Below are positions 1 to 64,000 of a stretch of DNA of 64,000 nucleotides, piece after piece. The stretch lies in NCBI GenBank assembly GCA_013335115.1, contig JAAXWQ010000005.1:62001-126000 (forward strand), given 5' to 3'. The position numbers and the translations under genes are program-made. Origin of the DNA: Chlorobiaceae bacterium. Its GTDB lineage: Bacteria > Bacteroidota > Chlorobiia > Chlorobiales > Chlorobiaceae. The notes beneath the pieces are model-generated. The model saw nothing but the letters and a program-made list of their open reading frames with translations, was not told where the DNA came from and ran no database searches. Numbering within the stretch: position 1 is the stretch's first letter; the number at the start of each line of letters is the position of its first letter.

Positions 1-82
1 CCCTCGATGAAAACAATTTGTGCTGGATGAGCCGCCGCCTGACGTCTAATCCGGTAGTGAAGTACCTGAAGTGCAGGGATAG

Positions 83-535
83 ATGAACCAAAACCAGACT
101 ACAATGAAAAATCTCGACAGCATGGGCATCACCGCGGCAACCATTGGAATTTCGGGACTGCTCATGGCGCTCTCCGCATCGCCTGCCGCTGCGGCGCAGG
201 ACGGCAAGGCGATATTCGACAGGAACTGCAGCGTCTGCCACTCGGTCATGCCACCACCGAAAACAGCGCCGCCAATCATGCCCATCGCGTCGCGGTATCG
301 CCAGAAGTTCACCTCGAAAGCGGATGGGGTCGCACGGATGGTCTCGTTCATGAAATCGCCATCGAAAGAGAAAGTGCTCGCCGATCCCCAGGCAATCAGC
401 CGGTTCGGCCTCATGCCTCCCGTGCAGCTGAGCGACGCCGAACTGAACGCCGTGGCAGGATGGGTCTGGGACCAGGGCGCTTCCGGAGGATGGGGACCGG
501 GTTCGGGCCAGGGCGGCCGCATGCGCAGACCGTAA
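83..535 (+). CDS. Periplasmic monohaem c-type cytochrome
   Basis: A 150-residue protein with an N-terminal signal peptide (hydrophobic stretch about residues 15-32 ending in an Ala-rich cleavage region, SPAAAAQ) and one haem-binding motif, CSVCH, about residue 49. A Met in GLMPPVQLS near residue 110 is the likely axial ligand, as in class I cytochromes c. The C-terminal tail is Gly-rich and ends in RMRRP. The role is presumably periplasmic electron transfer; the partner cannot be told from sequence. ATG at 83 has a weak GGGA upstream; ATG at 104 is an alternative start that would shorten the signal peptide n-region. The gene is followed by a strong hairpin and stands alone. Confidence 0.85.
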   Translation: MNQNQTTMKNLDSMGITAATIGISGLLMALSASPAAAAQDGKAIFDRNCSVCHSVMPPPKTAPPIMPIASRYRQKFTSKADGVARMVSFMKSPSKEKVLADPQAISRFGLMPPVQLSDAELNAVAGWVWDQGASGGWGPGSGQGGRMRRP

Positions 536-548
536 GCACGAATGCCAT

Positions 549-587
549 AAACACAAACAGCAGGGAAGCTCCCTGCTGTTTGTGTTT
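549..587. terminator. Bidirectional intrinsic terminator between cytochrome gene and tRNA-Arg
   Basis: A perfect 18-bp inverted repeat (549-566 with 570-587) with a 3-base loop. The outer arms are A/T rich, so the transcript ends in a T-rich tract on both strands. It lies between the plus-strand cytochrome gene (stop at 535) and the minus-strand tRNA (3' end at 620), so it can serve both. Confidence 0.8.
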
Positions 588-619
588 AACCATAATAACT
601 GCCAACCTGAGTTTGGGCG

Positions 620-692
620 TACCCTTGGGCAGACTCGAACTGCCGACCAACAGTTTAGGAAACTGCTGCTCTATCCTCTGAGCTACAAGGGT
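620..692 (-). tRNA. tRNA-Arg, anticodon CCT (reads AGG)
   Basis: Read on the minus strand this is a 73-nt cloverleaf. The 7-bp acceptor stem is ACCCTTG/CAAGGGT with discriminator A, the D arm contains TAGCTCAGAGGATAGAGC, the anticodon stem-loop is GCAGT-TTCCTAA-ACTGT, and the T arm has GTTCGAGTC in its loop region. Loop position 34-36 is CCT, which decodes the Arg codon AGG. CCA is not encoded. Assigned by hand folding. Confidence 0.93.
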
Positions 693-780
693 AGATCGTT
701 CACTGGCGGTAAATGTACAAACTCGCCATGTAAGAACCAAATCCCCGCTGAAGAGTCCTAAAACAAGCCCCCCCCTCCTC

Positions 781-836
781 CATTATCCATTATCCATTAT
801 CCATTATCCATTATCCATTATCCATTATCCATTACC
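781..836. repeat. Tandem heptamer array (CATTATC)n, eight copies
   Basis: Seven perfect copies of CATTATC (TAATGGA phase on the minus strand) and one degenerate copy, 781-836. The array abuts the mutL stop codon at 837-839. The same unit recurs at 13225-13252 against the stop codon of the gmhA-like gene. Confidence 0.95.
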
Positions 837-2699
837 CTACTTCCGCCCGAACATCCGGTCGAGCTCGTCCAGCGACAGCCTGATGATGACCGGGCGGCCG
901 TGGGGGCAGACATAGGGCATGCGAGTGGCGAAGAGCCTGTCGATGAGCGTCCGCATCTCTTCGAGGCTCAGCTTCTGGCCGGTCATGATGGCGTTGCGGC
1001 ATGAGTACGACTTGGCGAGGTTGTCGCGCTTTTCGAGCTTCAGCTTCGAGGCGTTCTCCTGGTACTCGGCGATCATGTCCTGCAGGATGGTGGCCTCGGT
1101 GCCGTCCCGCACGTCCGGAGGCACGCCCTCGATCATGACGGTCATGCCCCCGAAGGTCCTGATGTTGAATCCGAGGCGGAAGATCTCTTCGCGGACCTCC
1201 TCGTAGACCTCGAACTGCCAGGGCTTGAGGTCGATCTTCTGGGGGAAGAGCAGCTGCTGGGAGTTCGGGACCTCCTCGTTCATGACGTCAATGGCGCGTT
1301 CGTAAAGCACCCGCTCGTGGGCGACGTGCTGATCGATGATCATCAGGCCGGTCTTGATCTGGCAGACGATGTACTTGTTGTGCAGTTGCCATATCTTCGG
1401 CTCCTTGCCGGCGAAGACCGACGCGGGATCCTCTCCGAGCGGCATCGCACCGGCGCCCGAAACGCCCATGTCGGCGCTCTCGTGTACCGTGTAGCGCTCC
1501 TCCGCTGCAGGATGGGGCGGAAATCCGGAACCGCCGTACGAGGGAGACCGCCCCCCCCCTTCGTGGTAGTTCCGGTAGAGATCACTGGTGGTGGACGTCC
1601 TGCCGGAAGGTGACGCATACCCGAGCCTGCGCTCGGCACCACTTGCCGTCGGATCGACCGGAAAGGGCATAAAGAGGCCTTCGGAGGTCGTGGCCGCTGC
1701 CTCAGGCGAGAAGTCGTGGAGTTGGATGGCGCGCTTGACGACCGGGTAGACCATGCTCCTGACGTTCCGTTCGTCTTCGAAGCGCACCTCCATCTTGGAG
1801 GGATGGACGTTCACGTCAACCTTCGCCGGGTCGATGCCGATGAACAGCAGGGCGAAGGGGGCCTGGCGCTCCACGAGCAGTTCGCCGTATGCTTGCTGGA
1901 CCGCCTGCGCCAGCATCCGGTTCTGCACGATCCGGCGGTTGATGTAGAAATACTGGTCGTACTTCTGCCGCACCATCATCCCCGGCCGGCCCAGGTAGCC
2001 GCCGATGGAGAGGTAGTCGTTATCTTCCGTGACCTCGATGAGGCTGTCGCCGAACCCGTCGCCGTAGAAGTGGTTGAGGCGCTCGCGCACATCCTGCGTC
2101 CTGAAGTGGAACAGCTCCTCGTCGTCATTGATCATGCGCCACTCGATCTCCGGGTAGGCCAGCACGAGGGACTTTACCGTCTCGTGGATGTGCCGGTACT
2201 CGGTGGCGTTCGACTTGAGGAACTTGCGCCGTGCCGGGACGTTGAAGAAGAGGTTGCGGACCGAGATCATGGTGCCGGTTTCGCACTGTACCGGCTGCAC
2301 CCCTTCCATCACTCCACCGTCGCTCTTGAGCAGCGAGCCGAGCTTGTCGGCCTCGCGGCGCGTCTTCAGCTCGAAATGGGAAACCGAGGAGATGCTGGCC
2401 AGGGCTTCTCCCCTGAAGCCGAGCGTACCCAGTGCATCGAGGTCGTCGACCTCCCTGATCTTGCTGGTCGCGAATCGTTCGACGCTGAGCAGCGCATCGT
2501 CCGAGCCCATGCCGCAGCCGTTATCGATGATCTGGACAAGCTGGCGCCCGGCATCCCTGATCGCAACGGTGATACGGGTCGCGCCGGAATCGATCGAGTT
2601 CTCGAGCAGCTCCTTGACCACCGAGGCCGGCCGCTGGACCACCTCGCCGGCCGAGATTTTATTGGCGACGATATCGGGAAGTTTGACGATGGAGGCCAT
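837..2699 (-). CDS. mutL: DNA mismatch repair protein MutL
   Basis: 620 residues, normal length. The GHKL ATPase domain (about 1-330) shows KELLENSIDSGATRI with the catalytic Glu, the DNGCGM box and GTLGFRGEAL. The C-terminal domain (about 430-620) carries DQHVAHERVLYE, matching the endonuclease motif DQHA-x2-E-x4-E, and CPHGRP near residue 605. It is therefore the nicking type of MutL used by bacteria without MutH. It couples MutS mismatch recognition to strand incision. The linker contains a run of nine G (coding strand) giving Gly381-383, an unusual hotspot in a repair gene. ATG at 2699. The stop is followed directly by the heptamer array. Confidence 0.97.
   Translation of the reverse strand: MASIVKLPDIVANKISAGEVVQRPASVVKELLENSIDSGATRITVAIRDAGRQLVQIIDNGCGMGSDDALLSVERFATSKIREVDDLDALGTLGFRGEALASISSVSHFELKTRREADKLGSLLKSDGGVMEGVQPVQCETGTMISVRNLFFNVPARRKFLKSNATEYRHIHETVKSLVLAYPEIEWRMINDDEELFHFRTQDVRERLNHFYGDGFGDSLIEVTEDNDYLSIGGYLGRPGMMVRQKYDQYFYINRRIVQNRMLAQAVQQAYGELLVERQAPFALLFIGIDPAKVDVNVHPSKMEVRFEDERNVRSMVYPVVKRAIQLHDFSPEAAATTSEGLFMPFPVDPTASGAERRLGYASPSGRTSTTSDLYRNYHEGGGRSPSYGGSGFPPHPAAEERYTVHESADMGVSGAGAMPLGEDPASVFAGKEPKIWQLHNKYIVCQIKTGLMIIDQHVAHERVLYERAIDVMNEEVPNSQQLLFPQKIDLKPWQFEVYEEVREEIFRLGFNIRTFGGMTVMIEGVPPDVRDGTEATILQDMIAEYQENASKLKLEKRDNLAKSYSCRNAIMTGQKLSLEEMRTLIDRLFATRMPYVCPHGRPVIIRLSLDELDRMFGRK
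1551..1559 (-). repeat. G9 mononucleotide tract inside mutL
   Basis: Nine consecutive C on the plus strand (G on the coding strand) encode three Gly codons in the MutL linker. Loss of one G shifts translation into a frame that runs to a stop at 1343, predicting a protein of about 451 residues without the C-terminal dimerisation and endonuclease domain. Confidence 0.9.
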
Positions 2700-2764
2700 A
2701 CGGTTACACCACGGGTTTCATTGACCAGCCGCATCCGGCGACTGGAAGAAAATGGAAAATAGCG

Positions 2765-2853
2765 CTGCGTGACGAGGAAGACGTGACGCGTAACGCGTGC
2801 TACGTGACACGAAAGAACCCGATCGTCACGCCGTCACGGGTCACGCGTCACGA
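2765..2853. repeat. Cluster of CGTGACG / CGTCACG short repeats
   Basis: Several copies of CGTGAC(G/A) in the left half (from 2768) and CGTCACG in the right half (2824-2852) form an interrupted inverted arrangement. The right half extends into the last codons of cinA, which encode its C-terminal VVTRDP. Related elements sit at 12637-12678 and 15307-15331. Confidence 0.6.
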
Positions 2854-4123
2854 CCGAGGCCGTCTTCCGCAGGCGCTCGAGAAGGGCGCGGAGGGCTGCT
2901 TCGCTGAACCTTGCCTTGTTCTGGCTGCGGTCGCCGAAGTGCTGCAGGGTCGAAACCTCCTCCCGGACGGCCCCATCGGCTTGCTTCGAGGCAACGGCGA
3001 GGCAAAGCATGCCGACCGGCTTGTCGGCGCTCCCTCCACCGGGGCCGGCGATGCCGGTGGTGGCGACGGCGATGTCGGCGCCGCTCCGTTCCAGGCAACC
3101 GCGGGCCATTTCCAGGGCAACCTGCTCGCTGACCGCCCCGTACGCTTCGATCGTTGCGCGCCCGACGCCGAGCAACGATTCCTTGGCAGCGTTACTGTAG
3201 GTGACCTCCCCCTGCAGGAAACACTCCGAGGAGCCGGGCACATCGGTGATGCGGCTGGAGACGAGCCCCCCCGTGCACGATTCGGCCACGGCCACCGTCA
3301 GCCCTCGCTCGACGAGGAGCCTGACCACGACCTCCTCAAGGGATGCGTCGGACGTGGCGTAGATGTAATCACCAGCCCTCGAGACGATGGCGTCGACGAC
3401 CCCGCGATTCTCGGCGTCGACTTCGTCGCGGTCACGGCCGGTGGTGCTCACCATGAGGCGCACCCCCGCCGCATGCGGCAGGTAGGAGAGCGTCGTATGG
3501 GCGGGCATCGAATCTTCGACCTCGTTGATCATGCCTGCCAGCATGCTCTCGCCGATGCCCATGGTCATCACCGGGGTGTGGCGAATGAAGGATCCTGACA
3601 TCGGTGCGAAATAGGGAATCACCGTCAGCGTCGTCATGGCCTCCATCTCGACAGGCACGCCGGGCATGAGCACGAGGTGGTGGTTCCCGAAGCGCTGGCC
3701 ACAGTCGATAATCATCCCCGGTGCGGTGCCTTTGGTGTTGGCTACCGGCACCGACCCCTCGATCACCATAGCCTGGTCGCGCATCTCCTCGGTGAGTTCG
3801 CGTCCGCGAAGCCTGAAGATCCCCGCGATCCGCTCATAGGCGTCGGGCCAGAAAACGAGCCCCCTGCCGAGCAGATCCTGCACCGCCTTGCGGGTGCGGT
3901 CATCGCGGGTGGGGCCGAGCCCACCGGTTACCAGCACGATATCGGCGTCCTGGAGGGAGGATACCAGGGCGTGCCAGATCGACTCCGTGTCGTCAGAGCA
4001 GGTGACGATGCGCTCGACGGGGATGCCGATCGTGCCGAGCGCCTTGGCGATATAGGGAGCGTTGGTGTTGACCCGGTGCCCCTTGAGCAGCTCGTCGCCT
4101 ATGGAGATGATGTCAGCTTTCAT
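2834..4123 (-). CDS. cinA: CinA family protein, NMN deamidase
   Basis: 429 residues with the standard two-domain CinA layout. The N-terminal molybdopterin-binding-like COG1058 domain ([11 protein letters not shown] at the start, [11 protein letters not shown] near 80) acts on ADP-ribose or FAD-type pyrophosphates in characterised members. The C-terminal PncC domain (AVAESCTGG near 275) deamidates nicotinamide mononucleotide in pyridine nucleotide recycling. ATG at 4123. The gene lies 10 bases downstream of thrA on the same strand, so the two may be co-transcribed. The last residues, VVTRDP, are encoded by the CGTGACG repeat cluster, so the true C-terminus appears altered by repeat sequence. 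Confidence 0.93.
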
Positions 4124-4133
4124 GATGCGTCGC

Positions 4134-6593
4134 TCATACCAGGTATCCGGCGATCCTGAGGATGTCGGCGAACACGCCGCCGGCCGTGACCTCTCCGCCT
4201 GCTCCGGGGCCCTTGACCACGAGCGGCGTCTTCAGGTAGCGGTCGGTGGTGAACACCACGAGGTTCTCGGTACCGTTCAGGCCGGCGACCGGGCTCTCGA
4301 CCGGGATGCGCTTGAGGCCGACCTTCGCCTTGCCATCCTTGAGTTCGCCGGTATAGGCAATGGTCATGCCTTCGGATCCGGCGTTTTCGATCTCGGCGGC
4401 ATACCAGTCGTCGATTCCGGAGAGGCGGTCGAGGAACTCCCCGGGCGTCATCTCGCCACGGCAGGATTCGGGCACGAGGCTCTCGCACTCGACGTCGGCA
4501 TACTCCAGGCGGTAGCCGAGCTCCCTGCCCAGGATAAGCAGCTTCCTGGCGAAGTCCGCGCCCGAGAGGTCATCCCTCGGATCCGGTTCGGTATAGCCGG
4601 CATCCTTCGCTTTCCTCACGATCTCGCTGAAACGCCCCCCTTTCCGCAGCTCGTTGAAAATGTAACTCAGCGTGCCGGAGAGCACCCCCTCGATACAGAT
4701 GATCTTGTCGCCGCTGTTGCGCAGGTCGTTCAGCGTGTTGATGATCGGCAGGCCGGCACCGACGTTGGTCTCGTAGAGGAATTTCGCATTGCTCTTTCGC
4801 CGGGCTTCCGAGATGCGGCGGTAGAGCTCCCAGGGCCCGGCCATGCCGAGCTTGTTGGCCGTAGCGACCGAAATGTTCTCCTGCAGGAGATCGGGATAGG
4901 CTTCAGCTACCTTCGTGCTCGCCGTGCAGTCAACCACGATGGTATTATGCAGGTTCATTTCACGGATACGGCGAATGTAGCCGACGATACCGTCGTGGTC
5001 GTCACGCGGCTTCATGGCCTCATGCCAGTGTTCCAGGTCGATGCCACCCCGATCGAGCGCCATGGAGCGGGTGTTGGCCAGGCCGCACACCACCACGTCG
5101 AGGTCCATCTCCTCCTGCAGTGTCGACCGATGGGCCCTGACCTGGCTGATCAGGCTTTTGGCGATGGTGCCCGTGCCGGCGATGAAAAGGTGTACCTTCC
5201 GCCTCGAAAGGAAGAAGGATTCGTGGATGCAGTTGAGCGCCTTGTCTTCGTCACTGCTGTCGACGACCACCGAGATGTTCATCTCGTTGGCCCCCTGAGC
5301 CACGGCGATCACGTTGATGCCGTTCTTGCCGAGCGTTTCGAACAGCTGGGCCGAGACACCCGGATGGCCCGACATCTTGTTGCCCACCACGGCCACCATG
5401 CAGAGGTTGCGGCGAACATGGATCGGGTCGATCCTGCGGGCATCCATCTCCCTTGAGAACTCCTCCTCAAGCACCCTGCGGGCCATGGAGGTCTGGCCGG
5501 GGGTGATCGCCAGGCTGATCGACTGCTCCGAAGAAGCCTGCGAGATAAAAATGATGTTGATGCTGTGGCGGGCCAGGCAGCTGAAGAGGCGCGAAGCCGT
5601 GCCGGGCACACCGGCCATCCCGCTGCCGGAGAGGTTGAGCAACACCACGTGGTTGATCGAGGTGAGCCCGGTGACCGGGCGCGGCAGGGCGGATTCGGTC
5701 GCGGGCGACGCTTCAATCCTCGTGCCGGGGGCCCCGGGGTTGAAGGAGTTCCTGATGATGATGGGTATACCCGCCTTCATGGCCGGTTGCACGGCCAGCG
5801 GATGCAGCACCTTGGCGCCTGCATGCGACAGCTCCATCGCCTCGGCGTAGCTGATGTCGGGGAGCACCCTCGCGTCGGGCACCCGTTTCGGGTCCGCGCT
5901 GAACAGGCCGTCGACATCGGTCCAGATCCAGACCTCATCGGCATGCAACGCGGCGCCAAGGATGGTCGCCGTATAGTCGGAACCACCCCTGCCGAGGTTG
6001 GTGACCGAACCGTCCGCAGCCGATGCGATGAACCCCGTCACCACGGGCACGCTGTCGCTGAAGCGCACCTTCTCCCTGACCAGGCGGTCGGTCGCGTGGG
6101 TATCGACCTTCGCATGGGAGAAGTTGCTGTCGGTGACGATCAGCTCCCTCGCGTCGATGCTCATGGCGTAGATGCCCGCGTGCGTCAGGTACCGTCCGAC
6201 GATCCATGCGGAGAGGCGTTCGCCATAGCTGAGGACGAGGGCGAGGCTCTTGTCGGAGAGGTCGTGCCGAAGGAAGATGCCACCGGCGACGTCGGCGAGC
6301 TCGGAGAGCATGCCATCGAGCCGGGCGTCGGCATCGGCCGCCCCGAACAGTTCGTGGCATATCGTCACGTGCTGGCCGGAAATCTCCGAAATCCTGTCGC
6401 GGTAGGCGGGATCACCCTGTCCGGCGAGCGCGGCGGCTTCAGCAAGGAGATCGGTGACCTTCTGGATTGCCGAAACCACCACCACGATACGGGTTTCAGC
6501 CAGAGCGCCCTGGATGATCCCGGCCACATGCCTGACCCTGTTGGCCGTCCCGATCGACGAGCCGCCGAACTTGTATACCCTCATGTTTGACAT
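4134..6593 (-). CDS. thrA: Bifunctional aspartokinase / homoserine dehydrogenase
   Basis: About 819 residues. The aspartokinase domain begins with [12 protein letters not shown] and has GRGGSDYTA near 225. A pair of ACT regulatory domains follows (about 320-460). The homoserine dehydrogenase domain begins at [13 protein letters not shown] (Rossmann) and contains [12 protein letters not shown] near 660. It catalyses the first and third steps from aspartate to threonine and methionine, usually with threonine feedback through the ACT domains. ATG at 6593 gives [14 protein letters not shown] at 6584 is an equally reasonable start and neither has a good ribosome site. thrB and thrC lie divergently 3 kb away beyond atpA-atpG. 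Confidence 0.95.
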
Positions 6594-6685
6594 GGCTGCG
6601 TTACAGTAATTCCCGGGCACCCGGTTCGCTCACGACACTTTTCAGGGGTCCCCCGTTGTCTTCCTAATTTCTCACGGATGATTGA

Positions 6686-6691
6686 ATTATA
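6686..6691 (-). promoter_or_regulatory. Possible -10 box for thrA
   Basis: A perfect TATAAT on the minus strand, about 93 bases upstream of the thrA start and downstream of the atpG terminator. No convincing -35 box is visible, so this is only a candidate. The implied leader contains a CCGGG-TG-CCCGG hairpin shortly before the start codon. Confidence 0.3.
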
Positions 6692-6791
6692 CAAACCGGA
6701 GAGGCCTTCTTTTTCGACACACCGCAGTAGTCGGGCGAATAGGTCTTCCGGGTCTTGTTGCTCCCATCCGCCCCTGCCCCTGTTCTCCCCG

Positions 6792-6825
6792 AAAAAAAGA
6801 AAGCGCCCGAACCTGCGAGCGCTTC
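6792..6825 (-). terminator. Intrinsic terminator after atpG
   Basis: On the minus strand a 9-bp stem AAGCGCTCG/CGGGCGCTT (one G-U pair) with a 6-base loop is followed by a T-rich run (CTTTTTTTC). It lies 25 bases beyond the atpG stop and ends the atpA-atpG transcript. Confidence 0.85.
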
Positions 6826-6849
6826 CTGTGTTCTCTGTCAAGGCAGCGG

Positions 6850-7725
6850 CTACTGCTTCAGCGCATCGGCGCCGGCGACGATTTCGCTCAGCTCCTTGGT
6901 GATGGCCGCCTGACGGGCCCTGTTGTAGCTGATGTTCAGCACCCTGATAAGCTCCTTGGCGTTCTCGGTCGCAGAGTCCATGGCGGCCATTCGGGCTGCC
7001 TGCTCGGCGGCGTTCGACTCCAGCATGACCCTCCAGACCTGCGTGTTCAGGTGCTTCGGAACCAGCACATCGACGATGGCTGCGGGCGAAGGCTCATAGA
7101 TGTACTCGCTGCCGCTGTCGGCCGCGCCCACTTCAGGGGAGATCGGAAGCAGCTGCTCGGTCTTCAGGTTCGGAGCGAGCACCGACTTGAACTCGTTGTA
7201 CACCAGGACCACGCGATCCACCTCACCCGAAAGGTACATTTTCGATGCGGTCTCGGCGATCTCTTTGGCCTTGCTGAAGTCGAGGTTGTTGAACACGCCG
7301 GGATAGGCCGCCGTGACAGCATAGCCCCTCTTGCGGAAGAAGTCGCTGCCCTTGGTGCCTGCGCAGATCAGGGTGACGGCGCCTTTGGCATGCAGGTCGG
7401 CATAATCCTCATGGATGACCTTCTGGGCAACCTTGATGATGTTGGTGTTGAAACCGCCGCAGAGTCCCCTGTCGGACGTGACCAGGATCACCAGGACCCT
7501 CTTCACCTCTTCGCGGGGCGAAAGCAGCGGATTGAGCGACGTATCGACCTTGGTCGACAGCGACGCGAGCATCTCCTTGAGCTTGCCGGCGTAGGGGCGA
7601 GCCGCGATGGCGCGGTCCTGGGCCCTTCTCAGCTTCGCGGCGGCGACCATCTTCATGGCCTTGGTCACCTGCTGCGTGGATTTGATACCCTTGAGACGAA
7701 TGCGTATGTCCTTTAACGTAGGCAT
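6850..7725 (-). CDS. atpG: ATP synthase F1 gamma subunit
   Basis: 291 residues from ATG at 7725, which gives the family N-terminus [19 protein letters not shown]; an upstream in-frame start would add 18 unconserved residues. The N-terminal helix [15 protein letters not shown] and the C-terminal helix ([19 protein letters not shown]) form the rotor coiled coil inside the alpha3beta3 head; the middle [12 protein letters not shown] segment is the conserved gamma core. It lies downstream of atpA and before an intrinsic terminator. The other ATP synthase genes are not in this window, in keeping with the dispersed atp genes of green sulfur bacteria. Confidence 0.96.
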
Positions 7726-7818
7726 GGATTCCGGTACGATGTTAGAATTGCTGAAAGAACCTCTACTTGTCGGACGCACCGGACCGGCCCTGGAGCCGGT
7801 CCGGAATCGCCAGGTTGC

Positions 7819-9399
7819 TTATGCCCTGTACTTCTCCTTGAAGGAAGCGACATACTTCACGGCAACCTCTTTCAGCTTCGCGGCCGTATCGTCAGCCAGC
7901 GCACCGGTGCTTGCGATCGAGGAGAGGATCTCGGGCTGCTTCTGCTCGAGCATGGCGAGGAACTCCTCTTCGAAGCGGCGTACCTGCTTCGCGTCGACCG
8001 AGTCCAGGAGGCCCTGGGTACCGACGAAGATCATGGCGACCTGCTTCTCGACCGGCATCGGGATGTACTGGCCCTGCTTCAGGATTTCGACCAGGCGGGC
8101 ACCCCTGTCAAGCTGGGCCTTGGTGGTCTTGTCGAGGTCGGAACCGAACTTCGAGAAGGCCTCGAGTTCACGGAACTGGGCGAGGTCGAGGCGGAGCGTA
8201 CCGGCAACCTTCTTCATCGCCTTGATCTGGGCGGCGCCACCGACGCGGGAAACCGAGATACCGACGTTGATGGCCGGGCGCTGGCCCGAGTTGAACAGGT
8301 TCGACTCGAGGAAGATCTGGCCGTCGGTGATCGAGATCACGTTGGTCGGGATGTAGGCGGAAACGTCGCCAGCCTGGGTTTCGATGACCGGAAGCGCCGT
8401 AAGGCTGCCTCCACCCTTCACGAGCGGCTTCAGCGGTTCGGGAAGGTCGTTCATCTTCTTTGCCACCTCGATGTCGTCGGTGATCTTGGCAGCCCTTTCA
8501 AGCAGGCGGGAGTGCAGGTAGAACACGTCGCCGGGGTAGGCCTCGCGTCCCGGGGGACGGCGAAGGAGCAGGGAAAGCTGGCGGTAGGCCACAGCCTGCT
8601 TGGAGAGATCGTCGTAGACGACCAGCGCGTGGCGGCCGGTATCGCGGAAGAACTCGCCAATGGTCGCGCCGGCGAACGGAGCGATGAACTGCAGCGGAGC
8701 CGGGTCGGAGGCGGTAGCGGAAATCACCGTGGTGTACTCCATGGCGCCGTATTTCTCAAGGGTGCTGACCACCTGGGCGACGGTCGAACCCTTCAGGCCG
8801 ACGGCGACGTAGATGCAGAAAACCCCTTTACCCTTCTGGTTGATGATGGTGTCGAGCGCGACAGCGGTCTTGCCGGTCTGGCGGTCGCCGATGATGAGCT
8901 CGCGCTGGCCGCGGCCGATCGGGATCATGGCGTCGATAGCCTTGAGTCCGGTCTGGAGCGGTTCGTGCACCGATTTACGGAAGATGACACCGGGAGCCCT
9001 GCGCTCGAGCGGCAGGCGCATGTCGGTGTTGATCGGGCCCTTGCCGTCGATCGGCTCGCCGAGCGGGTTGATAACCCTGCCGAGCATGGCCTCGCCGACC
9101 GGGATCGATGCGAGAATGTTGGTCCTCTTAACCGTATCGCCTTCCTTGACCGCGTTCGACTCGCCGAAAAGCACCGCACCGACGTTGTCCTCTTCGAGGT
9201 TCAGCGCCATACCCACAACCTTGTGAGGGAATTCAAGGAGCTCACCGGCAGCGACGTTCGACAGGCCGTATACTCGGGCGATACCATCACCGACCTGCAG
9301 CACGGTTCCGACATCATAAACGTCCGCTTCCGACTCAAAACCCGCGAGCTGCTTGCGGAGGATGGACGAAACCTCATCGGGTCTGACTGTTGTTGACAT
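7819..9399 (-). CDS. atpA: ATP synthase F1 alpha subunit
   Basis: 526 residues, normal length. Walker A is [13 protein letters not shown] near 175, and the alpha signature [14 protein letters not shown] is near 375. The subunit carries non-catalytic nucleotide sites in the F1 head and contributes the catalytic arginine region to beta. ATG at 9399. atpG follows after 93 bases and the pair probably forms one transcript ending at the terminator at 6792-6825. The 209 bases between atpA and the divergent thrB are AT-rich and probably hold both promoters; no clear boxes stand out. Confidence 0.97.
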
Positions 9400-9608
9400 G
9401 TGGAATTCGATAGGTTATTGTTGAGAAAAGAAAAAGATTCTCCGTACTTTCTTTTGGATTCGGCTTCGGCCTTCACCCTCCAAAAATTAAAAGCCAAATT
9501 TAATGAAAAGCTTTTAGTTATTCAAATGCCGAACGCAATTTGGATAAAGAGCGATTCATCAGGACCCCGTCACCTTACCGATTCAGTAATTTTGCCCCGG
9601 ACCATGTC

Positions 9609-10583
9609 ATGAAAACCGTAACCGGATTTGCATCGGCGACCGTCGGAAACGTCGCCTGCGGTTTCGACGTCCTCGGCTTCGCCATTACCGAACCCGGCGA
9701 CGAGGTCATCCTGACGCTGCACGAAGAGGGCCGGGGAGACTGCCCCGTCACCATCGACGCCATCGTCGGCGACGGCGGTGCCCTGCCGCTCGACCCGAAG
9801 AAAAACACTTCGAGCTTCGTCGTCCTCAAGTTCCTCGAATACATCCGCACCGCCAAGGGAATTCCGTTCAACGGCCACATCGACCTCACGCTGAAAAAGC
9901 ACCTGCCGCTCTCCAGCGGCATGGGCAGCAGCGCGGCCAGCGCCGCCGCAGCCCTCGTGGCCGCCAATGAACTCATGGGCTCCCCCTGCACGAAGAACGA
10001 GCTCGTGCACTTCGCGATCGAGGGCGAGCGGGTCGCCTGCGGCTCGGCCCACGCCGACAACGCCGCACCGGCCATGCTCGGCAACTTCATCCTCATCCGG
10101 AGCTACCACCCGCTGGACCTCATCACCATCAGGCCACCCCGGAACCTCTACTGTTCGCTCGTACACCCGCACACGGAACTCAAGACCTCCTTCGCCCGTT
10201 CCGTGCTCCCCAAAACCATCCCGCTCACGACCGCCATCCAGCAGTGGGGCAACGTCGGGGCACTCGTCTCCGGCCTCCTGATGGAGGACTACGACCTGAT
10301 CGGCAGGGCCTTGGTCGACGTGGTCGCCGAACCGAAACGCGCCCCGCTCATCCCCGGGTTCACCGAGGTCAAGCAGGCCGCGCTCGACACCGGGGCCCTT
10401 GGCTGCAGCATCGCCGGCTCAGGCCCTTCCGTCTTTGCCTTCTCGGCATCCAGAGAAATAGCGCTCGCCGTCGGCAAGGCGATGCAGGAGGCGTTCCTGC
10501 ACTCGAAGGCCCTCTTGCCGTCGGACATGTGGGTCTCGCCGATCTGCAGCGAGGGGGCCCGGGTACTCAGCACAACTCAATGA
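9609..10583 (+). CDS. thrB: Homoserine kinase
   Basis: 324 residues, GHMP kinase family. The family phosphate loop is PLSSGMGSSAASAAAAL near 102, and the N-terminus SATVGNVACGFDVLGFA is typical of ThrB. It phosphorylates homoserine, giving O-phosphohomoserine for ThrC. ATG at 9609 was chosen because residues from MKTVTGFASATV match the family and the upstream extension does not; no Shine-Dalgarno is evident. It is followed after 13 bases by thrC and then plsC, a likely operon. Confidence 0.95.
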   Translation: MKTVTGFASATVGNVACGFDVLGFAITEPGDEVILTLHEEGRGDCPVTIDAIVGDGGALPLDPKKNTSSFVVLKFLEYIRTAKGIPFNGHIDLTLKKHLPLSSGMGSSAASAAAALVAANELMGSPCTKNELVHFAIEGERVACGSAHADNAAPAMLGNFILIRSYHPLDLITIRPPRNLYCSLVHPHTELKTSFARSVLPKTIPLTTAIQQWGNVGALVSGLLMEDYDLIGRALVDVVAEPKRAPLIPGFTEVKQAALDTGALGCSIAGSGPSVFAFSASREIALAVGKAMQEAFLHSKALLPSDMWVSPICSEGARVLSTTQ

Positions 10584-10596
10584 CCAGCTTGACGAC

Positions 10597-11913
10597 ATGA
10601 TCTTCTTCAGCACCAGCAAGTCCTCCGCACCGGTATCTTTAAAAAAGGCAACCCTTGAAGGGCTGGCTCCGGACGGAGGCCTCTACGTACCGTCCGAAGT
10701 TCCCCGTTTCTCGCCGGAAGAGCTTTCCCTGCTTGAGGATGGCACCTTCAACAACATCGCCTTCGCCATAGCAAAGAAGTTCGCCGGAGCCGAAATCCCC
10801 CTCGACCTCCTGTCCGGGCTGGTCGACGAGTGCTTCGATTTCGACACCCCCCTGGTCGGGATCGGGGAGGAGACCTTCGTCGAAGAGCTCTTCCACGGCC
10901 CAACCCTCGCCTTCAAGGATTACGGAGCAAGGTTCCTCGGTCGCCTGACCGGCCTGTTCGCCGCCGAGGAGAACAGGATGATCACGGTGCTGGTAGCCAC
11001 TTCCGGTGACACCGGGAGCGCCGTCGCCTACGGGTTCGACGGCATCCCGAATACCCGCGTGGTGCTGCTCTATCCCTCGGGAAAGGTCAGCCGCCTGCAG
11101 GAGCAGCAGCTTACGACGGCAGGGGACAACGTCTTCGCCCTGGAGGTGAAGGGCGACTTTGACGACTGCCAGCGTCTGGTCAAGCAGGCCTTCGTGGACC
11201 CGGACCTGAAGAAGGCCCTCACGCTGACGTCGGCAAACTCGATCAACATCTCGCGGCTTATCCCGCAGTCCTTCTATTATGCCTGGGCCTCGATGCAACT
11301 CGCCCGCCGCTTCCCCGGCAGGACGGCGGCCTTCTCGGTGCCAAGCGGCAACTACGGCAACGTGACCGCCGGCGTGCTTGCCAGGATGATGGGATTCCCG
11401 ATCGGCCATTTCATTGCCGCATCCAACGCAAACGACAGCGTCACCCGCTACCTCGACAACGGCCGCTTCGAACCGAGGCCGACCGTCAAGACCATGACCA
11501 CGGCCATGGACGTGGGCAACCCGAGCAACTTCGCCCGGCTGCTGCACTTCTACGACCACGACTTCCGGAAGATGGGCGAACAGATCACCGGCATCTCGGT
11601 AACGGACCAGGAGACCGCCGCGACGATCCGTTCGGTCTACGAAGCCTGCGGCTACATCATGGATCCGCATACCGCGGTTGGCTACCGCGCACTTGAGGAA
11701 TACCGGAACACCCACAAGGGTTCAGGGTATCCCGGCGTGGTGCTGTCGACGGCCCACCCGGTCAAGTTCGACGACGCCATCATGACGGCCATCAACCGCG
11801 AAGTACCGATTCCCGAGGAGATGCTGGAGGTCATGGCCAGGCCGAAAAAGGCCACCCTGATCGGCAACGGGTACGCGGAGCTCTCCAAATTCCTCCAGAA
11901 CCTGGACCGGTAA
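10597..11913 (+). CDS. thrC: Threonine synthase
   Basis: 438 residues, PLP-dependent fold type II. The PLP-binding lysine lies in PTLAFKDYGARF near residue 107; SGDTGSAVAYGF near 137 and SGNYGNVTAG near 253 bind cofactor phosphate and substrate. The enzyme converts O-phosphohomoserine to threonine. Length and the N-terminal ATLEGLAPDGGLYVP match the longer enterobacterial or fungal-type ThrC. It follows thrB by 13 bases and precedes plsC by 15 bases. Confidence 0.95.
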   Translation: MIFFSTSKSSAPVSLKKATLEGLAPDGGLYVPSEVPRFSPEELSLLEDGTFNNIAFAIAKKFAGAEIPLDLLSGLVDECFDFDTPLVGIGEETFVEELFHGPTLAFKDYGARFLGRLTGLFAAEENRMITVLVATSGDTGSAVAYGFDGIPNTRVVLLYPSGKVSRLQEQQLTTAGDNVFALEVKGDFDDCQRLVKQAFVDPDLKKALTLTSANSINISRLIPQSFYYAWASMQLARRFPGRTAAFSVPSGNYGNVTAGVLARMMGFPIGHFIAASNANDSVTRYLDNGRFEPRPTVKTMTTAMDVGNPSNFARLLHFYDHDFRKMGEQITGISVTDQETAATIRSVYEACGYIMDPHTAVGYRALEEYRNTHKGSGYPGVVLSTAHPVKFDDAIMTAINREVPIPEEMLEVMARPKKATLIGNGYAELSKFLQNLDR

Positions 11914-11928
11914 ACGCCGACCCTGCCG

Positions 11929-12642
11929 ATGAACCTCCAGACACTGCTCTTTTTCCTGGTGATCCTGCCGGTGATGTCCATCGGCCTGTCGATCGCACTG
12001 CTCCTGAACATCATCGACCCCACAGGGGACCTCTTCTACCGGATGGCCTCGTGGTGGGGGCGATTTTCGGCGCGAGTCGTCGGAATCAGGGTGGAAGTGG
12101 TTGGCCAGGAGCATTACGACCCCGCAGGGACCTACCTCATCGTGAGCAACCATGCCGGCATGGCCGACATCCCGCTCATCCTCGCCTCGATACACCTGAA
12201 CCTTCGTTTCGTCGCCAAGGAGGAGCTCGGCCGCGTTCCGTTGCTCGGAAGGGTGATGAAAGGGAGCGGGTACGTGCTGATCAAGCGGGGACAGAACCGG
12301 GAAGCGCTGCAGAGCCTGCTGGAGGCGGCGAAACGGCTCAGGGAAGGCCGGTCGATGCACATCTTCCCGGAAGGGACCAGGTCGGAGGACGGACGGCTCC
12401 TTCCGTTCAAGCGGGGGGCATTCATCATCGCCAGCAAGGCAGGCGTGCCCGTGCTGCCCGTGAGCATCATCGGCAGCCACCTCATCACCCCGAAGAAAAG
12501 CCTCAAGATCAGGAGGGGTGCCGTGAAGCTGGTCATCGGCGAGCCGATCGACCCCGCCAGCTACCCGAACCTCGAAGAGCTCCAGCAGGCCGTCTACGAT
12601 GCGATCGCCGCAAACCTGGGGGAGCAGCAACTGGCAGCGTGA
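11929..12642 (+). CDS. plsC: 1-acyl-sn-glycerol-3-phosphate acyltransferase
   Basis: 237 residues with an N-terminal membrane helix (about 5-27), the acyltransferase motif NHAGMAD (H-x4-D) near 75 and the FPEGTRS motif near 145 that binds the glycerol-3-phosphate moiety. It acylates lysophosphatidic acid to phosphatidic acid on the cytoplasmic membrane. It is the last gene of the probable thrB-thrC-plsC operon. Its stop codon TGA is embedded in the first unit of the GTGAC repeat cluster that follows. Confidence 0.9.
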   Translation: MNLQTLLFFLVILPVMSIGLSIALLLNIIDPTGDLFYRMASWWGRFSARVVGIRVEVVGQEHYDPAGTYLIVSNHAGMADIPLILASIHLNLRFVAKEELGRVPLLGRVMKGSGYVLIKRGQNREALQSLLEAAKRLREGRSMHIFPEGTRSEDGRLLPFKRGAFIIASKAGVPVLPVSIIGSHLITPKKSLKIRRGAVKLVIGEPIDPASYPNLEELQQAVYDAIAANLGEQQLAA

Positions 12643-12678
12643 CTCGTGACTCGCGTCACGTGTTACATGTCACGCATT
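12637..12678. repeat. GTGAC/GTCAC short-repeat cluster between plsC and ribH
   Basis: Two GTGACTC units followed by CGTCACG and ATGTCACG in opposite orientation. The cluster begins at the plsC stop codon and ends 8 bases before the ribH stop, between convergent genes. It resembles the clusters at 2765-2853 and 15307-15331. Confidence 0.55.
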
Positions 12679-12685
12679 CTTCTCC

Positions 12686-13153
12686 TCACAATTTCTTGTA
12701 CAGATTCACCATCTCGATGGCGCCCATGGCGGCGTCGAAGCCCTTGTTGCCGGCTTTCGTCCCGGCACGCTCGATGGCCTGTTCAAGGTTTTCGGTGGTC
12801 AGTACCCCGAAGGTCACCGGTATCATGGACTCCATGCCGACCTGCGCGATCCCTTTGGTCGCTTCGGCGGCGATCACGTCGAAATGGGGCGTCGAACCGC
12901 GGATGATGACCCCGAGGGTAACGATCGCATCGAACTTTCCGGACTTGGCGGCCTTACGGGAGACCGACGGCAGTTCGAATGCGCCGGGACAGCGGATGAC
13001 CGTGATCTGTCCGGCCGATCCTCCGTGGCGGACGATGCAGTCCACCGCGCCCTCGACCAGCTTCTGGCCGATAAAATCGTTGAAACGTGAAACCACCAGG
13101 CCGAACCTGATGCCCTGGGCCGAAAGGTCGCCTTCGATGTGCTGTATCTGCAT
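12686..13153 (-). CDS. ribH: 6,7-dimethyl-8-ribityllumazine synthase
   Basis: 155 residues from ATG at 13153 ([20 protein letters not shown]), a normal RibH length; the 27-residue upstream extension is not conserved. Characteristic segments are [25 protein letters not shown] and IRGSTPHFD followed by the AAEATKGI helix. It condenses the ribityl-aminouracil with dihydroxybutanone phosphate in riboflavin synthesis and usually forms an icosahedral 60-mer. Convergent with plsC. Confidence 0.95.
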
Positions 13154-13224
13154 GTGGTTATTGGTATTTTGTTTGCATAAAACATTGGACAAAGCGGACA
13201 CTGTGGACAAGCACCCTGTCCCGG

Positions 13225-13252
13225 CATTATCCATTATCCATTATCCATTATC
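13225..13252. repeat. Tandem heptamer array (CATTATC)4
   Basis: Four perfect copies of CATTATC. On the minus strand it reads TGATAATGGATAATGG, where the first TGA is the stop codon of the gmhA-like gene, so the array starts within the stop codon. Same unit as at 781-836. Confidence 0.95.
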
Positions 13253-13880
13253 AACTAAACCCCATCATCTTCTCGACCAGTTCGATGATCACGTGTCCGA
13301 GGGCGATGTGGCACTCCTGGACCCGGTCGGCGGTACCGGAATGGGGCACGACAATCGAAAGGTCGGCTTGCTGCAGGATCGGGCCACCATCCCCGCCGAG
13401 CAGGGCCATGGTCCTGAGCCCGCGGCTACGGGCGGATTCGAGCGCCTTCAGGACGTTGGGGCTCCGGCCGCTGGTCGACAGGCCGAGCAAGAGGTCCCCT
13501 TCCCTGCCGTAGGCCTCGACCAGCCTCGCGAATACCTCGTCGAAACCAAGGTCGTTGCCTCCCGCGGTCAGCGCCGAGGTATCGGTAGAGAGTGCGATGG
13601 CCGGAAGCGCCTTTCGCTGCACGCTGCTGCGGTAGCGGATGGTCAGTTCGGCTGCCAGGTGCTGGGCGTCGGCCGCGCTGCCGCCGTTGCCGCAGATCAG
13701 CAGCTTGCCGCCGGATTCGAAGGTATCGGCGATCATGCGCGCCATGGCCACGACGACATCGCTGCTTTGGCGCGCGACGGCCTCCTTCAGCCGGGCGCTG
13801 TAGAGCAGCGTGTCAAGCACGTGCTCCTCATAACGCGTTGCGCCGTTACATCCCTCCGAACAATTGCACTGCCTCGACAT
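13251..13880 (-). CDS. gmhA: Phosphoheptose isomerase-like SIS-domain protein (GmhA/DiaA family)
   Basis: 209 residues from ATG at 13880. A single SIS domain has [18 protein letters not shown] near 60, [14 protein letters not shown] near 95 and [12 protein letters not shown] near 130, typical of sedoheptulose-7-phosphate isomerase, the first step toward ADP-heptose for LPS; the paralogue DiaA (a DnaA-binding protein) shares these motifs. HxIxHxI-type metal ligands are not all checked. The N-terminus [11 protein letters not shown] is Cys-rich and unusual. An upstream in-frame ATG at 13919 would add 13 residues. Confidence 0.8.
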
Positions 13881-13946
13881 GTGGTTGCTGGTTTTATGTG
13901 ACCATGTCATAAAATGCACTGTTGGTGAATATAACGAAAAACAGGA

Positions 13947-13987
13947 TCAGTCGGATCGGACGGATCCGACCGATCCGACTGATCCGG
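13947..13987. repeat. Imperfect palindrome of GGATCCGA-like units
   Basis: Four closely spaced copies of CGGATC/GATCCG make a near-perfect palindrome from AGTCGGATCGG to CCGATCCGACT, in the space between the gmhA-like start and the hemE terminator. Could be a regulatory site or a repeat relic. Confidence 0.5.
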
Positions 13988-13992
13988 ACAAT

Positions 13993-14027
13993 CAAAAAAA
14001 AGGCCGGCACGCGAGGGCGGCCGGCCT
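13993..14027 (-). terminator. Intrinsic terminator after hemE
   Basis: On the minus strand an 8-bp stem AGGCCGGC/GCCGGCCT with an 11-base loop is followed by a run of T, 22 bases beyond the hemE stop. Confidence 0.85.
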
Positions 14028-14048
14028 GGAATGATCAGCGTGCTGCGC

Positions 14049-15104
14049 TTAGTGGTACTTGGCGCTCTCTTCCTTGACGAATTCGACGAGGCACTTCAGG
14101 TTTTCCGGGTCCATATCGGGCAGGATGCCGTGGCCGAGGTTGAACACGTGGCCGGACTGTGCGGTGTGCTGGCCGAACGACTTGAGGATCTTGGCTGCTT
14201 CAGACTTGATCTTTTCGTGCGTACCGTAGAGAACCGTCGGGTCGAGGTTGCCCTGGAGGCAGACACGGTCCTTGAGCTCGGCGCGAGCCTTGCCGATGTC
14301 GATGCCCCAGCCCAGGCCCATGGCGTCACAGCCGGTATCGGCGATGTCGCCGAGAATGGTGTTGCAATCCTTGGAGAAGACGATAACCGGGATCTCCGGG
14401 TATTTCGCCTTGAGTGCGGCGACGTTCTGCTTGATGTAGGGAAGTGCGAATTCGCGGTAATCGTCCTCGGAAAGCGCGCTTGCCCATGAATCGAAGATCT
14501 GGATGGCGTCGGCGCCGGCCTCGACCTGCTTGATGATGTAGGCGCTGATGCAGTTGGTGATCTTCTGGAGAAGCTGGTGGGCCATCTTCGGCTCACGGTA
14601 CATCATCTTCTTGGCAAAGGCGTAGTTCTTCGAACCGCCGCCTTCGACGGCATAGGTGAAGAGGGTCCATGCGGCTCCAGAGAAGCCGATCAGCGGCACG
14701 CGGTTATCAAGCTCCCTTTTGGTCATGCGGAGGGCATCCATCACGTAGCCCAGTTTCTCGTCGATGTCGGGATCGATCAGCTTGTCGATGTCGGCCTGGG
14801 AGCGGATCGGGGGGGTCAGCTTGATGCCCTTGGTCTCGATGATCTCGACGTTCATGCCCATGGCTTCGTTGACCACGAGGATGTCGGAGAAGATGATGGC
14901 GGCATCCACGCCCATCAGATCCACTGGCTGGATGGTGACTTCAGTAGCCAGCTCCGGGGTTTTGCAGAGGGTCAGGAAGTCGGTCTTTTCCCTGACCGCG
15001 CGGTACTCAGGCAGGTAGCGGCCCGCCTGGCGCATGACCCAGATGGGGGTACGGGGGGTAGCCTGCCTCTTCAACGCCCGGATAAAAAGATCATTTTTGA
15101 GCAT
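14049..15104 (-). CDS. hemE: Uroporphyrinogen III decarboxylase
   Basis: 351 residues from ATG at 15104 (MLKNDLFIRALKRQ); an ATG three codons upstream is possible. Family signatures are PIWVMRQAGRYLPEYR near 22 (substrate-binding Arg residues), IIFSDILV with the catalytic Asp near 85, and GFSGAAWTLFTYAVEG near 140. The enzyme converts uroporphyrinogen III to coproporphyrinogen III; in this organism the pathway feeds haem and the large bacteriochlorophyll pool. Followed by an intrinsic terminator. Upstream (15105-15315) is non-coding. Confidence 0.96.
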   Translation of the reverse strand: MLKNDLFIRALKRQATPRTPIWVMRQAGRYLPEYRAVREKTDFLTLCKTPELATEVTIQPVDLMGVDAAIIFSDILVVNEAMGMNVEIIETKGIKLTPPIRSQADIDKLIDPDIDEKLGYVMDALRMTKRELDNRVPLIGFSGAAWTLFTYAVEGGGSKNYAFAKKMMYREPKMAHQLLQKITNCISAYIIKQVEAGADAIQIFDSWASALSEDDYREFALPYIKQNVAALKAKYPEIPVIVFSKDCNTILGDIADTGCDAMGLGWGIDIGKARAELKDRVCLQGNLDPTVLYGTHEKIKSEAAKILKSFGQHTAQSGHVFNLGHGILPDMDPENLKCLVEFVKEESAKYH

Positions 15105-15306
15105 GGAATGCAATGATTAGTGATGTTGAAATAAGCTGCCCCCATGGATCGACCTTCCGGCCGGAGGCCTCGCGGGCAATGAAATTAAAGTGCAAACATA
15201 CACTTTTTTTGTGTTTTTATAAAACGCCGGCATCGAGGGTGGAAATGGGCCGCACGTCGTATCGAGGGACGGGTGTTGGGGTCGGCATTTCGAGTAACCC
15301 GTCTTT

Positions 15307-15331
15307 CGTCACCTCTTACCCAGTCACGATG
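15307..15331. repeat. GTGAC-type short repeats at the sdhC 3' end
   Basis: On the minus strand GTGACTGGGTAAGAGGTGACG spans the last codons and stop (TAA) of the sdhC/E gene, giving the terminal residues VTG. It is a shorter relative of the clusters behind cinA and plsC. Confidence 0.4.
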
Positions 15332-16167
15332 TGTCGTTTGATGCCGAGCTGGCGTTCGGAGTAGCCGAGTGCGAGGCCGACGACCTCGGAGAGGTGGAAT
15401 ACGGGAATCGATCCGCGAAGGCCGTTCTTCTTCAGGGCTTTCGACTGGTAGCCGTCCAGCACCGTGTGGCAGAGCGGGCAGGGGGTGACGATGCAGTCCG
15501 CCTTTTCATCCATGGCCTCCTGCAGTGCCTCAGAGGCGACGTTCAGCGACTCATCCTCGGCGACCAGCAGGGTGTGGAATCCGCAGCAGCGGTTCTTGTG
15601 GTCGTAATGGATCGTGCTCCCGCCGAGGGCGCCGAGCAGCAGGTCGAGCGAGGTAGGCTCGAGCGGATTGTCCCTGCCGAGCACCGATGATGGCCTGAGG
15701 ATGTGGCAGCCGTAGAAGGGTGCGATGCGCATGTTGCCCAGGGGGGCCTTTACCTTCTGGCGGATGGCGTCGAGGCCCACGTCGTCGAGGAGCACCCAGA
15801 GCAGGTGGCGAACTTCGGAGGTCCCGCGGTACACGAGCCCCTCCTTCTTGAGGATGCCGTTCACCTCCTCTTTGAGTTCGGGAGACTCGTCAAGCTTCTT
15901 CTTGGCACTCCGTATCGTCATCAGGCAGGTGTTGCACGATACCACCAGGTCGAGTCCCATCTTTTCGGCATAGGCGATATTGCGGGCGTTGACCAGGGCG
16001 AAGTGCTTCGGGCTGACGTAATCGAGGTTGCTCCCGCCGCAGCAGGTACTCTCGTGCAGCTTGACCATCTCGATGCCCAGGTCGTGCTGCCAAAGCTCGA
16101 TCGAGCGGTCGACCTCCCTGGTCATGGACTCGTTGATGCAGCTCTGGTAGTAGGCGTATCGTTTCAT
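15316..16167 (-). CDS. sdhC: Succinate dehydrogenase subunit C (SdhE-type, CCG domains)
   Basis: 283 residues from ATG at 16167 (MKRYAYYQSCINES). It holds two Cys-rich CCG domains like heterodisulfide reductase subunit B: Cys in YQSC, STCCGGSN and SCNTC for the first; FYGC, NRCCGF and TPCPLC for the second. This is the non-classical SdhE subunit of type-E succinate:quinone reductases, which replaces haem-bearing membrane anchors and probably binds the membrane by amphipathic helices. No transmembrane helix is visible. It starts 4 bases after sdhB ends, so translation is probably coupled. Confidence 0.88.
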   Translation of the reverse strand: MKRYAYYQSCINESMTREVDRSIELWQHDLGIEMVKLHESTCCGGSNLDYVSPKHFALVNARNIAYAEKMGLDLVVSCNTCLMTIRSAKKKLDESPELKEEVNGILKKEGLVYRGTSEVRHLLWVLLDDVGLDAIRQKVKAPLGNMRIAPFYGCHILRPSSVLGRDNPLEPTSLDLLLGALGGSTIHYDHKNRCCGFHTLLVAEDESLNVASEALQEAMDEKADCIVTPCPLCHTVLDGYQSKALKKNGLRGSIPVFHLSEVVGLALGYSERQLGIKRHIVTG

Positions 16168-16171
16168 AAGG

Positions 16172-17209
16172 CTATTCCCCGGATTGTTTTTCATGATCCT
16201 TCGCCACATGCCCGCTCATCTCCCGGAACTCCTCCCGGAACGTCTCGATGCCTTTCGAAGCCTTGACCAGCGGCGGCGGGGGCGGGGTCCGGCGCTTGAT
16301 CACCATCTTGACGGCCATCGGCAGGAGGTTCTTCAACGTCCACCCCACGCCGTTGGTCCTGATCGGCAGGGTCGCCTCGACCAGCTTGCCCTTCTTGCTG
16401 ATATCGTCCATGAAAGCCTCGGCGTGCCTCGCGCCGCTGGTATCCTTGACGCCGCGCCGTTCGATGGCATCCTCCCGGATCCCATGGATGGCGTCCATGA
16501 TCGGGATGTGCTTGACGCAGCTCTCCTGGCAGCGGTAGCAGTGGGTGCAGTCCCAGACACCATGGTCCTTCACCAGGTCGGCAAGCCGCTGGTCGTGGCT
16601 GGCATCGCGGGTGTCGACGTTCATGCGGTAGGACTTCAGCAGCACGGCCGGAGAGACGTACTCCCGGTTCGCCCGCAGGATGGTGCACTCCGAAACGCAC
16701 GAGGCGCACAGGATGCAGTCGGTCGCCTTGTCATACTTCAGGAACTCCTCCCCGGAGACCAGGAACTCCTTTTTCCCCCACTCCTCTTCGGGCATCGTGG
16801 ACTCGACCCAGTTCGAGTAGTGCTGCATCTTGCCGACCAGGGGGTCCATCTCGACCACCAGGTCCTTGATGAGGGGAAGGTTGCGTAAAGGGTCGACCTT
16901 GATGACGCCGGGCTCTTTGGCCTTGTCGAGTTCGTCCCATACCTGCGTCGTACAGGCAAGCTTCGACATGTTGTTGATCCGCATGGCGCAGGAGCCGCAG
17001 ATGCCTGCCTGGCAGAAGGCCCTGAGGGTCAGCGAAGGGTCGACGTGCTCCTTGATGTAGTTCAGCGCCCTGAGCACGGTGATACCTTTTTCGAGCTTGA
17101 TGGTATAGTCGTCGTAATAGGGCTTGGTGTCGACCTGCGGATTGAAACGGTGGACCCTGAAGGTCACTTCCCGCTTGCCCTCGTTCTGCTGCATGGTTGA
17201 ATCGGTCAT
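16172..17209 (-). CDS. sdhB: Succinate dehydrogenase iron-sulfur subunit
   Basis: 345 residues, about 100 longer than classical SdhB. The [2Fe-2S] site is CQAGICGSC with a further Cys in KLAC; the [4Fe-4S] site is CILCASCVSEC. The third site is CTHCYRCQESC with four Cys, where classical enzymes have three and bind [3Fe-4S]; this predicts a second [4Fe-4S], as in type-E enzymes. A C-terminal extension of about 80 residues includes a Pro5 run. It passes electrons from SdhA flavin to SdhC/E and menaquinone. It lies 12 bases after sdhA in the operon sdhA-sdhB-sdhC. Confidence 0.94.
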   Translation of the reverse strand: MTDSTMQQNEGKREVTFRVHRFNPQVDTKPYYDDYTIKLEKGITVLRALNYIKEHVDPSLTLRAFCQAGICGSCAMRINNMSKLACTTQVWDELDKAKEPGVIKVDPLRNLPLIKDLVVEMDPLVGKMQHYSNWVESTMPEEEWGKKEFLVSGEEFLKYDKATDCILCASCVSECTILRANREYVSPAVLLKSYRMNVDTRDASHDQRLADLVKDHGVWDCTHCYRCQESCVKHIPIMDAIHGIREDAIERRGVKDTSGARHAEAFMDDISKKGKLVEATLPIRTNGVGWTLKNLLPMAVKMVIKRRTPPPPPLVKASKGIETFREEFREMSGHVAKDHEKQSGE

Positions 17210-17221
17210 GGAATATCCTGC

Positions 17222-18925
17222 TTAGTAGGTTCGTTCCTGGAGTTCGTACCGGCCCATCGTGACCGGCTTGAACCCGAGCTTCGGCCGGCCCGACTCAAGG
17301 GTGTAGGTCGTGTGACGGTGCCAGTTCGCGTCGTCGCGGGTCGGGAAATCGGTCCTGGTGTGCGAACCCCGGCTCTCCTGGCGCACCAGCGCTCCGGCAG
17401 CAACGGTTTCGGCCAGGTCCAGCATGTTCCTGAGCTCCAGCACCTGGAGCAGATTGGTGTTATAAACGTCGCTGGTGTCGAACACCCTGACGTGCGAGAA
17501 GCGCTCCTTGAGTGCGGTGAGTTCCTCGATCCCCTTGTCGATCTTCGACGCCTCGCGGAAGATGCCGACGTTCTGGGCGAGGGTCTGGCCCAGCTCCTCG
17601 CGCAGGGTGCCGTAACGCTCGTAGTGGCCCGAGGGCTTCATGTAGCTGCGCAACTCCTGCTCCGTAGCGGCAAGCTCCGACTCCGAAATGGGTGCCGGGC
17701 TGAACCTGGCGGCCTCCTCTGCCGCGGCGCGCCCGGCAATCCTGCCGAACACCAGGATGTCGAGCAGCGAGTTGCCGCCGAGGCGGTTCGCGCCGTGGAC
17801 CGAGACGCAGCCGCACTCTCCTGCCGCATAGACGCCGTCCATCACCGTACGGCCGAAGTTGTCCGTGTCGACGCCACCCATCGAGTAGTGGGCCGTCGGC
17901 CTTACGGGGATAGGTTCGTCGATCGGATCAACGCCTTCGAAGTACATGCACATCTCCCGGATCTGCGGCAGGCGTGACTTGATCAAGTCGGCGCCAAGGT
18001 GCCGGAGGTCGAGGTGGAGGTACTTTCCCGCCGGGCTGTCGTACCCCCGGCCTTCAAGGATCTCGGTCTCGAGCGACCGGGAGACCAGGTCCCTCGGGCC
18101 GAGCTCCATCTTCTCCGGGGCGTAGCGCGACATGAACCGCTCCCCGAGCGAGTTGACCAGGTAGCCGCCTTCGCCGCGCGCTCCTTCCGTCACCAGCAGG
18201 CCGCTCTTGCGCAGGCCGGTGGGATGGAACTGCACGAACTCCATGTCCTTGAGCGGGATGCCGGCGCGGTAGGCGATCGCCTGGCCGTCGCCGGTATTGC
18301 CTGCTGCGTTGCTCGATCGGTTCCAGTACATCTTGGCGTAGCCGCCGGTGGCCAGCACGACCGTCCGTGCATGGAACGGCTCGACCCTGCCCGTCTTGAT
18401 GTTCATGGCGACCAGCCCTTTCGGACGGCTGCCGTCGAGGGAGAGGTCGAGGGCGAAATACTCGTTGAAGAACTGCACACCCTTCCTGAGGCACTGTTCG
18501 TAGAGTGTCTGCAGGATGGTGTGCCCGGTCTTGTCGGCACAGTAGCAGCACCTGGGGCGGCCGGCGCCGCCGAACGGGCGCTGGGCGATGGTCCTGTCGT
18601 CGAGCCGTGACCACGGGGTACCCATGTTTTCAAGCTCGCGGATGATCTTCGGAGCTTCGGAACAGAGCACCTCAACCGCGTCCTGGTCCGCCAGGTAGTC
18701 GCTGCCCTTGATGGTATCGAAGATGTGCAGTTCGACCGAATCGTCCTTGGCCGTATTGGCGAGCGCCGCGTTGGCGCCGCCCTGGGCCGCCGAGGTGTGC
18801 GAACGGTTCGGATAGACTTTCGAGATGACGGCGATATTCAGCCCGGGATTGGTCTTCATGGCCTCCATGGCCGCATAGAGGCCCGCACCGCCGCCACCGA
18901 CGATGACGATATCGAATGGTTTCAT
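17222..18925 (-). CDS. sdhA: Succinate dehydrogenase / fumarate reductase flavoprotein subunit
   Basis: 567 residues from ATG at 18925 (MKPFDIVIVGGGGAGLYAAM). The GGGGAG dinucleotide fold is at the N-terminus, SHTSAAQGGANA contains the His that binds FAD covalently in the family, TAHYSMGG has the substrate His, and GANRLGGNSLLD is the C-terminal FAD signature. It oxidises succinate, or reduces fumarate in the reductive TCA cycle that green sulfur bacteria use for CO2 fixation; direction cannot be told from sequence. First gene of the sdh operon. Confidence 0.96.
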   Translation of the reverse strand: MKPFDIVIVGGGGAGLYAAMEAMKTNPGLNIAVISKVYPNRSHTSAAQGGANAALANTAKDDSVELHIFDTIKGSDYLADQDAVEVLCSEAPKIIRELENMGTPWSRLDDRTIAQRPFGGAGRPRCCYCADKTGHTILQTLYEQCLRKGVQFFNEYFALDLSLDGSRPKGLVAMNIKTGRVEPFHARTVVLATGGYAKMYWNRSSNAAGNTGDGQAIAYRAGIPLKDMEFVQFHPTGLRKSGLLVTEGARGEGGYLVNSLGERFMSRYAPEKMELGPRDLVSRSLETEILEGRGYDSPAGKYLHLDLRHLGADLIKSRLPQIREMCMYFEGVDPIDEPIPVRPTAHYSMGGVDTDNFGRTVMDGVYAAGECGCVSVHGANRLGGNSLLDILVFGRIAGRAAAEEAARFSPAPISESELAATEQELRSYMKPSGHYERYGTLREELGQTLAQNVGIFREASKIDKGIEELTALKERFSHVRVFDTSDVYNTNLLQVLELRNMLDLAETVAAGALVRQESRGSHTRTDFPTRDDANWHRHTTYTLESGRPKLGFKPVTMGRYELQERTY

Positions 18926-19059
18926 AGAGAGTCGGAATTCCGTGCACACCCTACCCATGGCCGGTATGCTGGTTTGAAAACGGACCTGTCGTCTGGACGC
19001 AGGCCCTGCTGAATTGTCAGATGCGGTTTCCGGAAGCGCCGGGTCGGCGCCCGGAAGGG

Positions 19060-19506
19060 CTATAAGGCGATATGGTCGTCGTGGACCGGAAGTTGCTCAA
19101 CGGCATGGAGTACGTCGGACATGCTGAGCATGCCGATGATCCTGTTGTTGTCCATCACGGTCAGGCGCCTGATGTTGGTCCGCTTCATCAGCCTGAGCGC
19201 GTACTTGATCCTCATGTTGGGATTGACGCTGATGACCGGTTTACTCATGATCTGGAAGACCGGCGTGTTCCATGGGTCTCGATGGACGTCTTCGCCGGGG
19301 TCGATCACCTTTTCAAGGATATCCTTTTCGGTGACGATGCCATAGCAGTCGTCTTCGTTGCGAGGCTCGACGATGATGCCGCTGTTCCCGGTTTTCTTCA
19401 TCATCTGGAGCGCTTCGGCAACGCTCGAGCTCCCCTTGATGGTCTGGAACTCCTTGTTCATCAAGGCCGATACCGGCAGGGTGCGCAGTGTTATGAGCTG
19501 GTCCAT
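19060..19506 (-). CDS. Tandem CBS-domain protein
   Basis: 148 residues from ATG at 19506, preceded by a strong site (GAGGGGAA, 6 bases spacing); the longer open frame upstream is not supported. Two CBS motifs (about 10-75 and 85-145, with TVAEAL-like [10 protein letters not shown] and [22 protein letters not shown]) would form one Bateman module that senses adenosine nucleotides. No effector domain is attached, so the partner is unknown. A terminator-like hairpin sits just upstream of the ribosome site (19525-19548), which suggests a regulated leader. Confidence 0.8.
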
Positions 19507-19524
19507 GGCTATTCCCCTCGTGTT

Positions 19525-19548
19525 AAAAAAAGGACAGGCTGTCCCCTT
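19525..19548 (-). terminator. Terminator-like hairpin just upstream of the CBS gene (possible attenuator)
   Basis: On the minus strand AAGGGGACA-GCC-TGTCC followed by seven T: a 5-bp GC core extended by G-U and A-U pairs. It may end the five-gene operon from the repressor gene to the MBL gene, but it lies only 19 bases before the CBS start codon, with no room for a promoter in between, so it could act as an attenuator. Confidence 0.4.
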
Positions 19549-19734
19549 ACTATGGTTGAAGTAGTCGTGATGACGCGTTGTCGGACGAAAAGACGAAAGG
19601 TAGGTCCGGAGATCTTTGGTAAGGTGGTGTTCCCCTGTTGATTTCCGTTTGCGATCCCTGACCGGAAAAGCCAAGAATGCATAACTATGTAAGTAAACTA
19701 AAGAAGAGGCAAAAAGCAAGGACCGGTGGAAAAA

Positions 19735-20376
19735 TCAGCTGATGCCGTGCGCTTTTTTATAGGCGGCCCAGTTGCGCTTCAGCTCGATGAAAGCGTCGAT
19801 ATCGGGCTGCAGCAGGAAGGGGTTGGTGCGCTTCTCGTGACCGAGCGTCGAGACTGGGCTGGCGCCGTAATCGTGCCCGGGCCAGACTTTCGTCCCCTCC
19901 GGCAGGCACATCAGCCGCTCGTGCAGGGAGCGGTACTCCCTGCGGGCATCACCGTCGCTCCAAGTGCCTCCGACCTTGCCGACGAAAAGGGTGTCGCCCG
20001 TAAAGAGGCTGTCGCCGCAGAGGATGCACATGGAATCGTCCGTGTGGCCGGGCGTATGGATGATGCGGAGACTGGAGTCGCCAAGCGGAAACTCCGAGCC
20101 GTCAACGAGCGTCATGCCGGTTGCCGGACAGCGGTCGCCGAACAGCAGCACCCTGACGCCGGTCAGGAGCTCGAACTCCCCGTTGCCGTTGCAGTGGTCC
20201 TGGTGGCCATGGGTCGAGAATGCGTAGCCTATGTCCCAGCCGCGATCCCGGGCGAGATCGGCAAGCATGGCCGGCGAGTTGGACGGGTCGACGGCGAAAG
20301 CCGTTCCCGTCCGTTCGTCGACGCAGAGGTACCCGAAATTCCGGTCTCCCCCGGTGCGGAACTGCTCTACCATCAT
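19735..20376 (-). CDS. Metallo-beta-lactamase-fold hydrolase (glyoxalase II / persulfide dioxygenase superfamily)
   Basis: 213 residues. ATG at 20376 is preceded at 8 bases by GAAGGGG; a TTG two codons earlier is too close to that site. Metal ligands are THGHQDHCNG near 60, HTPGHTDDS near 113, GDTLF near 133 and PGHDY near 170, then STLGHEKRTNPFL. The HDY and ST-E-NP region resembles both GloC/YcbL-type glyoxalase II and ETHE1-type proteins. Substrate is therefore open: a thiol ester or a persulfide. Last gene of the repressor-TolC-RND-PII operon, starting 18 bases after the PII-like gene. Confidence 0.75.
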   Translation of the reverse strand: MMVEQFRTGGDRNFGYLCVDERTGTAFAVDPSNSPAMLADLARDRGWDIGYAFSTHGHQDHCNGNGEFELLTGVRVLLFGDRCPATGMTLVDGSEFPLGDSSLRIIHTPGHTDDSMCILCGDSLFTGDTLFVGKVGGTWSDGDARREYRSLHERLMCLPEGTKVWPGHDYGASPVSTLGHEKRTNPFLLQPDIDAFIELKRNWAAYKKAHGIS

Positions 20377-20394
20377 ATTCAAGGCCCCTTCAGG

Positions 20395-20700
20395 TTATAA
20401 CATCTTCTCGACGGCCATCACGAAGGTCCGGGACGGGAATGCCGGATCCGTGGCGACCGGACTCTTCTCAAGCTCAGCCATGATGGCCTCCGCCTTGCCG
20501 TCATCGAGGATGGCAAAGCAGAGCGACGAATACGTGCTCATGTTCTGCTCGCCGGGCCACCATGCCGGCGGCTGTTGGGCGCCATCGCAGGAACACCCCC
20601 TGATGGCTATGTTGCTGAACATGTGCACACCGTGCGACATGAAGAGTTTGCGCACTTTCGGCCTGGACTCTTCGTCCCCGATGATGGCAAGCAGTTTCAT
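20395..20700 (-). CDS. PII-like protein (DUF3240-like) linked to RND pump
   Basis: 101 residues, no signal peptide. The beta-alpha-beta start MKLLAIIGDEESRPKVRKLF and the later SSLCFAILDDGKAEAIMAEL suggest the ferredoxin-like PII fold; small PII-like proteins of this type are found beside RND efflux genes. A central CSCDG is visible but no T-loop tyrosine. The gene begins 12 bases after the RND stop and ends 18 bases before the MBL gene. Function unknown; a regulatory or assembly role for the pump is an inference from position. Confidence 0.5.
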   Translation of the reverse strand: MKLLAIIGDEESRPKVRKLFMSHGVHMFSNIAIRGCSCDGAQQPPAWWPGEQNMSTYSSLCFAILDDGKAEAIMAELEKSPVATDPAFPSRTFVMAVEKML

Positions 20701-20712
20701 GCGTCTTCAGGT

Positions 20713-23700
20713 TTAATGTTGTGTGGCCGTTGCCATCTTTTTCTGTTCGCCCTTCTTCTCACTGAGATAATATACAAGAGGAACGACCACAAGCGTCAGG
20801 ATGGTCGAAAGCACCGATCCCCAGATGAGCGATATCGCCAGGCCCTGGAAGATCGGGTCGAAGAGCATGACCACCGAACCGATGACCACGGCGCCGGAGG
20901 TCAGGATGATCGGGCGGGTACGCACCGCGGCAGACTCGATGACCGCCTGCTTCAGGCCAGCCCCTTCTTCCCTCCTGATCTGGATGAAGTCGATAAGCAG
21001 CACCGAGTTCCTCACCATGATGCCCGCAAGCGCGATCATGCCGATCATGCTCGTCGCCGTGAAGAATGCCCCATGGACGAAGTGGCCGGGGATGATACCC
21101 ACCAGGCTGAGCGGGATGGAGATCATCATGATCAGCGGCGTCTTGAAGGACTGGAACCAGCCGATGATCAGCAGGTAGATGATCACCAGTACCACCGCGA
21201 AGGCCGTGCCGAGGTCCCTGAAGACCTCGAAGGTGATCTGCCACTCGCCGTCCCACTTCAGGGCAAGCTTGTCGTCGTTCTTCGGGACGGAGGTGTAGAG
21301 CGGGTTGATTACCGCGCCTCCCGGCGTCTTGATGGCGGCGATCTTCTTGTCGAGCTCGAGCATCGCGTAGACCGGGCTTTCGGTCACGCCGGCAACGTCC
21401 GCGGTCACATAGACCACGCGGTGCAGGTCCTTGCGGTAGATGCTCTTGTCCTGGACCTTCTCACGGACGTTCACCAGTTCGGAGAGCGGAACCATCTGGC
21501 CGGGACGGAGCCTGGTGGTCAGGGTGCCCATGCCCTGGGACTGGACGAAGATGTTCGAAAGATCCTTCAGCGAGGTCCTGTCCGCCTTCGGCAGCCTGAG
21601 CTGGATGGTGAGCGGCTCGATCTCGCCGGCCATATGCACCAGGCCGACGTCGACGCCGGCAAGCGACATGCGGAGCGTCTGGGCGATCTGCTCAGGGGTG
21701 ACACCGCGGAATGCTGCGCGCTCCTTGTCGATGACCAGGTCGTACACCTTCTGGTCGGCCTCGACCAGCCAGTCGACATCGACCACGCCGGGTGTGGACG
21801 CGAACGTTTTCTTCACCTCTTTGGCCAGCGCGATCTGCGACTGCAGGTCCGGGCCGTAGATCTCGGCCACGATGGTCGACATCACCGGAGGACCCGGCGG
21901 GATCTCGACGATCTTGGCATTGGCGCCGTAACGGCTGGCGATCTCCTGGACGCCGGCCCGCACACGCTTGGCGATGTCGTGGCTCTGTGCCTTGCGCTCG
22001 CCCTTGTTCACCAGGTTCACCTGGATGTCTGCCTTGTTGTCGCCACGGCGCAGGTAGTAGTGGCGCACCAGGCCGTTGAAGTTGATCGGGGCGTTGGTCC
22101 CGACGTAGTACTGGCTGCTCTGCACCTCGGGAACGGTCTTGAGGTAGCCGGAAATCTCCCTGGTCACCTGTTCGGTACGTTCGAGGACCGTGCCCTCGGG
22201 CATATCGATGATGACCTGGAACTCGTTCTTGTTGTCGAACGGCAGCATCTTCATCTGCACCATCTTGAGCGGGACCATGGCCATGGCGCCAACCAGCATG
22301 AGTCCGACCACGCCGAAGGCGAGCCAGGTCTTGAAGGTGCTGTCGATGAACGGGCTCAGTACCTTGTCGAACAGCTTGTAGTAGCCGGTTTTCCTGATGT
22401 CGTACTCTTCATGGTGCCCTTCGTCCGACTTCAGCAGGCGGTAGGAGAGCCATGGGGTCGCGATGAGCGCGACGAGCAGCGAAAAGATCATGGCCAGCGA
22501 CGCGCCGATCGGCATCGGGCTCATGTACGGGCCCATCAGGCCGGAGACGAAGACCATCGGGAGCACGGCGGCGATGACCGTGAAGGTGGCCAGGATGGTC
22601 GGGTTGCCAACCTCGCTGATGGCCGTGATGGCCGCCTGCAGTTTCGGCTGCCGCTTCATGGCGAAGTGGCGATGGATGTTCTCGGCGATGATGATCGAGT
22701 CGTCGACCACGATGCCGGTCACGAAGATGAGCGCGAAGAGCGTCACCCTGTTCAAGGTATAATGGAACAGGTAATAGATCAGGAGCGTAAGGGCGAAGGT
22801 GACCGGCACCGACATGAAGACCACGAGCGAGCCCCTCCATCCGAGGAAAAAGGCGACGACGACGGTCACGGCGAGGATCGCCATCAGCAGGTGCTCGAGG
22901 AGGGTGAACACTTTGTCGGATGCGGTTTCGCCGTAGTTGCGGGTTTCGGTGACCGTGATGTTCTTCGGGATGACCGAGCCTTTCATGCCATCGATGCGCT
23001 CGACCACCTTGGTCGCCAGTGCTGTAGCGTCGGTGCCCTGGCGCTTGGCGACCGTCAGGGTGACGGCCGGGTAGTCGGTACGGTCCTTGTTGCGCGAACC
23101 GGCGCCCCAGCCGAAGCCGGTATAGTTGTTGACCTCTTCAGGTCCGTCGGTGATCCGGGCCACCTGTTTCAGGAATACCGGGCTTGCCCCGTAGAGGCCG
23201 ACGACGACGTTGCCGACATCATCGGCGCTCTGGAAGAAGTTGCCGGTCCTGACGATGACCTGCTCGTCGAGGTTCTTGAAATCGCCCGAAGTCATCTGCG
23301 AATTGGTGACCTGGAGCTGCCTGGCAATCTGGAGCGGCGTGATGTTGTAGCGCTGGAGCATGGCCTTGTCGAGCAGCACGCGGACCTGGCGCTTCAGGCC
23401 GCCCTTGACCTCGACATCGCCGATATTCTCGACCTTCTTGATCTCGTCGGCAGCCTTCAGGGCGATGCGCCTCAATTCGTAGGGATTGCCCTCCTTGCCC
23501 CAGAAGGTAAGGTTGAGCACCGGCACGTCGTCGATGGCCACCTTCTTCATCAGGGGCATCTGGACGCCGGGAGGCATCTTTTCCATGTTCTTCATAAGGG
23601 CCGTCCAGAGCTTGACCATGCTCTCTTCGGTGTTGTCGCCCACGTTGTACCTGACGGTCACCAGGGCGAAGTCGGGCATGGAGGTGGAGTAGACGTAGTT

Positions 23701-23946
23701 GACCCCCTTGATCTCGGTGAGGGAGCGCTCGAACGGCTTCGAGACACGCTCCTCGACCTCGGCGGCAGATGCGCCGGGATAAGGGATATAGATGTCGACC
23801 ATCGGCACGACGATCTGCGGCTCCTCCTCCCTCGGCGTCATGAATGTCGCCATGATGCCGACCAAGAGCGACGCCAGCATGAGCAGCGGCGTTATCTTCG
23901 AATTGATGAACTGCTTTGCAAGCCTTCCGGCGATACCTTCATTCAT
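20713..23946 (-). CDS. RND-family efflux transporter (AcrB/CusA-like)
   Basis: 1077 residues, full length for an inner-membrane RND pump with 12 transmembrane helices and two large periplasmic loops. TM4 contains GIVVDDSIIIAENIHRH, with the adjacent acidic pair of proton-driven pumps; it lacks the heavy-metal (HME) TM4 signature, so a hydrophobic or organic substrate is as likely as a metal. ATG at 23946 sits 9 bases after GAGGAGG; a GTG at 23952 is possible. It lies between the TolC-like and PII-like genes. No membrane-fusion protein gene is present in the 69 bases before it or elsewhere in the operon. Confidence 0.9.
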   Translation of the reverse strand: MNEGIAGRLAKQFINSKITPLLMLASLLVGIMATFMTPREEEPQIVVPMVDIYIPYPGASAAEVEERVSKPFERSLTEIKGVNYVYSTSMPDFALVTVRYNVGDNTEESMVKLWTALMKNMEKMPPGVQMPLMKKVAIDDVPVLNLTFWGKEGNPYELRRIALKAADEIKKVENIGDVEVKGGLKRQVRVLLDKAMLQRYNITPLQIARQLQVTNSQMTSGDFKNLDEQVIVRTGNFFQSADDVGNVVVGLYGASPVFLKQVARITDGPEEVNNYTGFGWGAGSRNKDRTDYPAVTLTVAKRQGTDATALATKVVERIDGMKGSVIPKNITVTETRNYGETASDKVFTLLEHLLMAILAVTVVVAFFLGWRGSLVVFMSVPVTFALTLLIYYLFHYTLNRVTLFALIFVTGIVVDDSIIIAENIHRHFAMKRQPKLQAAITAISEVGNPTILATFTVIAAVLPMVFVSGLMGPYMSPMPIGASLAMIFSLLVALIATPWLSYRLLKSDEGHHEEYDIRKTGYYKLFDKVLSPFIDSTFKTWLAFGVVGLMLVGAMAMVPLKMVQMKMLPFDNKNEFQVIIDMPEGTVLERTEQVTREISGYLKTVPEVQSSQYYVGTNAPINFNGLVRHYYLRRGDNKADIQVNLVNKGERKAQSHDIAKRVRAGVQEIASRYGANAKIVEIPPGPPVMSTIVAEIYGPDLQSQIALAKEVKKTFASTPGVVDVDWLVEADQKVYDLVIDKERAAFRGVTPEQIAQTLRMSLAGVDVGLVHMAGEIEPLTIQLRLPKADRTSLKDLSNIFVQSQGMGTLTTRLRPGQMVPLSELVNVREKVQDKSIYRKDLHRVVYVTADVAGVTESPVYAMLELDKKIAAIKTPGGAVINPLYTSVPKNDDKLALKWDGEWQITFEVFRDLGTAFAVVLVIIYLLIIGWFQSFKTPLIMMISIPLSLVGIIPGHFVHGAFFTATSMIGMIALAGIMVRNSVLLIDFIQIRREEGAGLKQAVIESAAVRTRPIILTSGAVVIGSVVMLFDPIFQGLAISLIWGSVLSTILTLVVVPLVYYLSEKKGEQKKMATATQH

Positions 23947-24015
23947 GTTCACGAGCCTCCTCTGCTCGCTTTTGCGTAACTAATGGTAATCCTTGTCACA
24001 TCCAAACGCGGCTGC

Positions 24016-25332
24016 TTACCTGCCGCCGTAATATTCGAATTCGCTCTTGGCGACACAGTAGTCGTATTTGGCCTGGTTGATCCTGAGCTTCGCCCACGTG
24101 AAGGCCTGCTCGCGCATCAGGAGCTCCAAGGTCATGGCCATGCCCGTCCGGAACTGCTCCCCGATGAAGTCGAGGCTGACCCTGGCTTCGTCAAGGGACT
24201 TCCGGGAGACTTCCACGCGCTGCCTGGCGGTCTGCATCGCCCGCTGCGCCTTGTTGGCCTCCATCACGCTCATCTCCCTGGCCGCCTCGTAATTGTAGCT
24301 GGCTTCGAGCTGCCTGGCCTTGGCCTCCTGGACCTTGCCCCGGGTAGCCATGCCGTCGAAGATGTTCCACTGCATGTTCAGGCCGACGACCCAGCTGGAC
24401 CCCTCAGTGCCGAGGAGGCTGGCATCGTGCCAGTTCTGCTGGGCGAAAGCGTTCAGCCTCGGCAGAGACTGGGCTTTTGCCATGTCGTGCTGGTAACCGG
24501 TCACCTCTTTGAAGGCTTCGAGGGCCTTCAGGTCGCTACGGCCGGCAGTCGCATCCTTTGCGGCCGGCGAAGCTCCATCGACGACCAGCTCACCGGTCGG
24601 CACGATCGTATCGTCGGCCTGGAGCCTCAGCATGGTCCGCAGGGCGTCCTCGGCGTTCTTCATCTCGTTCTGCATCATGAGCTTTTGCTCCCTGAGCTCG
24701 GCGAGGCGTACTTCGGTCGAAAGTTTGTCGGACTTGGTCAGCAACCCCACCTTGAAGGCTTTTGCCGCTTCGGCGCCGTACCCCTGCATGATGGTGATCG
24801 ACTGCTCGATCGATGCAACGTTCTTCCTCGCCGTAATGAGTCCGTAATAGGCCTTCTTCACATTAAGGTCGATGGTCTCGACGGCACGGTCTGACATGAA
24901 CGACTGGGCCCGCTTCGAGCTGGTAGCCAGCGAGCGGCCAATCATGGCGTCGACGTTGATGAGCGGCTGCGTCACCTGGAGCGAGGTATGGAAATCGGTG
25001 ATGGCCGGGGGATGGTTGAGTGCCTGGGGATCGAAATCGGTCTGCGGGTTGGCAATCTCCTGCTGGAGCTTGAACACCAGGTTGGCGCCGGGATCGTTGG
25101 TATGCGTAAAGGTTTCGGAGAGCTGGACCTTGGGCAGGTATGCCTGGCGGCTCTGCACGATCATCGCGTCCGCCTGGTCCACCCTGGCTTTGGCCGCCTT
25201 GAGCGAGGTATTGCGGTCATGCGCCAATCGCAGCGCGTCGTCGAGGGAGAGCCTCATCGCCGCGGCTTGCGCGTTGACGGAAAATGCGAGCCCCGCCGCA
25301 ATCAGGGCCAAGGCCCTTCTGGTTACCTTCAT
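24016..25332 (-). CDS. TolC-family outer-membrane efflux protein
   Basis: 438 residues with signal peptide MKVTRRALALIAAGLAFSVNAQA, then the internally duplicated long-helix pattern of TolC proteins (LSLDDALRLAHDRNTSLKAAKARVDQADAMI; SEFEYYGGR end). It would form the trimeric outer-membrane duct for the adjacent RND pump. ATG at 25332 (or 25335) chosen for the signal peptide; the longer frame overlaps the repressor gene. It starts 2-5 bases after the repressor stop, which indicates translational coupling. Confidence 0.88.
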   Translation of the reverse strand: MKVTRRALALIAAGLAFSVNAQAAAMRLSLDDALRLAHDRNTSLKAAKARVDQADAMIVQSRQAYLPKVQLSETFTHTNDPGANLVFKLQQEIANPQTDFDPQALNHPPAITDFHTSLQVTQPLINVDAMIGRSLATSSKRAQSFMSDRAVETIDLNVKKAYYGLITARKNVASIEQSITIMQGYGAEAAKAFKVGLLTKSDKLSTEVRLAELREQKLMMQNEMKNAEDALRTMLRLQADDTIVPTGELVVDGASPAAKDATAGRSDLKALEAFKEVTGYQHDMAKAQSLPRLNAFAQQNWHDASLLGTEGSSWVVGLNMQWNIFDGMATRGKVQEAKARQLEASYNYEAAREMSVMEANKAQRAMQTARQRVEVSRKSLDEARVSLDFIGEQFRTGMAMTLELLMREQAFTWAKLRINQAKYDYCVAKSEFEYYGGR

Positions 25333-25337
25333 CATCG

Positions 25338-25568
25338 TCAATGTTTTGAAATCAGTTTGATAATCTTCTCCACGCTTTCGGCATCCTGCCTGCTCAGGCA
25401 GTTCTTCAGGTTCCTGTTCAGCACCAGGGCGAAGGTGTTGTCCAGCGCCGCCTTGGCCGCCTGGAACTGCGTAACCACCTTTTCGCACTCCTCTTCCCGC
25501 TCGATCATCCTGATCAGGCCCTGGACCTGCCCGGTGATCTTCTTCAGCCTGAGTATCACATCATCCAT
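25338..25568 (-). CDS. CsoR/RcnR/CstR-family transcriptional repressor
   Basis: 76 residues from ATG at 25568, placed 7 bases after GGAG. All-helical DUF156 fold with RLKKITGQVQGLIRMIEREEECEKVVTQ near the start. The two family Cys are Cys28 and Cys57, spaced 29 apart as in copper CsoR and persulfide-sensing CstR; the position of the copper His (four before the second Cys) is Asn53. That excludes the usual Cys-His-Cys copper site and the His-rich Ni/Co and formaldehyde types, and points to a thiol-based CstR-like sensor. It heads the efflux operon and has an operator-like palindrome 65 bases upstream, so autoregulation is likely. Confidence 0.85.
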   Translation of the reverse strand: MDDVILRLKKITGQVQGLIRMIEREEECEKVVTQFQAAKAALDNTFALVLNRNLKNCLSRQDAESVEKIIKLISKH

Positions 25569-25632
25569 GTGAATCTCCGTTGTAATGGTGTGGGATTGTA
25601 TCATAATTCAAATTTGCAAGGTTAGAATACCC

Positions 25633-25649
25633 ATACCCCCCATAGGTAT
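25633..25649 (-). promoter_or_regulatory. Putative CsoR/CstR-type operator
   Basis: The 17-bp palindrome ATACC-CCCCATA-GGTAT has A/T ends and a C/G-rich centre, the usual shape of operators for CsoR-family repressors. It lies 65-81 bases upstream of the repressor start and is the only obvious palindrome in the leader. Identification is by shape only. Confidence 0.6.
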
Positions 25650-25722
25650 TAATCTACGAAAAAGAAAACCCCTATCCAACAAGGTAAACCTGGTTCGATA
25701 GGGGGCGGGATGGAACAAACAG

Positions 25723-26346
25723 TCAGCAGGCTCCGCCGCTCGCCGAAAGCTGGGGCGCCGTACAGCAGATATCGGCCTGGACCTGGCAAAGCATGCTCTC
25801 GGTGGCCTGCTGCATGATCTTGGACATGACCGTCTCGGTCATGAACTTCAGGATGCCCTCCGGCATGAGGCTGAGCGGGAAGGAGAGGGTGAAGTCGAGG
25901 GTGATGTCGGTCTCGAAATGAACTTCGGTCCGACCGTTGTCGAGATGGTAGAGACATATCCTGGTATTTGCCTGCCCGACGAAGGTATGCTCCCCGTCGA
26001 GTTCGACGTCGGGAACCCGCGGAGCGCTGACCCAGCGGATGCACTTGCCGGTCACGGTCCCCTCGGGATTCGGCTCTTCCCCGGTCAGGGGTCCGGGGGG
26101 CGTGGTGCCCGAATCGGTGAGGCGCTCTTCCGCCTGGCTGACGAAGAAGACCGCGGTGATAGGGTTTTCCCTCGGGTCGTTGACCTGGAAGATCCACTGG
26201 TACAATCCGTGCTTTTCGAGGTAGACCACATTGGTGCAATAGGGATTGCACTTGAGGATCTTGACATGATCGGCGAAATAGTTCGCCGACTCGTGCAGGC
26301 ATGACTCGACGATGACCTTTGCCTGGCTTTTCCCGACTACTTCCAT
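25723..26346 (-). CDS. DUF1997-like conserved protein
   Basis: 207 residues from ATG at 26346 (MEVVGKSQAKVIVESCLHES); the extra 17 residues of the longer frame begin at a non-ATG codon. It resembles DUF1997 proteins known from cyanobacteria, Chlorobi and plants, an SRPBCC-like beta fold, with segments NVVYLEKHGLYQWIFQVND and FETDITLDFTLSFPLSLMPEG. The C-terminus has several Cys (LCQVQADICC ... GGAC). No signal peptide. Molecular role unknown; a link to photosynthetic membranes is only suggested by where the family occurs. Same strand as the downstream repressor operon, but the operator lies between them. Confidence 0.6.
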   Translation of the reverse strand: MEVVGKSQAKVIVESCLHESANYFADHVKILKCNPYCTNVVYLEKHGLYQWIFQVNDPRENPITAVFFVSQAEERLTDSGTTPPGPLTGEEPNPEGTVTGKCIRWVSAPRVPDVELDGEHTFVGQANTRICLYHLDNGRTEVHFETDITLDFTLSFPLSLMPEGILKFMTETVMSKIMQQATESMLCQVQADICCTAPQLSASGGAC

Positions 26347-26875
26347 GATACTTTTGAATATGACTTGTTGAAACGCTTTTCCTGAACACGGCGGCAATAT
26401 CCAGAGTTCCCCGTCAGGAAATCATGGAAAATAGCCCCCGGGACCCAACTTCATGATCCTGTCGTGGAGGATCTCGGTGATTTTTCTTATACTTGCAAGG
26501 TATTATGCAACTACCTGTCCCGCAAGGGGGACTTCATTATCAACAGCCCCGTCTATGGCCGACGCATTCAATTACACCGCGATCTTCGCCCCCCTGGGCT
26601 TTTTCATCATGGGCATCGTCTCGGTGCTCCTGCTCAACAGGTTCATCGGAAAATCCCAGCATAAAAAGGCGGAATGAACCCGTGATCAAGGAGAACGACG
26701 AAGAGCTGCAACCCTTGCCGTCACACCGATCCTGCGGGATCGGATGGAACACGGCGGTAACACGTTTTCTCTTGCGCGGCTTTAGAAAATATATTAGCTT
26801 TCAGTTAAACAGAAAGCCTGCCCTCGGGCCAACATTTTCTTTTGTGCTTTCAACAACTCTAAACATAATACAACC
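26347..26875 (+). other. Mostly non-coding region upstream of csmB
   Basis: Apart from a possible 40-residue membrane peptide (26555-26677), I see no supported gene here. The last 100 bases before csmB are AT-rich (around AAAATATATTAG at 26786) and are the likely csmB promoter region, although clear -35/-10 boxes cannot be assigned. Confidence 0.5.
26555..26677 (+). CDS. Possible small single-helix membrane protein
   Basis: From ATG at 26555 a 40-residue peptide is encoded: MADAFNYTAIFAPLGFFIM, a single hydrophobic helix, then a basic tail NRFIGKSQHKKAE. The composition is like small subunits of photosynthetic or respiratory complexes. The in-frame ORF begins at 26453 but its extra N-terminus looks unlike a protein. 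There is no clear ribosome site. It lies 200 bases upstream of csmB on the same strand. Confidence 0.35.
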   Translation: MADAFNYTAIFAPLGFFIMGIVSVLLLNRFIGKSQHKKAE

Positions 26876-27100
26876 ATGTCAAACGGAAACTTCGATCTCA
26901 ACGCAGCAGTAAGCACCCTCACCGAGAGCGCCGGCAAGCTGATCCAGCTTCAGGTCGACCTCGCCAACAGCGCACTGAAGACGCTCGTGAGCGTTGCCGA
27001 GCCGCTCGCCAAGACCGCTACCGACCTGATCGGCAACGTTGCCAACGCAGCCAACCAGGCCCTGCAGAGCATTTCTGCTGCCATCGCACCGAAAAAGTAA
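26876..27100 (+). CDS. csmB: Chlorosome envelope protein B (CsmB/CsmF type)
   Basis: 74 residues: an N-terminal polar stretch, then amphipathic helices rich in Ala, Val and Thr (LTESAGKLIQLQVDLAN; VAEPLAKTATDLIGNVAN) and the C-terminus SAIAPKK. This pattern matches chlorosome envelope proteins CsmB and CsmF, which coat the bacteriochlorophyll-filled chlorosome monolayer. The two paralogues are close in sequence; CsmB is preferred from memory of the C-terminus and the genomic setting. It is monocistronic with its own strong terminator, as expected for an abundant structural protein. Confidence 0.82.
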   Translation: MSNGNFDLNAAVSTLTESAGKLIQLQVDLANSALKTLVSVAEPLAKTATDLIGNVANAANQALQSISAAIAPKK

Positions 27101-27116
27101 GGCAAGCGCTTGAACC

Positions 27117-27156
27117 AAAAGCACCTTACGCTCACGCGTAAGGTGCTTTTTTTTTA
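27117..27156 (+). terminator. Intrinsic terminator after csmB
   Basis: An 11-bp perfect stem GCACCTTACGC/GCGTAAGGTGC (27121-27131 with 27136-27146) with a 4-base loop, extended by A/T pairs and followed by a run of T. It starts 17 bases after the csmB stop. Confidence 0.9.
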
Positions 27157-27197
27157 TCCGTACCGATTTTCCGAATGCATCAGAAGTTCGCCCACCC

Positions 27198-28199
27198 ATG
27201 GAAACCAGGCAACTGATCGGACAGCTTTACCCTCCCGATGAACGCGACGCCATCGAAATCGTCCGGATCAAGGGCGATGCCTCGAACAGGCAGTATTTCC
27301 GTGTCTTCCGGCAGGACGGCACCCGGATCGCCTGCATCGACCCTGCGTTCAGGGGCACGGATCCTGATGCCTACCCGTTCCTGACGGTCGGTCGCCTCTT
27401 TGCCGACCATGGAGTCCGCGTACCCGAGGTACTCGCCATCGACAGCGCCGAAGGGCTCCTGCTGCTCGAAGACTGCGGTGACAGGATGCTTCAGGACGAG
27501 ATGGGGCTCCTCGATGCCGACGCCCTCGCCACGAGGTACCGCCAGGTCGTCGACATCCTCGTGAGGATCCAGTCGATAGCGCCGGACGGCTCCGCGCCGT
27601 TCTCCCTGAGTTTCGATCACGAAAAGCTGATGTTCGAGTTCGACTTCTTCATCCGCCATGCGCTCCATGGCCTCTTCGCCGGAGTGCTCGACGATGGGGA
27701 GATACTGCAACTCCGACGGGAGTTCGAAACCATCGCCGACCTGCTGGTCCTGCCCGGCGATTTCGTATTGAACCACCGGGACTTCCACAGCAGGAACATC
27801 ATGCTGTCCGGAAACGAACCGGTAGTCATCGACTTCCAGGACGCACGCCTCGGCCTACCCCAATATGACGCCGTGTCGCTCCTCCGGGATTCCTACGTGA
27901 GCCTCGACGCCAAGATGGTCGATGCGCTCAAGGAGTACCACTATGGTGAGCTTGAAAAAAGGGGGACGATCACGATGGGGTTCGAAGAGTACCTCCGGTA
28001 TTTCGACCTGATGGCCTTCCAGCGCAACGTCAAGGCGCTCGGGACCTTCTGCTACCAGGTCTCGGTGCTCGGCAATACGACCTTCGAACAGAGCATCGCC
28101 CCCACGGCGGCGTTCCTTCCAGGATATTGCGAAATGCGCCCCGAACTGGCGGCCGCCGGAAGGCTCCTACAACCGTTCATCAGGCTGGTTGCCCCATGA
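27198..28199 (+). CDS. amgK: AmgK-like N-acetylmuramate/N-acetylglucosamine anomeric kinase
   Basis: 333 residues of the aminoglycoside phosphotransferase fold. Near the N-terminus GDASNRQYFRV matches the AmgK-type nucleotide loop, LLLLEDCGD is the hinge, NHRDFHSRNIML near 195 is the catalytic loop (Asp and Asn) and VIDFQDAR is the metal-binding Asp. AmgK phosphorylates the anomeric OH of MurNAc or GlcNAc in cell-wall recycling. The stop overlaps the next start (ATGA), and the next gene is a MurU-like nucleotidyltransferase, the usual partner. A general APH-family kinase is the alternative. Confidence 0.8.
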   Translation: METRQLIGQLYPPDERDAIEIVRIKGDASNRQYFRVFRQDGTRIACIDPAFRGTDPDAYPFLTVGRLFADHGVRVPEVLAIDSAEGLLLLEDCGDRMLQDEMGLLDADALATRYRQVVDILVRIQSIAPDGSAPFSLSFDHEKLMFEFDFFIRHALHGLFAGVLDDGEILQLRREFETIADLLVLPGDFVLNHRDFHSRNIMLSGNEPVVIDFQDARLGLPQYDAVSLLRDSYVSLDAKMVDALKEYHYGELEKRGTITMGFEEYLRYFDLMAFQRNVKALGTFCYQVSVLGNTTFEQSIAPTAAFLPGYCEMRPELAAAGRLLQPFIRLVAP

Positions 28200-29125
28200 A
28201 CGCCTTCGTCCTGGCTGCCGGTTTCGGCACGCGCCTCCAGCCGCTGACCGATACGACGCCGAAACCGCTCGTGCCGGTACTGAACGTGCCGAGCATCTGC
28301 TACACCCTGTTCCTGCTCAAGGAGGCAGGCTTCCGTAAAGCGATCGTCAACATCCACCACCATCCCGAAAGCCTTCGCCGTTTTTTCGACCGGCACGATT
28401 TCGGCAGCCTCGAGGTGATGCTCTCCGAGGAACCGACGATCCTCGGCACGGGGGGCGGACTGAAAAAGTGCGAACACCTGCTCGATGAGGGAGACTTCCT
28501 GCTCATCAACAGTGACATCATCAGCGACATCGACTTGAAGGCCCTGGTCTCCCACCACCGGCAGAGCGGGCTCGGCGGCACACTGGTGCTTCATGAAACC
28601 CCGCTCGCCAGAGAGATCGGCCAGGTCGGCGTCCGGGACGGGCGCGTCCTCGACTTCCGGAACATGCGCGGGACCGGGCTGCTGTCGCAGCTGATCTACA
28701 CGGGCACGGCCGTGCTTGGCCCTGCCGTTTTCAGGTATCTCCGAGAGAAGTTCTCCAGCATCGTCGACACAGGCTTCACCGGCCTGATCGACCATGAGGG
28801 GCTCGGGTGCTTCGAGCACCGGGGGCTCTGGCAGGACATCGGCACCCTGCAGAATTATTACCGGACGAACCTCGACGACAATTTGCGTATCCTTCAGCTT
28901 GAACCACGCATGAAACATTTACTCGGCATGGGGCCGTGCATGGTCTCCGGAAGCGCCTCGATCCACGACGACGCCTGCGTGCGGCAAACGGTCGTTGGCG
29001 AGCGGTGCGTCATCGGTGCGGGCGCCGAGGTGGAACACTCGGTACTTCTCCCGGACACCATGGTCGGAGAGGGCGCACATATCAGGAACTCGATCGCCGG
29101 CCCGGGCTGGATCATTTCGCCCTGA
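28196..29125 (+). CDS. MurU-like sugar-1-phosphate nucleotidyltransferase
   Basis: 309 residues from ATG at 28196, overlapping the kinase stop by 4 bases. The N-terminus MNAFVLAAGFGTRLQPLT and TPKPLVPV form the nucleotide-binding loop, and LLINSDI carries the metal-binding Asp. After about residue 240 a left-handed beta-helix-like tail follows (SASIHDDACVRQTVVG, AGAEVEHSVLLPDTMVG). Characterised MurU is about 80 residues shorter and lacks this tail, so a mannose-1-phosphate guanylyltransferase-like activity is possible; the AmgK neighbour favours MurNAc-1-phosphate to UDP-MurNAc. Confidence 0.75.
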   Translation: MNAFVLAAGFGTRLQPLTDTTPKPLVPVLNVPSICYTLFLLKEAGFRKAIVNIHHHPESLRRFFDRHDFGSLEVMLSEEPTILGTGGGLKKCEHLLDEGDFLLINSDIISDIDLKALVSHHRQSGLGGTLVLHETPLAREIGQVGVRDGRVLDFRNMRGTGLLSQLIYTGTAVLGPAVFRYLREKFSSIVDTGFTGLIDHEGLGCFEHRGLWQDIGTLQNYYRTNLDDNLRILQLEPRMKHLLGMGPCMVSGSASIHDDACVRQTVVGERCVIGAGAEVEHSVLLPDTMVGEGAHIRNSIAGPGWIISP

Positions 29126-29154
29126 AGCCAGCCTCACCAGCAAACAATACCCGT

Positions 29155-30321
29155 ATGGTGCTCAACGGACTCGACATACTGCTTCAGGACCCCGCTCCCT
29201 GCAGGAACCGCCGGATAGGCCTCATCGCCAACCAGACCTCGGTATCCGCCGGGCTCGGGTATTCATGGGACCTGCTCGAACGCCAGGGCATCCGCCTGAC
29301 CAGGATCTTCTCGCCTGAACACGGCCTCTTTTCGACGGAGCAGGACCAGATCGCCGTCGAAAACCAGCCGGGCACCGGACGGGAGATCGTGAGCCTGTAC
29401 GGCAGTTCGGAGAAGTCGCTCCTGCCGGACCGTTCGAAGCTCGAAGGACTCGACCTCGTGCTCTTCGACATCCAGGACATCGGCTCGCGCTACTACACCT
29501 ATGTCAACACCCTCGCCCTTTTCATGGAGGCGGCGCAAGGGCTCGACATCGAGGTCATGGTGCTCGACCGCCCGAACCCGCTTGGCGGAAACATGATCGA
29601 AGGGCCGCTGCTTGACCCGGCATACCACTCGTTCGTCGGGGTCATGCCCGTGCCGGTGCGGCACGGCCTCACCGCCGGAGAGATCGCCCATTTCCACAGG
29701 GACTACAAAAAGCTCGACATCAACCTGAGCGTGGTGCCGATGCAGGGCTGGAGCCGTTCGATGCTCTTCCCCGAAACCGGCCTCCCGTGGGTGCCTCCAT
29801 CGCCGAACATGCCCTCCTTTGAGGTCGCGGAGGTCTATCCCGGCATGTGCCTCTTCGAAGGCCTGAACGTTTCGGAAGGCCGGGGCACGACCATGCCGTT
29901 CCTGATGAGCGGCGCCCCGTTCATCAACCCGTTCGAACTTGCCGCACGCCTCGCTTCGATGCCACTCGAGGGGGTCGTCTTCAGGCCGACCTGGTTCAGG
30001 CCGACATTCCATAAATATCGTGACGAAGTGATCGGGGCCATCTACCTGCATGTGACGGACCACGCACGATTCAGGCCATTCGCCACGGGGGTCGCCATGA
30101 CCTGCGCCATCAGGGAGCTCTACCCGGACCGGATGTCGTTCCTTGACGGGGTGTACGAGTTCAACGACACCATACCCGCCTTCGACCTGCTGGCCGGCAG
30201 CGAAGCCATCCGCTCGATGATCCTGCGCGGTGAAACGGAGGAGTCGATCCTCTCCTCCTGGAGAGAGGACGAGGCGGAATTTGCGGCCATCAAGCCGAAC
30301 TTCCACCTCTACGAAGCGTGA
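29155..30321 (+). CDS. namZ: NamZ-family exo-beta-N-acetylmuramidase (DUF1343, GH171)
   Basis: 388 residues from ATG at 29155. It has DUF1343 hallmarks: RIGLIANQTSV near the N-terminus, FSPEHGLF, FDIQDIGSRYYTYVNTLALFMEAA, MVLDRPNPLGG and PPSPNMPS. The founding member, Bacillus NamZ, removes terminal MurNAc from peptidoglycan fragments. Unlike secreted homologues it has no signal peptide, so it appears cytoplasmic. It follows the kinase and nucleotidyltransferase and precedes a symporter, which supports a muropeptide sugar salvage role. Confidence 0.82.
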   Translation: MVLNGLDILLQDPAPCRNRRIGLIANQTSVSAGLGYSWDLLERQGIRLTRIFSPEHGLFSTEQDQIAVENQPGTGREIVSLYGSSEKSLLPDRSKLEGLDLVLFDIQDIGSRYYTYVNTLALFMEAAQGLDIEVMVLDRPNPLGGNMIEGPLLDPAYHSFVGVMPVPVRHGLTAGEIAHFHRDYKKLDINLSVVPMQGWSRSMLFPETGLPWVPPSPNMPSFEVAEVYPGMCLFEGLNVSEGRGTTMPFLMSGAPFINPFELAARLASMPLEGVVFRPTWFRPTFHKYRDEVIGAIYLHVTDHARFRPFATGVAMTCAIRELYPDRMSFLDGVYEFNDTIPAFDLLAGSEAIRSMILRGETEESILSSWREDEAEFAAIKPNFHLYEA

Positions 30322-30369
30322 AGCCCGGAACCTGCCGGCAACTAAAATCAAACCTTGACCACTCCCCCC

Positions 30370-31779
30370 ATGCAGCCGCTTGACCTGACGATCGTCCTCT
30401 CTTTCCTTGCTGCCAATACCCTGTTCGGGCTCTGGCACGGCAGGAGCAACAAAAGCACCGGAGACTATTTCCTCGGCGGGCACAAGCTGCCCTGGATCGC
30501 GTCGATGTTCTCCATCGTGGCCTCGGAGACCTCGATGCTGACCTTCGTGAGCGTACCCGGCCTGGCCTACCGGGGCGACTGGACCTTCCTCCAGCTGGCG
30601 ATGGGCTATATCGTGGGCAGGGTACTGGTCAGCTCGATCCTCCTGCCGCTCTACTTTTCGCATGGAGTCAACTCCATCTACCAGGTGATCGGCATCCGCT
30701 TCGGCCCGCAGATGCAGAAGGTGGCCTCGACCGTCTTCCTGGTCACCAGGACGCTCGGCGACGCGCTCCGGCTGTTCGCCGCAGGGGCAATCGTCGAAGT
30801 GGTGACCGGATGGCCGCTCACCCTGTCGATCGTCGTCATCGGGCTAATCACCCTCATCTATACGCTTTTCGGCGGAATCAAGGCCGTCGTCTGGCTCGAA
30901 AGCTTCCAGTTCGGCCTCTACCTGGCCGGCGGGCTCCTGTCGATCGCCTTCATCCTGAACTCGATGCATGTCCCCATGGCCGACCTGCTGGCGCAGCTCG
31001 AGGTTGCAGGGAAGCTGAGGATCATCAACCCGGACAGCCACATCTTCACCAACCCGCTCACCTTCTTCGGTGCGTTTTTCGGAGGTGCCCTGCTATCGCT
31101 CTGCTCGCATGGGGTCGATCACATGATGGTCCAGCGGGTGCTCGGCTGCACGAACCTCTCCGCAGCACGCAAAGCGATGGTCGGCAGCGGATTTTTCGTC
31201 CTGTTCCAGTTTTCCGTCTTCCTGCTCGCCGGATCGATGATCTACCTGTTCATGCATGGCGCGCCCATGCAGAAGGACCGTGAGTTCGCCAATTTCATTG
31301 TCCACCAGCTCCCGACCGGGCTCAAGGGATTGCTGATCGCGGGCGTGCTCTCTGCGGCCATGTCCACCCACAGCTCGGCGATCAACTCGCTGGCATCCTC
31401 GACGGTCAACGATCTGCTCGGCGGCAGGGCAACGCTCGGTACCTCAAGGTTGATCAGCCTCGCCTGGGCGGTGCTGCTGGTCACCATCGCCCCGCTGTTC
31501 GATGCACGCAACGAAGCGATCGTCATGCTCGGCCTGGAGATCGCCTCGTTCACCTACGGTGGCCTGCTCGGGCTCTTCCTGCTCTCCAAAACCCGAAAAG
31601 CGTTCAGCCCCGCAAGCCTCGGGACCGGGCTGGTCGCCAGTATGCTGATCGTGTTCCTGCTCAAGCTTTTCGGCCTGGCCTGGACATGGTATATTGCCAT
31701 TTCGGTCGTCGTCAACCTGGCGGTCACCGTCGGGGTTGCATGGGTGCTTTCCGGCAAACGGCAGGCAGATGAGCGATAA
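30370..31779 (+). CDS. Sodium/solute symporter family (SSS) transporter
   Basis: 469 residues with about 12-13 hydrophobic helices. Family features are YFLGGHKLPWIASMFSIVASETS near the N-terminus, the Na+-site region in GLLIAGVLSAAMSTHSSAINSLAS near 335, and a C-terminal helix pair. ATG at 30370 was chosen; a TTG at 30355 is in frame. The substrate is not given by sequence, but its place behind namZ, the AmgK-like and MurU-like genes suggests a cell-wall sugar or disaccharide. Some Bacteroidota use an SSS protein for MurNAc uptake (recalled, not checked). Confidence 0.85.
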   Translation: MQPLDLTIVLSFLAANTLFGLWHGRSNKSTGDYFLGGHKLPWIASMFSIVASETSMLTFVSVPGLAYRGDWTFLQLAMGYIVGRVLVSSILLPLYFSHGVNSIYQVIGIRFGPQMQKVASTVFLVTRTLGDALRLFAAGAIVEVVTGWPLTLSIVVIGLITLIYTLFGGIKAVVWLESFQFGLYLAGGLLSIAFILNSMHVPMADLLAQLEVAGKLRIINPDSHIFTNPLTFFGAFFGGALLSLCSHGVDHMMVQRVLGCTNLSAARKAMVGSGFFVLFQFSVFLLAGSMIYLFMHGAPMQKDREFANFIVHQLPTGLKGLLIAGVLSAAMSTHSSAINSLASSTVNDLLGGRATLGTSRLISLAWAVLLVTIAPLFDARNEAIVMLGLEIASFTYGGLLGLFLLSKTRKAFSPASLGTGLVASMLIVFLLKLFGLAWTWYIAISVVVNLAVTVGVAWVLSGKRQADER

Positions 31780-31896
31780 CCGTTTTTTTCGTGTAATCTT
31801 TTATCTTAACCTAAAGACTCCGGGACATCCAGTCTGTACCGGGCCGGCAACACGAAGTAACGAACCGGTTAACCTGCAACGTTCAGCGTATTGGCC

Positions 31897-32274
31897 ATGA
31901 AACGTTACGACGCAATTCTTGTCATTGAAGACGAAGAGGATATCCGGCAGATGATCTGTGAGATCCTCGAAAACGAGGGCTATGAGACCCTTCAGGCGGC
32001 CAACGGCAGCGAAGGCATGGAAGCCCTGCAACACTCGCCGGAGATCGGCATCATCATCACCGACCTGATCATGCCTGAAAAGGAGGGGATCGAAACGATT
32101 GCCGAAATCAGGAAGGATTTCCCGAGGATCAGGATCCTCGCCATTTCCGGCGGAGGCATCGGCATGCCTGAAAACTATCTCAACCTGGCCAGGGCCTTGG
32201 GAGCCAATGCGACGCTCAGCAAGCCGTTTGGCAGGAAGGAACTCCTGAACGCCCTGGAAAACCTCGAGCGCTGA
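31897..32274 (+). CDS. Single-domain response regulator
   Basis: 125 residues from ATG at 31897, a lone receiver domain. The acidic pair is IEDEEDI, the phospho-acceptor Asp is in IIITDLIMPEKEG near 55, the conserved Thr/Ser switch is in LAISGG, and the Lys is in LSKPFG near 110. There is no output domain, so it acts like CheY/Spo0F as a shuttle or partner-binding protein. It shares long identical stretches with the regulator at 36258-36620 on the other side of the sensor kinase and is clearly a paralogue. Confidence 0.88.
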   Translation: MKRYDAILVIEDEEDIRQMICEILENEGYETLQAANGSEGMEALQHSPEIGIIITDLIMPEKEGIETIAEIRKDFPRIRILAISGGGIGMPENYLNLARALGANATLSKPFGRKELLNALENLER

Positions 32275-32385
32275 ACGCGGCACCATGCCGGATTCCAGCG
32301 CAACCTTGGCTTACATACGCTTATATTATATTCCTTTGAGACGATTTGACGGCCAAAGCCGACCTGACCTCCGTCGGTTTATGGT

Positions 32386-35300
32386 ATGGCAGTAAGGGAA
32401 ACAACTGTTTCAACCATGTCCAGCACTTCAACGACTGAACCACCAATCCACCACCGCCACCAGGAAGAGGCATCGCCCGATGCTCCCCTTCTTGAGCGCA
32501 TTGCGGAGCTTGAACGGCGGCTAGTTTCGTCTGAACGTTACGCGGCGAGCCTGTCGATGGCAATCGACGCGACGATGGCCGGCTACTGGGAGTGGTATGT
32601 CAGGACAGGGCAGCTCCGGGTGAACGCGAGATGGGCAGCCATCATCGGTTATGAACTCGAGGAGCTTGGCGAAACGACCATCGCGCTTTGGAAGGAGCGA
32701 TGCCACCCGGACGACCTCGAACTCTCAAACCGGATGCTTCAGGAGCATTTCGACGGAAACAGCGCAATCTACGAGCTGGAGTTGCGGATGCTCCATAAGG
32801 AGGGGCACTGGGTCTGGGTCCTCGACCGGGGAAAGGTATTCGAGCGGGATGACCAGGGCAACCCCGTCCGCATGATCGGGTCCCACCAGGAGATCAGCGA
32901 ACGGAAAAACGCCGAAGCAAAGCTGGCTTCGAGCCAGTCGTTCGAACGGCTCACGATGACCATTTCGAACAGATTCCTCAACCTGCCGGCAGAGCAGGTC
33001 GATTGCATGGTACACGATACCCTCAAGCTCATCGGCGAACAGGTCGATGCCGACAGGGCTTACGTATTCCTCTTCTCGGACGACCTGAGCATCATGGACA
33101 ACACCCACGAGTGGTGTGCCGCGGGCATCGAACCTCAGATCGACAGCCTGAAGAACTTGCCGACCAGCATATTCCCCTGGTGGATGGAGCGGCTACGGAA
33201 CAATGAAATCATTCATATCCCGCGGGTCTGGCAGTTGCCGGAAGAGGCTGCTGCTGAAAAAGAGATCCTTGAAGGACAAAACATCCAATCCCTGATCGTG
33301 ATCCCCCTGGCAACGGAACCGATGCCTTTCGGATATATCGGATTCGACGCCGTCAGGAACCCCTGTAGCTGGCAGCCGGAAACGGTTTCGGTGCTGAAAC
33401 TCGCCGGCGGAGTCATCGCAAACACCCTGCAGCACCGAAAAATCGAAAGGATCATCCAGGCTGAGCTCGACCTGGCCATCAAGCTGAACTCGACGACGTC
33501 GTTCCGCGAAACCCTGGCCGTCATCCTGAAAAGCGCCCTGGATATCTCCGGCATGGATGCTGGCGGCATCTACCTGATCGACGAAGAGAGAAAGACCCTC
33601 AATCTGACCTACCATGAAGGCCTTTCGCCAGAGTTCATCGCCGATGCGCAAAGCTATGCTCTCGACTCACCTAAGGGACAGCTCGTCCTCAAGGGACAGC
33701 CGATCTATACCAGCTTCGGCAGCATAGGCCTGTCCGACGGCGCGTTCAACAAGGGAGAAAAGCTTGAAGCCATCGCGGTCCTGCCGGTAAGCCACCACGG
33801 CGAAGTGGTCGCGTGCCTCAACGTCGCCGCCCGACGGTACTCCGTATTTCCGGAAATAGCCCGAAAAGGCCTCGAGACCATAGCATCACATATCGGAGCG
33901 GCCATCATGCACGCACGCCGTGAGCAGCAGGTAGCCGAAACCAAGAACAACCTGGAATCACTATTCCAGACTATCGACGACCTCCTGTTCATCATCGACA
34001 TCGACGGCAGGATAATCGCGTCAAACGCTGCCGTTGGCAAAACCCTCGTCTACCCGCCAAACGAAGTTATCGGAAAGCACGTTCTCGAATTCCATCCCGA
34101 GGAGCGGCGTGAAGAGGCTCGCCATACCCTTGAGGGCATGCTCAATGGCGAAGCGACCTCCTGCCTGGTCCCCCTGTTGACGTCCACCGGCGAACAGGTG
34201 GCCGTAGACACCAAGATCACCAAAGGTATCTGGGACAAAAAGCCGGTACTCTTCGGCATTAGCAGGAACATTTCCGACCTTGTCAGGTCGCAACGGGACC
34301 TCCTCGAAAACAGGCAACAGCTCAGGAAACTGACCGAACTGCTCCCCCTTCCGCTGTTTGAGGTAGACGGCAGGATGAGGATCACCTATGCCAACCACAT
34401 CTGCAACGAAGCGTTCGGGTATTCCGAACAGGAAATGAAGGCGGAGTTCGATACCCTTGAGCTGTGCATACCGGATGATCGGGACAAATTCAGGAATTAC
34501 CTGAAAACCATCATCGAGAACAAGGGGTGCCTGCCCGGCAGCAACGAATACGCCTGCATCCGGAAAGACGGGAGCAGGTTCCCTGCGCTCTTCTACAGCA
34601 TGCCGATCGTGCGAAACGGCGTAACCGTCGGGGCAAGCGGCCTGTTTGTCGACCTGACCGAGACGAAGATGGCCGAAGAGGCCCTCAGGAACAGCGATCT
34701 GCAGCAGCGGATTGCCCTGGAGTTCAAGAGCCTGATCGACAACATCCCCGGAGCCGTCTACCGGATCAATAACAAAGGTGCGGAGATACTCTCGATGCTC
34801 CCCGATACGGTTCCCGATTTTTCACCTGAGGAGTATGCCACCCGGCTTTTCGAAACGATGGGCATGGTCCATCCTGAGGACCGCCGATCCATAATCGAAT
34901 CGAACATACGGCTGAGATCAGAAAAAAGATCTGAAACGCTTACCTACCGGATAGTCGACAAGTTGGGACGGGAGCATTGGATCGAGGACCGCAAGACATC
35001 AACCTTCACTTCCGATGGAAGCTATACCGGTGTTGACGGAATCCTGTTCGACGTCACCCGAAGGATCGAAGCCCAGAAGGACAAGCAACGACTGGAGACC
35101 CAGATCCGCAAGTCGCAGCGCCTGGAGACCATCGGTACGCTGGCCGGCGGCATCGCCCATGATTTCAACAACATCCTCACCCCGATCCTCGGATATGCCG
35201 AAATGGGGGTGATCAGCCTCGCACAGGGCAACCCGCTGCATGAATATTTCACCGAGATCATGCTCGCCGCCGAAAGGGCGCAAAACCTGGTATCGCAGAT

Positions 35301-36261
35301 CCTGACGTTCAGCAGGGCCCAGGAAAGCAGGCAGGCCCCCGTCAGCGTGCAGGCAATCGTCAGCGAAGCGCTCAAACTACTCCGTCCGTCCATCCCGTCG
35401 ACCATCACCATCGAGCACCATATCGACAAGCGCTGCGGTAACGTGCTGGCAGACCCGTCGCAGATCCACCAGGTCATCATCAACCTTTGCACCAATGCGT
35501 TCCATGCCATGGAGCATACCGGCGGGATACTCCGCATCGAACTGAGCGAGACCGTGCCCGACGAGAACACGCGCAAAACGTTTCCGAAGCTCCGCTCCGC
35601 CAGCTATATTTGCCTGAGGGTTTCTGATACCGGCACCGGAATGGATGACGGCACGATGGAGCGGGTGTTCGAACCGTTCTTCACAACCAAAGCCGTCGAC
35701 AAGGGGACAGGGCTCGGGCTTTCTGTCGTCCACGGCATCATCGTCACCTGCAACGGGGAGATCACCGTCGAAAGCGCTTCGGGAAAAGGGACGACCTTCT
35801 GCGTCTACCTGCCCGTCATCAACGAAAAATCCCCGGACGAACACGTCGATGTGATGCCGTTGCAGGGTAGCGGCAGCATCCTGTTCATCGACGATGAACA
35901 GGCCGCCGTGCAAATAATGACGATCATGCTCGGCAAGCTCGGATTCTCGGTCGAAGCCAAAAGCTCACCCATGGAGGCACTCAGGATCTTCAGGGAAAAC
36001 CCGGACAGATTTGATCTTGTCATTACGGACCTCACGATGCCGGAAATGACCGGCCTGCAACTTGCCGAAGAGCTTCGGAAAACCAGGCCGAACCTTCCCG
36101 TAATCCTGATGACCGGCTACGGCAAGAATATCGAGTATACCATGCCCCTGAACCGCTACGGAATAAGCAAACTCCTCAAGAAACCGGTGAAGCTTGCCCT
36201 GCTGGCCTCCACGGTCAACGAACTCCTTTTCAACAACCGTCAACAATCGCTACCATCATGA
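32386..36261 (+). CDS. Hybrid sensor histidine kinase with PAS/GAF array and C-terminal receiver
   Basis: 1291 residues, no transmembrane helices, so cytoplasmic. Order: PAS (about 50-180), two GAF domains (about 195-355 and 370-520), three PAS domains (about 525-640, 650-775, 785-905), a HisKA domain with the phospho-His at 925 in GGIAHDFNNIL, an ATPase domain with DTGTGM and GTGLGLSVVHGI, and a receiver with Asp1215 in VITDLTMPEM. The many sensory domains suggest a redox, light or small-ligand signal. It overlaps the following response regulator by ATGA and follows a related one by 111 bases, so a phosphorelay among the three is likely. Confidence 0.9.
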   Translation: MAVRETTVSTMSSTSTTEPPIHHRHQEEASPDAPLLERIAELERRLVSSERYAASLSMAIDATMAGYWEWYVRTGQLRVNARWAAIIGYELEELGETTIALWKERCHPDDLELSNRMLQEHFDGNSAIYELELRMLHKEGHWVWVLDRGKVFERDDQGNPVRMIGSHQEISERKNAEAKLASSQSFERLTMTISNRFLNLPAEQVDCMVHDTLKLIGEQVDADRAYVFLFSDDLSIMDNTHEWCAAGIEPQIDSLKNLPTSIFPWWMERLRNNEIIHIPRVWQLPEEAAAEKEILEGQNIQSLIVIPLATEPMPFGYIGFDAVRNPCSWQPETVSVLKLAGGVIANTLQHRKIERIIQAELDLAIKLNSTTSFRETLAVILKSALDISGMDAGGIYLIDEERKTLNLTYHEGLSPEFIADAQSYALDSPKGQLVLKGQPIYTSFGSIGLSDGAFNKGEKLEAIAVLPVSHHGEVVACLNVAARRYSVFPEIARKGLETIASHIGAAIMHARREQQVAETKNNLESLFQTIDDLLFIIDIDGRIIASNAAVGKTLVYPPNEVIGKHVLEFHPEERREEARHTLEGMLNGEATSCLVPLLTSTGEQVAVDTKITKGIWDKKPVLFGISRNISDLVRSQRDLLENRQQLRKLTELLPLPLFEVDGRMRITYANHICNEAFGYSEQEMKAEFDTLELCIPDDRDKFRNYLKTIIENKGCLPGSNEYACIRKDGSRFPALFYSMPIVRNGVTVGASGLFVDLTETKMAEEALRNSDLQQRIALEFKSLIDNIPGAVYRINNKGAEILSMLPDTVPDFSPEEYATRLFETMGMVHPEDRRSIIESNIRLRSEKRSETLTYRIVDKLGREHWIEDRKTSTFTSDGSYTGVDGILFDVTRRIEAQKDKQRLETQIRKSQRLETIGTLAGGIAHDFNNILTPILGYAEMGVISLAQGNPLHEYFTEIMLAAERAQNLVSQILTFSRAQESRQAPVSVQAIVSEALKLLRPSIPSTITIEHHIDKRCGNVLADPSQIHQVIINLCTNAFHAMEHTGGILRIELSETVPDENTRKTFPKLRSASYICLRVSDTGTGMDDGTMERVFEPFFTTKAVDKGTGLGLSVVHGIIVTCNGEITVESASGKGTTFCVYLPVINEKSPDEHVDVMPLQGSGSILFIDDEQAAVQIMTIMLGKLGFSVEAKSSPMEALRIFRENPDRFDLVITDLTMPEMTGLQLAEELRKTRPNLPVILMTGYGKNIEYTMPLNRYGISKLLKKPVKLALLASTVNELLFNNRQQSLPS

Positions 36262-36620
36262 AAATACTCGTCATTGACGACGATGCCGCCGTCAGGAAGT
36301 TCATCGTCACCACCCTCAAACGTGAAAACCATACCGTTTTCGAGGCTGAAAACGGCAACGAGGGCATACAGGTACTCCAGCACGAGCGCGACATCAGCAC
36401 CATCATCACCGACCTGATCATGCCGGAAAAAGAGGGCATCGCCACGATCATGGAGGTCAGGAAACTGAACCCCTCCGTCAAGATCATGGCCATTTCAGGC
36501 GGAGGCAAGGTCGGACCAGAGAACTACCTGGTGCTCGCTGACGCCCTCGGCGCGAACGCAACCCTCAAAAAGCCCTTCAGCGGACAGGAGTTGCTCATGA
36601 GCCTGAAGCTCATGGAGTGA
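36258..36620 (+). CDS. Single-domain response regulator
   Basis: 120 residues, receiver only: IDDDAAV, phospho-Asp in TIITDLIMPEKEG near 52, MAISGGG and LKKPFSG. The start overlaps the kinase stop (ATGA), so translation is coupled. Nearly the same sequence around the phospho-Asp and the GANATL-KPF region as the regulator at 31897-32274 indicates a recent duplication. A strong terminator follows. Confidence 0.9.
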   Translation: MKILVIDDDAAVRKFIVTTLKRENHTVFEAENGNEGIQVLQHERDISTIITDLIMPEKEGIATIMEVRKLNPSVKIMAISGGGKVGPENYLVLADALGANATLKKPFSGQELLMSLKLME

Positions 36621-36644
36621 GTCCCCCCGACGGAGTCGACGCAT

Positions 36645-36684
36645 AAAAAGGATGAGGGGGCCGATCGGCCCCCTCATCCTTTTT
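36645..36684 (+). terminator. Intrinsic terminator after the two-component operon
   Basis: A perfect 40-base palindrome with a GGATGAGGGGGCC arm, A5 before and T5 after, 24 bases past the response regulator stop. It separates the signalling operon from the chlorosome gene. Confidence 0.9.
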
Positions 36685-36786
36685 ATGGCATCACTGTTGA
36701 CGGATGGACCATGATTGACTACATTGAAGCAGGGAAATCCTCCTGTCCCTTTTGTTGCTTCTCAAATCGAACAAAAGGAGATTATC

Positions 36787-37164
36787 ATGGAAAATGAGCC
36801 AAACATCCAGCCGGGCCAGACGATGCCGTCCGCCCTGCAAAGCCTTGCGGACCTGGCTGCCGTTCAGGTCGATCTGGTGGTCAAGAGTATCGGGGCATTG
36901 ACACCCGTCGCTGTTTCCCTTGCAAAAACCATGACCGACATACTGGCCGCGTCAGTCAACATGCTGGGATCGACTGCGGGCGCAACGATGGGAGTCGCGA
37001 GCTCCGTGGGCGGGACGATCCTGAATGCGATGGGAACTCTCGTCATCGCTCCGGTCAACGTCATGGGCAGCCTGGCGGGGGCGCTGGTATCGACGGCTCA
37101 ATCGGGAATCAGTATGACGTTCAATGCCATCGGCAGCGTGCTCCCGGTACGCAAGCCTGCCTGA
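36787..37164 (+). CDS. Chlorosome envelope protein, CsmC/CsmD type
   Basis: 125 residues from ATG at 36787, with an unusually good ribosome site for this window (AAGGAG, 7 bases). The middle is a series of Ala/Val/Thr/Gly-rich amphipathic segments (VQVDLVVKSIGALTPVAVSLAKTM, then SVGGTILNAMGTLVIAPVNVMGSL) like CsmC and CsmD of the chlorosome envelope. Which paralogue it is cannot be decided here. It is monocistronic between terminators at 36645 and 37181. If not chlorosomal it would be an amphipathic protein of unknown role. Confidence 0.7.
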   Translation: MENEPNIQPGQTMPSALQSLADLAAVQVDLVVKSIGALTPVAVSLAKTMTDILAASVNMLGSTAGATMGVASSVGGTILNAMGTLVIAPVNVMGSLAGALVSTAQSGISMTFNAIGSVLPVRKPA

Positions 37165-37180
37165 AGAGCGCATCGCAGAC

Positions 37181-37222
37181 AACAACAAAGGCATGTCGGA
37201 CGACATGCCTTTGTTGTTTTTC
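37181..37222. terminator. Bidirectional terminator after the CsmC/D-like gene
   Basis: An 18-bp perfect stem (37181-37198 with 37201-37218) and T-rich ends on both strands. It lies between the plus-strand chlorosome gene (stop 37164) and the convergent SDR gene (stop 37232) and can serve both. Confidence 0.88.
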
Positions 37223-37231
37223 CACCGAAAC

Positions 37232-37933
37232 TTACGGAGACAGGCGCTCATAACAGCCCGCAAGGGTCTGCTGTGGCTCCTCGGCCTCGCTGACCACCTC
37301 GAAGGTCCGGTTTTTTGCCTTGCCGATCCAAAGCGACAGCACCGCCAGCTCAGCCACATCTGAACGGTTGATCCAGCCACTCCAGATCCGGTCCCCCTGG
37401 TCCACGTGAAGCCGATGCTGCAATGGCTCGCCGTCCTTCAAGCCTCCTGGCCGGATGATGGTGTAGGAGCGCCCCTCCTGGCCGAACACCTTTCGCAGGT
37501 GGTTTTCAGCTGAGAGTTTCATCGAGAGCACGCCGCCGAACAGGTTGAGCGGATGAAACCATTTCGTAACCGCGATGGAGCTCACCATGGCAAAATGCCG
37601 TACACCAGCCCTTGCTGCTTCATCGATCAGCAGGATCGCTCCGTCACGATCGACTTCCGCCGGTGAAGACTCCCCGGAAAACGCGCTCGAACCCAGGGCT
37701 GAAATCACCGCATCGCACCCTTCGACGGCGCGGGCAACCACCTCACGCTCCTGCACCTTCCCGACAGCCACCTCCACCTGCTCTCCGAAAAGCTCCCGCG
37801 CCTTCTGTCCGGACCGAGACAGCACCCTGACCCGGACACCGTAATGAAGAAGCCTCCTGACCACCCAACTGCCCGTCCTGCCGGTCGCGCCTGCGACAAG
37901 CACCGTTCCATCATACTCATTGCTGATAGCCAT
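37232..37933 (-). CDS. NAD(P)-binding atypical short-chain dehydrogenase-like protein
   Basis: 233 residues from ATG at 37933, preceded by AAGGAGGAG; the longer frame lacks support. The Rossmann motif VLVAGATGRTGSWVVRRLL is near the N-terminus; VRVLSR suggests NADP(H) preference; later SSIAVTKW and YTIIRPGGL match the NAD(P)H-binding atypical SDR/NmrA-like group that includes flavin reductases, complex I assembly factors and divinyl-reductase relatives. Substrate unknown. Upstream 37934-38122 holds no gene. Confidence 0.8.
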   Translation of the reverse strand: MAISNEYDGTVLVAGATGRTGSWVVRRLLHYGVRVRVLSRSGQKARELFGEQVEVAVGKVQEREVVARAVEGCDAVISALGSSAFSGESSPAEVDRDGAILLIDEAARAGVRHFAMVSSIAVTKWFHPLNLFGGVLSMKLSAENHLRKVFGQEGRSYTIIRPGGLKDGEPLQHRLHVDQGDRIWSGWINRSDVAELAVLSLWIGKAKNRTFEVVSEAEEPQQTLAGCYERLSP

Positions 37934-38122
37934 AACTCCTCCTTTTACCATATTCTGGTGTGTTGCCATTTCCTTGGATAACGCTTTCGATGCAGGTTCA
38001 GTTTCACCCGACACGCCCGACTCCAACAGGCAGGCTCAAGGTTCTCATCCTCTTTTTGCGTAAATTTCCAAAGGAAACTGCTTCCAGCCCACCCCCACGG
38101 AATCCATGAACGGAACACCATC

Positions 38123-39439
38123 ATGAACATGCCGAAGAAACTCCTGCCCCTCATCCCGGTTGCCCTGTCTGCCATCCTGATTTCCACTGCCCGGGCATAC
38201 GATCGCGACCAGGTCAACATCCTCCAGAAAAGCGTGGTCGAGTGGAACGCCATGCGAAAGCTCCAACCCGACCGAAAGATCGACCTTTCAAAAGCCAACC
38301 TCGAGAATGCCGATCTCGAAACAGCCGACCTCTCGGGTGCCAACCTCTCGAAAGCGGACCTGAGCGGAGCGAACCTGAACCATACGCAGCTGAAAGGAGC
38401 GGACCTCTCCATGGCATACCTTAAAAAGGCAAACATGAAAGGGGCCGACCTGTCGAACGCATGGCTGAAGGATGCCGTCATGACCGGTGCGTTCCTGGAA
38501 TCGGCCCGCATTGCCGGTGCGAACCTCACGGCAGCAAACCTCAGATGGGCGAAGCTTGCGAATGCGGACCTGAAACAGGCAAACCTCAGCGGAGCGGTCC
38601 TGTTCGAAGCCGATCTCGAGCGGGCCGATATCAGGGGCACGCAATTCAACGATGCAAAGTTCCTTGAAAACGCATCGCTAAAGGATGCAAGGCTCTCGAA
38701 CAATACCATCCTGCCATCCGGTAGCGCAGCTGACGGCTCCTGGGCAGGAAGGCACGACGCCCGGTTCATCCGCGAGGCGGCCACAGCCCCGCCGGTGTTC
38801 GTTCCGCCTGTGGAAGCGGTTCCGGCAACACATTCCGATGACCTTCCGTCGGGTAGGCTGAGCGCTCCGCCGGCCAACGCTCCTGAAATCAAGGAGGTCG
38901 GTGCATGGAACACCATGAGGAGTGCCAACCCGGCGATGAAGATAGAGAGGAATGAGGAGAAGCTGGGCGACACCGACCTCAGGGAAGTCAACCTGCGCCA
39001 GGCGACGATGTCCGGTTCCGACTTTTCGGGAGCCAACCTGAACAAGGCAAATCTCGAAGGAGCGGCACTTGCCGGAGGAAACTTCCACAAAGCCGACATG
39101 GTACAGGTCAACCTGAAGGGGGCGGATCTCGCTGGTGCGAATCTCGACCGTGCGTATATGAAAAACGCAAACCTTGCCAATGCAAACCTGGCTGGCGCGC
39201 TGCTTTTCGGGGCAATACTCCATGGAGCCAACCTCGACGGCGCCAACCTTAGCAAAGCATCGCTGTTCGACGCAAACCTGGACCACGCATCGCTGAAAGG
39301 TACGAACCTGACCGGGGCCACACTCACCGGAACGAGCCTGAACGGGGCGATCATCTCGCCGGCGACGGTCCTGCCATCAGGCCAGAAAGCGACTGCAGGC
39401 TGGGCATCACGTCACGACGCGATTTTCATCGACCGTTAA
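38123..39439 (+). CDS. Exported pentapeptide-repeat protein with duplicated halves
   Basis: 438 residues. A signal peptide (MNMPKKLLPLIPVALSAIL, cleavage near TARA-YD) is followed by two similar halves. Each begins with a W-N-x-M segment (VEWNAMRKLQP; GAWNTMRSANP), has about 25-28 pentapeptide repeats of the A(D/N)LxG type forming a right-handed square beta-helix, and ends with LPSG-x-GW-RHDA-FI. The repeats run about 45-190 and 290-425. A linker rich in Pro and Ala joins the halves. Periplasmic or surface structural role; target unknown. Confidence 0.85.
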   Translation: MNMPKKLLPLIPVALSAILISTARAYDRDQVNILQKSVVEWNAMRKLQPDRKIDLSKANLENADLETADLSGANLSKADLSGANLNHTQLKGADLSMAYLKKANMKGADLSNAWLKDAVMTGAFLESARIAGANLTAANLRWAKLANADLKQANLSGAVLFEADLERADIRGTQFNDAKFLENASLKDARLSNNTILPSGSAADGSWAGRHDARFIREAATAPPVFVPPVEAVPATHSDDLPSGRLSAPPANAPEIKEVGAWNTMRSANPAMKIERNEEKLGDTDLREVNLRQATMSGSDFSGANLNKANLEGAALAGGNFHKADMVQVNLKGADLAGANLDRAYMKNANLANANLAGALLFGAILHGANLDGANLSKASLFDANLDHASLKGTNLTGATLTGTSLNGAIISPATVLPSGQKATAGWASRHDAIFIDR

Positions 39440-39493
39440 CGCATTCCCCTGAGGCAAACCGGACAGGATCAGAACGAAACAAGGGAGAAGGTC

Positions 39494-39727
39494 ATGGCAA
39501 ATATCCTCGTCACAAGCTATTACAGCAGGTGGGATCTGGCTGGGCACAAGGGCAGGATCGCCCTGTACGACTCAAGCAACCAGCTTATCGAAAACCATCT
39601 TTTCACCGACCCGGCGGAATTCCAGGTAGTAGCAAGCATGCTCCGGAATGAAAAACCACTCTGGTTCGATACCGAGGTCAAGCACCTCCGAACCGGATCG
39701 GAACCGGTCGGAGAGGGAGAACCGTAG
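39494..39727 (+). CDS. Small conserved-looking hypothetical protein
   Basis: 77 residues from ATG at 39494 with a good ribosome site (AAGGGAGAAGG). No signal peptide or membrane helix. Beta-rich N-terminus ILVTSYYSRWDLAGHKGRIALYD followed by an acidic C-terminus. I do not recognise the family. It lies 54 bases after the pentapeptide gene on the same strand and may be in its transcript. Confidence 0.55.
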   Translation: MANILVTSYYSRWDLAGHKGRIALYDSSNQLIENHLFTDPAEFQVVASMLRNEKPLWFDTEVKHLRTGSEPVGEGEP

Positions 39728-39751
39728 CACTGCAGGCTGACATATCCAGGA

Positions 39752-40033
39752 TCAATCGGGAAACCGCTTCCTGAACCTCAGTTGTTGAAGTGGATGAGCC
39801 TTGCTGATGTTCGGGTCATTGACCGGGAGAACATGCTTCTTCCCCGTCCGCGTGACCACCTCGACCGTCCCGTCGCCACTCACGGAGGTCACCTTCCAGT
39901 ATTTGTCCACCACATAGTGGTACTGCTCCCCGTTCACAAGGGGAAACACCTGCCTGGCCCTTGGGCCAGGGGAGGCCGAACTCTTCGGCTTGTGGTAGAC
40001 AATGCGGTCACCCACCCTGAATCGCGTCATCAT
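39752..40033 (-). CDS. Small basic hypothetical protein, SH3-like
   Basis: 93 residues; ATG at 40033 or 40030 directly after AAGGAGGAA. The sequence RFRVGDRIVYHKP, then YWKVTSVSGDGTVEVVTRTGKKHVL, looks like an SH3/KOW-type small barrel as in some nucleic-acid-binding proteins. It is basic and cytoplasmic. Function unknown. Convergent with the small protein at 39494. Confidence 0.6.
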   Translation of the reverse strand: MMTRFRVGDRIVYHKPKSSASPGPRARQVFPLVNGEQYHYVVDKYWKVTSVSGDGTVEVVTRTGKKHVLPVNDPNISKAHPLQQLRFRKRFPD

Positions 40034-40352
40034 TTCCTCCTTTCAGTGACCATCAAGGGACGTTTTATTCATCGAAAACAGCTATTCGTATAGTAATGAA
40101 AAATAAAAAAATTATAAAACCCTCTTTTCAACCGTATCGTCGCTGTCTTCCAACCAGCACACGATGCGCCATCCGACGAAACAAGCACCATCATTTTCAG
40201 ATGCCCAACGTTTCCTGAGTTCGCCACCATGCACCCGATTCCCTGATTTTAAAAAACACAAATTCTTGTATTCCACATGGTTGGCATTGCCAAGATCCGC
40301 AACTCTTATTATTAAGATTGCGTAATCAGGCCCCCCCCAAACATTTTGGCAC

Positions 40353-40379
40353 AAAAAAAAGCGGCCAGGCGGCCGCTTT
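40353..40379 (-). terminator. Intrinsic terminator of the putative small RNA
   Basis: Minus strand AAAGCGGCC-GCCT-GGCCGCTTT followed by a T run: a 9-bp stem with a 4-base loop. It is over 270 bases past the stop of the XRE-PAS gene, so it more probably ends a separate RNA. Confidence 0.85.
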
Positions 40380-40450
40380 GGTGAGCAGACGTTCCCCCAC
40401 GGATCTGCTCTTTCTCACTGGCGTGAGAACCCTTGAAAAGCATGTCGGAG
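40353..40450 (-). ncRNA. Probable small RNA: two hairpins plus intrinsic terminator
   Basis: Read on the minus strand: hairpin 1 TTCTCAC-GCCA-GTGAGAA (40412-40429, perfect 7 bp); hairpin 2 AGCAGA...TCTGCT (40384-40409, 6 bp plus an inner CGT/ACG after a 2-base bulge); then a GC stem followed by eight T (40353-40379). The region lies between genes and is not followed by a downstream gene in sense, so an independent transcript is likely. The layout resembles the Chlorobi-1 RNA motif as I remember it (two stem-loops then terminator), but sequence identity to it was not checked. The 5' end is a guess. Confidence 0.55.
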
Positions 40451-40653
40451 AGATTCACTCCGGCATCATAAAATCATATTCACCATCAATAAAATATTTA
40501 TTTCTGAAAATCAAAAGAAATAATCTGGTTGGCCAAAACATGACAATACAGGATATATCCTTCCGAAGCACACGAATACAATGCACATACATATCCATTG
40601 ATCAGCAAAGCGGGCATCACCACCGGCTTCGCTTAAATCCCTTATAAACAAGA

Positions 40654-41313
40654 TCAGCCAACCTTGTAGTCAGTCTTGCGAACGATCATCGCATATTCAT
40701 TAAGGTCGCTCATCGGCCTCCGTTTCACCGAGAGGCTCCATTCGACATTGATGTAGGTGCCGTCCGCGGCAAGGAAACGCGAATAGAACATGAGCACGGC
40801 CTCATCAGGCTTCTGGCGCTGCAGTGAACTCTTGATCTGGCCATAGTCTTCCGGGTGGATCAGCGTGGCAAGCGATGCGCAGGAAAGCCGACCGGGCTCA
40901 TAGCCGAGGAATTTCTCGAGCGAGCCACTGAGGTCCACGATGTTTTCAGCATCATCCAGCACCGCATAAGCCTCGATCGAGGGTCTGAGCCGATCGTCGA
41001 AACGGCCGATATGCAGCCTGACCTGCCTGAGCAGGTTATCGATGTCCATACGGTAACGGGAGAGCGCCAAGGCATCGCTGATGGGCGTCATCATCTCCCC
41101 TACGGCATGGCCGGTAAGTATCCAGTCGACATCAGCCCCGTCTTTTTCGAGACGTTCGAGCATCTTCTTGCCCGGCAGGCACTTGCCTTTCAGGTATGGG
41201 GTCATCTGGGCAGGATACTTGATCCCGGTAGACCTGCAGAATGCGTTGATCGACCCGTGCTTTTTCAGGATATATTCGCGAAGGCGATGATGGAATCCGC
41301 TATGAGACGTCAT
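40654..41313 (-). CDS. XRE-like helix-turn-helix and PAS domain regulator
   Basis: 219 residues. The N-terminal about 70 residues match the phage CI-type HTH (INAFCRSTGIKYPAQMTPYLKGKCLPGKKMLERLEKDGADVDWILTG), followed by a short helix and a PAS domain (about 110-215) with GYEPGRL, LIHPEDYGQIKSSL and a closing GTYINVEWSL. It would be a one-component sensor-regulator; the ligand is unknown. Operon partners are absent; the TerC gene lies 53 bases upstream on the same strand. Confidence 0.8.
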   Translation of the reverse strand: MTSHSGFHHRLREYILKKHGSINAFCRSTGIKYPAQMTPYLKGKCLPGKKMLERLEKDGADVDWILTGHAVGEMMTPISDALALSRYRMDIDNLLRQVRLHIGRFDDRLRPSIEAYAVLDDAENIVDLSGSLEKFLGYEPGRLSCASLATLIHPEDYGQIKSSLQRQKPDEAVLMFYSRFLAADGTYINVEWSLSVKRRPMSDLNEYAMIVRKTDYKVG

Positions 41314-41365
41314 GGCAAAAAAACTGTTGTGTTATGTATGGTGCCGGCAACGCGGCGTTATTTAT

Positions 41366-42148
41366 TCATGAGGCATTTTCCTTTTCAGGAACCTTCCCGG
41401 GCACATTGAACAGGATGCTCGTCATGACGGGAACGAAAAAAAAGGCCACCGTCAGTCCGGAGGTGATCAGATCGGCTTCATGCCCATCGATAAACCTGCC
41501 AAACGCTGTCCCGGGATAAATATACGAAACGACGGAGAGCAGCAGTTTCATCCCAAGGATACCGAGAACGATAAAGGAACTTGTTTCGAGAAACCGAAAC
41601 TCCTCCATGAGCCTGACGAATCCCTGGGCTACGAAACGCATCGCCAGAATCCCGATAAACACCCCGGTGCAGACCAGGATGATATTGTCGGTGAAGGCGA
41701 CCGCTGCGAAAATGTTGTCGACCGAAAATGCGATATCCATCGCCTCGATAAGCAATACCGTCGACCAGAATGGCCCGAGAAAACCGGAAGCTGACCGATA
41801 GAACCAGTTCGCATTCTTGTCGTAATAGTCGTCCCCTTCGTCAGGCGTCCCCCGTCCCTTCCACCAGCTCCATACCAGGTACAGAAGATACAGGCCGCCA
41901 AATGGCTTCAACCACCAGAAGTGAACAAGCCAGACGGCAAAGAAAAGGCAGAGCCCCCTGAACAGATAGGCTCCGAAAATACCGTATTTGAGTGCAGCCG
42001 GGCGCTTGGCCGGCTCCAAGTCCCTGACCATGGTCGCCAGTACGGCCGCGTTGTCTACCGACAACAGGCTTTCAATCACGATAAGGTTGAGGACCACCAG
42101 CAACGATGGGACGGGATGCGAAACAATATCCTCTATCAGTTCATACAT
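41366..42148 (-). CDS. TerC-family integral membrane protein
   Basis: 260 residues, seven to eight membrane helices. The two family signatures are IESLLSVDNAAVLATMV near 25 and IEAMDIAFSVDNIFAAVAF near 135, with acidic residues in the membrane that probably bind metal. TerC relatives are linked to tellurite resistance and manganese export. ATG at 42148. It starts 93 bases after the Kup stop on the same strand; no yybP-ykoY-type riboswitch was seen in that gap. Confidence 0.9.
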   Translation of the reverse strand: MYELIEDIVSHPVPSLLVVLNLIVIESLLSVDNAAVLATMVRDLEPAKRPAALKYGIFGAYLFRGLCLFFAVWLVHFWWLKPFGGLYLLYLVWSWWKGRGTPDEGDDYYDKNANWFYRSASGFLGPFWSTVLLIEAMDIAFSVDNIFAAVAFTDNIILVCTGVFIGILAMRFVAQGFVRLMEEFRFLETSSFIVLGILGMKLLLSVVSYIYPGTAFGRFIDGHEADLITSGLTVAFFFVPVMTSILFNVPGKVPEKENAS

Positions 42149-42241
42149 ACTGCCGATTTTTCGTCACCTGCTATCAGGTCAGGACTGTATGAATGTATAT
42201 ATACAAATATTCGACAGCTTCAAAACAATTTACGCTGTTCG

Positions 42242-44155
42242 TCAAATCTGGACCTGCACCCCGATTTCGATCACCTGGCCCGAGGGAAGATCGTAATAAG
42301 ACGAAGCACTCAGCGCATTGCGCGCCATAAGGCCGAAAAGCTTCTTCCGCCACACGCTCATCCTGGTCTTCATCACGACCACGATCTTTTCGCGATTGAG
42401 GAAAAAGCTGATGGCGTTTGCCTTGAAATTCATGCCCTGCTGGTTGGCCAGGGCCAGCACCTGCCGGATGTTGGGATACTCCATGTATCCATACCGGGCG
42501 ATGATCTTGTACATGCCGTCGCCGACCGCGGTCACCTCGACCTTGCGACTATTGGGCACCCTCGGCACCCGCTCCGTCGAGAAATGAAGCAGTCCGACTT
42601 CGGAGTGCAGGACCTTGTTGTGCCGCATATTGTGCAACAGGGCGATCGGCACGATATCCGGATTTGCCGTAAGGTAGATCGCCTGCCCGTTCACCCGTTG
42701 CGGAGACTGGATCGCGATGCTTTCGGAGAATTCGCCCAGCGTGAGGGTCCGTTCCTGGATCTGCTTGAGGAGCAGTGAGCGTCCCTGCTGCCAGGTCAAC
42801 ATCAGCGTAAAGCAGACCAGCCCGATGACCAGGGGAAACCATGCCCCATGGAACAACTTGCTCATGCTTGCGGCAAAAAACGAAAGGTCCATGAGCATGA
42901 ACACGCCGACCAGAAGATTGACGGCAAGCCGGTTCCACTTCCAGATATCCCTGGCAACAAAGTAGAAGAGGATTGCCGAGATCAGCATCGTCGCGGTTAC
43001 GGCGACGCCGTAAGCCGAAGCGAGCTTGCTCGAGGAGCCGAAACCGGCGACCAGGCCGACCGTGGCAACCATCAGCGACCAGTTCGCGGCCGGCACGTAA
43101 ATCTGTCCGATATGGCTTGCCGAGGTATGCCTGATGGTCACCCTCGGGAGGTAACCGAGCTGGATCGCCTGCTGGACGAGCGAAAAAACGCCGGTGATGA
43201 GCGCCTGCGAAGCGATGATCGTCGCCATGGTCGCCAGGATCACCATCGGGATCACCCCCCATGACGGCACCAGCGAATAGAAAGGATTGTACGAGGATTC
43301 GGGGGAGGCGAGCAGGAAGGCGCCCTGGCCGAAGTAGTTCAGCAAGAGCGAGGGAAACACGACCACCAGCCAGGTCAGCCGGATCGGCCGGCGCCCGAAA
43401 TGTCCCATGTCGGCATACAACGCCTCGGCCCCGGTGACGGCAAGGAACACCGCACCAAGCACCATGAATCCATGAAAGTGGTTTTCCATGAGGAAGCGGA
43501 TGCCGTACCAGGGGGATATCGAAACAAGTATCTGGGGGTAGCGTATGATTTCATTGAAGCCCAATATACCGATCGCCGTGAACCACACCAAGATGATCGG
43601 CCCGAACAGGGCGCCGACCTTCGCCGTGCCGTGATGCTGGAACAGGAACAGGCCGATAAGGATGATGATCGTCACCGGAATCGAAAGCACCCCGAATTCC
43701 GGGGCGATAATCTGCACGCCCTCGACGGCGCTGAGCACCGATATCGCCGGAGTGATCATGCCGTCACCGAACAGGAGGGCCGCACCGAACAGGCCGATAG
43801 CCACCAGGATCCACCGCTCACGATTATTCTTCTTGCTGTGCGAAATGATCAGCGAGGTCAGGGCAAGGATACCTCCCTCACCTTCGTTGTCGGCCTTCAT
43901 GATGAAGGTGAGGTATTTGATGGTCACGATGAGAATAATCGCCCAGACCAGGAGGGAGAGTACGCCGAGCACGTTGTCGGTCGTCACCGGGATACTGTAT
44001 TCGCCGTGGAAACACTCCCTCATCGCATAAAGGGGACTGGTACCGATATCACCGAAGACGACACCGAGCGCCGCAAGGGAAAGTGTCGCCAGATGCTTCA
44101 TGTCGGATTTACCGGGACCAGCAGGCAAACTGGGACTTTCAGCACGTGTTGACAT
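42242..44155 (-). CDS. kup: Kup-family potassium transporter
   Basis: 637 residues with 12 membrane helices and a C-terminal cytoplasmic domain. The N-terminal signature ALGVVFGDIGTSPLYAMRECF, the following SLLVWAIILIVTIKYL and the DNEGEGGILAL loop are typical of Kup/HAK/KT transporters, low-affinity K+/H+ uptake systems. ATG at 44155 adds a 17-residue polar N-terminus; ATG 18 codons later is possible. TerC follows downstream. Nothing of note is visible upstream in 44156-44332. Confidence 0.94.
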   Translation of the reverse strand: MSTRAESPSLPAGPGKSDMKHLATLSLAALGVVFGDIGTSPLYAMRECFHGEYSIPVTTDNVLGVLSLLVWAIILIVTIKYLTFIMKADNEGEGGILALTSLIISHSKKNNRERWILVAIGLFGAALLFGDGMITPAISVLSAVEGVQIIAPEFGVLSIPVTIIILIGLFLFQHHGTAKVGALFGPIILVWFTAIGILGFNEIIRYPQILVSISPWYGIRFLMENHFHGFMVLGAVFLAVTGAEALYADMGHFGRRPIRLTWLVVVFPSLLLNYFGQGAFLLASPESSYNPFYSLVPSWGVIPMVILATMATIIASQALITGVFSLVQQAIQLGYLPRVTIRHTSASHIGQIYVPAANWSLMVATVGLVAGFGSSSKLASAYGVAVTATMLISAILFYFVARDIWKWNRLAVNLLVGVFMLMDLSFFAASMSKLFHGAWFPLVIGLVCFTLMLTWQQGRSLLLKQIQERTLTLGEFSESIAIQSPQRVNGQAIYLTANPDIVPIALLHNMRHNKVLHSEVGLLHFSTERVPRVPNSRKVEVTAVGDGMYKIIARYGYMEYPNIRQVLALANQQGMNFKANAISFFLNREKIVVVMKTRMSVWRKKLFGLMARNALSASSYYDLPSGQVIEIGVQVQI

Positions 44156-44332
44156 AAGGCAGGGAGATGTAGTTGCTACAAATTTTCAGGGCCAGACAAG
44201 CTGCCAACATAATTATTCAGGGACATGCGCCTTTGCGCTTAACTATCCAAAAGCCAGGACTAATCACAAATATACACAATCGTCAGGAATTGTTCGCAAA
44301 AGCCGATAATACGCCCGGCATTGCCAAGCGGC

Positions 44333-45283
44333 TCAGGGAACCAGTTCCTTCAATACATCGACAGCAAGCGAATCACCCAATGCCGCAGCGCACCGCAGAT
44401 CGTCGATCGCCCCGCGCTTGTCGCCGGACAGCTTTTTGGCAACCCCCCGGTTATACCATCCCGAAGAGTTCCCGGGATCGGTCGAGATGATCACGCACAG
44501 ATCATTGATGGCCCCAGCGTAATCACCCAGCCTGATCCTGGCGAATGCCCGGTTGTTCCAGGCGACAAGCATCTTCGGCTCGAGCACGATCGCCCTGGAA
44601 TAGTCTTCGACAGCCCCCTGCGCATCGTCAAGCGCGACCTTCGCATTCCCCCGGTTATACCATGCCGCAGTATATCGCTGATCGATGTTGACCGATTTCG
44701 TGAAATCCTCTACCGCGCCAGCCGGATCCCCGAGAAAGCTCCTGGCAAGCCCCCGGTTGTTGTAAACACCCGCAAGGTGCGGATCAAGTTGCAACGCCTT
44801 GTCGAAATCGGCAATCGCCCCACGGTAATCCTTCATCGAATTCCGTACCGTTCCCCTGTTGTTGTATAACTCGGGGATGCCTGGCGCGAGCGCCAAGGCT
44901 TTTGAAATATCTGCGATGGCAGCCGCATATTGCCCAAGCGCAGCCTTGGTGAATCCTCGGTTGTTATAGGCTGCGGTGGCCTTTGGATCAAGCGCAATGG
45001 CCCTGCCATAATCGGCGATCGCCCCTTTCAGGTCTCCGGAAAAGCCCCGGGCAAGCCCCCGATTGTAGTAAGCCTCAGGATTTTTCGGCCTGAGGCCGAT
45101 GGAACGGGAAAAATCATCGACGGCACCGAGGTAATCGCCATGTTCAGCCCGGCGCACCCCCCGATCAATATACTCGTCTGCCGGCCCGGCACCGGCGGGC
45201 GCAACATACAGCAGGACGACCAGCATCACCAGCGCTGCCAGCGCCCCGCTCCTCGATGATATCGATGGATGCCCGCTCATCAT
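44333..45283 (-). CDS. Exported TPR-repeat protein
   Basis: 316 residues. An N-terminal hydrophobic segment (ALAALVMLVVLLYVAPAGAG) acts as signal peptide, followed by about eight 34-residue TPRs with the repeated YNRG/YNNRG-x-A-G-D-AI-D pattern from about residue 35 to the end. Probably a periplasmic protein-interaction scaffold. No catalytic domain. ATG at 45283 or the next Met. The region to 45561 is about 280 bases without a gene. Confidence 0.85.
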   Translation of the reverse strand: MMSGHPSISSRSGALAALVMLVVLLYVAPAGAGPADEYIDRGVRRAEHGDYLGAVDDFSRSIGLRPKNPEAYYNRGLARGFSGDLKGAIADYGRAIALDPKATAAYNNRGFTKAALGQYAAAIADISKALALAPGIPELYNNRGTVRNSMKDYRGAIADFDKALQLDPHLAGVYNNRGLARSFLGDPAGAVEDFTKSVNIDQRYTAAWYNRGNAKVALDDAQGAVEDYSRAIVLEPKMLVAWNNRAFARIRLGDYAGAINDLCVIISTDPGNSSGWYNRGVAKKLSGDKRGAIDDLRCAAALGDSLAVDVLKELVP

Positions 45284-45561
45284 TTGCCCGTCTGCCAGTC
45301 ATGGTTCTCAAGAAGATCCCCTCTCCAATTTGAAACAACAACGCCCTTACACAATTCGCTTCATCAAATCCCCATCTGTTTTTTCCCGGTCCGGTCACCG
45401 CTCCGCAGCTCCCGGCAGGCCGATTTCGGCATTCAAAAACCTTTTCGTATATTAGGGTTTCGTGTTGAAAAACATGAGACAAACCGGCGTATCACCAGAA
45501 CAAGATGGGACTGGCTTTTCAGCACCAGATCGGGTAGAGGCGCATAAACCGGGATGCTATT

Positions 45562-46074
45562 ATGCACAAAACACAAAGAGTTACGATCGGCAGCCTCCTC
45601 CTGGCGGCTTCCTTCATCTTACCTTCATCACTGACCGGGCTTCAGGCCACCGAAACAAAAAATGCTCCTGCAACTCATCAAGGGCATGGGTTTCACCTGG
45701 CGGACTGGATATCACGCAACGCGGATTCGGATGCAAACACAACCGAAAAGCCGTCCGTGACGCATGCGAACGAAAACAGTGCCCGCTTCATGATTGGCGA
45801 GGGAAGGGCATCTTTTTATGGGAACAGGTTCCATGGTCGCAAGACCGCCAGCGGCGAACACTTCGACCGGACGGACTACACCGCAGCGCATCGATCTTTA
45901 CCGTTCGGCACGAAAGTGCGGGTTACCAACCTCTCGAACGGCCGCCATGTAGTCGTCAAGATCAATGATCGTGGCCCGTACATGAAAAGCAGGATCATCG
46001 ACATCTCCCAGGCAGCTGCCCGCGAAATCGGGATGGGTGGCATTGGCAATGTCAGGATCGAAGCGTACAACTGA
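45562..46074 (+). CDS. rlpA: RlpA-like double-psi beta-barrel lipoprotein-type protein
   Basis: 170 residues with a signal peptide ([20 protein letters not shown]) and a C-terminal DPBB domain: [60 protein letters not shown]. RlpA proteins are septal-ring or peptidoglycan-binding proteins, and Pseudomonas RlpA is a lytic transglycosylase on naked glycan. There is no lipobox Cys at the predicted cleavage site and no SPOR domain, so it is a short soluble version. Confidence 0.88.
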
Positions 46075-46082
46075 CCGGGCGA

Positions 46083-46802
46083 TCACCGTTTCCTGAAAGA
46101 CATCACCAGGCCGCTTCCAGGCTTTTCACCCAGAGGGGAGCCATTGAAGTCCGCGGAGACAACCCCGGAGCCGAACCCCGACATCTCGTGGAGTTCAAGG
46201 TAGCGATCTACGCTTAGCGGGTAAAGCACCGACGCATCTTCGAACAGCACCCGACCAGCCTGCCGCAACGAAACGCAAAAAAGCACGGAACCCGGTGTTT
46301 CGAAACGATAGGTGCGATGAAAGGTCGCCGCCTCGCCATTTCGAAAAATCGCCTTGACGGGAAACTCGTATGAGCCCATCCCGGCAAAAGCATCCCAATG
46401 CATCACCTGCATGACCCATGCCCCGTCCGCTTCAAGCACACGGTTGACCCTGCCAAGGTAACGGGAGAAATCTTCCGGGCGAAGATATGCCATCACGTTG
46501 CCGATAGAGTATACACAGCTGAACCCGCCGCCGACCGCATCGACCCGCCGCATGTCCATACAGCGGAATGCCGCCTCGGGATACCGCCTCAGCGCCTCCC
46601 CGATCATCGCCCCGTCCAGGTCGATTCCGGTCGCCAGATATCCATCGGCCGCAAACCTTCCACAATAATGCCCCGGGCCACAACCCACATCAAGCACCCT
46701 GCCTCCAGGCGCCCCCGCATACGCCCGCAAAAAGCGGTAAACCTCCTCCCTGAACGGGAACACCAGCTCGTAATCGGCTGCAAAAACAGCATAAAAGCTC
46801 AT
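46083..46802 (-). CDS. SAM-dependent class I methyltransferase
   Basis: 239 residues. Motif I is VLDVGCGPGHYCGRFA near 37, the acidic end of beta2 is GIDLD, and CVYSIGNVMAYL is motif IV-like. No other domain. Substrate unknown; the sequence is near small-molecule or quinone-type methyltransferases only by fold. It is convergent with the RlpA-like gene, their stops separated by 8 bases. Confidence 0.85.
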   Translation of the reverse strand: MSFYAVFAADYELVFPFREEVYRFLRAYAGAPGGRVLDVGCGPGHYCGRFAADGYLATGIDLDGAMIGEALRRYPEAAFRCMDMRRVDAVGGGFSCVYSIGNVMAYLRPEDFSRYLGRVNRVLEADGAWVMQVMHWDAFAGMGSYEFPVKAIFRNGEAATFHRTYRFETPGSVLFCVSLRQAGRVLFEDASVLYPLSVDRYLELHEMSGFGSGVVSADFNGSPLGEKPGSGLVMSFRKR

Positions 46803-46931
46803 AGCCCAAACCTTGGGGACGTTCCTGAAAACATTAACTTATTAAAACAAAGCAAAACATTTCCGTCCCCAAACCACCAATCCCGACATAACGGGCAGCG
46901 CTGCCGACCGTCCGGTCGTTCATCGAGCAGA

Positions 46932-48356
46932 CTACTTTCCGATGCAGAACCGGGAGAATATCGTATTAAGGATCTCTTCATTGACCACCTTACCGGTGAT
47001 TTCGCCGACATGGTCGAGGGCGGTGCGGAGTTCGAAGGCGATGAGCTCGGTGTCTCTCTGGCGCCCAATCAGTTCACCGGCATTTTGCAGTGCATCGGCG
47101 GCATTGCGGAGGGCTTCGTAGTGGCGCAGGCTGGTGACGAGCACACTGGCTTCGTGGAGCTTGTCGAGATCTCCGACGAGTGCGCCCATGCGCTGCTTGA
47201 GCGTCTCGATGCCCATACCTTCAAGCGCCGATATGCCGATCGCCTCGGCACAGGTCTCCCTGGCAACCTTGTCGATGCGCGTCAGCGCGTCGGCAACGCG
47301 ATCGACCTTATTGGCCACGATGATGCATCGTGCGTCGGGATGCTGCTGCCTGATGGAGATGATATCGCCGATCTCCTCCTCCAGCCGGTCGGTGCCGATA
47401 TCGAGCAGGTAGAGCAGGAGGTCGGCTTCGGCCATCTTCATGCGGCTTCGGCGGATGCCCTCGCTTTCAATCTCCTCGCCGGATTCGCGCAGGCCGGCCG
47501 TGTCGGTGAGGCGGAACATGGTCTTGTCGTAAATGAAGCACTCCTCGATGTAGTCGCGCGTGGTGCCCGGCATGTTGCTGACGATGGCCCGCTCATGGCC
47601 GAGCAGGGTGTTGAGCAGCGTCGACTTGCCGGCGTTCGGGCGCCCGGCGATGACGGTCGAAACGCCCTCGCTGAGCAGGCGGCCATGCTGGTATGACTCC
47701 ACGAGCCGAGCCACTTCGTCCCGGAGATCGACGACCTGACGGGTGAGCTCGTCGCGACTCTGGAACTCGACCTCCTCCTCGCTGAAATCGAGCTCGAGTT
47801 CGAGCAGGGCGCAGGAGTGCAGGAGGCGTTCGCGTAGCGCATTGAGACGGTCGGAGAGATCGCCTTTCATCTGGCTGGCGGCCGTGCGCCAGGCCGATTC
47901 GGAGCGGGCATGGATCATTTCGCCGATGGCCTCGGCCTGCAGGAGGTCGATGCGCCCGTTGAGGAAGGCTCTCCGGGTGAATTCGCCGGGTTCGGCCAGG
48001 CGGCATCCGCTGTCAAGCAAAAGCTGCAGGACCTGCTGGACTACGACGGGTCCGCCGTGGCAGGTGAATTCGACCATATCCTCGGCCGTGAACGAGTGCG
48101 GCGCCCGGAATACGAGCGCTATCACCTCGTCGACCAGCTGCTCGCCAGCGTAGAGCCTTCCGAAATGCGCCATGTAGCCAACCGAGCCTGCAAGGGCCTG
48201 CACCTCGCCGTTCGCTTTCCGGAACACCCGGTCAGCCAGCCGATGCACCCCCTCGCCGCTGATACGTACGACAGCCAGCGCACCGACACCGACCGGCGTG
48301 GCCACGGCGGCAATGGGTTCGCCAGGCAAGAATAGGGTCGGATCGTTCAGGAACAT
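46932..48356 (-). CDS. mnmE: tRNA uridine-5-carboxymethylaminomethyl modification GTPase
   Basis: 474 residues from ATG at 48356 (MFLNDPTLFLPGEPIAAVATPVG). The N-terminal domain binds folate, the helical domain surrounds a GTPase domain with GRPNAGKST near 227, the DTAGLRE switch and NKVD, and the C-terminus FCIGK supplies the catalytic-cofactor Cys (CIGK). With MnmG it modifies the wobble uridine of tRNAs. Upstream in-frame sequence to 48434 is not conserved. The SDR gene upstream stops 16 bases before this start, so they may be one transcript. Confidence 0.96.
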   Translation of the reverse strand: MFLNDPTLFLPGEPIAAVATPVGVGALAVVRISGEGVHRLADRVFRKANGEVQALAGSVGYMAHFGRLYAGEQLVDEVIALVFRAPHSFTAEDMVEFTCHGGPVVVQQVLQLLLDSGCRLAEPGEFTRRAFLNGRIDLLQAEAIGEMIHARSESAWRTAASQMKGDLSDRLNALRERLLHSCALLELELDFSEEEVEFQSRDELTRQVVDLRDEVARLVESYQHGRLLSEGVSTVIAGRPNAGKSTLLNTLLGHERAIVSNMPGTTRDYIEECFIYDKTMFRLTDTAGLRESGEEIESEGIRRSRMKMAEADLLLYLLDIGTDRLEEEIGDIISIRQQHPDARCIIVANKVDRVADALTRIDKVARETCAEAIGISALEGMGIETLKQRMGALVGDLDKLHEASVLVTSLRHYEALRNAADALQNAGELIGRQRDTELIAFELRTALDHVGEITGKVVNEEILNTIFSRFCIGK

Positions 48357-48372
48357 GGTGACGCCGGATAGG

Positions 48373-49047
48373 TTAGAGTGGGCGCACGGTGAGCTCGTCC
48401 GGCAACATGCCATCGGGAAGCTCGACAAGCGCAACGATCAACCGGGCGAGGTCATCCGGTTGCAGGTATTTTTTGGGCTGGATGCCGGCACGGTCGAAAA
48501 ACCCGGTCATGACCGATCCGGGGTTGATGCAGGCCACCCGGATGCCAAACTCGCGAAGCTCCTCCATGAGCGACTCCGAAAATCCATTAATGGCGAACTT
48601 CGAGGCACAGTAGGCTGTACCGCCCTTGATGCCTCGCTTGCCGGCGACCGAGCCGACATTGACGATCATGCCGTGATGTTTCGCCTTCATGGAGGGCACG
48701 ACCTGTTTGGTGCAGAGGAATGCAGCCGTAAGGTTGGTGTCGATGAGACGGCGCCAATCGGCGGTTTCGATCATCTCGATATCCCGGAAAAAGCCAAAGC
48801 CGGCATTGTTCACCAGCAGGTCGACCCGGCCGCCGTGCTGGCCGAGAACGATATCGAACGCCTGGCCGATCTCCTGTTCGATAGTCACATCGGCCTTCAG
48901 CCACCTGAAACGGGGTTGGTCAACAGGGGTCGCGCTGCGGCTCAGGCCGTACACCACGGCGCCCGCATCGAGCAGCGCGCGTACCAACGAAAGGCCTATC
49001 CCCGAACTCGATCCGGTCACCACGGCTATTTTTCCGGCAAGTTCCAT
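48373..49047 (-). CDS. Short-chain dehydrogenase/reductase
   Basis: 224 residues from ATG at 49047 (MELAGKIAVVTGSSSGIGLSLV). NADP-binding TGSSSGIG, NNAG near 82, catalytic Ser in VNVGSVAG near 130, YCASK at 147 and a PG-x-V-x-T-G-F end make a complete classical SDR. The reading frame continues to 49740 but that portion is antisense to mazG and is not protein-like. Substrate unknown. Divergent from mazG with 93 bases between starts. Confidence 0.9.
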   Translation of the reverse strand: MELAGKIAVVTGSSSGIGLSLVRALLDAGAVVYGLSRSATPVDQPRFRWLKADVTIEQEIGQAFDIVLGQHGGRVDLLVNNAGFGFFRDIEMIETADWRRLIDTNLTAAFLCTKQVVPSMKAKHHGMIVNVGSVAGKRGIKGGTAYCASKFAINGFSESLMEELREFGIRVACINPGSVMTGFFDRAGIQPKKYLQPDDLARLIVALVELPDGMLPDELTVRPL

Positions 49048-49140
49048 GATTGCATCAGGAGTTGGTTGAAGCTCCCCGGAAAGGTAAGGATTCTCGAAGC
49101 GAAATAGTAACTTTGGGGCATTGCAACCAGCCACAGTACC

Positions 49141-49959
49141 ATGAAAAAAGAAGAAACCCCCTCGATTGCGAGCCTCAAGGAGGCCGTTGTAAACCACCAC
49201 GCCACCACGTCCGCCGAACATTTCGAACGGGTGGTGGACCTCGTGCGCGTGCTGCGCGCCGAATGCCCCTGGGACCGGAAGCAGACACCGGAATCGCTCG
49301 CCCACCTGCTGCTCGAGGAGAGCTATGAACTGGTGCACGCTATCGACGAAGGGGACGATCAGGAGTTGCGCAAGGAGATCGGGGACCTGTTCCTGCACCT
49401 CTGCTTCCAGGTTCTGCTGGCCGACGAGGCCGGGAAATTCTCGTTCGTGGAAGTCTTCGAGTCGCTTTGCCATAAGCTCATCAGCCGCCACCCCCACGTC
49501 TTCGGCGACACGGTCGCAGAGACCGAGGCGGCAGTGATCGGGAACTGGGAGAATCTCAAGATGAAGGAGGGGCGCAAGAGCCTGCTTGAAGGGGTACCCA
49601 AAGCAATGTCCGAACTGCTCCGAGCCTATCGGGTGCAGAAGAAGGTTGCCGGCGTCGGTTTCGACTGGCCGAGCGACGAAGGGGTGCTGGACAAACTGGT
49701 GGAGGAGATCGGGGAGCTGCGCAGGGCTGAAACCGGCCACGAGCGGGAGGAGGAGTTCGGCGACCTGCTGTTCACCATCGTCAACTACAGCCGCTTCATC
49801 GACACCAACCCGGAGGATGCGCTCCGCAAGGCCACCAACAAGTTTATGGGTCGGTTCAGGAAGGTCGAAGAGGCGGTCCAGGCTTCAGGACGCCCTTGGC
49901 AAGAGTACACCGCCGAAGAGCTCGACGCCCTGTGGAATGAGGCAAAGAAGATGCGGTAA
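49141..49959 (+). CDS. mazG: Nucleoside triphosphate pyrophosphohydrolase MazG
   Basis: 272 residues with two all-alpha MazG domains. The first has LLEESYELVHAI followed by ELRKEIGDLFLHL (E-x2-E ... E-x2-D), the second LVEEIGELRRAE with REEEFGDLLFTIVN. The enzyme hydrolyses abnormal or excess (d)NTPs to monophosphates, and in E. coli tempers the stringent response. The N-terminal 30 residues are unusually polar. Its stop is only 4 bases from the convergent esterase stop. Confidence 0.95.
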   Translation: MKKEETPSIASLKEAVVNHHATTSAEHFERVVDLVRVLRAECPWDRKQTPESLAHLLLEESYELVHAIDEGDDQELRKEIGDLFLHLCFQVLLADEAGKFSFVEVFESLCHKLISRHPHVFGDTVAETEAAVIGNWENLKMKEGRKSLLEGVPKAMSELLRAYRVQKKVAGVGFDWPSDEGVLDKLVEEIGELRRAETGHEREEEFGDLLFTIVNYSRFIDTNPEDALRKATNKFMGRFRKVEEAVQASGRPWQEYTAEELDALWNEAKKMR

Positions 49960-49963
49960 TTCC

Positions 49964-50605
49964 TCAGCCCAGCGTTGCCAGGAAGCGCCCCGCCGCCATG
50001 AAGTACTCCTCGGTCGGAGCATGGCCACCCTGGTACACGCAAGTCTCGACAGCCACACCGGCATCGATCAGCCGCTGCCGATCGGCTTCAAGCATCTCCT
50101 GCGAATAGCGTCGGTCGCGGTTGCCCCGGGCCAGATGCACCGAGCGCATCGTTACGAGCCGCTCGAGATCCGGCGGCACATCCCCGCCGAGGAGCATCAC
50201 GGCGGAAATTCGGTAACACCCCAGCGCTGCCTCCCGGCAGGCCATGCCGACACCCTGTGAAAAACCATGCAGCACGATCGGACCAGAAAGGGAATTCCCC
50301 ATCATCACGCTCCCGAGCACGGCATCGACGTAGGCGACGTTCTCGACCATGCGCTGCTCACGGTCGCACCGGGTCATCCAGCTTGCCCCAGGCTCCCCTT
50401 TCGCGTTCATGAACTGGTGCAGCGCCTCCACGGCGCAGAGCAGGAACCGTTCGCTGCCGGGTATCCCCCGGAGCAACGCCATCCCGTCATCTGCCGTCTG
50501 GCCGTAGCCGTGGAAGCCGGCAAGAACCGGAAACGGCCATTCGCCCTCCGGCGCTTCAACGAGGTAGCGACCCCTGACCGAAGTGCGCAGATAGTGTTCC
50601 TTCAT
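49964..50605 (-). CDS. Phospholipase/carboxylesterase-like alpha/beta hydrolase
   Basis: 213 residues from ATG at 50605 (MKEHYLRTSVRG). The nucleophile elbow is LHGFSQGVGMA (G-x-S-x-G) near 115, the oxyanion FHGYGQ near 32, and the catalytic His is in YQGGHAPTEEY near 195. It belongs to the small cytoplasmic esterases related to acyl-protein thioesterase / phospholipase. Substrate unknown. The upstream frame to 50734 overlaps the TreS-maltokinase 3' end and is rejected. Confidence 0.82.
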   Translation of the reverse strand: MKEHYLRTSVRGRYLVEAPEGEWPFPVLAGFHGYGQTADDGMALLRGIPGSERFLLCAVEALHQFMNAKGEPGASWMTRCDREQRMVENVAYVDAVLGSVMMGNSLSGPIVLHGFSQGVGMACREAALGCYRISAVMLLGGDVPPDLERLVTMRSVHLARGNRDRRYSQEMLEADRQRLIDAGVAVETCVYQGGHAPTEEYFMAAGRFLATLG

Positions 50606-50685
50606 GGATATCGGTGGCGATGGGAATCGGTAGCCTTTGCCGGCCGTCCCGAGGTTCGGGAGCGGCCGGTTTGAAGCTATGGGAA

Positions 50686-54009
<3,324 letters not shown>

Positions 54010-54035
54010 GGGCGGTGATGCTGCGGTGCTTTTGG

Positions 54036-56051
54036 TTATGAGGGCAGTTGTACTCTGAAAATGTGCGCAGGCGCGAAGTTCGGGTTCAGCTCGATGAAGT
54101 TCCACTCGCCGTTCCACGAGTAGCCCTGGCCCGAAATGAGCTCCTCGACCATGAACGACTGGGTATGCGGAAGGCCGAACAGTTCGAGCGGGAAGCGCAG
54201 CCAGCCGCGTTGGGTGTTCCTGTGGTCGAGGTTGACCACGGTGAGGATGACGTTGCCTCCGTCTGACGAACGCTTGACGTACCCCATGAGCTGCTCGTGC
54301 TCGCGCCCCTCCCCGGCGTCGACGCGCACGAAGGTGATGTCGGCGGTCTGCTGCAAAGCGGGATTCTCCTGCCTGATACGGTTGACCAGGGCGATCTCCG
54401 CCCGGATGTTGCCGGGACGGTCCAGGTCCCAGCGCTTGATTTCGTACTTCTCCGAATCGATGTACTCCTCCTTGCCGGGAGCCACAGGCTCATGCTCGCA
54501 AAGCTCGTAGGCGGGGCCGTACATGCCGTAGTTCGAGGAGAGGGTCGCGGCCAGCACCTGGCGGATGATGAACTTCGAACGGCTGCCGCCCTGCAGCTCC
54601 TCGTGGAGGATATCGGGGGTGTTCGGCCAGAAATTCGGACGCATGTAATCGCGAAGCTCCGTGCGGCAGAGTTCGACCAGGTACTCCTGCAGTTCGCGCT
54701 TCGTGTTGCGCCAGGTGAAATAGGAATAGGACTGGCTGTAGCCGGCCTTGGCGAGTCGCGCCATGAGTTTGGGGCGGGTGAAGGCCTCGGCCAGGAACAC
54801 CGTCTCGGGATGCTCGTCGCGGATCGTGCCGATGGCCCACTCCCAGAACGGGAAGGCCTTGGTGTGCGGGTTGTCCACGCGGAAGATCTTGACACCCTTG
54901 CCGATCCAGAACAGGAAGACGCCCCGAAGTTCGGTCCAGAGGCTCTGCCACTCCTTCGTCTCGAAATCGATCGGCAAAATGTCTTCGTAACGCTTCGGCG
55001 GATTCTCGGCGAACTGCACCGTGCCGTCCGGACGCCAGCGGAACCACTGCGGATGCTCGAGCACCCAGGGATGGTCCGGAGAGCACTGGAAGGCGATGTC
55101 GAGCGCCACGGAAATGCCGTTGCGTTCGGCCTCCTGCACGAAGGCCTCGAAATCTGCGATGGTGCCCAGCTCCGGGTGCACGGCCGTGTGGCCACCCTCA
55201 GGGCTGCCGATCGCCCAGCAGCTGCCCGGCTCTTCAGGGCCGGCCACCAGGGCATTGTTCTTTCCCTTGCGCTTGGTCAGGCCAATCGGATGGATTGGCG
55301 GCAGGTAGACCACGTCGAATCCCATCTGCGCGATGCGCGGAAGCATGCCCGTGCAGTCGCGGAAAGTCCCGTGCCGTCCGGGCTCGGCAGCCCATGAGCG
55401 GGGAAAGAATTCATACCAGGTGCTGAAGCCGGCCTTCTTCTGGTCGACCTGCAGGAGCAGCAGCTTTTCGTACATGCTCGCGATGGACTTGTCGGGCGAG
55501 CGCAGCATGGCCGAGGTCAGCTCGTCGCCGAGCGCCGCCTCGACGGCCGCCTCGCGCTCGCCGACGGTCAGGAGTCCAACGTGGTGGTGTAGCGTCCCGG
55601 AATCCTCGCCGCGGGCCCTGGCGGCTCCCAGCTCGACGATGGTCGCACCGATCCTCAGGTCGAGGCCGACATCCTGGCCGGCGTCGATCTTCTTCCGCAG
55701 GCCTTTCTGCCAGGTCAGGAAGTGGTCGACCCAGGCCCGGACGGTGTACTCGTACATGCCGGGGTCACCGACCGCGAAGGAGGCCGTCCAGAGATCGTTG
55801 ACCAGGGAGGTCATCGGCGCGGAGGACCACTCCCTGGCGCCCCGGCGCCGGTAAAGAAGCTCGGCCTCGATGGTATCGGCGCCGTCGGTGAAGATGTCGG
55901 CCTCGACCGTCACGGTTTCACCTTCGACCCGTTTTGCCGGGAAGCGTCCGCCGTCGATCTCAGGCGACACCTTGTCGATAATGACCCTCCTGCGTCCGTC
56001 GAAGGGATATTCCATGCGAAGAGGCGCTGGCTGGAGAAACTCTGGGTTCAT
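54036..56051 (-). CDS. glgE: Alpha-1,4-glucan:maltose-1-phosphate maltosyltransferase
   Basis: 671 residues, GH13_3. The N-terminal beta domain (about 1-120) includes RRRVIIDKVSPEIDGGRFP; the catalytic barrel has FYEFFPRSW-type WYEFFPRSWAAE near 215, IFRVDNPHTKAFPFWEW (nucleophile Asp), VFLAEAFTRPK (acid Glu) and FWPNTPDI. It extends alpha-glucan using maltose-1-phosphate from the TreS-maltokinase fusion that follows after 26 bases. Together they form the GlgE pathway, here complete except for trehalose supply. Confidence 0.96.
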   Translation of the reverse strand: MNPEFLQPAPLRMEYPFDGRRRVIIDKVSPEIDGGRFPAKRVEGETVTVEADIFTDGADTIEAELLYRRRGAREWSSAPMTSLVNDLWTASFAVGDPGMYEYTVRAWVDHFLTWQKGLRKKIDAGQDVGLDLRIGATIVELGAARARGEDSGTLHHHVGLLTVGEREAAVEAALGDELTSAMLRSPDKSIASMYEKLLLLQVDQKKAGFSTWYEFFPRSWAAEPGRHGTFRDCTGMLPRIAQMGFDVVYLPPIHPIGLTKRKGKNNALVAGPEEPGSCWAIGSPEGGHTAVHPELGTIADFEAFVQEAERNGISVALDIAFQCSPDHPWVLEHPQWFRWRPDGTVQFAENPPKRYEDILPIDFETKEWQSLWTELRGVFLFWIGKGVKIFRVDNPHTKAFPFWEWAIGTIRDEHPETVFLAEAFTRPKLMARLAKAGYSQSYSYFTWRNTKRELQEYLVELCRTELRDYMRPNFWPNTPDILHEELQGGSRSKFIIRQVLAATLSSNYGMYGPAYELCEHEPVAPGKEEYIDSEKYEIKRWDLDRPGNIRAEIALVNRIRQENPALQQTADITFVRVDAGEGREHEQLMGYVKRSSDGGNVILTVVNLDHRNTQRGWLRFPLELFGLPHTQSFMVEELISGQGYSWNGEWNFIELNPNFAPAHIFRVQLPS

Positions 56052-56184
56052 AGCTGGAGCTCGGTAGTACTTTAGGGCCTGGCCGTCCCTGTCCAGGGCG
56101 GGCCCGTGCAGGCGGTTTCCTTAAAAATATGAAATGTAGCATTCTTTTTTCGGGCGAGGGCATCATATTTCTTACGAAACCACC

Positions 56185-56730
56185 TCACGGCATGGCATAC
56201 TTTGGACGCAGCCTGGCAAGCAGCGCGTGAAGCTCGTCATGCTTCCCTTTACCCGCCACTGTCGCCTCATGCGCTTCGAAAGCCTCGAAGAGCGCTTCTT
56301 CCTGGTGCTCCGTCAGCAGCTTCCCGGCCAGGGGGAACAGTATCGTGTTCTCCTTTTTGATATGCGCGTCGAGCAGCTCGAGGTAACCATGCACCGCCGC
56401 CATGAACTCCGCGCTCCTGAGCTTCGGAAAGGTGGCGCCCTCCATGGCCTTGAGCAGTTCCCGGGCTCGGGCGTGTTCAGAGAGCAGTGCAGAGATCGAG
56501 ACATCCTGATCGGAAAGGCCGGCCATGGCCAATGCCGGAAACAGGTAGACTTCCTCCTTTCCGTGATGGCACCGGTCGGCGAACACCTTCAGGAAGCCGA
56601 GCAGGTCGGAAATGTCGCCCTCGTCGACGGCACCGCCACGCTCCATGAGGCTGGCGATACCCTCCAGTATCCGCAAACCTTCAAGAATGGTGCCATGTTC
56701 TTGCATCAGATCATCGATAGCCCTGTTCAT
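56185..56730 (-). CDS. Hemerythrin HHE cation-binding domain protein
   Basis: 181 residues from ATG at 56730, 6 bases after GGAGG; the next ATG upstream is inside the ribosome site. Metal ligands of the HHE fold are MQEHGTI, CHHGKEEVYLFPAL, LSEHARAREL and HIKKENTILFPLA. Such proteins bind a di-iron centre and act on O2, NO or in iron-sulfur repair; in a strict anaerobe defence against O2 or NO is plausible. Downstream of the proton-pumping ATPase by 110 bases, same strand. Confidence 0.85.
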   Translation of the reverse strand: MNRAIDDLMQEHGTILEGLRILEGIASLMERGGAVDEGDISDLLGFLKVFADRCHHGKEEVYLFPALAMAGLSDQDVSISALLSEHARARELLKAMEGATFPKLRSAEFMAAVHGYLELLDAHIKKENTILFPLAGKLLTEHQEEALFEAFEAHEATVAGKGKHDELHALLARLRPKYAMP

Positions 56731-56839
56731 CTTCATCCTCCGTTTTGCAGGCAACAAACCGGTTCGTGCGTTGCCTGTGTTCAATCGTTCTGGAAATCCG
56801 GAAACCGGTACGTCCATGCGCACCTGGCAGGGAACTGCA

Positions 56840-59317
56840 TCAGGGGGATCGCGGGAGTGGCGGGCCAGTGGCAAGGCGCCGTTGCCCGCCGGCAACGACA
56901 AGCCTGAGCAGGATGACTTTCAGTGCGTCGTTGACGCCCAGGCAGGCAAGCATCGCGTATCCGAAAATCACCATGAGCTGCCAGTACCGCAACGGCAGGA
57001 GGCCGGGAAGCCCGGCGAAGGTCAGCGCGGTGCCGGTGAGCGTGACGGCCGCCAATGCGCCGAGCAGCGTACCTCCGGGCATCGTGGAGCTGAAATGCCG
57101 GCGCTCCCGAACAGAGATAATCGAGAACACGGCAAGGTAAAGCAGCGTCAGGAAGCTGAACGAATAGAGCCTGCCGTCGTGCTCCGAAAGGCCGAACGGC
57201 GCATCACAGAGTGAGAGCAGCAGCAACGCCTCCGCCACCATGGCGACACCCAGGAGCACAGAAACCAGCACATGCCCGCCGATCTCCCGCGTCTCCGGCT
57301 TTCCGGATGGCTGAACGCGATCGGTGGCCAGGGCGATCTTGGCGAAATCGGTCATGAAGGTGAGCAGGAGCATGGCGAACGCCGAAACAACGAACTTGCC
57401 GGTCATCAGGAATGCAACCGACACGAACCCAGCCTTCAGGATCGTTCGACTGATCTTGTTGATGATCCAGGTGAGTATCCTCTGGTAGATGACGCGCCCC
57501 TGCTCGACCAGCGCGACGATATTGGTCAATCCTGGTTCGGTCAGCACGACGCTGGCTGCACCTTTCGCCACATCGGTAGCCGTGCTGACGGCGATCCCCA
57601 GTTCGGCCTGGCGCAACGCAGGCGCATCGTTGACCCCGTCCCCGGTCATGCCCGTCACATGACCGGCCTCCTGCAGGTGCCGCACGACGCGGTACTTGTC
57701 CTCCGGATAGACCTCGGCCAGGCCCCCGGCATTCCCGATAAGGTCGCCGGCCGCTTTTCCCGCACGCTTTTCCGGCGATGCAAGGTCCGACATCCTCCGG
57801 ATGTCCTCCAGGCCGACCAGCCGCGCCGTCTCAACGGCCACGGCAAGGGCGTCACCGGTGAGCATTTTCACCTGTATGCCGAGGCTCCCGAGCCTCTTGA
57901 TCAGACTGGCGGCATCGGGACGCGGCGGATCGTACAGCGACACCAGTCCGATGAGCCGACAGGCTCCGGCTTCAGGCCCTCGCGCCACGGCAAGCGTCCG
58001 GTACCCCTTCTGCGCCGAGGCGGCGACGATCGCATCGAGCCTCGCCAACGTGTCGGGCCTTTCGCGGCAGATGCCGGCAATAGTCCGTACGGCGCCCTTC
58101 ATCACCAGGAAACGCCGCCCATCCTGTTCGATCACGGCTTCCGTCCGCCGGCGCTCGGGATCGAACGGTTCGAAGGAGATGGTGGCGGGCACCGGGCCGT
58201 CCATAACGCCACTCCGCCCTGCGGCAGCGGCCAGGAAGACCATGTCGACCGGATCGTTGTTGGCTTCGCGGGAGGCGAGCGCCCCGGACTGCAGGACCTC
58301 ATCCTCCGTGGCCCCGGCGAGGGGAACGACCTCCGCGACGCCCAGGCGGTTCATCGTGACCGTGCCGGTCTTGTCGACGCAGAGCACGTCCATCGTCGCG
58401 GCATCTTCAGCAGCGCTGAGGCGGGTCACCAGCACCCCGAGCCGGGCCAGCTCCCTCGACCCGACGGCCATGCTCACGGTGAACATGACCGGCAGGGCGA
58501 CCGGCACGGCGCTCATCAGCAGCACCAGCATGAGCGGCAGGATTTCAACCATCGTCATGCCCCGGATTGCAGCAAGGGCAAGCACCGCTCCGAGCAGAAG
58601 CCCGAGGATGGTGAACAGCCAGCGGACCAGCCTGCCGACAACCTCCTCGATATGCAACTTCGGCTTTGCCAGCCTGACCAGCTCGGTCGTGCGGCCATAG
58701 AGCGTCCTGGTGCCAGTTGCCACGACGACCGCGTCACCTTCGCCGCGGCGCACCACCGAACCGGAGAAGAGCGCCTCCCCCGCACTCCTCGGCACATCGG
58801 CAGACTCCCCCGTCATGGCCGACTGGTCGATGCGGAGCGAACCGGAAAGCAGCCGGAGATCGGCCGGCACAAAATCCCCCGGCCGGACCCGCACGATGTC
58901 CCCCGGCACCAGATCCCTGGCCGGCACGACCTGCCAGGCCGAGTCGCGCAGCACCCGGGAGGCCACCCGCAACCGGCTCTTCAGCGCATCGACGATTCCG
59001 GAAGCCCTGCGCTCCTGCAGGAAGCCGACCACGGCATTGACGACCAGGAGCGCCGCAATGACGACGGCATCGGCATGCTTGCCGAGCAGGAGGGAGATAA
59101 GCAGGATCAGTTCAAGCATGAATGCCGACATGCCGCCGAATTTGCCCAGGAACTCCAGCAGCTGACGGCGCTTTTCATCCGCCACCTCGTTGAAGCCGTA
59201 CTCCTGCCGGATACGCAACACCTCCCCTGACGCAAGTCCCTTGGAAGGATCGACGTCCGGCGCGGGGGTATGCATGTGCTCATCCGATGGGTTCATGGCG
59301 CTGGCACGCGTTGTCAT
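56840..59317 (-). CDS. Plasma-membrane proton-efflux P-type ATPase (type IIIA)
   Basis: 825 residues from ATG at 59317 (MTTRASAMNP); ATG at 59296 is an alternative. N-terminal actuator has TGES, DKTGTVTMNRLG is the phosphorylation site, MTGDGVNDAPALR the hinge. The length, the loss of a C-terminal regulatory tail and segments such as SAVPVALPVMFTVSMAVG match the H+-ATPase group. It exports protons using ATP and could serve pH homeostasis or membrane energisation in the dark. The upstream region to prfB (59318-59581) carries divergent promoters. Confidence 0.9.
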   Translation of the reverse strand: MTTRASAMNPSDEHMHTPAPDVDPSKGLASGEVLRIRQEYGFNEVADEKRRQLLEFLGKFGGMSAFMLELILLISLLLGKHADAVVIAALLVVNAVVGFLQERRASGIVDALKSRLRVASRVLRDSAWQVVPARDLVPGDIVRVRPGDFVPADLRLLSGSLRIDQSAMTGESADVPRSAGEALFSGSVVRRGEGDAVVVATGTRTLYGRTTELVRLAKPKLHIEEVVGRLVRWLFTILGLLLGAVLALAAIRGMTMVEILPLMLVLLMSAVPVALPVMFTVSMAVGSRELARLGVLVTRLSAAEDAATMDVLCVDKTGTVTMNRLGVAEVVPLAGATEDEVLQSGALASREANNDPVDMVFLAAAAGRSGVMDGPVPATISFEPFDPERRRTEAVIEQDGRRFLVMKGAVRTIAGICRERPDTLARLDAIVAASAQKGYRTLAVARGPEAGACRLIGLVSLYDPPRPDAASLIKRLGSLGIQVKMLTGDALAVAVETARLVGLEDIRRMSDLASPEKRAGKAAGDLIGNAGGLAEVYPEDKYRVVRHLQEAGHVTGMTGDGVNDAPALRQAELGIAVSTATDVAKGAASVVLTEPGLTNIVALVEQGRVIYQRILTWIINKISRTILKAGFVSVAFLMTGKFVVSAFAMLLLTFMTDFAKIALATDRVQPSGKPETREIGGHVLVSVLLGVAMVAEALLLLSLCDAPFGLSEHDGRLYSFSFLTLLYLAVFSIISVRERRHFSSTMPGGTLLGALAAVTLTGTALTFAGLPGLLPLRYWQLMVIFGYAMLACLGVNDALKVILLRLVVAGGQRRLATGPPLPRSP

Positions 59318-59581
59318 CCTGCCGCCCGACAGTTGGATCAAAGATGAGGGGGTACAAAGCTGACAACGACGATTGCGGCCAAACAATCACCCGAGCAGGG
59401 TTCACGACTGAAAACGGCGACCCGCCCACGAATTTTGGCGGGCACGTGAGCGGTGCCCTTTACGGCCGGCCTGAATTGTTTATATTCCCAGCGGCCGCCG
59501 TTTGCCCGCATCAGCCTCAACAAGGCGGGCCGACCGGAAATAGTATCGAGGGAAACCGTTCATCATTTGACATTCACCGCC

Positions 59582-60677
59582 ATGTTCGACGCCGAAAAAG
59601 ACCGCATCCACGCCATCAACCACCGCCTGGATCAGTTACGGGGGTATCTTTGACATCGATGAACGAAAAGAGAAGGTAAGCGACCTCGAAAAGGTCTCGG
59701 CGGCGCCGGACTTCTGGAGCGACCAGAAAGCAGCGCACGCACTGCTCAAGGAGCTGAACGAGCACAAATCCTGGACCGAAGCCTGGGACCGCATCAAGTC
59801 GGCCGCGGAGAACTCCGCCGAGGAGATCGAGATCGCCACGGAGCTCGAGGACGAGTCGCTCGTCAAGGACCTGGACACCACCATCGAGAGCCTCGAAAAA
59901 GAGATCGACGCCCTGGAGTTCAGGAACATGCTCTCCGGCAAGGATGACGCAGGCAACGCCATGATCATCATCCACGCCGGCGCCGGCGGCACCGAGGCGC
60001 AGGACTGGGCCGAGATGCTCTACCGGATGTACATGCGCTGGGCTGAACGCAAGGGCTACAAGGTCTTCACCGACGACTACCAGGAGGGCGACGGCGCGGG
60101 CATCAAGACAGCCACCCTCGAAATCATCGGCCCCTACGCCTACGGCTACCTCAAGGCGGAGAACGGCGTGCACCGGCTCGTCAGGGTATCGCCCTACGAC
60201 TCGAACGCCCGCCGACACACCTCGTTCGCCAGCGTCTTCACCTACCCCGAGGCTCCGCCCGACGTCGAGATAGAGGTCCGTAAAGAGGACCTGGAACTCT
60301 CGACCTTCCGTAGCGGCGGCAAGGGCGGCCAGAACGTCAACAAGGTCGAAACCGCCGTGCGTATCAAGCACGTCCCGTCGGGCATCGTGGTCGGCTGCCA
60401 GGAGGAACGCTCGCAGTTCCAGAACAGGGAACGAGCCATGAAGATGCTTATGGCCCAGCTCTACCAGCGCAAGCGGGAGGAGGAGGAGGCCCAGAAACGC
60501 GAGATCGAGGGCAAAAAGAAGAAGATCGAGTGGGGCAGCCAGATCCGCAGCTATGTGCTCGACGACCGGCGCATCAAGGACCACCGGACCAACTACGAGA
60601 GGTTCGACGTGGAGAACGTGCTGGACGGCGACCTCGACGAGTTCATGCAGCGCTACCTCTCCGAATTCGGCGACTGA
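59582..60677 (+). CDS. prfB: Peptide chain release factor 2 with programmed +1 frameshift
   Basis: Translation starts at ATG 59582, reads 23 codons and meets TGA at 59651-59653; a +1 shift on CTT-T then continues in frame from GAC at 59652 to the stop at 60677, giving 364 residues, the usual RF2 length. The frameshift site is the classic CGG-GGG-TAT-CTT-TGA-C, with the G-rich stretch as internal Shine-Dalgarno. The GGQ peptidyl-hydrolysis motif is at 248-250. The anticodon-like tripeptide is SPY (203-205) in place of the usual SPF. RF2 reads UGA and UAA; the frameshift autoregulates it. Confidence 0.96.
59639..59654 (+). other. Programmed +1 frameshift site of prfB
   Basis: CGG-GGG-TAT-CTT-TGA-C, identical to the canonical RF2 recoding site: an internal ribosome-binding-like G run, slippery CTT-T and an in-frame UGA followed by C. 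Confidence 0.95.
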
Positions 60678-60687
60678 AGCCCGCACC

Positions 60688-61521
60688 ATGGCTCCGACCG
60701 AAGGCCGGCCGCTCAGGTTCGGCATCATCACCGACATCCACTACACGCCTGAAGGCCAGGCCGGCAGGACTCCCGCCGGCCTGGCACGGTGCATCGCCAG
60801 CTGGACTGAACGGGAAGCTGCGTTCGTCGTGCAGCTTGGCGACCTCATCGACCGGGAAGGCCCGGAAGCCGAAAATGACCTGCTCGGCGTCAAGGCGATG
60901 CTCGACTGCTTCCCCGGCCGGATGGTGCACGTTACCGGCAACCACTGCCTGGCCGTACCGCCCGACCGGTTCTTCGGCCTCATGGGCATCCCGGACCCCT
61001 ATTACACCATCAACCAGGGTGGCATCCGTTTTATCGTGCTACACGGCATGGATGTCTCCATACGCTCGGAACCCGAAAACGAAGCCGACCGCAACCTGCT
61101 CCGGTACTACAGGGATGAACGGCAAGAGCCCTTCTACTGCGGGGCCGTCGGCAGCCGCCAGCTCAAGTGGCTCGTCGATGAACTCGATTCAGCCCAGCGG
61201 ACAGGAGAGCCGGTCATCGTGCTCTCGCACCTCCCGTTGCTGGAGGAGACGACCGACACGAAGCATGGCCTGCTCTGGAACCATGGGGAGGTCACCGAAC
61301 TACTCTGCCGCTACCCGAACGTCCGGGCCTGCCTCAGCGGGCATTTCCATCCGGGCGGCTATGCCTGGCGGAGCGGCATCCACTTCATCGTCCTGCCCTC
61401 GTTCGCCGGTGGATGCGAGCCGCCTTGCTTCTGTTGCGGCACCGTGGAGATCGGCGAAGGACGCCTGCGGATCCTTTCCCTGGACGGCACGCTCCTGCAC
61501 GACCTGGAATTTATCGCCTGA
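60688..61521 (+). CDS. Calcineurin-like metallophosphatase (ADP-ribose/CDP-alcohol diphosphatase-like)
   Basis: 277 residues from ATG at 60688, 10 bases after prfB stop. Metal motifs in order: FGIITDIHYTPEG (D-x-H), VQLGDLIDR (GD), VTGNHC (GNH), LSHLPLLEE, and LSGHFHPGGY (GH-x-H). The DIHY start and the order fit Mn-dependent ADP-ribose/CDP-alcohol diphosphatase-like proteins. Activity on nucleotide diphosphate-linked substrates is likely but unproven. Probably co-transcribed with prfB. Confidence 0.85.
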   Translation: MAPTEGRPLRFGIITDIHYTPEGQAGRTPAGLARCIASWTEREAAFVVQLGDLIDREGPEAENDLLGVKAMLDCFPGRMVHVTGNHCLAVPPDRFFGLMGIPDPYYTINQGGIRFIVLHGMDVSIRSEPENEADRNLLRYYRDERQEPFYCGAVGSRQLKWLVDELDSAQRTGEPVIVLSHLPLLEETTDTKHGLLWNHGEVTELLCRYPNVRACLSGHFHPGGYAWRSGIHFIVLPSFAGGCEPPCFCCGTVEIGEGRLRILSLDGTLLHDLEFIA

Positions 61522-61524
61522 ACG

Positions 61525-62262
61525 TCAGCCTACCGTATTGCACTCCCCCTTGCGCAACGCTTCGAGGTCCAGGAAGAACAGCGTCGACATCGTGAATGGA
61601 TAGGCGAGGAAAAGGTCGAGGATTGCGTTGAACCCTACGGCGACAGCCGGGACTCGCGGAAAGACGAGCATCAGGGGAAGCATGGCCGCGGTGAACGCTG
61701 CGGAAAAAAGGAAAAAGACGAACTGGCACCAGAACACCTGGCCGAACCGCCCCTCGAACATCCCCCTGGCATAATCGAACGCCGCCATGCCGGAGCGGCT
61801 TCGCAGCGATACGGCAAGGAAGTAGAACATGAAAAGGGCGTAAAAAAGCGCCTCTCCGAGCCGGGGAACGAGCATAAGCACCAGCAACCCGAAGGCGGTC
61901 AGCACCACAAGCGGCCCGAGGGAGAGTGCCGCTCCCCAACGGCCGAACGTATGCCTGAACACGGCCCGCCATGCCACGGGAGCGCCATCGACCGAGGTTT
62001 CGACGATCTTGGCGACAGCCATGGCGACGAGGCTGTTGAACACCAGGATCCTGGCTGACGAGAGTAGCCGGAAGATCCACGCATCGTAAGGTCCGCTCCC
62101 GGATATGCCGGCAAAAGGAAGGGCCGACAGGATGACGTTCACCGGAACGGAAATGAGCAGGACGACCGCCGCGATGGACAGGAAGTTCCTGCGGTAGAGC
62201 TTCCAGCCCGCCGCGATGATCCGGTTCAGGTCGAAAACCTCCCCGGTATTGCCCGTAGTCAT
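61525..62262 (-). CDS. Polytopic membrane protein of unknown function
   Basis: 245 residues from ATG at 62262, after a strong GGGGGGAG. At least five hydrophobic segments (FLSIAAVVLLISVPVNVIL; LGPLVVLTAFGLLVLMLVP; FYALFMFYFLAVSL; FVFFLFSAAFTAAMLPLML). It looks like the many small membrane proteins with internal helices of about 200-250 residues; I do not recognise a specific family. Convergent with the metallophosphatase (stops 3 bases apart) and 34 bases downstream of the nitroreductase. Confidence 0.65.
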   Translation of the reverse strand: MTTGNTGEVFDLNRIIAAGWKLYRRNFLSIAAVVLLISVPVNVILSALPFAGISGSGPYDAWIFRLLSSARILVFNSLVAMAVAKIVETSVDGAPVAWRAVFRHTFGRWGAALSLGPLVVLTAFGLLVLMLVPRLGEALFYALFMFYFLAVSLRSRSGMAAFDYARGMFEGRFGQVFWCQFVFFLFSAAFTAAMLPLMLVFPRVPAVAVGFNAILDLFLAYPFTMSTLFFLDLEALRKGECNTVG

Positions 62263-62296
62263 GGTGTTGCTCCCCCCAATGGCTCTGTGGGGGCGT

Positions 62297-62836
62297 TCAC
62301 CAGCGTTCGCGGTGAATGCGCTCAGGCTTGTACTTGTCGATCGGCTGCTTGACCGCCACGGGATGGCCAACCGGCAGAACGCACAACGGGACCACTTCCG
62401 CCGGTATCCCCAGCACGCTGCCCACATGCGCCATCCGCTCTTCGTAGGGATACGCGGCGACCCAGACCGAACCCAGTCCGAGGGCATGTGCCGTCAACAG
62501 GATGTTCTCGCTCGCGCAGGTAGCGTCGATTACCGCCAACTCGGCACTCCCGTTGTTCGCCTGTTCGGGCAGTGCGCAGACCACGACAGCCGCCGGCGCC
62601 TTGCCGAGCATCTTTCCGAACGGCAGCCCCTCGGCAAGGCGATCGAGCGTTTCGCGCCCGGTGACGATGATGAACGACCACGGCTGCATGTTCTTCGCCG
62701 TCGGAGCCGACATGCCTGCCCGCACGAGCAGGTCCAGGGAATCCGCATCGACTGCTTCCCCGGTATAGTCCCTCACGCTCCGGCGGTCGAGGATTACCCG
62801 CATCCCGCCAGACTTCTTTTGTTCACCAGTACCCAT
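62297..62836 (-). CDS. FMN nitroreductase family protein
   Basis: 179 residues. FMN contacts are DRRSVRDYTGE near 17 and APTAKNMQPWSFIIV near 45; the C-terminal GLGSVWVAAYP and LPVGHPVAVKQPIDKYKPE are typical. Short single-domain members reduce nitro compounds or flavins with NAD(P)H; the physiological substrate is unknown. ATG at 62836, preceded by GGAGG at 9 bases. It lies between the 2-epimerase-like gene and the membrane protein on the same strand. Confidence 0.88.
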   Translation of the reverse strand: MGTGEQKKSGGMRVILDRRSVRDYTGEAVDADSLDLLVRAGMSAPTAKNMQPWSFIIVTGRETLDRLAEGLPFGKMLGKAPAAVVVCALPEQANNGSAELAVIDATCASENILLTAHALGLGSVWVAAYPYEERMAHVGSVLGIPAEVVPLCVLPVGHPVAVKQPIDKYKPERIHRERW

Positions 62837-62878
62837 ATGTTTAATCCTCCGATAGTTTTCGTTACGTTGCTTCCCTCG

Positions 62879-63961
62879 TCACCCAGCCTTCTCGAGCACC
62901 TCAGCGATGCGTTTGGCGGAGGCGCCGTCCCACTTTTCGGGAATAAGGGCCTTGTCCGTCGCCTTTCCGGAGAGGATCACCGAGGCGCGTTCGAGGATCT
63001 CCGCTTCGTCGAAGCCGATGATCACGTTGGTACCGACCTCGACGGTCGAGGGGCGGCAGGTCCCCTGGCGCAGGGAGAGGCAGGGAACGTTCATGACGGT
63101 CAGTTCGGGTTCAAACTCTTCGGTATCGGTAAGAACGAACGCTGACTCCTTGAGCACGCGCAAGAGGTCGACCGTGCCTGGCATGGGGAGCACCCTGATT
63201 CCGGGAATGCTGCCGAAGGCCTCCTGCAGGCCGCCCTCCGGCAGGGTATCGCAGGGCATGAGCAGTGTCGTCGTGGCGGCAATCGATTCCAGTACCGTGC
63301 AGAGCCGGTCGCGGTTTCCGGAGGTTTCCGGCCGGATGGGCATGTCGAGCAGGACGGTGGCGTACTGCTTCGGTTCTACGCCGAGCGTGTCCAGCACCCC
63401 TGAACTCCTGACGTCGCCGATGAGGGCGAGGAGGCTGTCGATGGAGGGGTTGCCGGCAAAGAGGATCCGATCGTCCGGGAATCCTTCGTTGATGAGGTTG
63501 TAGACGCCGCTGTGCTCGCTGACGAAGTGGAGCGCCGAGACCGAGTCGATGACCAGGCGGTTGAGTTCCTCGGGATCGGATCGGTCGTAACAGCGCAGGC
63601 CGGCCTCAAGGCTGACGACGGGGATACCCATCCGCGACGCGGTGATGGCGGCCGCAACGGCGGCGTTGTCGTAGCCTCCGGGCACGACGAAGTCAGGCGC
63701 GACCTCGGAAAACAGCCGTTCGAAGGCGAGCATGAGCCCGGCGGTCTCGGCGACGGGCGATCCCGCCACGACCGGAATCCTGCGGAGCCTGCTTTCGAGG
63801 CCGAAGGCGGCAAGGACGGAGGCTTCGGGCCCCGGTTCGCCCTCCGGAACGACGAGCACCGGCACCGGCTCGAGGAGTCCGTTGCCGTCAAGGGTGGAAA
63901 AGAGGGGCGCGACCTTCAATAACCCGAACCGGCCACGGGCGACCAACACTGTTTTTTTCAC
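62879..63961 (-). CDS. Divergent UDP-GlcNAc 2-epimerase-like protein
   Basis: 360 residues, probably GTG start at 63961 (MKKTVLVARG). Overall layout is that of WecB/MnaA: LLKVAPLFSTL, VSLEAGLRCYDRSDPEELNR, FAGNPSID. However the N-terminal GTRPE nucleotide motif reads RGRFG, the Asp of the GD motif is Gly96, the HRREN region (catalytic His) is IRPETSGN, and the UDP-binding SGG is TEE at 280-282. E119 and E131/E132 remain. True 2-epimerase activity is doubtful; it may bind a different nucleotide sugar or have lost catalysis. The 39 bases upstream are the window edge. Confidence 0.7.
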   Translation of the reverse strand: MKKTVLVARGRFGLLKVAPLFSTLDGNGLLEPVPVLVVPEGEPGPEASVLAAFGLESRLRRIPVVAGSPVAETAGLMLAFERLFSEVAPDFVVPGGYDNAAVAAAITASRMGIPVVSLEAGLRCYDRSDPEELNRLVIDSVSALHFVSEHSGVYNLINEGFPDDRILFAGNPSIDSLLALIGDVRSSGVLDTLGVEPKQYATVLLDMPIRPETSGNRDRLCTVLESIAATTTLLMPCDTLPEGGLQEAFGSIPGIRVLPMPGTVDLLRVLKESAFVLTDTEEFEPELTVMNVPCLSLRQGTCRPSTVEVGTNVIIGFDEAEILERASVILSGKATDKALIPEKWDGASAKRIAEVLEKAG

Positions 63962-64000
63962 GGACGATAGCTTTTAGTACATTGAACGACAAGACGATAA

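Follow-up and report, generated by a model that had tools for sequence, protein, structure and literature searches.

The window, i.e. the whole 64-kb stretch of DNA that was analysed, harbours on its minus strand an operon in the order repressor, TolC, RND pump, PII-fold protein and MBL enzyme. This gene order confirms the original prediction of an efflux operon with a repressor gene at its head and an MBL-fold gene at its end. The first gene (25338..25568) encodes a CstR-like repressor of the CsoR family. It is followed by genes for a TolC-family outer membrane efflux protein (24016..25308; assigned by PF02321 and synteny, with TIGR01844 below cut-off), an RND efflux permease of 1079 aa (20713..23952; PF00873), a PII-fold protein of 101 aa (20395..20700) and an MBL-fold hydrolase (19735..20382; PF00753). 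A widely kept order was found in Chlorobiaceae, namely DUF1997, repressor, TolC, in some cases a small lipoprotein, RND, PII-like, MBL, CBS and SdhA, while in two loci (L056, L065) the MBL gene directly follows the repressor gene. A terminator-like hairpin with a T-run (25660..25704, minus strand; stem 25669-25704, fold of -22 kcal/mol, z -3.9) stands after the upstream DUF1997 gene and divides it from the repressor operon.

The open reading frame of the repressor is open up to position 25604. Alignment of the homologues showed that they begin at the conserved ATG at 25568, and the protein was therefore defined as 76 aa long. It is the only PF02583 protein encoded in the 2.1-Mb genome, with a score over the cut-off (E 5.5e-21). 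Its predicted sensing site is composed of Cys28, Asn53 and Cys57. The spacing of 29 residues that had been proposed for the two CsoR-family cysteines holds for Cys28 and Cys57, and cysteines with the same spacing were found at the sensing positions of all 70 distinct Chlorobiaceae homologues surveyed. Asn53 is located at C-4, the position of the copper-binding His. The proposed replacement of this His by Asn was verified here and in 66 of the 70 homologues, none of which displays His; it is however not invariant, since Ser is found in the remaining four (Cys-Ser-Cys). The Ser-containing homologues form one subgroup (L121, L122, L161, L162), and in three genomes of this subgroup (G028, G029, G041) a rhodanese gene is present without operator site. 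The repressor scored below the cut-off of the curated models for RicR (42 against 175 bits) and RcnR/FrmR (29.8 against 138 bits and 34.8 against 133 bits).

The structure of the repressor was modelled as suggested in the original prediction. The AF2 model displays three helices (mean pLDDT of 94) and matched in Foldseek with CsoR, InrS and CstR of Streptococcus pneumoniae (7mq1-7mq3), with a TM score of 0.78 to 7mq2. The top PDB match in phmmer was 7mq1/7mq2, showing the same C-x24-N-x3-C spacing. According to the PDB titles, 7mq1 and 7mq2 are S. pneumoniae CstR and 7mq3 is its N55A variant; the protein of 7mq1/7mq2 is also called CstR elsewhere (PMC9774590). Judging from the model, CstR and CsoR are inseparable by fold alone, and the comparison of the Asn and Cys residues with CstR is based on sequences and PDB titles. 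In a tree of 76 columns with low support, the Chlorobiaceae repressors formed a separate long branch which did not join Firmicute CstR, a result that may count against a CstR-like assignment. The closest homologue (93%) belongs to a Chlorobiaceae MAG. Among the relatives searched, many of which are MAGs, a close homologue was detected in 48 of 49 Chlorobiaceae genomes and in none of the other families of the same order. Repressor genes occur in tandem pairs in L043, L055, L064, L069 and L070, with a strong operator upstream of the second copy and, in many cases, a weak one upstream of the first.

Annotated plasmid homologues were used to relate the residue at the Asn/His position to the neighbouring genes, in a small sample hand-picked from match lists. 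All five Asn-type homologues (L194, L195, L196, L198, L200) have sulfur or redox neighbours, namely cstA/cstB, rhodanese, TusA/DsrE/MBL/TauE or thioredoxin/FAD-oxidoreductase/MBL genes, while all five His-type homologues (L199, L203, L204, L206, L207) are located near copper or other metal genes. The Asn/His rule is not the whole story, because two further homologues have neither residue: L197 displays Tyr and is located near rhodaneses, and L201 displays Gly. A separate metal-type paralogue with a Cys-His-His pattern is present in some Chlorobiaceae (L245-L250), with a cation-diffusion transporter gene adjoining it in several cases.

A palindrome of the type ATACC-n7-GGTAT had been proposed upstream of the repressor gene. 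It is indeed present at 25633-25649 and is the sole exact match in the window, where four sites with up to one mismatch were found against 0.58 expected. Alignment of the upstream regions revealed that this 17-mer belongs to a longer element of 23 bp (ATACCnnTACnnnGTAnnGGTAT) which is found before almost all repressor homologues. In the window, the predicted operator is ATACCCATACCCCCCATAGGTAT (25627..25649), a near-palindrome located 58 bp before the repressor ATG. The core was also identified in copper CsoR loci on plasmids of Staphylococcus and Exiguobacterium (L199 and L203 among those matching). As these loci match exactly, the core motif is indicative of the CsoR family and not of the ligand, and the 17-bp palindrome was dropped as evidence for CstR. 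With up to two mismatches, the 23-bp pattern was found twice in the whole genome, and a reversed control pattern was not found. Over 61 Chlorobiaceae genomes about 114 sites were counted against about 36 control matches; most species have one to three sites per genome. Three further 17-mer matches, exact or nearly so, are located within genes (C7:65247, C25:68020) or at a gene end (C6:81351), and for this reason they were not considered as part of a regulon. A third 23-mer with three mismatches (C25:199513) was rejected as well, being no better than the controls.

The second 23-bp site of the genome lies 82 bp before the gene of a single-domain rhodanese. The conservation of this link was investigated in the family's 30 best rhodanese loci, which had been selected independently of the site. 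Sixteen of them have a site with 0-1 mismatches out of 16, and 14 are at background level (6-8 mismatches). Among 525 control promoters from the same lineages, only three showed two or fewer mismatches, and all three are at the repressor locus itself: one lies between repressor and TolC (L040), and two belong to the gene divergent from the repressor (L060, L063). Further links were observed in relatives. Repressor and rhodanese genes are divergent neighbours in Chlorobium ferrooxidans (L067) and in L050, and OsmC and SQR-like genes extend the operon of L067. Three loci (L142, L145, L146) have a site flanked on one side by OsmC-SQR-like genes and on the other by the gene of a small cytochrome c. 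The predicted operator thus precedes both the repressor gene and sulfurtransferase/persulfide genes, as in CstR systems. About half of the rhodanese genes have no site, which weakens this picture; one of these belongs to G014, a genome about 92% complete in which repressor, PII-like gene and close pump homologue were not found.

These data bear on the possibility that the repressor is a CsoR for copper or another metal and controls a metal-exporting RND pump. The identical fold, the operator core common with copper CsoR and the possible export of Cu(I) via RND and TolC are in agreement with it, and a Phycisphaera plasmid carries a CsoR gene (C-H-C) adjoining a TolC gene. The copper His is however missing in every homologue surveyed, Cys-His-His paralogues exist separately in some relatives, and the other site of the genome precedes a rhodanese gene. 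Moreover, no site was found close to either of the two heavy-metal P-type ATPase genes that this genome contains, and the score of the pump is far below the cut-off for CusA/CzcA. Copper is therefore an unlikely effector, and metal control of the operon in general is regarded as very improbable.

The RND permease belongs to a distinct subfamily: plasmid homologues share 40-55% identity with it, and the next matches are generic RNDs with no more than 25%. Ten of the closer homologues (at least 40% identity) on plasmids of other phyla, taken from a plasmid collection that is a convenience sample, were read for their neighbours. Eight of them occur together with SQR and/or ArsR plus rhodanese genes, the exceptions being the Flammeovirga and Vibrio loci. 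The SQR of the Sphingomonas locus matches a solved SQR (E 3e-139). RND pumps are among the likely targets of ArsR-type sulfane-sulfur sensors (PMC12423496), and an SQR-RND operon of Azospira is raised under sulfide oxidation (PMC5358917). A local, xenobiotic-responsive repressor of a multidrug pump would agree with the general AcrB family of the pump, the rhodanese site being then a coincidence. This explanation is hardly credible in view of the frequency of the site at rhodanese genes compared to almost none of the control promoters, and of a pump subfamily that tracks SQR, ArsR and rhodanese genes across phyla.

A sister family (G050, G053) also has the pump (66-69%) and the PII-like gene, together with a full-length adaptor (L294, L295) and a DUF2892 gene, and neither repressor nor operator site was found there. 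Consequently, the pump module is apparently older than its control by a CsoR-family protein. Small Cys-rich proteins with an FNCAQA motif are encoded after the PII-like gene in this family (L294 11158-11952, L295 9871-10236, reverse-complement coordinates). In many Chlorobiaceae, a lipoprotein-like product of 138-151 aa is encoded between TolC and RND (for example L036 9628-10083, L047 9613-10029, L063 9590-10015) and matches the C-terminal part of RND adaptors only. In the lineage of the window, the corresponding interval consists of a gap of 63 bp (23953-24015). Given this gap and the full-length adaptor of the sister family, the pump may work without an adaptor of its own.

The PII-fold protein gave no match in Pfam or NCBIfam, and none was found for it on plasmids. 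Its AF2 model resembles structures of GlnK/PII (E 1.5e-5), and the alignment of homologues revealed that Cys36-x-Cys38 and Cys61 are invariant. The nearest solved structures of the MBL enzyme are of the persulfide dioxygenase (ETHE1) and glyoxalase II types (PDB 4ysb, E 3e-27; ETHE1, E 4.8e-21). In ETHE1, the Arg of the GRTDF segment helps to bind glutathione. This residue is replaced by Gly in all ten aligned members, suggesting that the enzyme is likely to use a different thiol or to catalyse a different reaction. If it were a dioxygenase, it would need O2, which is odd in a strict anaerobe and counts against the reading proposed below.

Taken together, the residues, the operator, the links with rhodanese, OsmC and SQR-like genes and the neighbours of the pump make a CstR-like repressor responsive to persulfides or polysulfides the best reading, and a dithiol repressor with a reactive-sulfur response is considered probable. 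The CstR-like character proposed in the original prediction is thus supported by comparative sequence data, including the Asn/His split on plasmids. In the proposed mechanism, the reduced repressor would bind the 23-bp operator as a CsoR-type tetramer and block its own operon and the separate rhodanese gene. Persulfides or polysulfides that build up would react with Cys28 and Cys57' across protomers, giving disulfide, trisulfide or tetrasulfide links. The repressor would then bind DNA less strongly, and production of the pump, the rhodanese, the MBL enzyme and the PII-fold protein would follow. What is read from sequence and model comprises the residues and the fold, the operator, the composition of the regulon and the conservation, while the chemistry, the tetramer and the derepression are carried over from the CstR literature (PMC9774590). 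We infer that the effector is a persulfide rather than another thiol-reactive species. A role of the pump in relieving sulfur stress is suggested solely by the neighbouring genes.

The same dithiol could also serve a thiol-redox or electrophile sensor (for oxygen, ROS, quinones, HNO, sulfite, selenite or tellurite), with the sulfur genes as part of a general thiol-stress response. Sulfite, selenite and tellurite modify CstR (PMC5016687), disulfide-linked TTHA1953 of Thermus binds DNA less well (PMC10318464), and the regulon of some relatives includes OsmC and a possibly O2-using MBL enzyme. However, rhodanese and SQR-like genes point more specifically to sulfane sulfur, and genes for a peroxidase or a catalase-like protein were not noticed among those under the examined sites, so that a sensor of this kind is judged unlikely. 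Returning to the persulfide-responsive repressor, a bolder extension can be formulated. The RND-PII pair might be a dedicated export pump for sulfane sulfur (persulfide/polysulfide) of phototrophic green sulfur bacteria, gated by the PII-fold protein, whose invariant Cys-x-Cys would read the sulfur status directly. It would work with a truncated adaptor or none, and a CsoR-family sensor would have replaced the ArsR-type SqrR/BigR sensors that control the same pump in proteobacteria and cyanobacteria. This extension is speculative and rather doubtful.

The life of green sulfur bacteria depends on sulfide and involves large polysulfide fluxes. In the literature searched, no description was found of a regulator of this kind for these bacteria, nor of the wiring of a CstR-like repressor to a pump and sulfur-handling enzymes. 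The analysis provides them with a named candidate sensor, a defined 23-bp predicted operator and a small predicted regulon. It also points to an uncharacterised RND pump subfamily that is linked to sulfide stress in several phyla, and export of reactive sulfur is therefore a testable idea. CstR-type sensing, RND pumps as likely targets of ArsR-type sensors (PMC12423496) and the SQR-RND operon of Azospira (PMC5358917) have already been described.

Among the known systems, copper CsoR has the fold and the 17-bp operator core in common with the system described here, from which it differs in that the repressor here has no His ligand and no copper genes are found under the operator. CstR of Staphylococcus aureus, Enterococcus faecalis and S. 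pneumoniae (PDB 7mq1-7mq3) and YrkD of Bacillus licheniformis share the CsoR fold, the two cysteines 29 residues apart and, in the homologues compared, the Asn at the Y position, which is also found in 7mq1 and in annotated CstR. They further share an ATACC...GGTAT-type site near the gene and a regulon with rhodanese and MBL-fold genes. In contrast, the system described here has as its main predicted target an RND pump together with a PII-fold protein. Its 23-bp operator is a double element with n7 instead of the single ATACC-n6-GGTAT of the Staphylococcus and Cytobacillus loci compared, and identity of the repressor to the aligned Firmicute Asn-type proteins is about 30-37%. TTHA1953 is a CsoR-family regulator of sulfur oxidation and thus also has a sulfur regulon; its operator likewise contains doubled TAC/GTA units (TACNNTACNNNNGTANNGTA; PMC10318464). 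Its regulon differs, as it consists of Sox genes that are not located at the regulator locus and has no link to an RND pump. NaHS had no effect on TTHA1953 in vitro (PMC10318464), so a sulfur regulon is no proof of a sulfide effector. Finally, the sulfane-sulfur sensors of the SqrR/BigR type, which are ArsR proteins found with SQR, rhodanese and RND genes, have similar targets including RND pumps (PMC12423496), and their loci contain the same RND subfamily at 40-49% identity. The fold of these repressors is unrelated, and at the locus described here a CsoR-family protein holds the place of the regulator.
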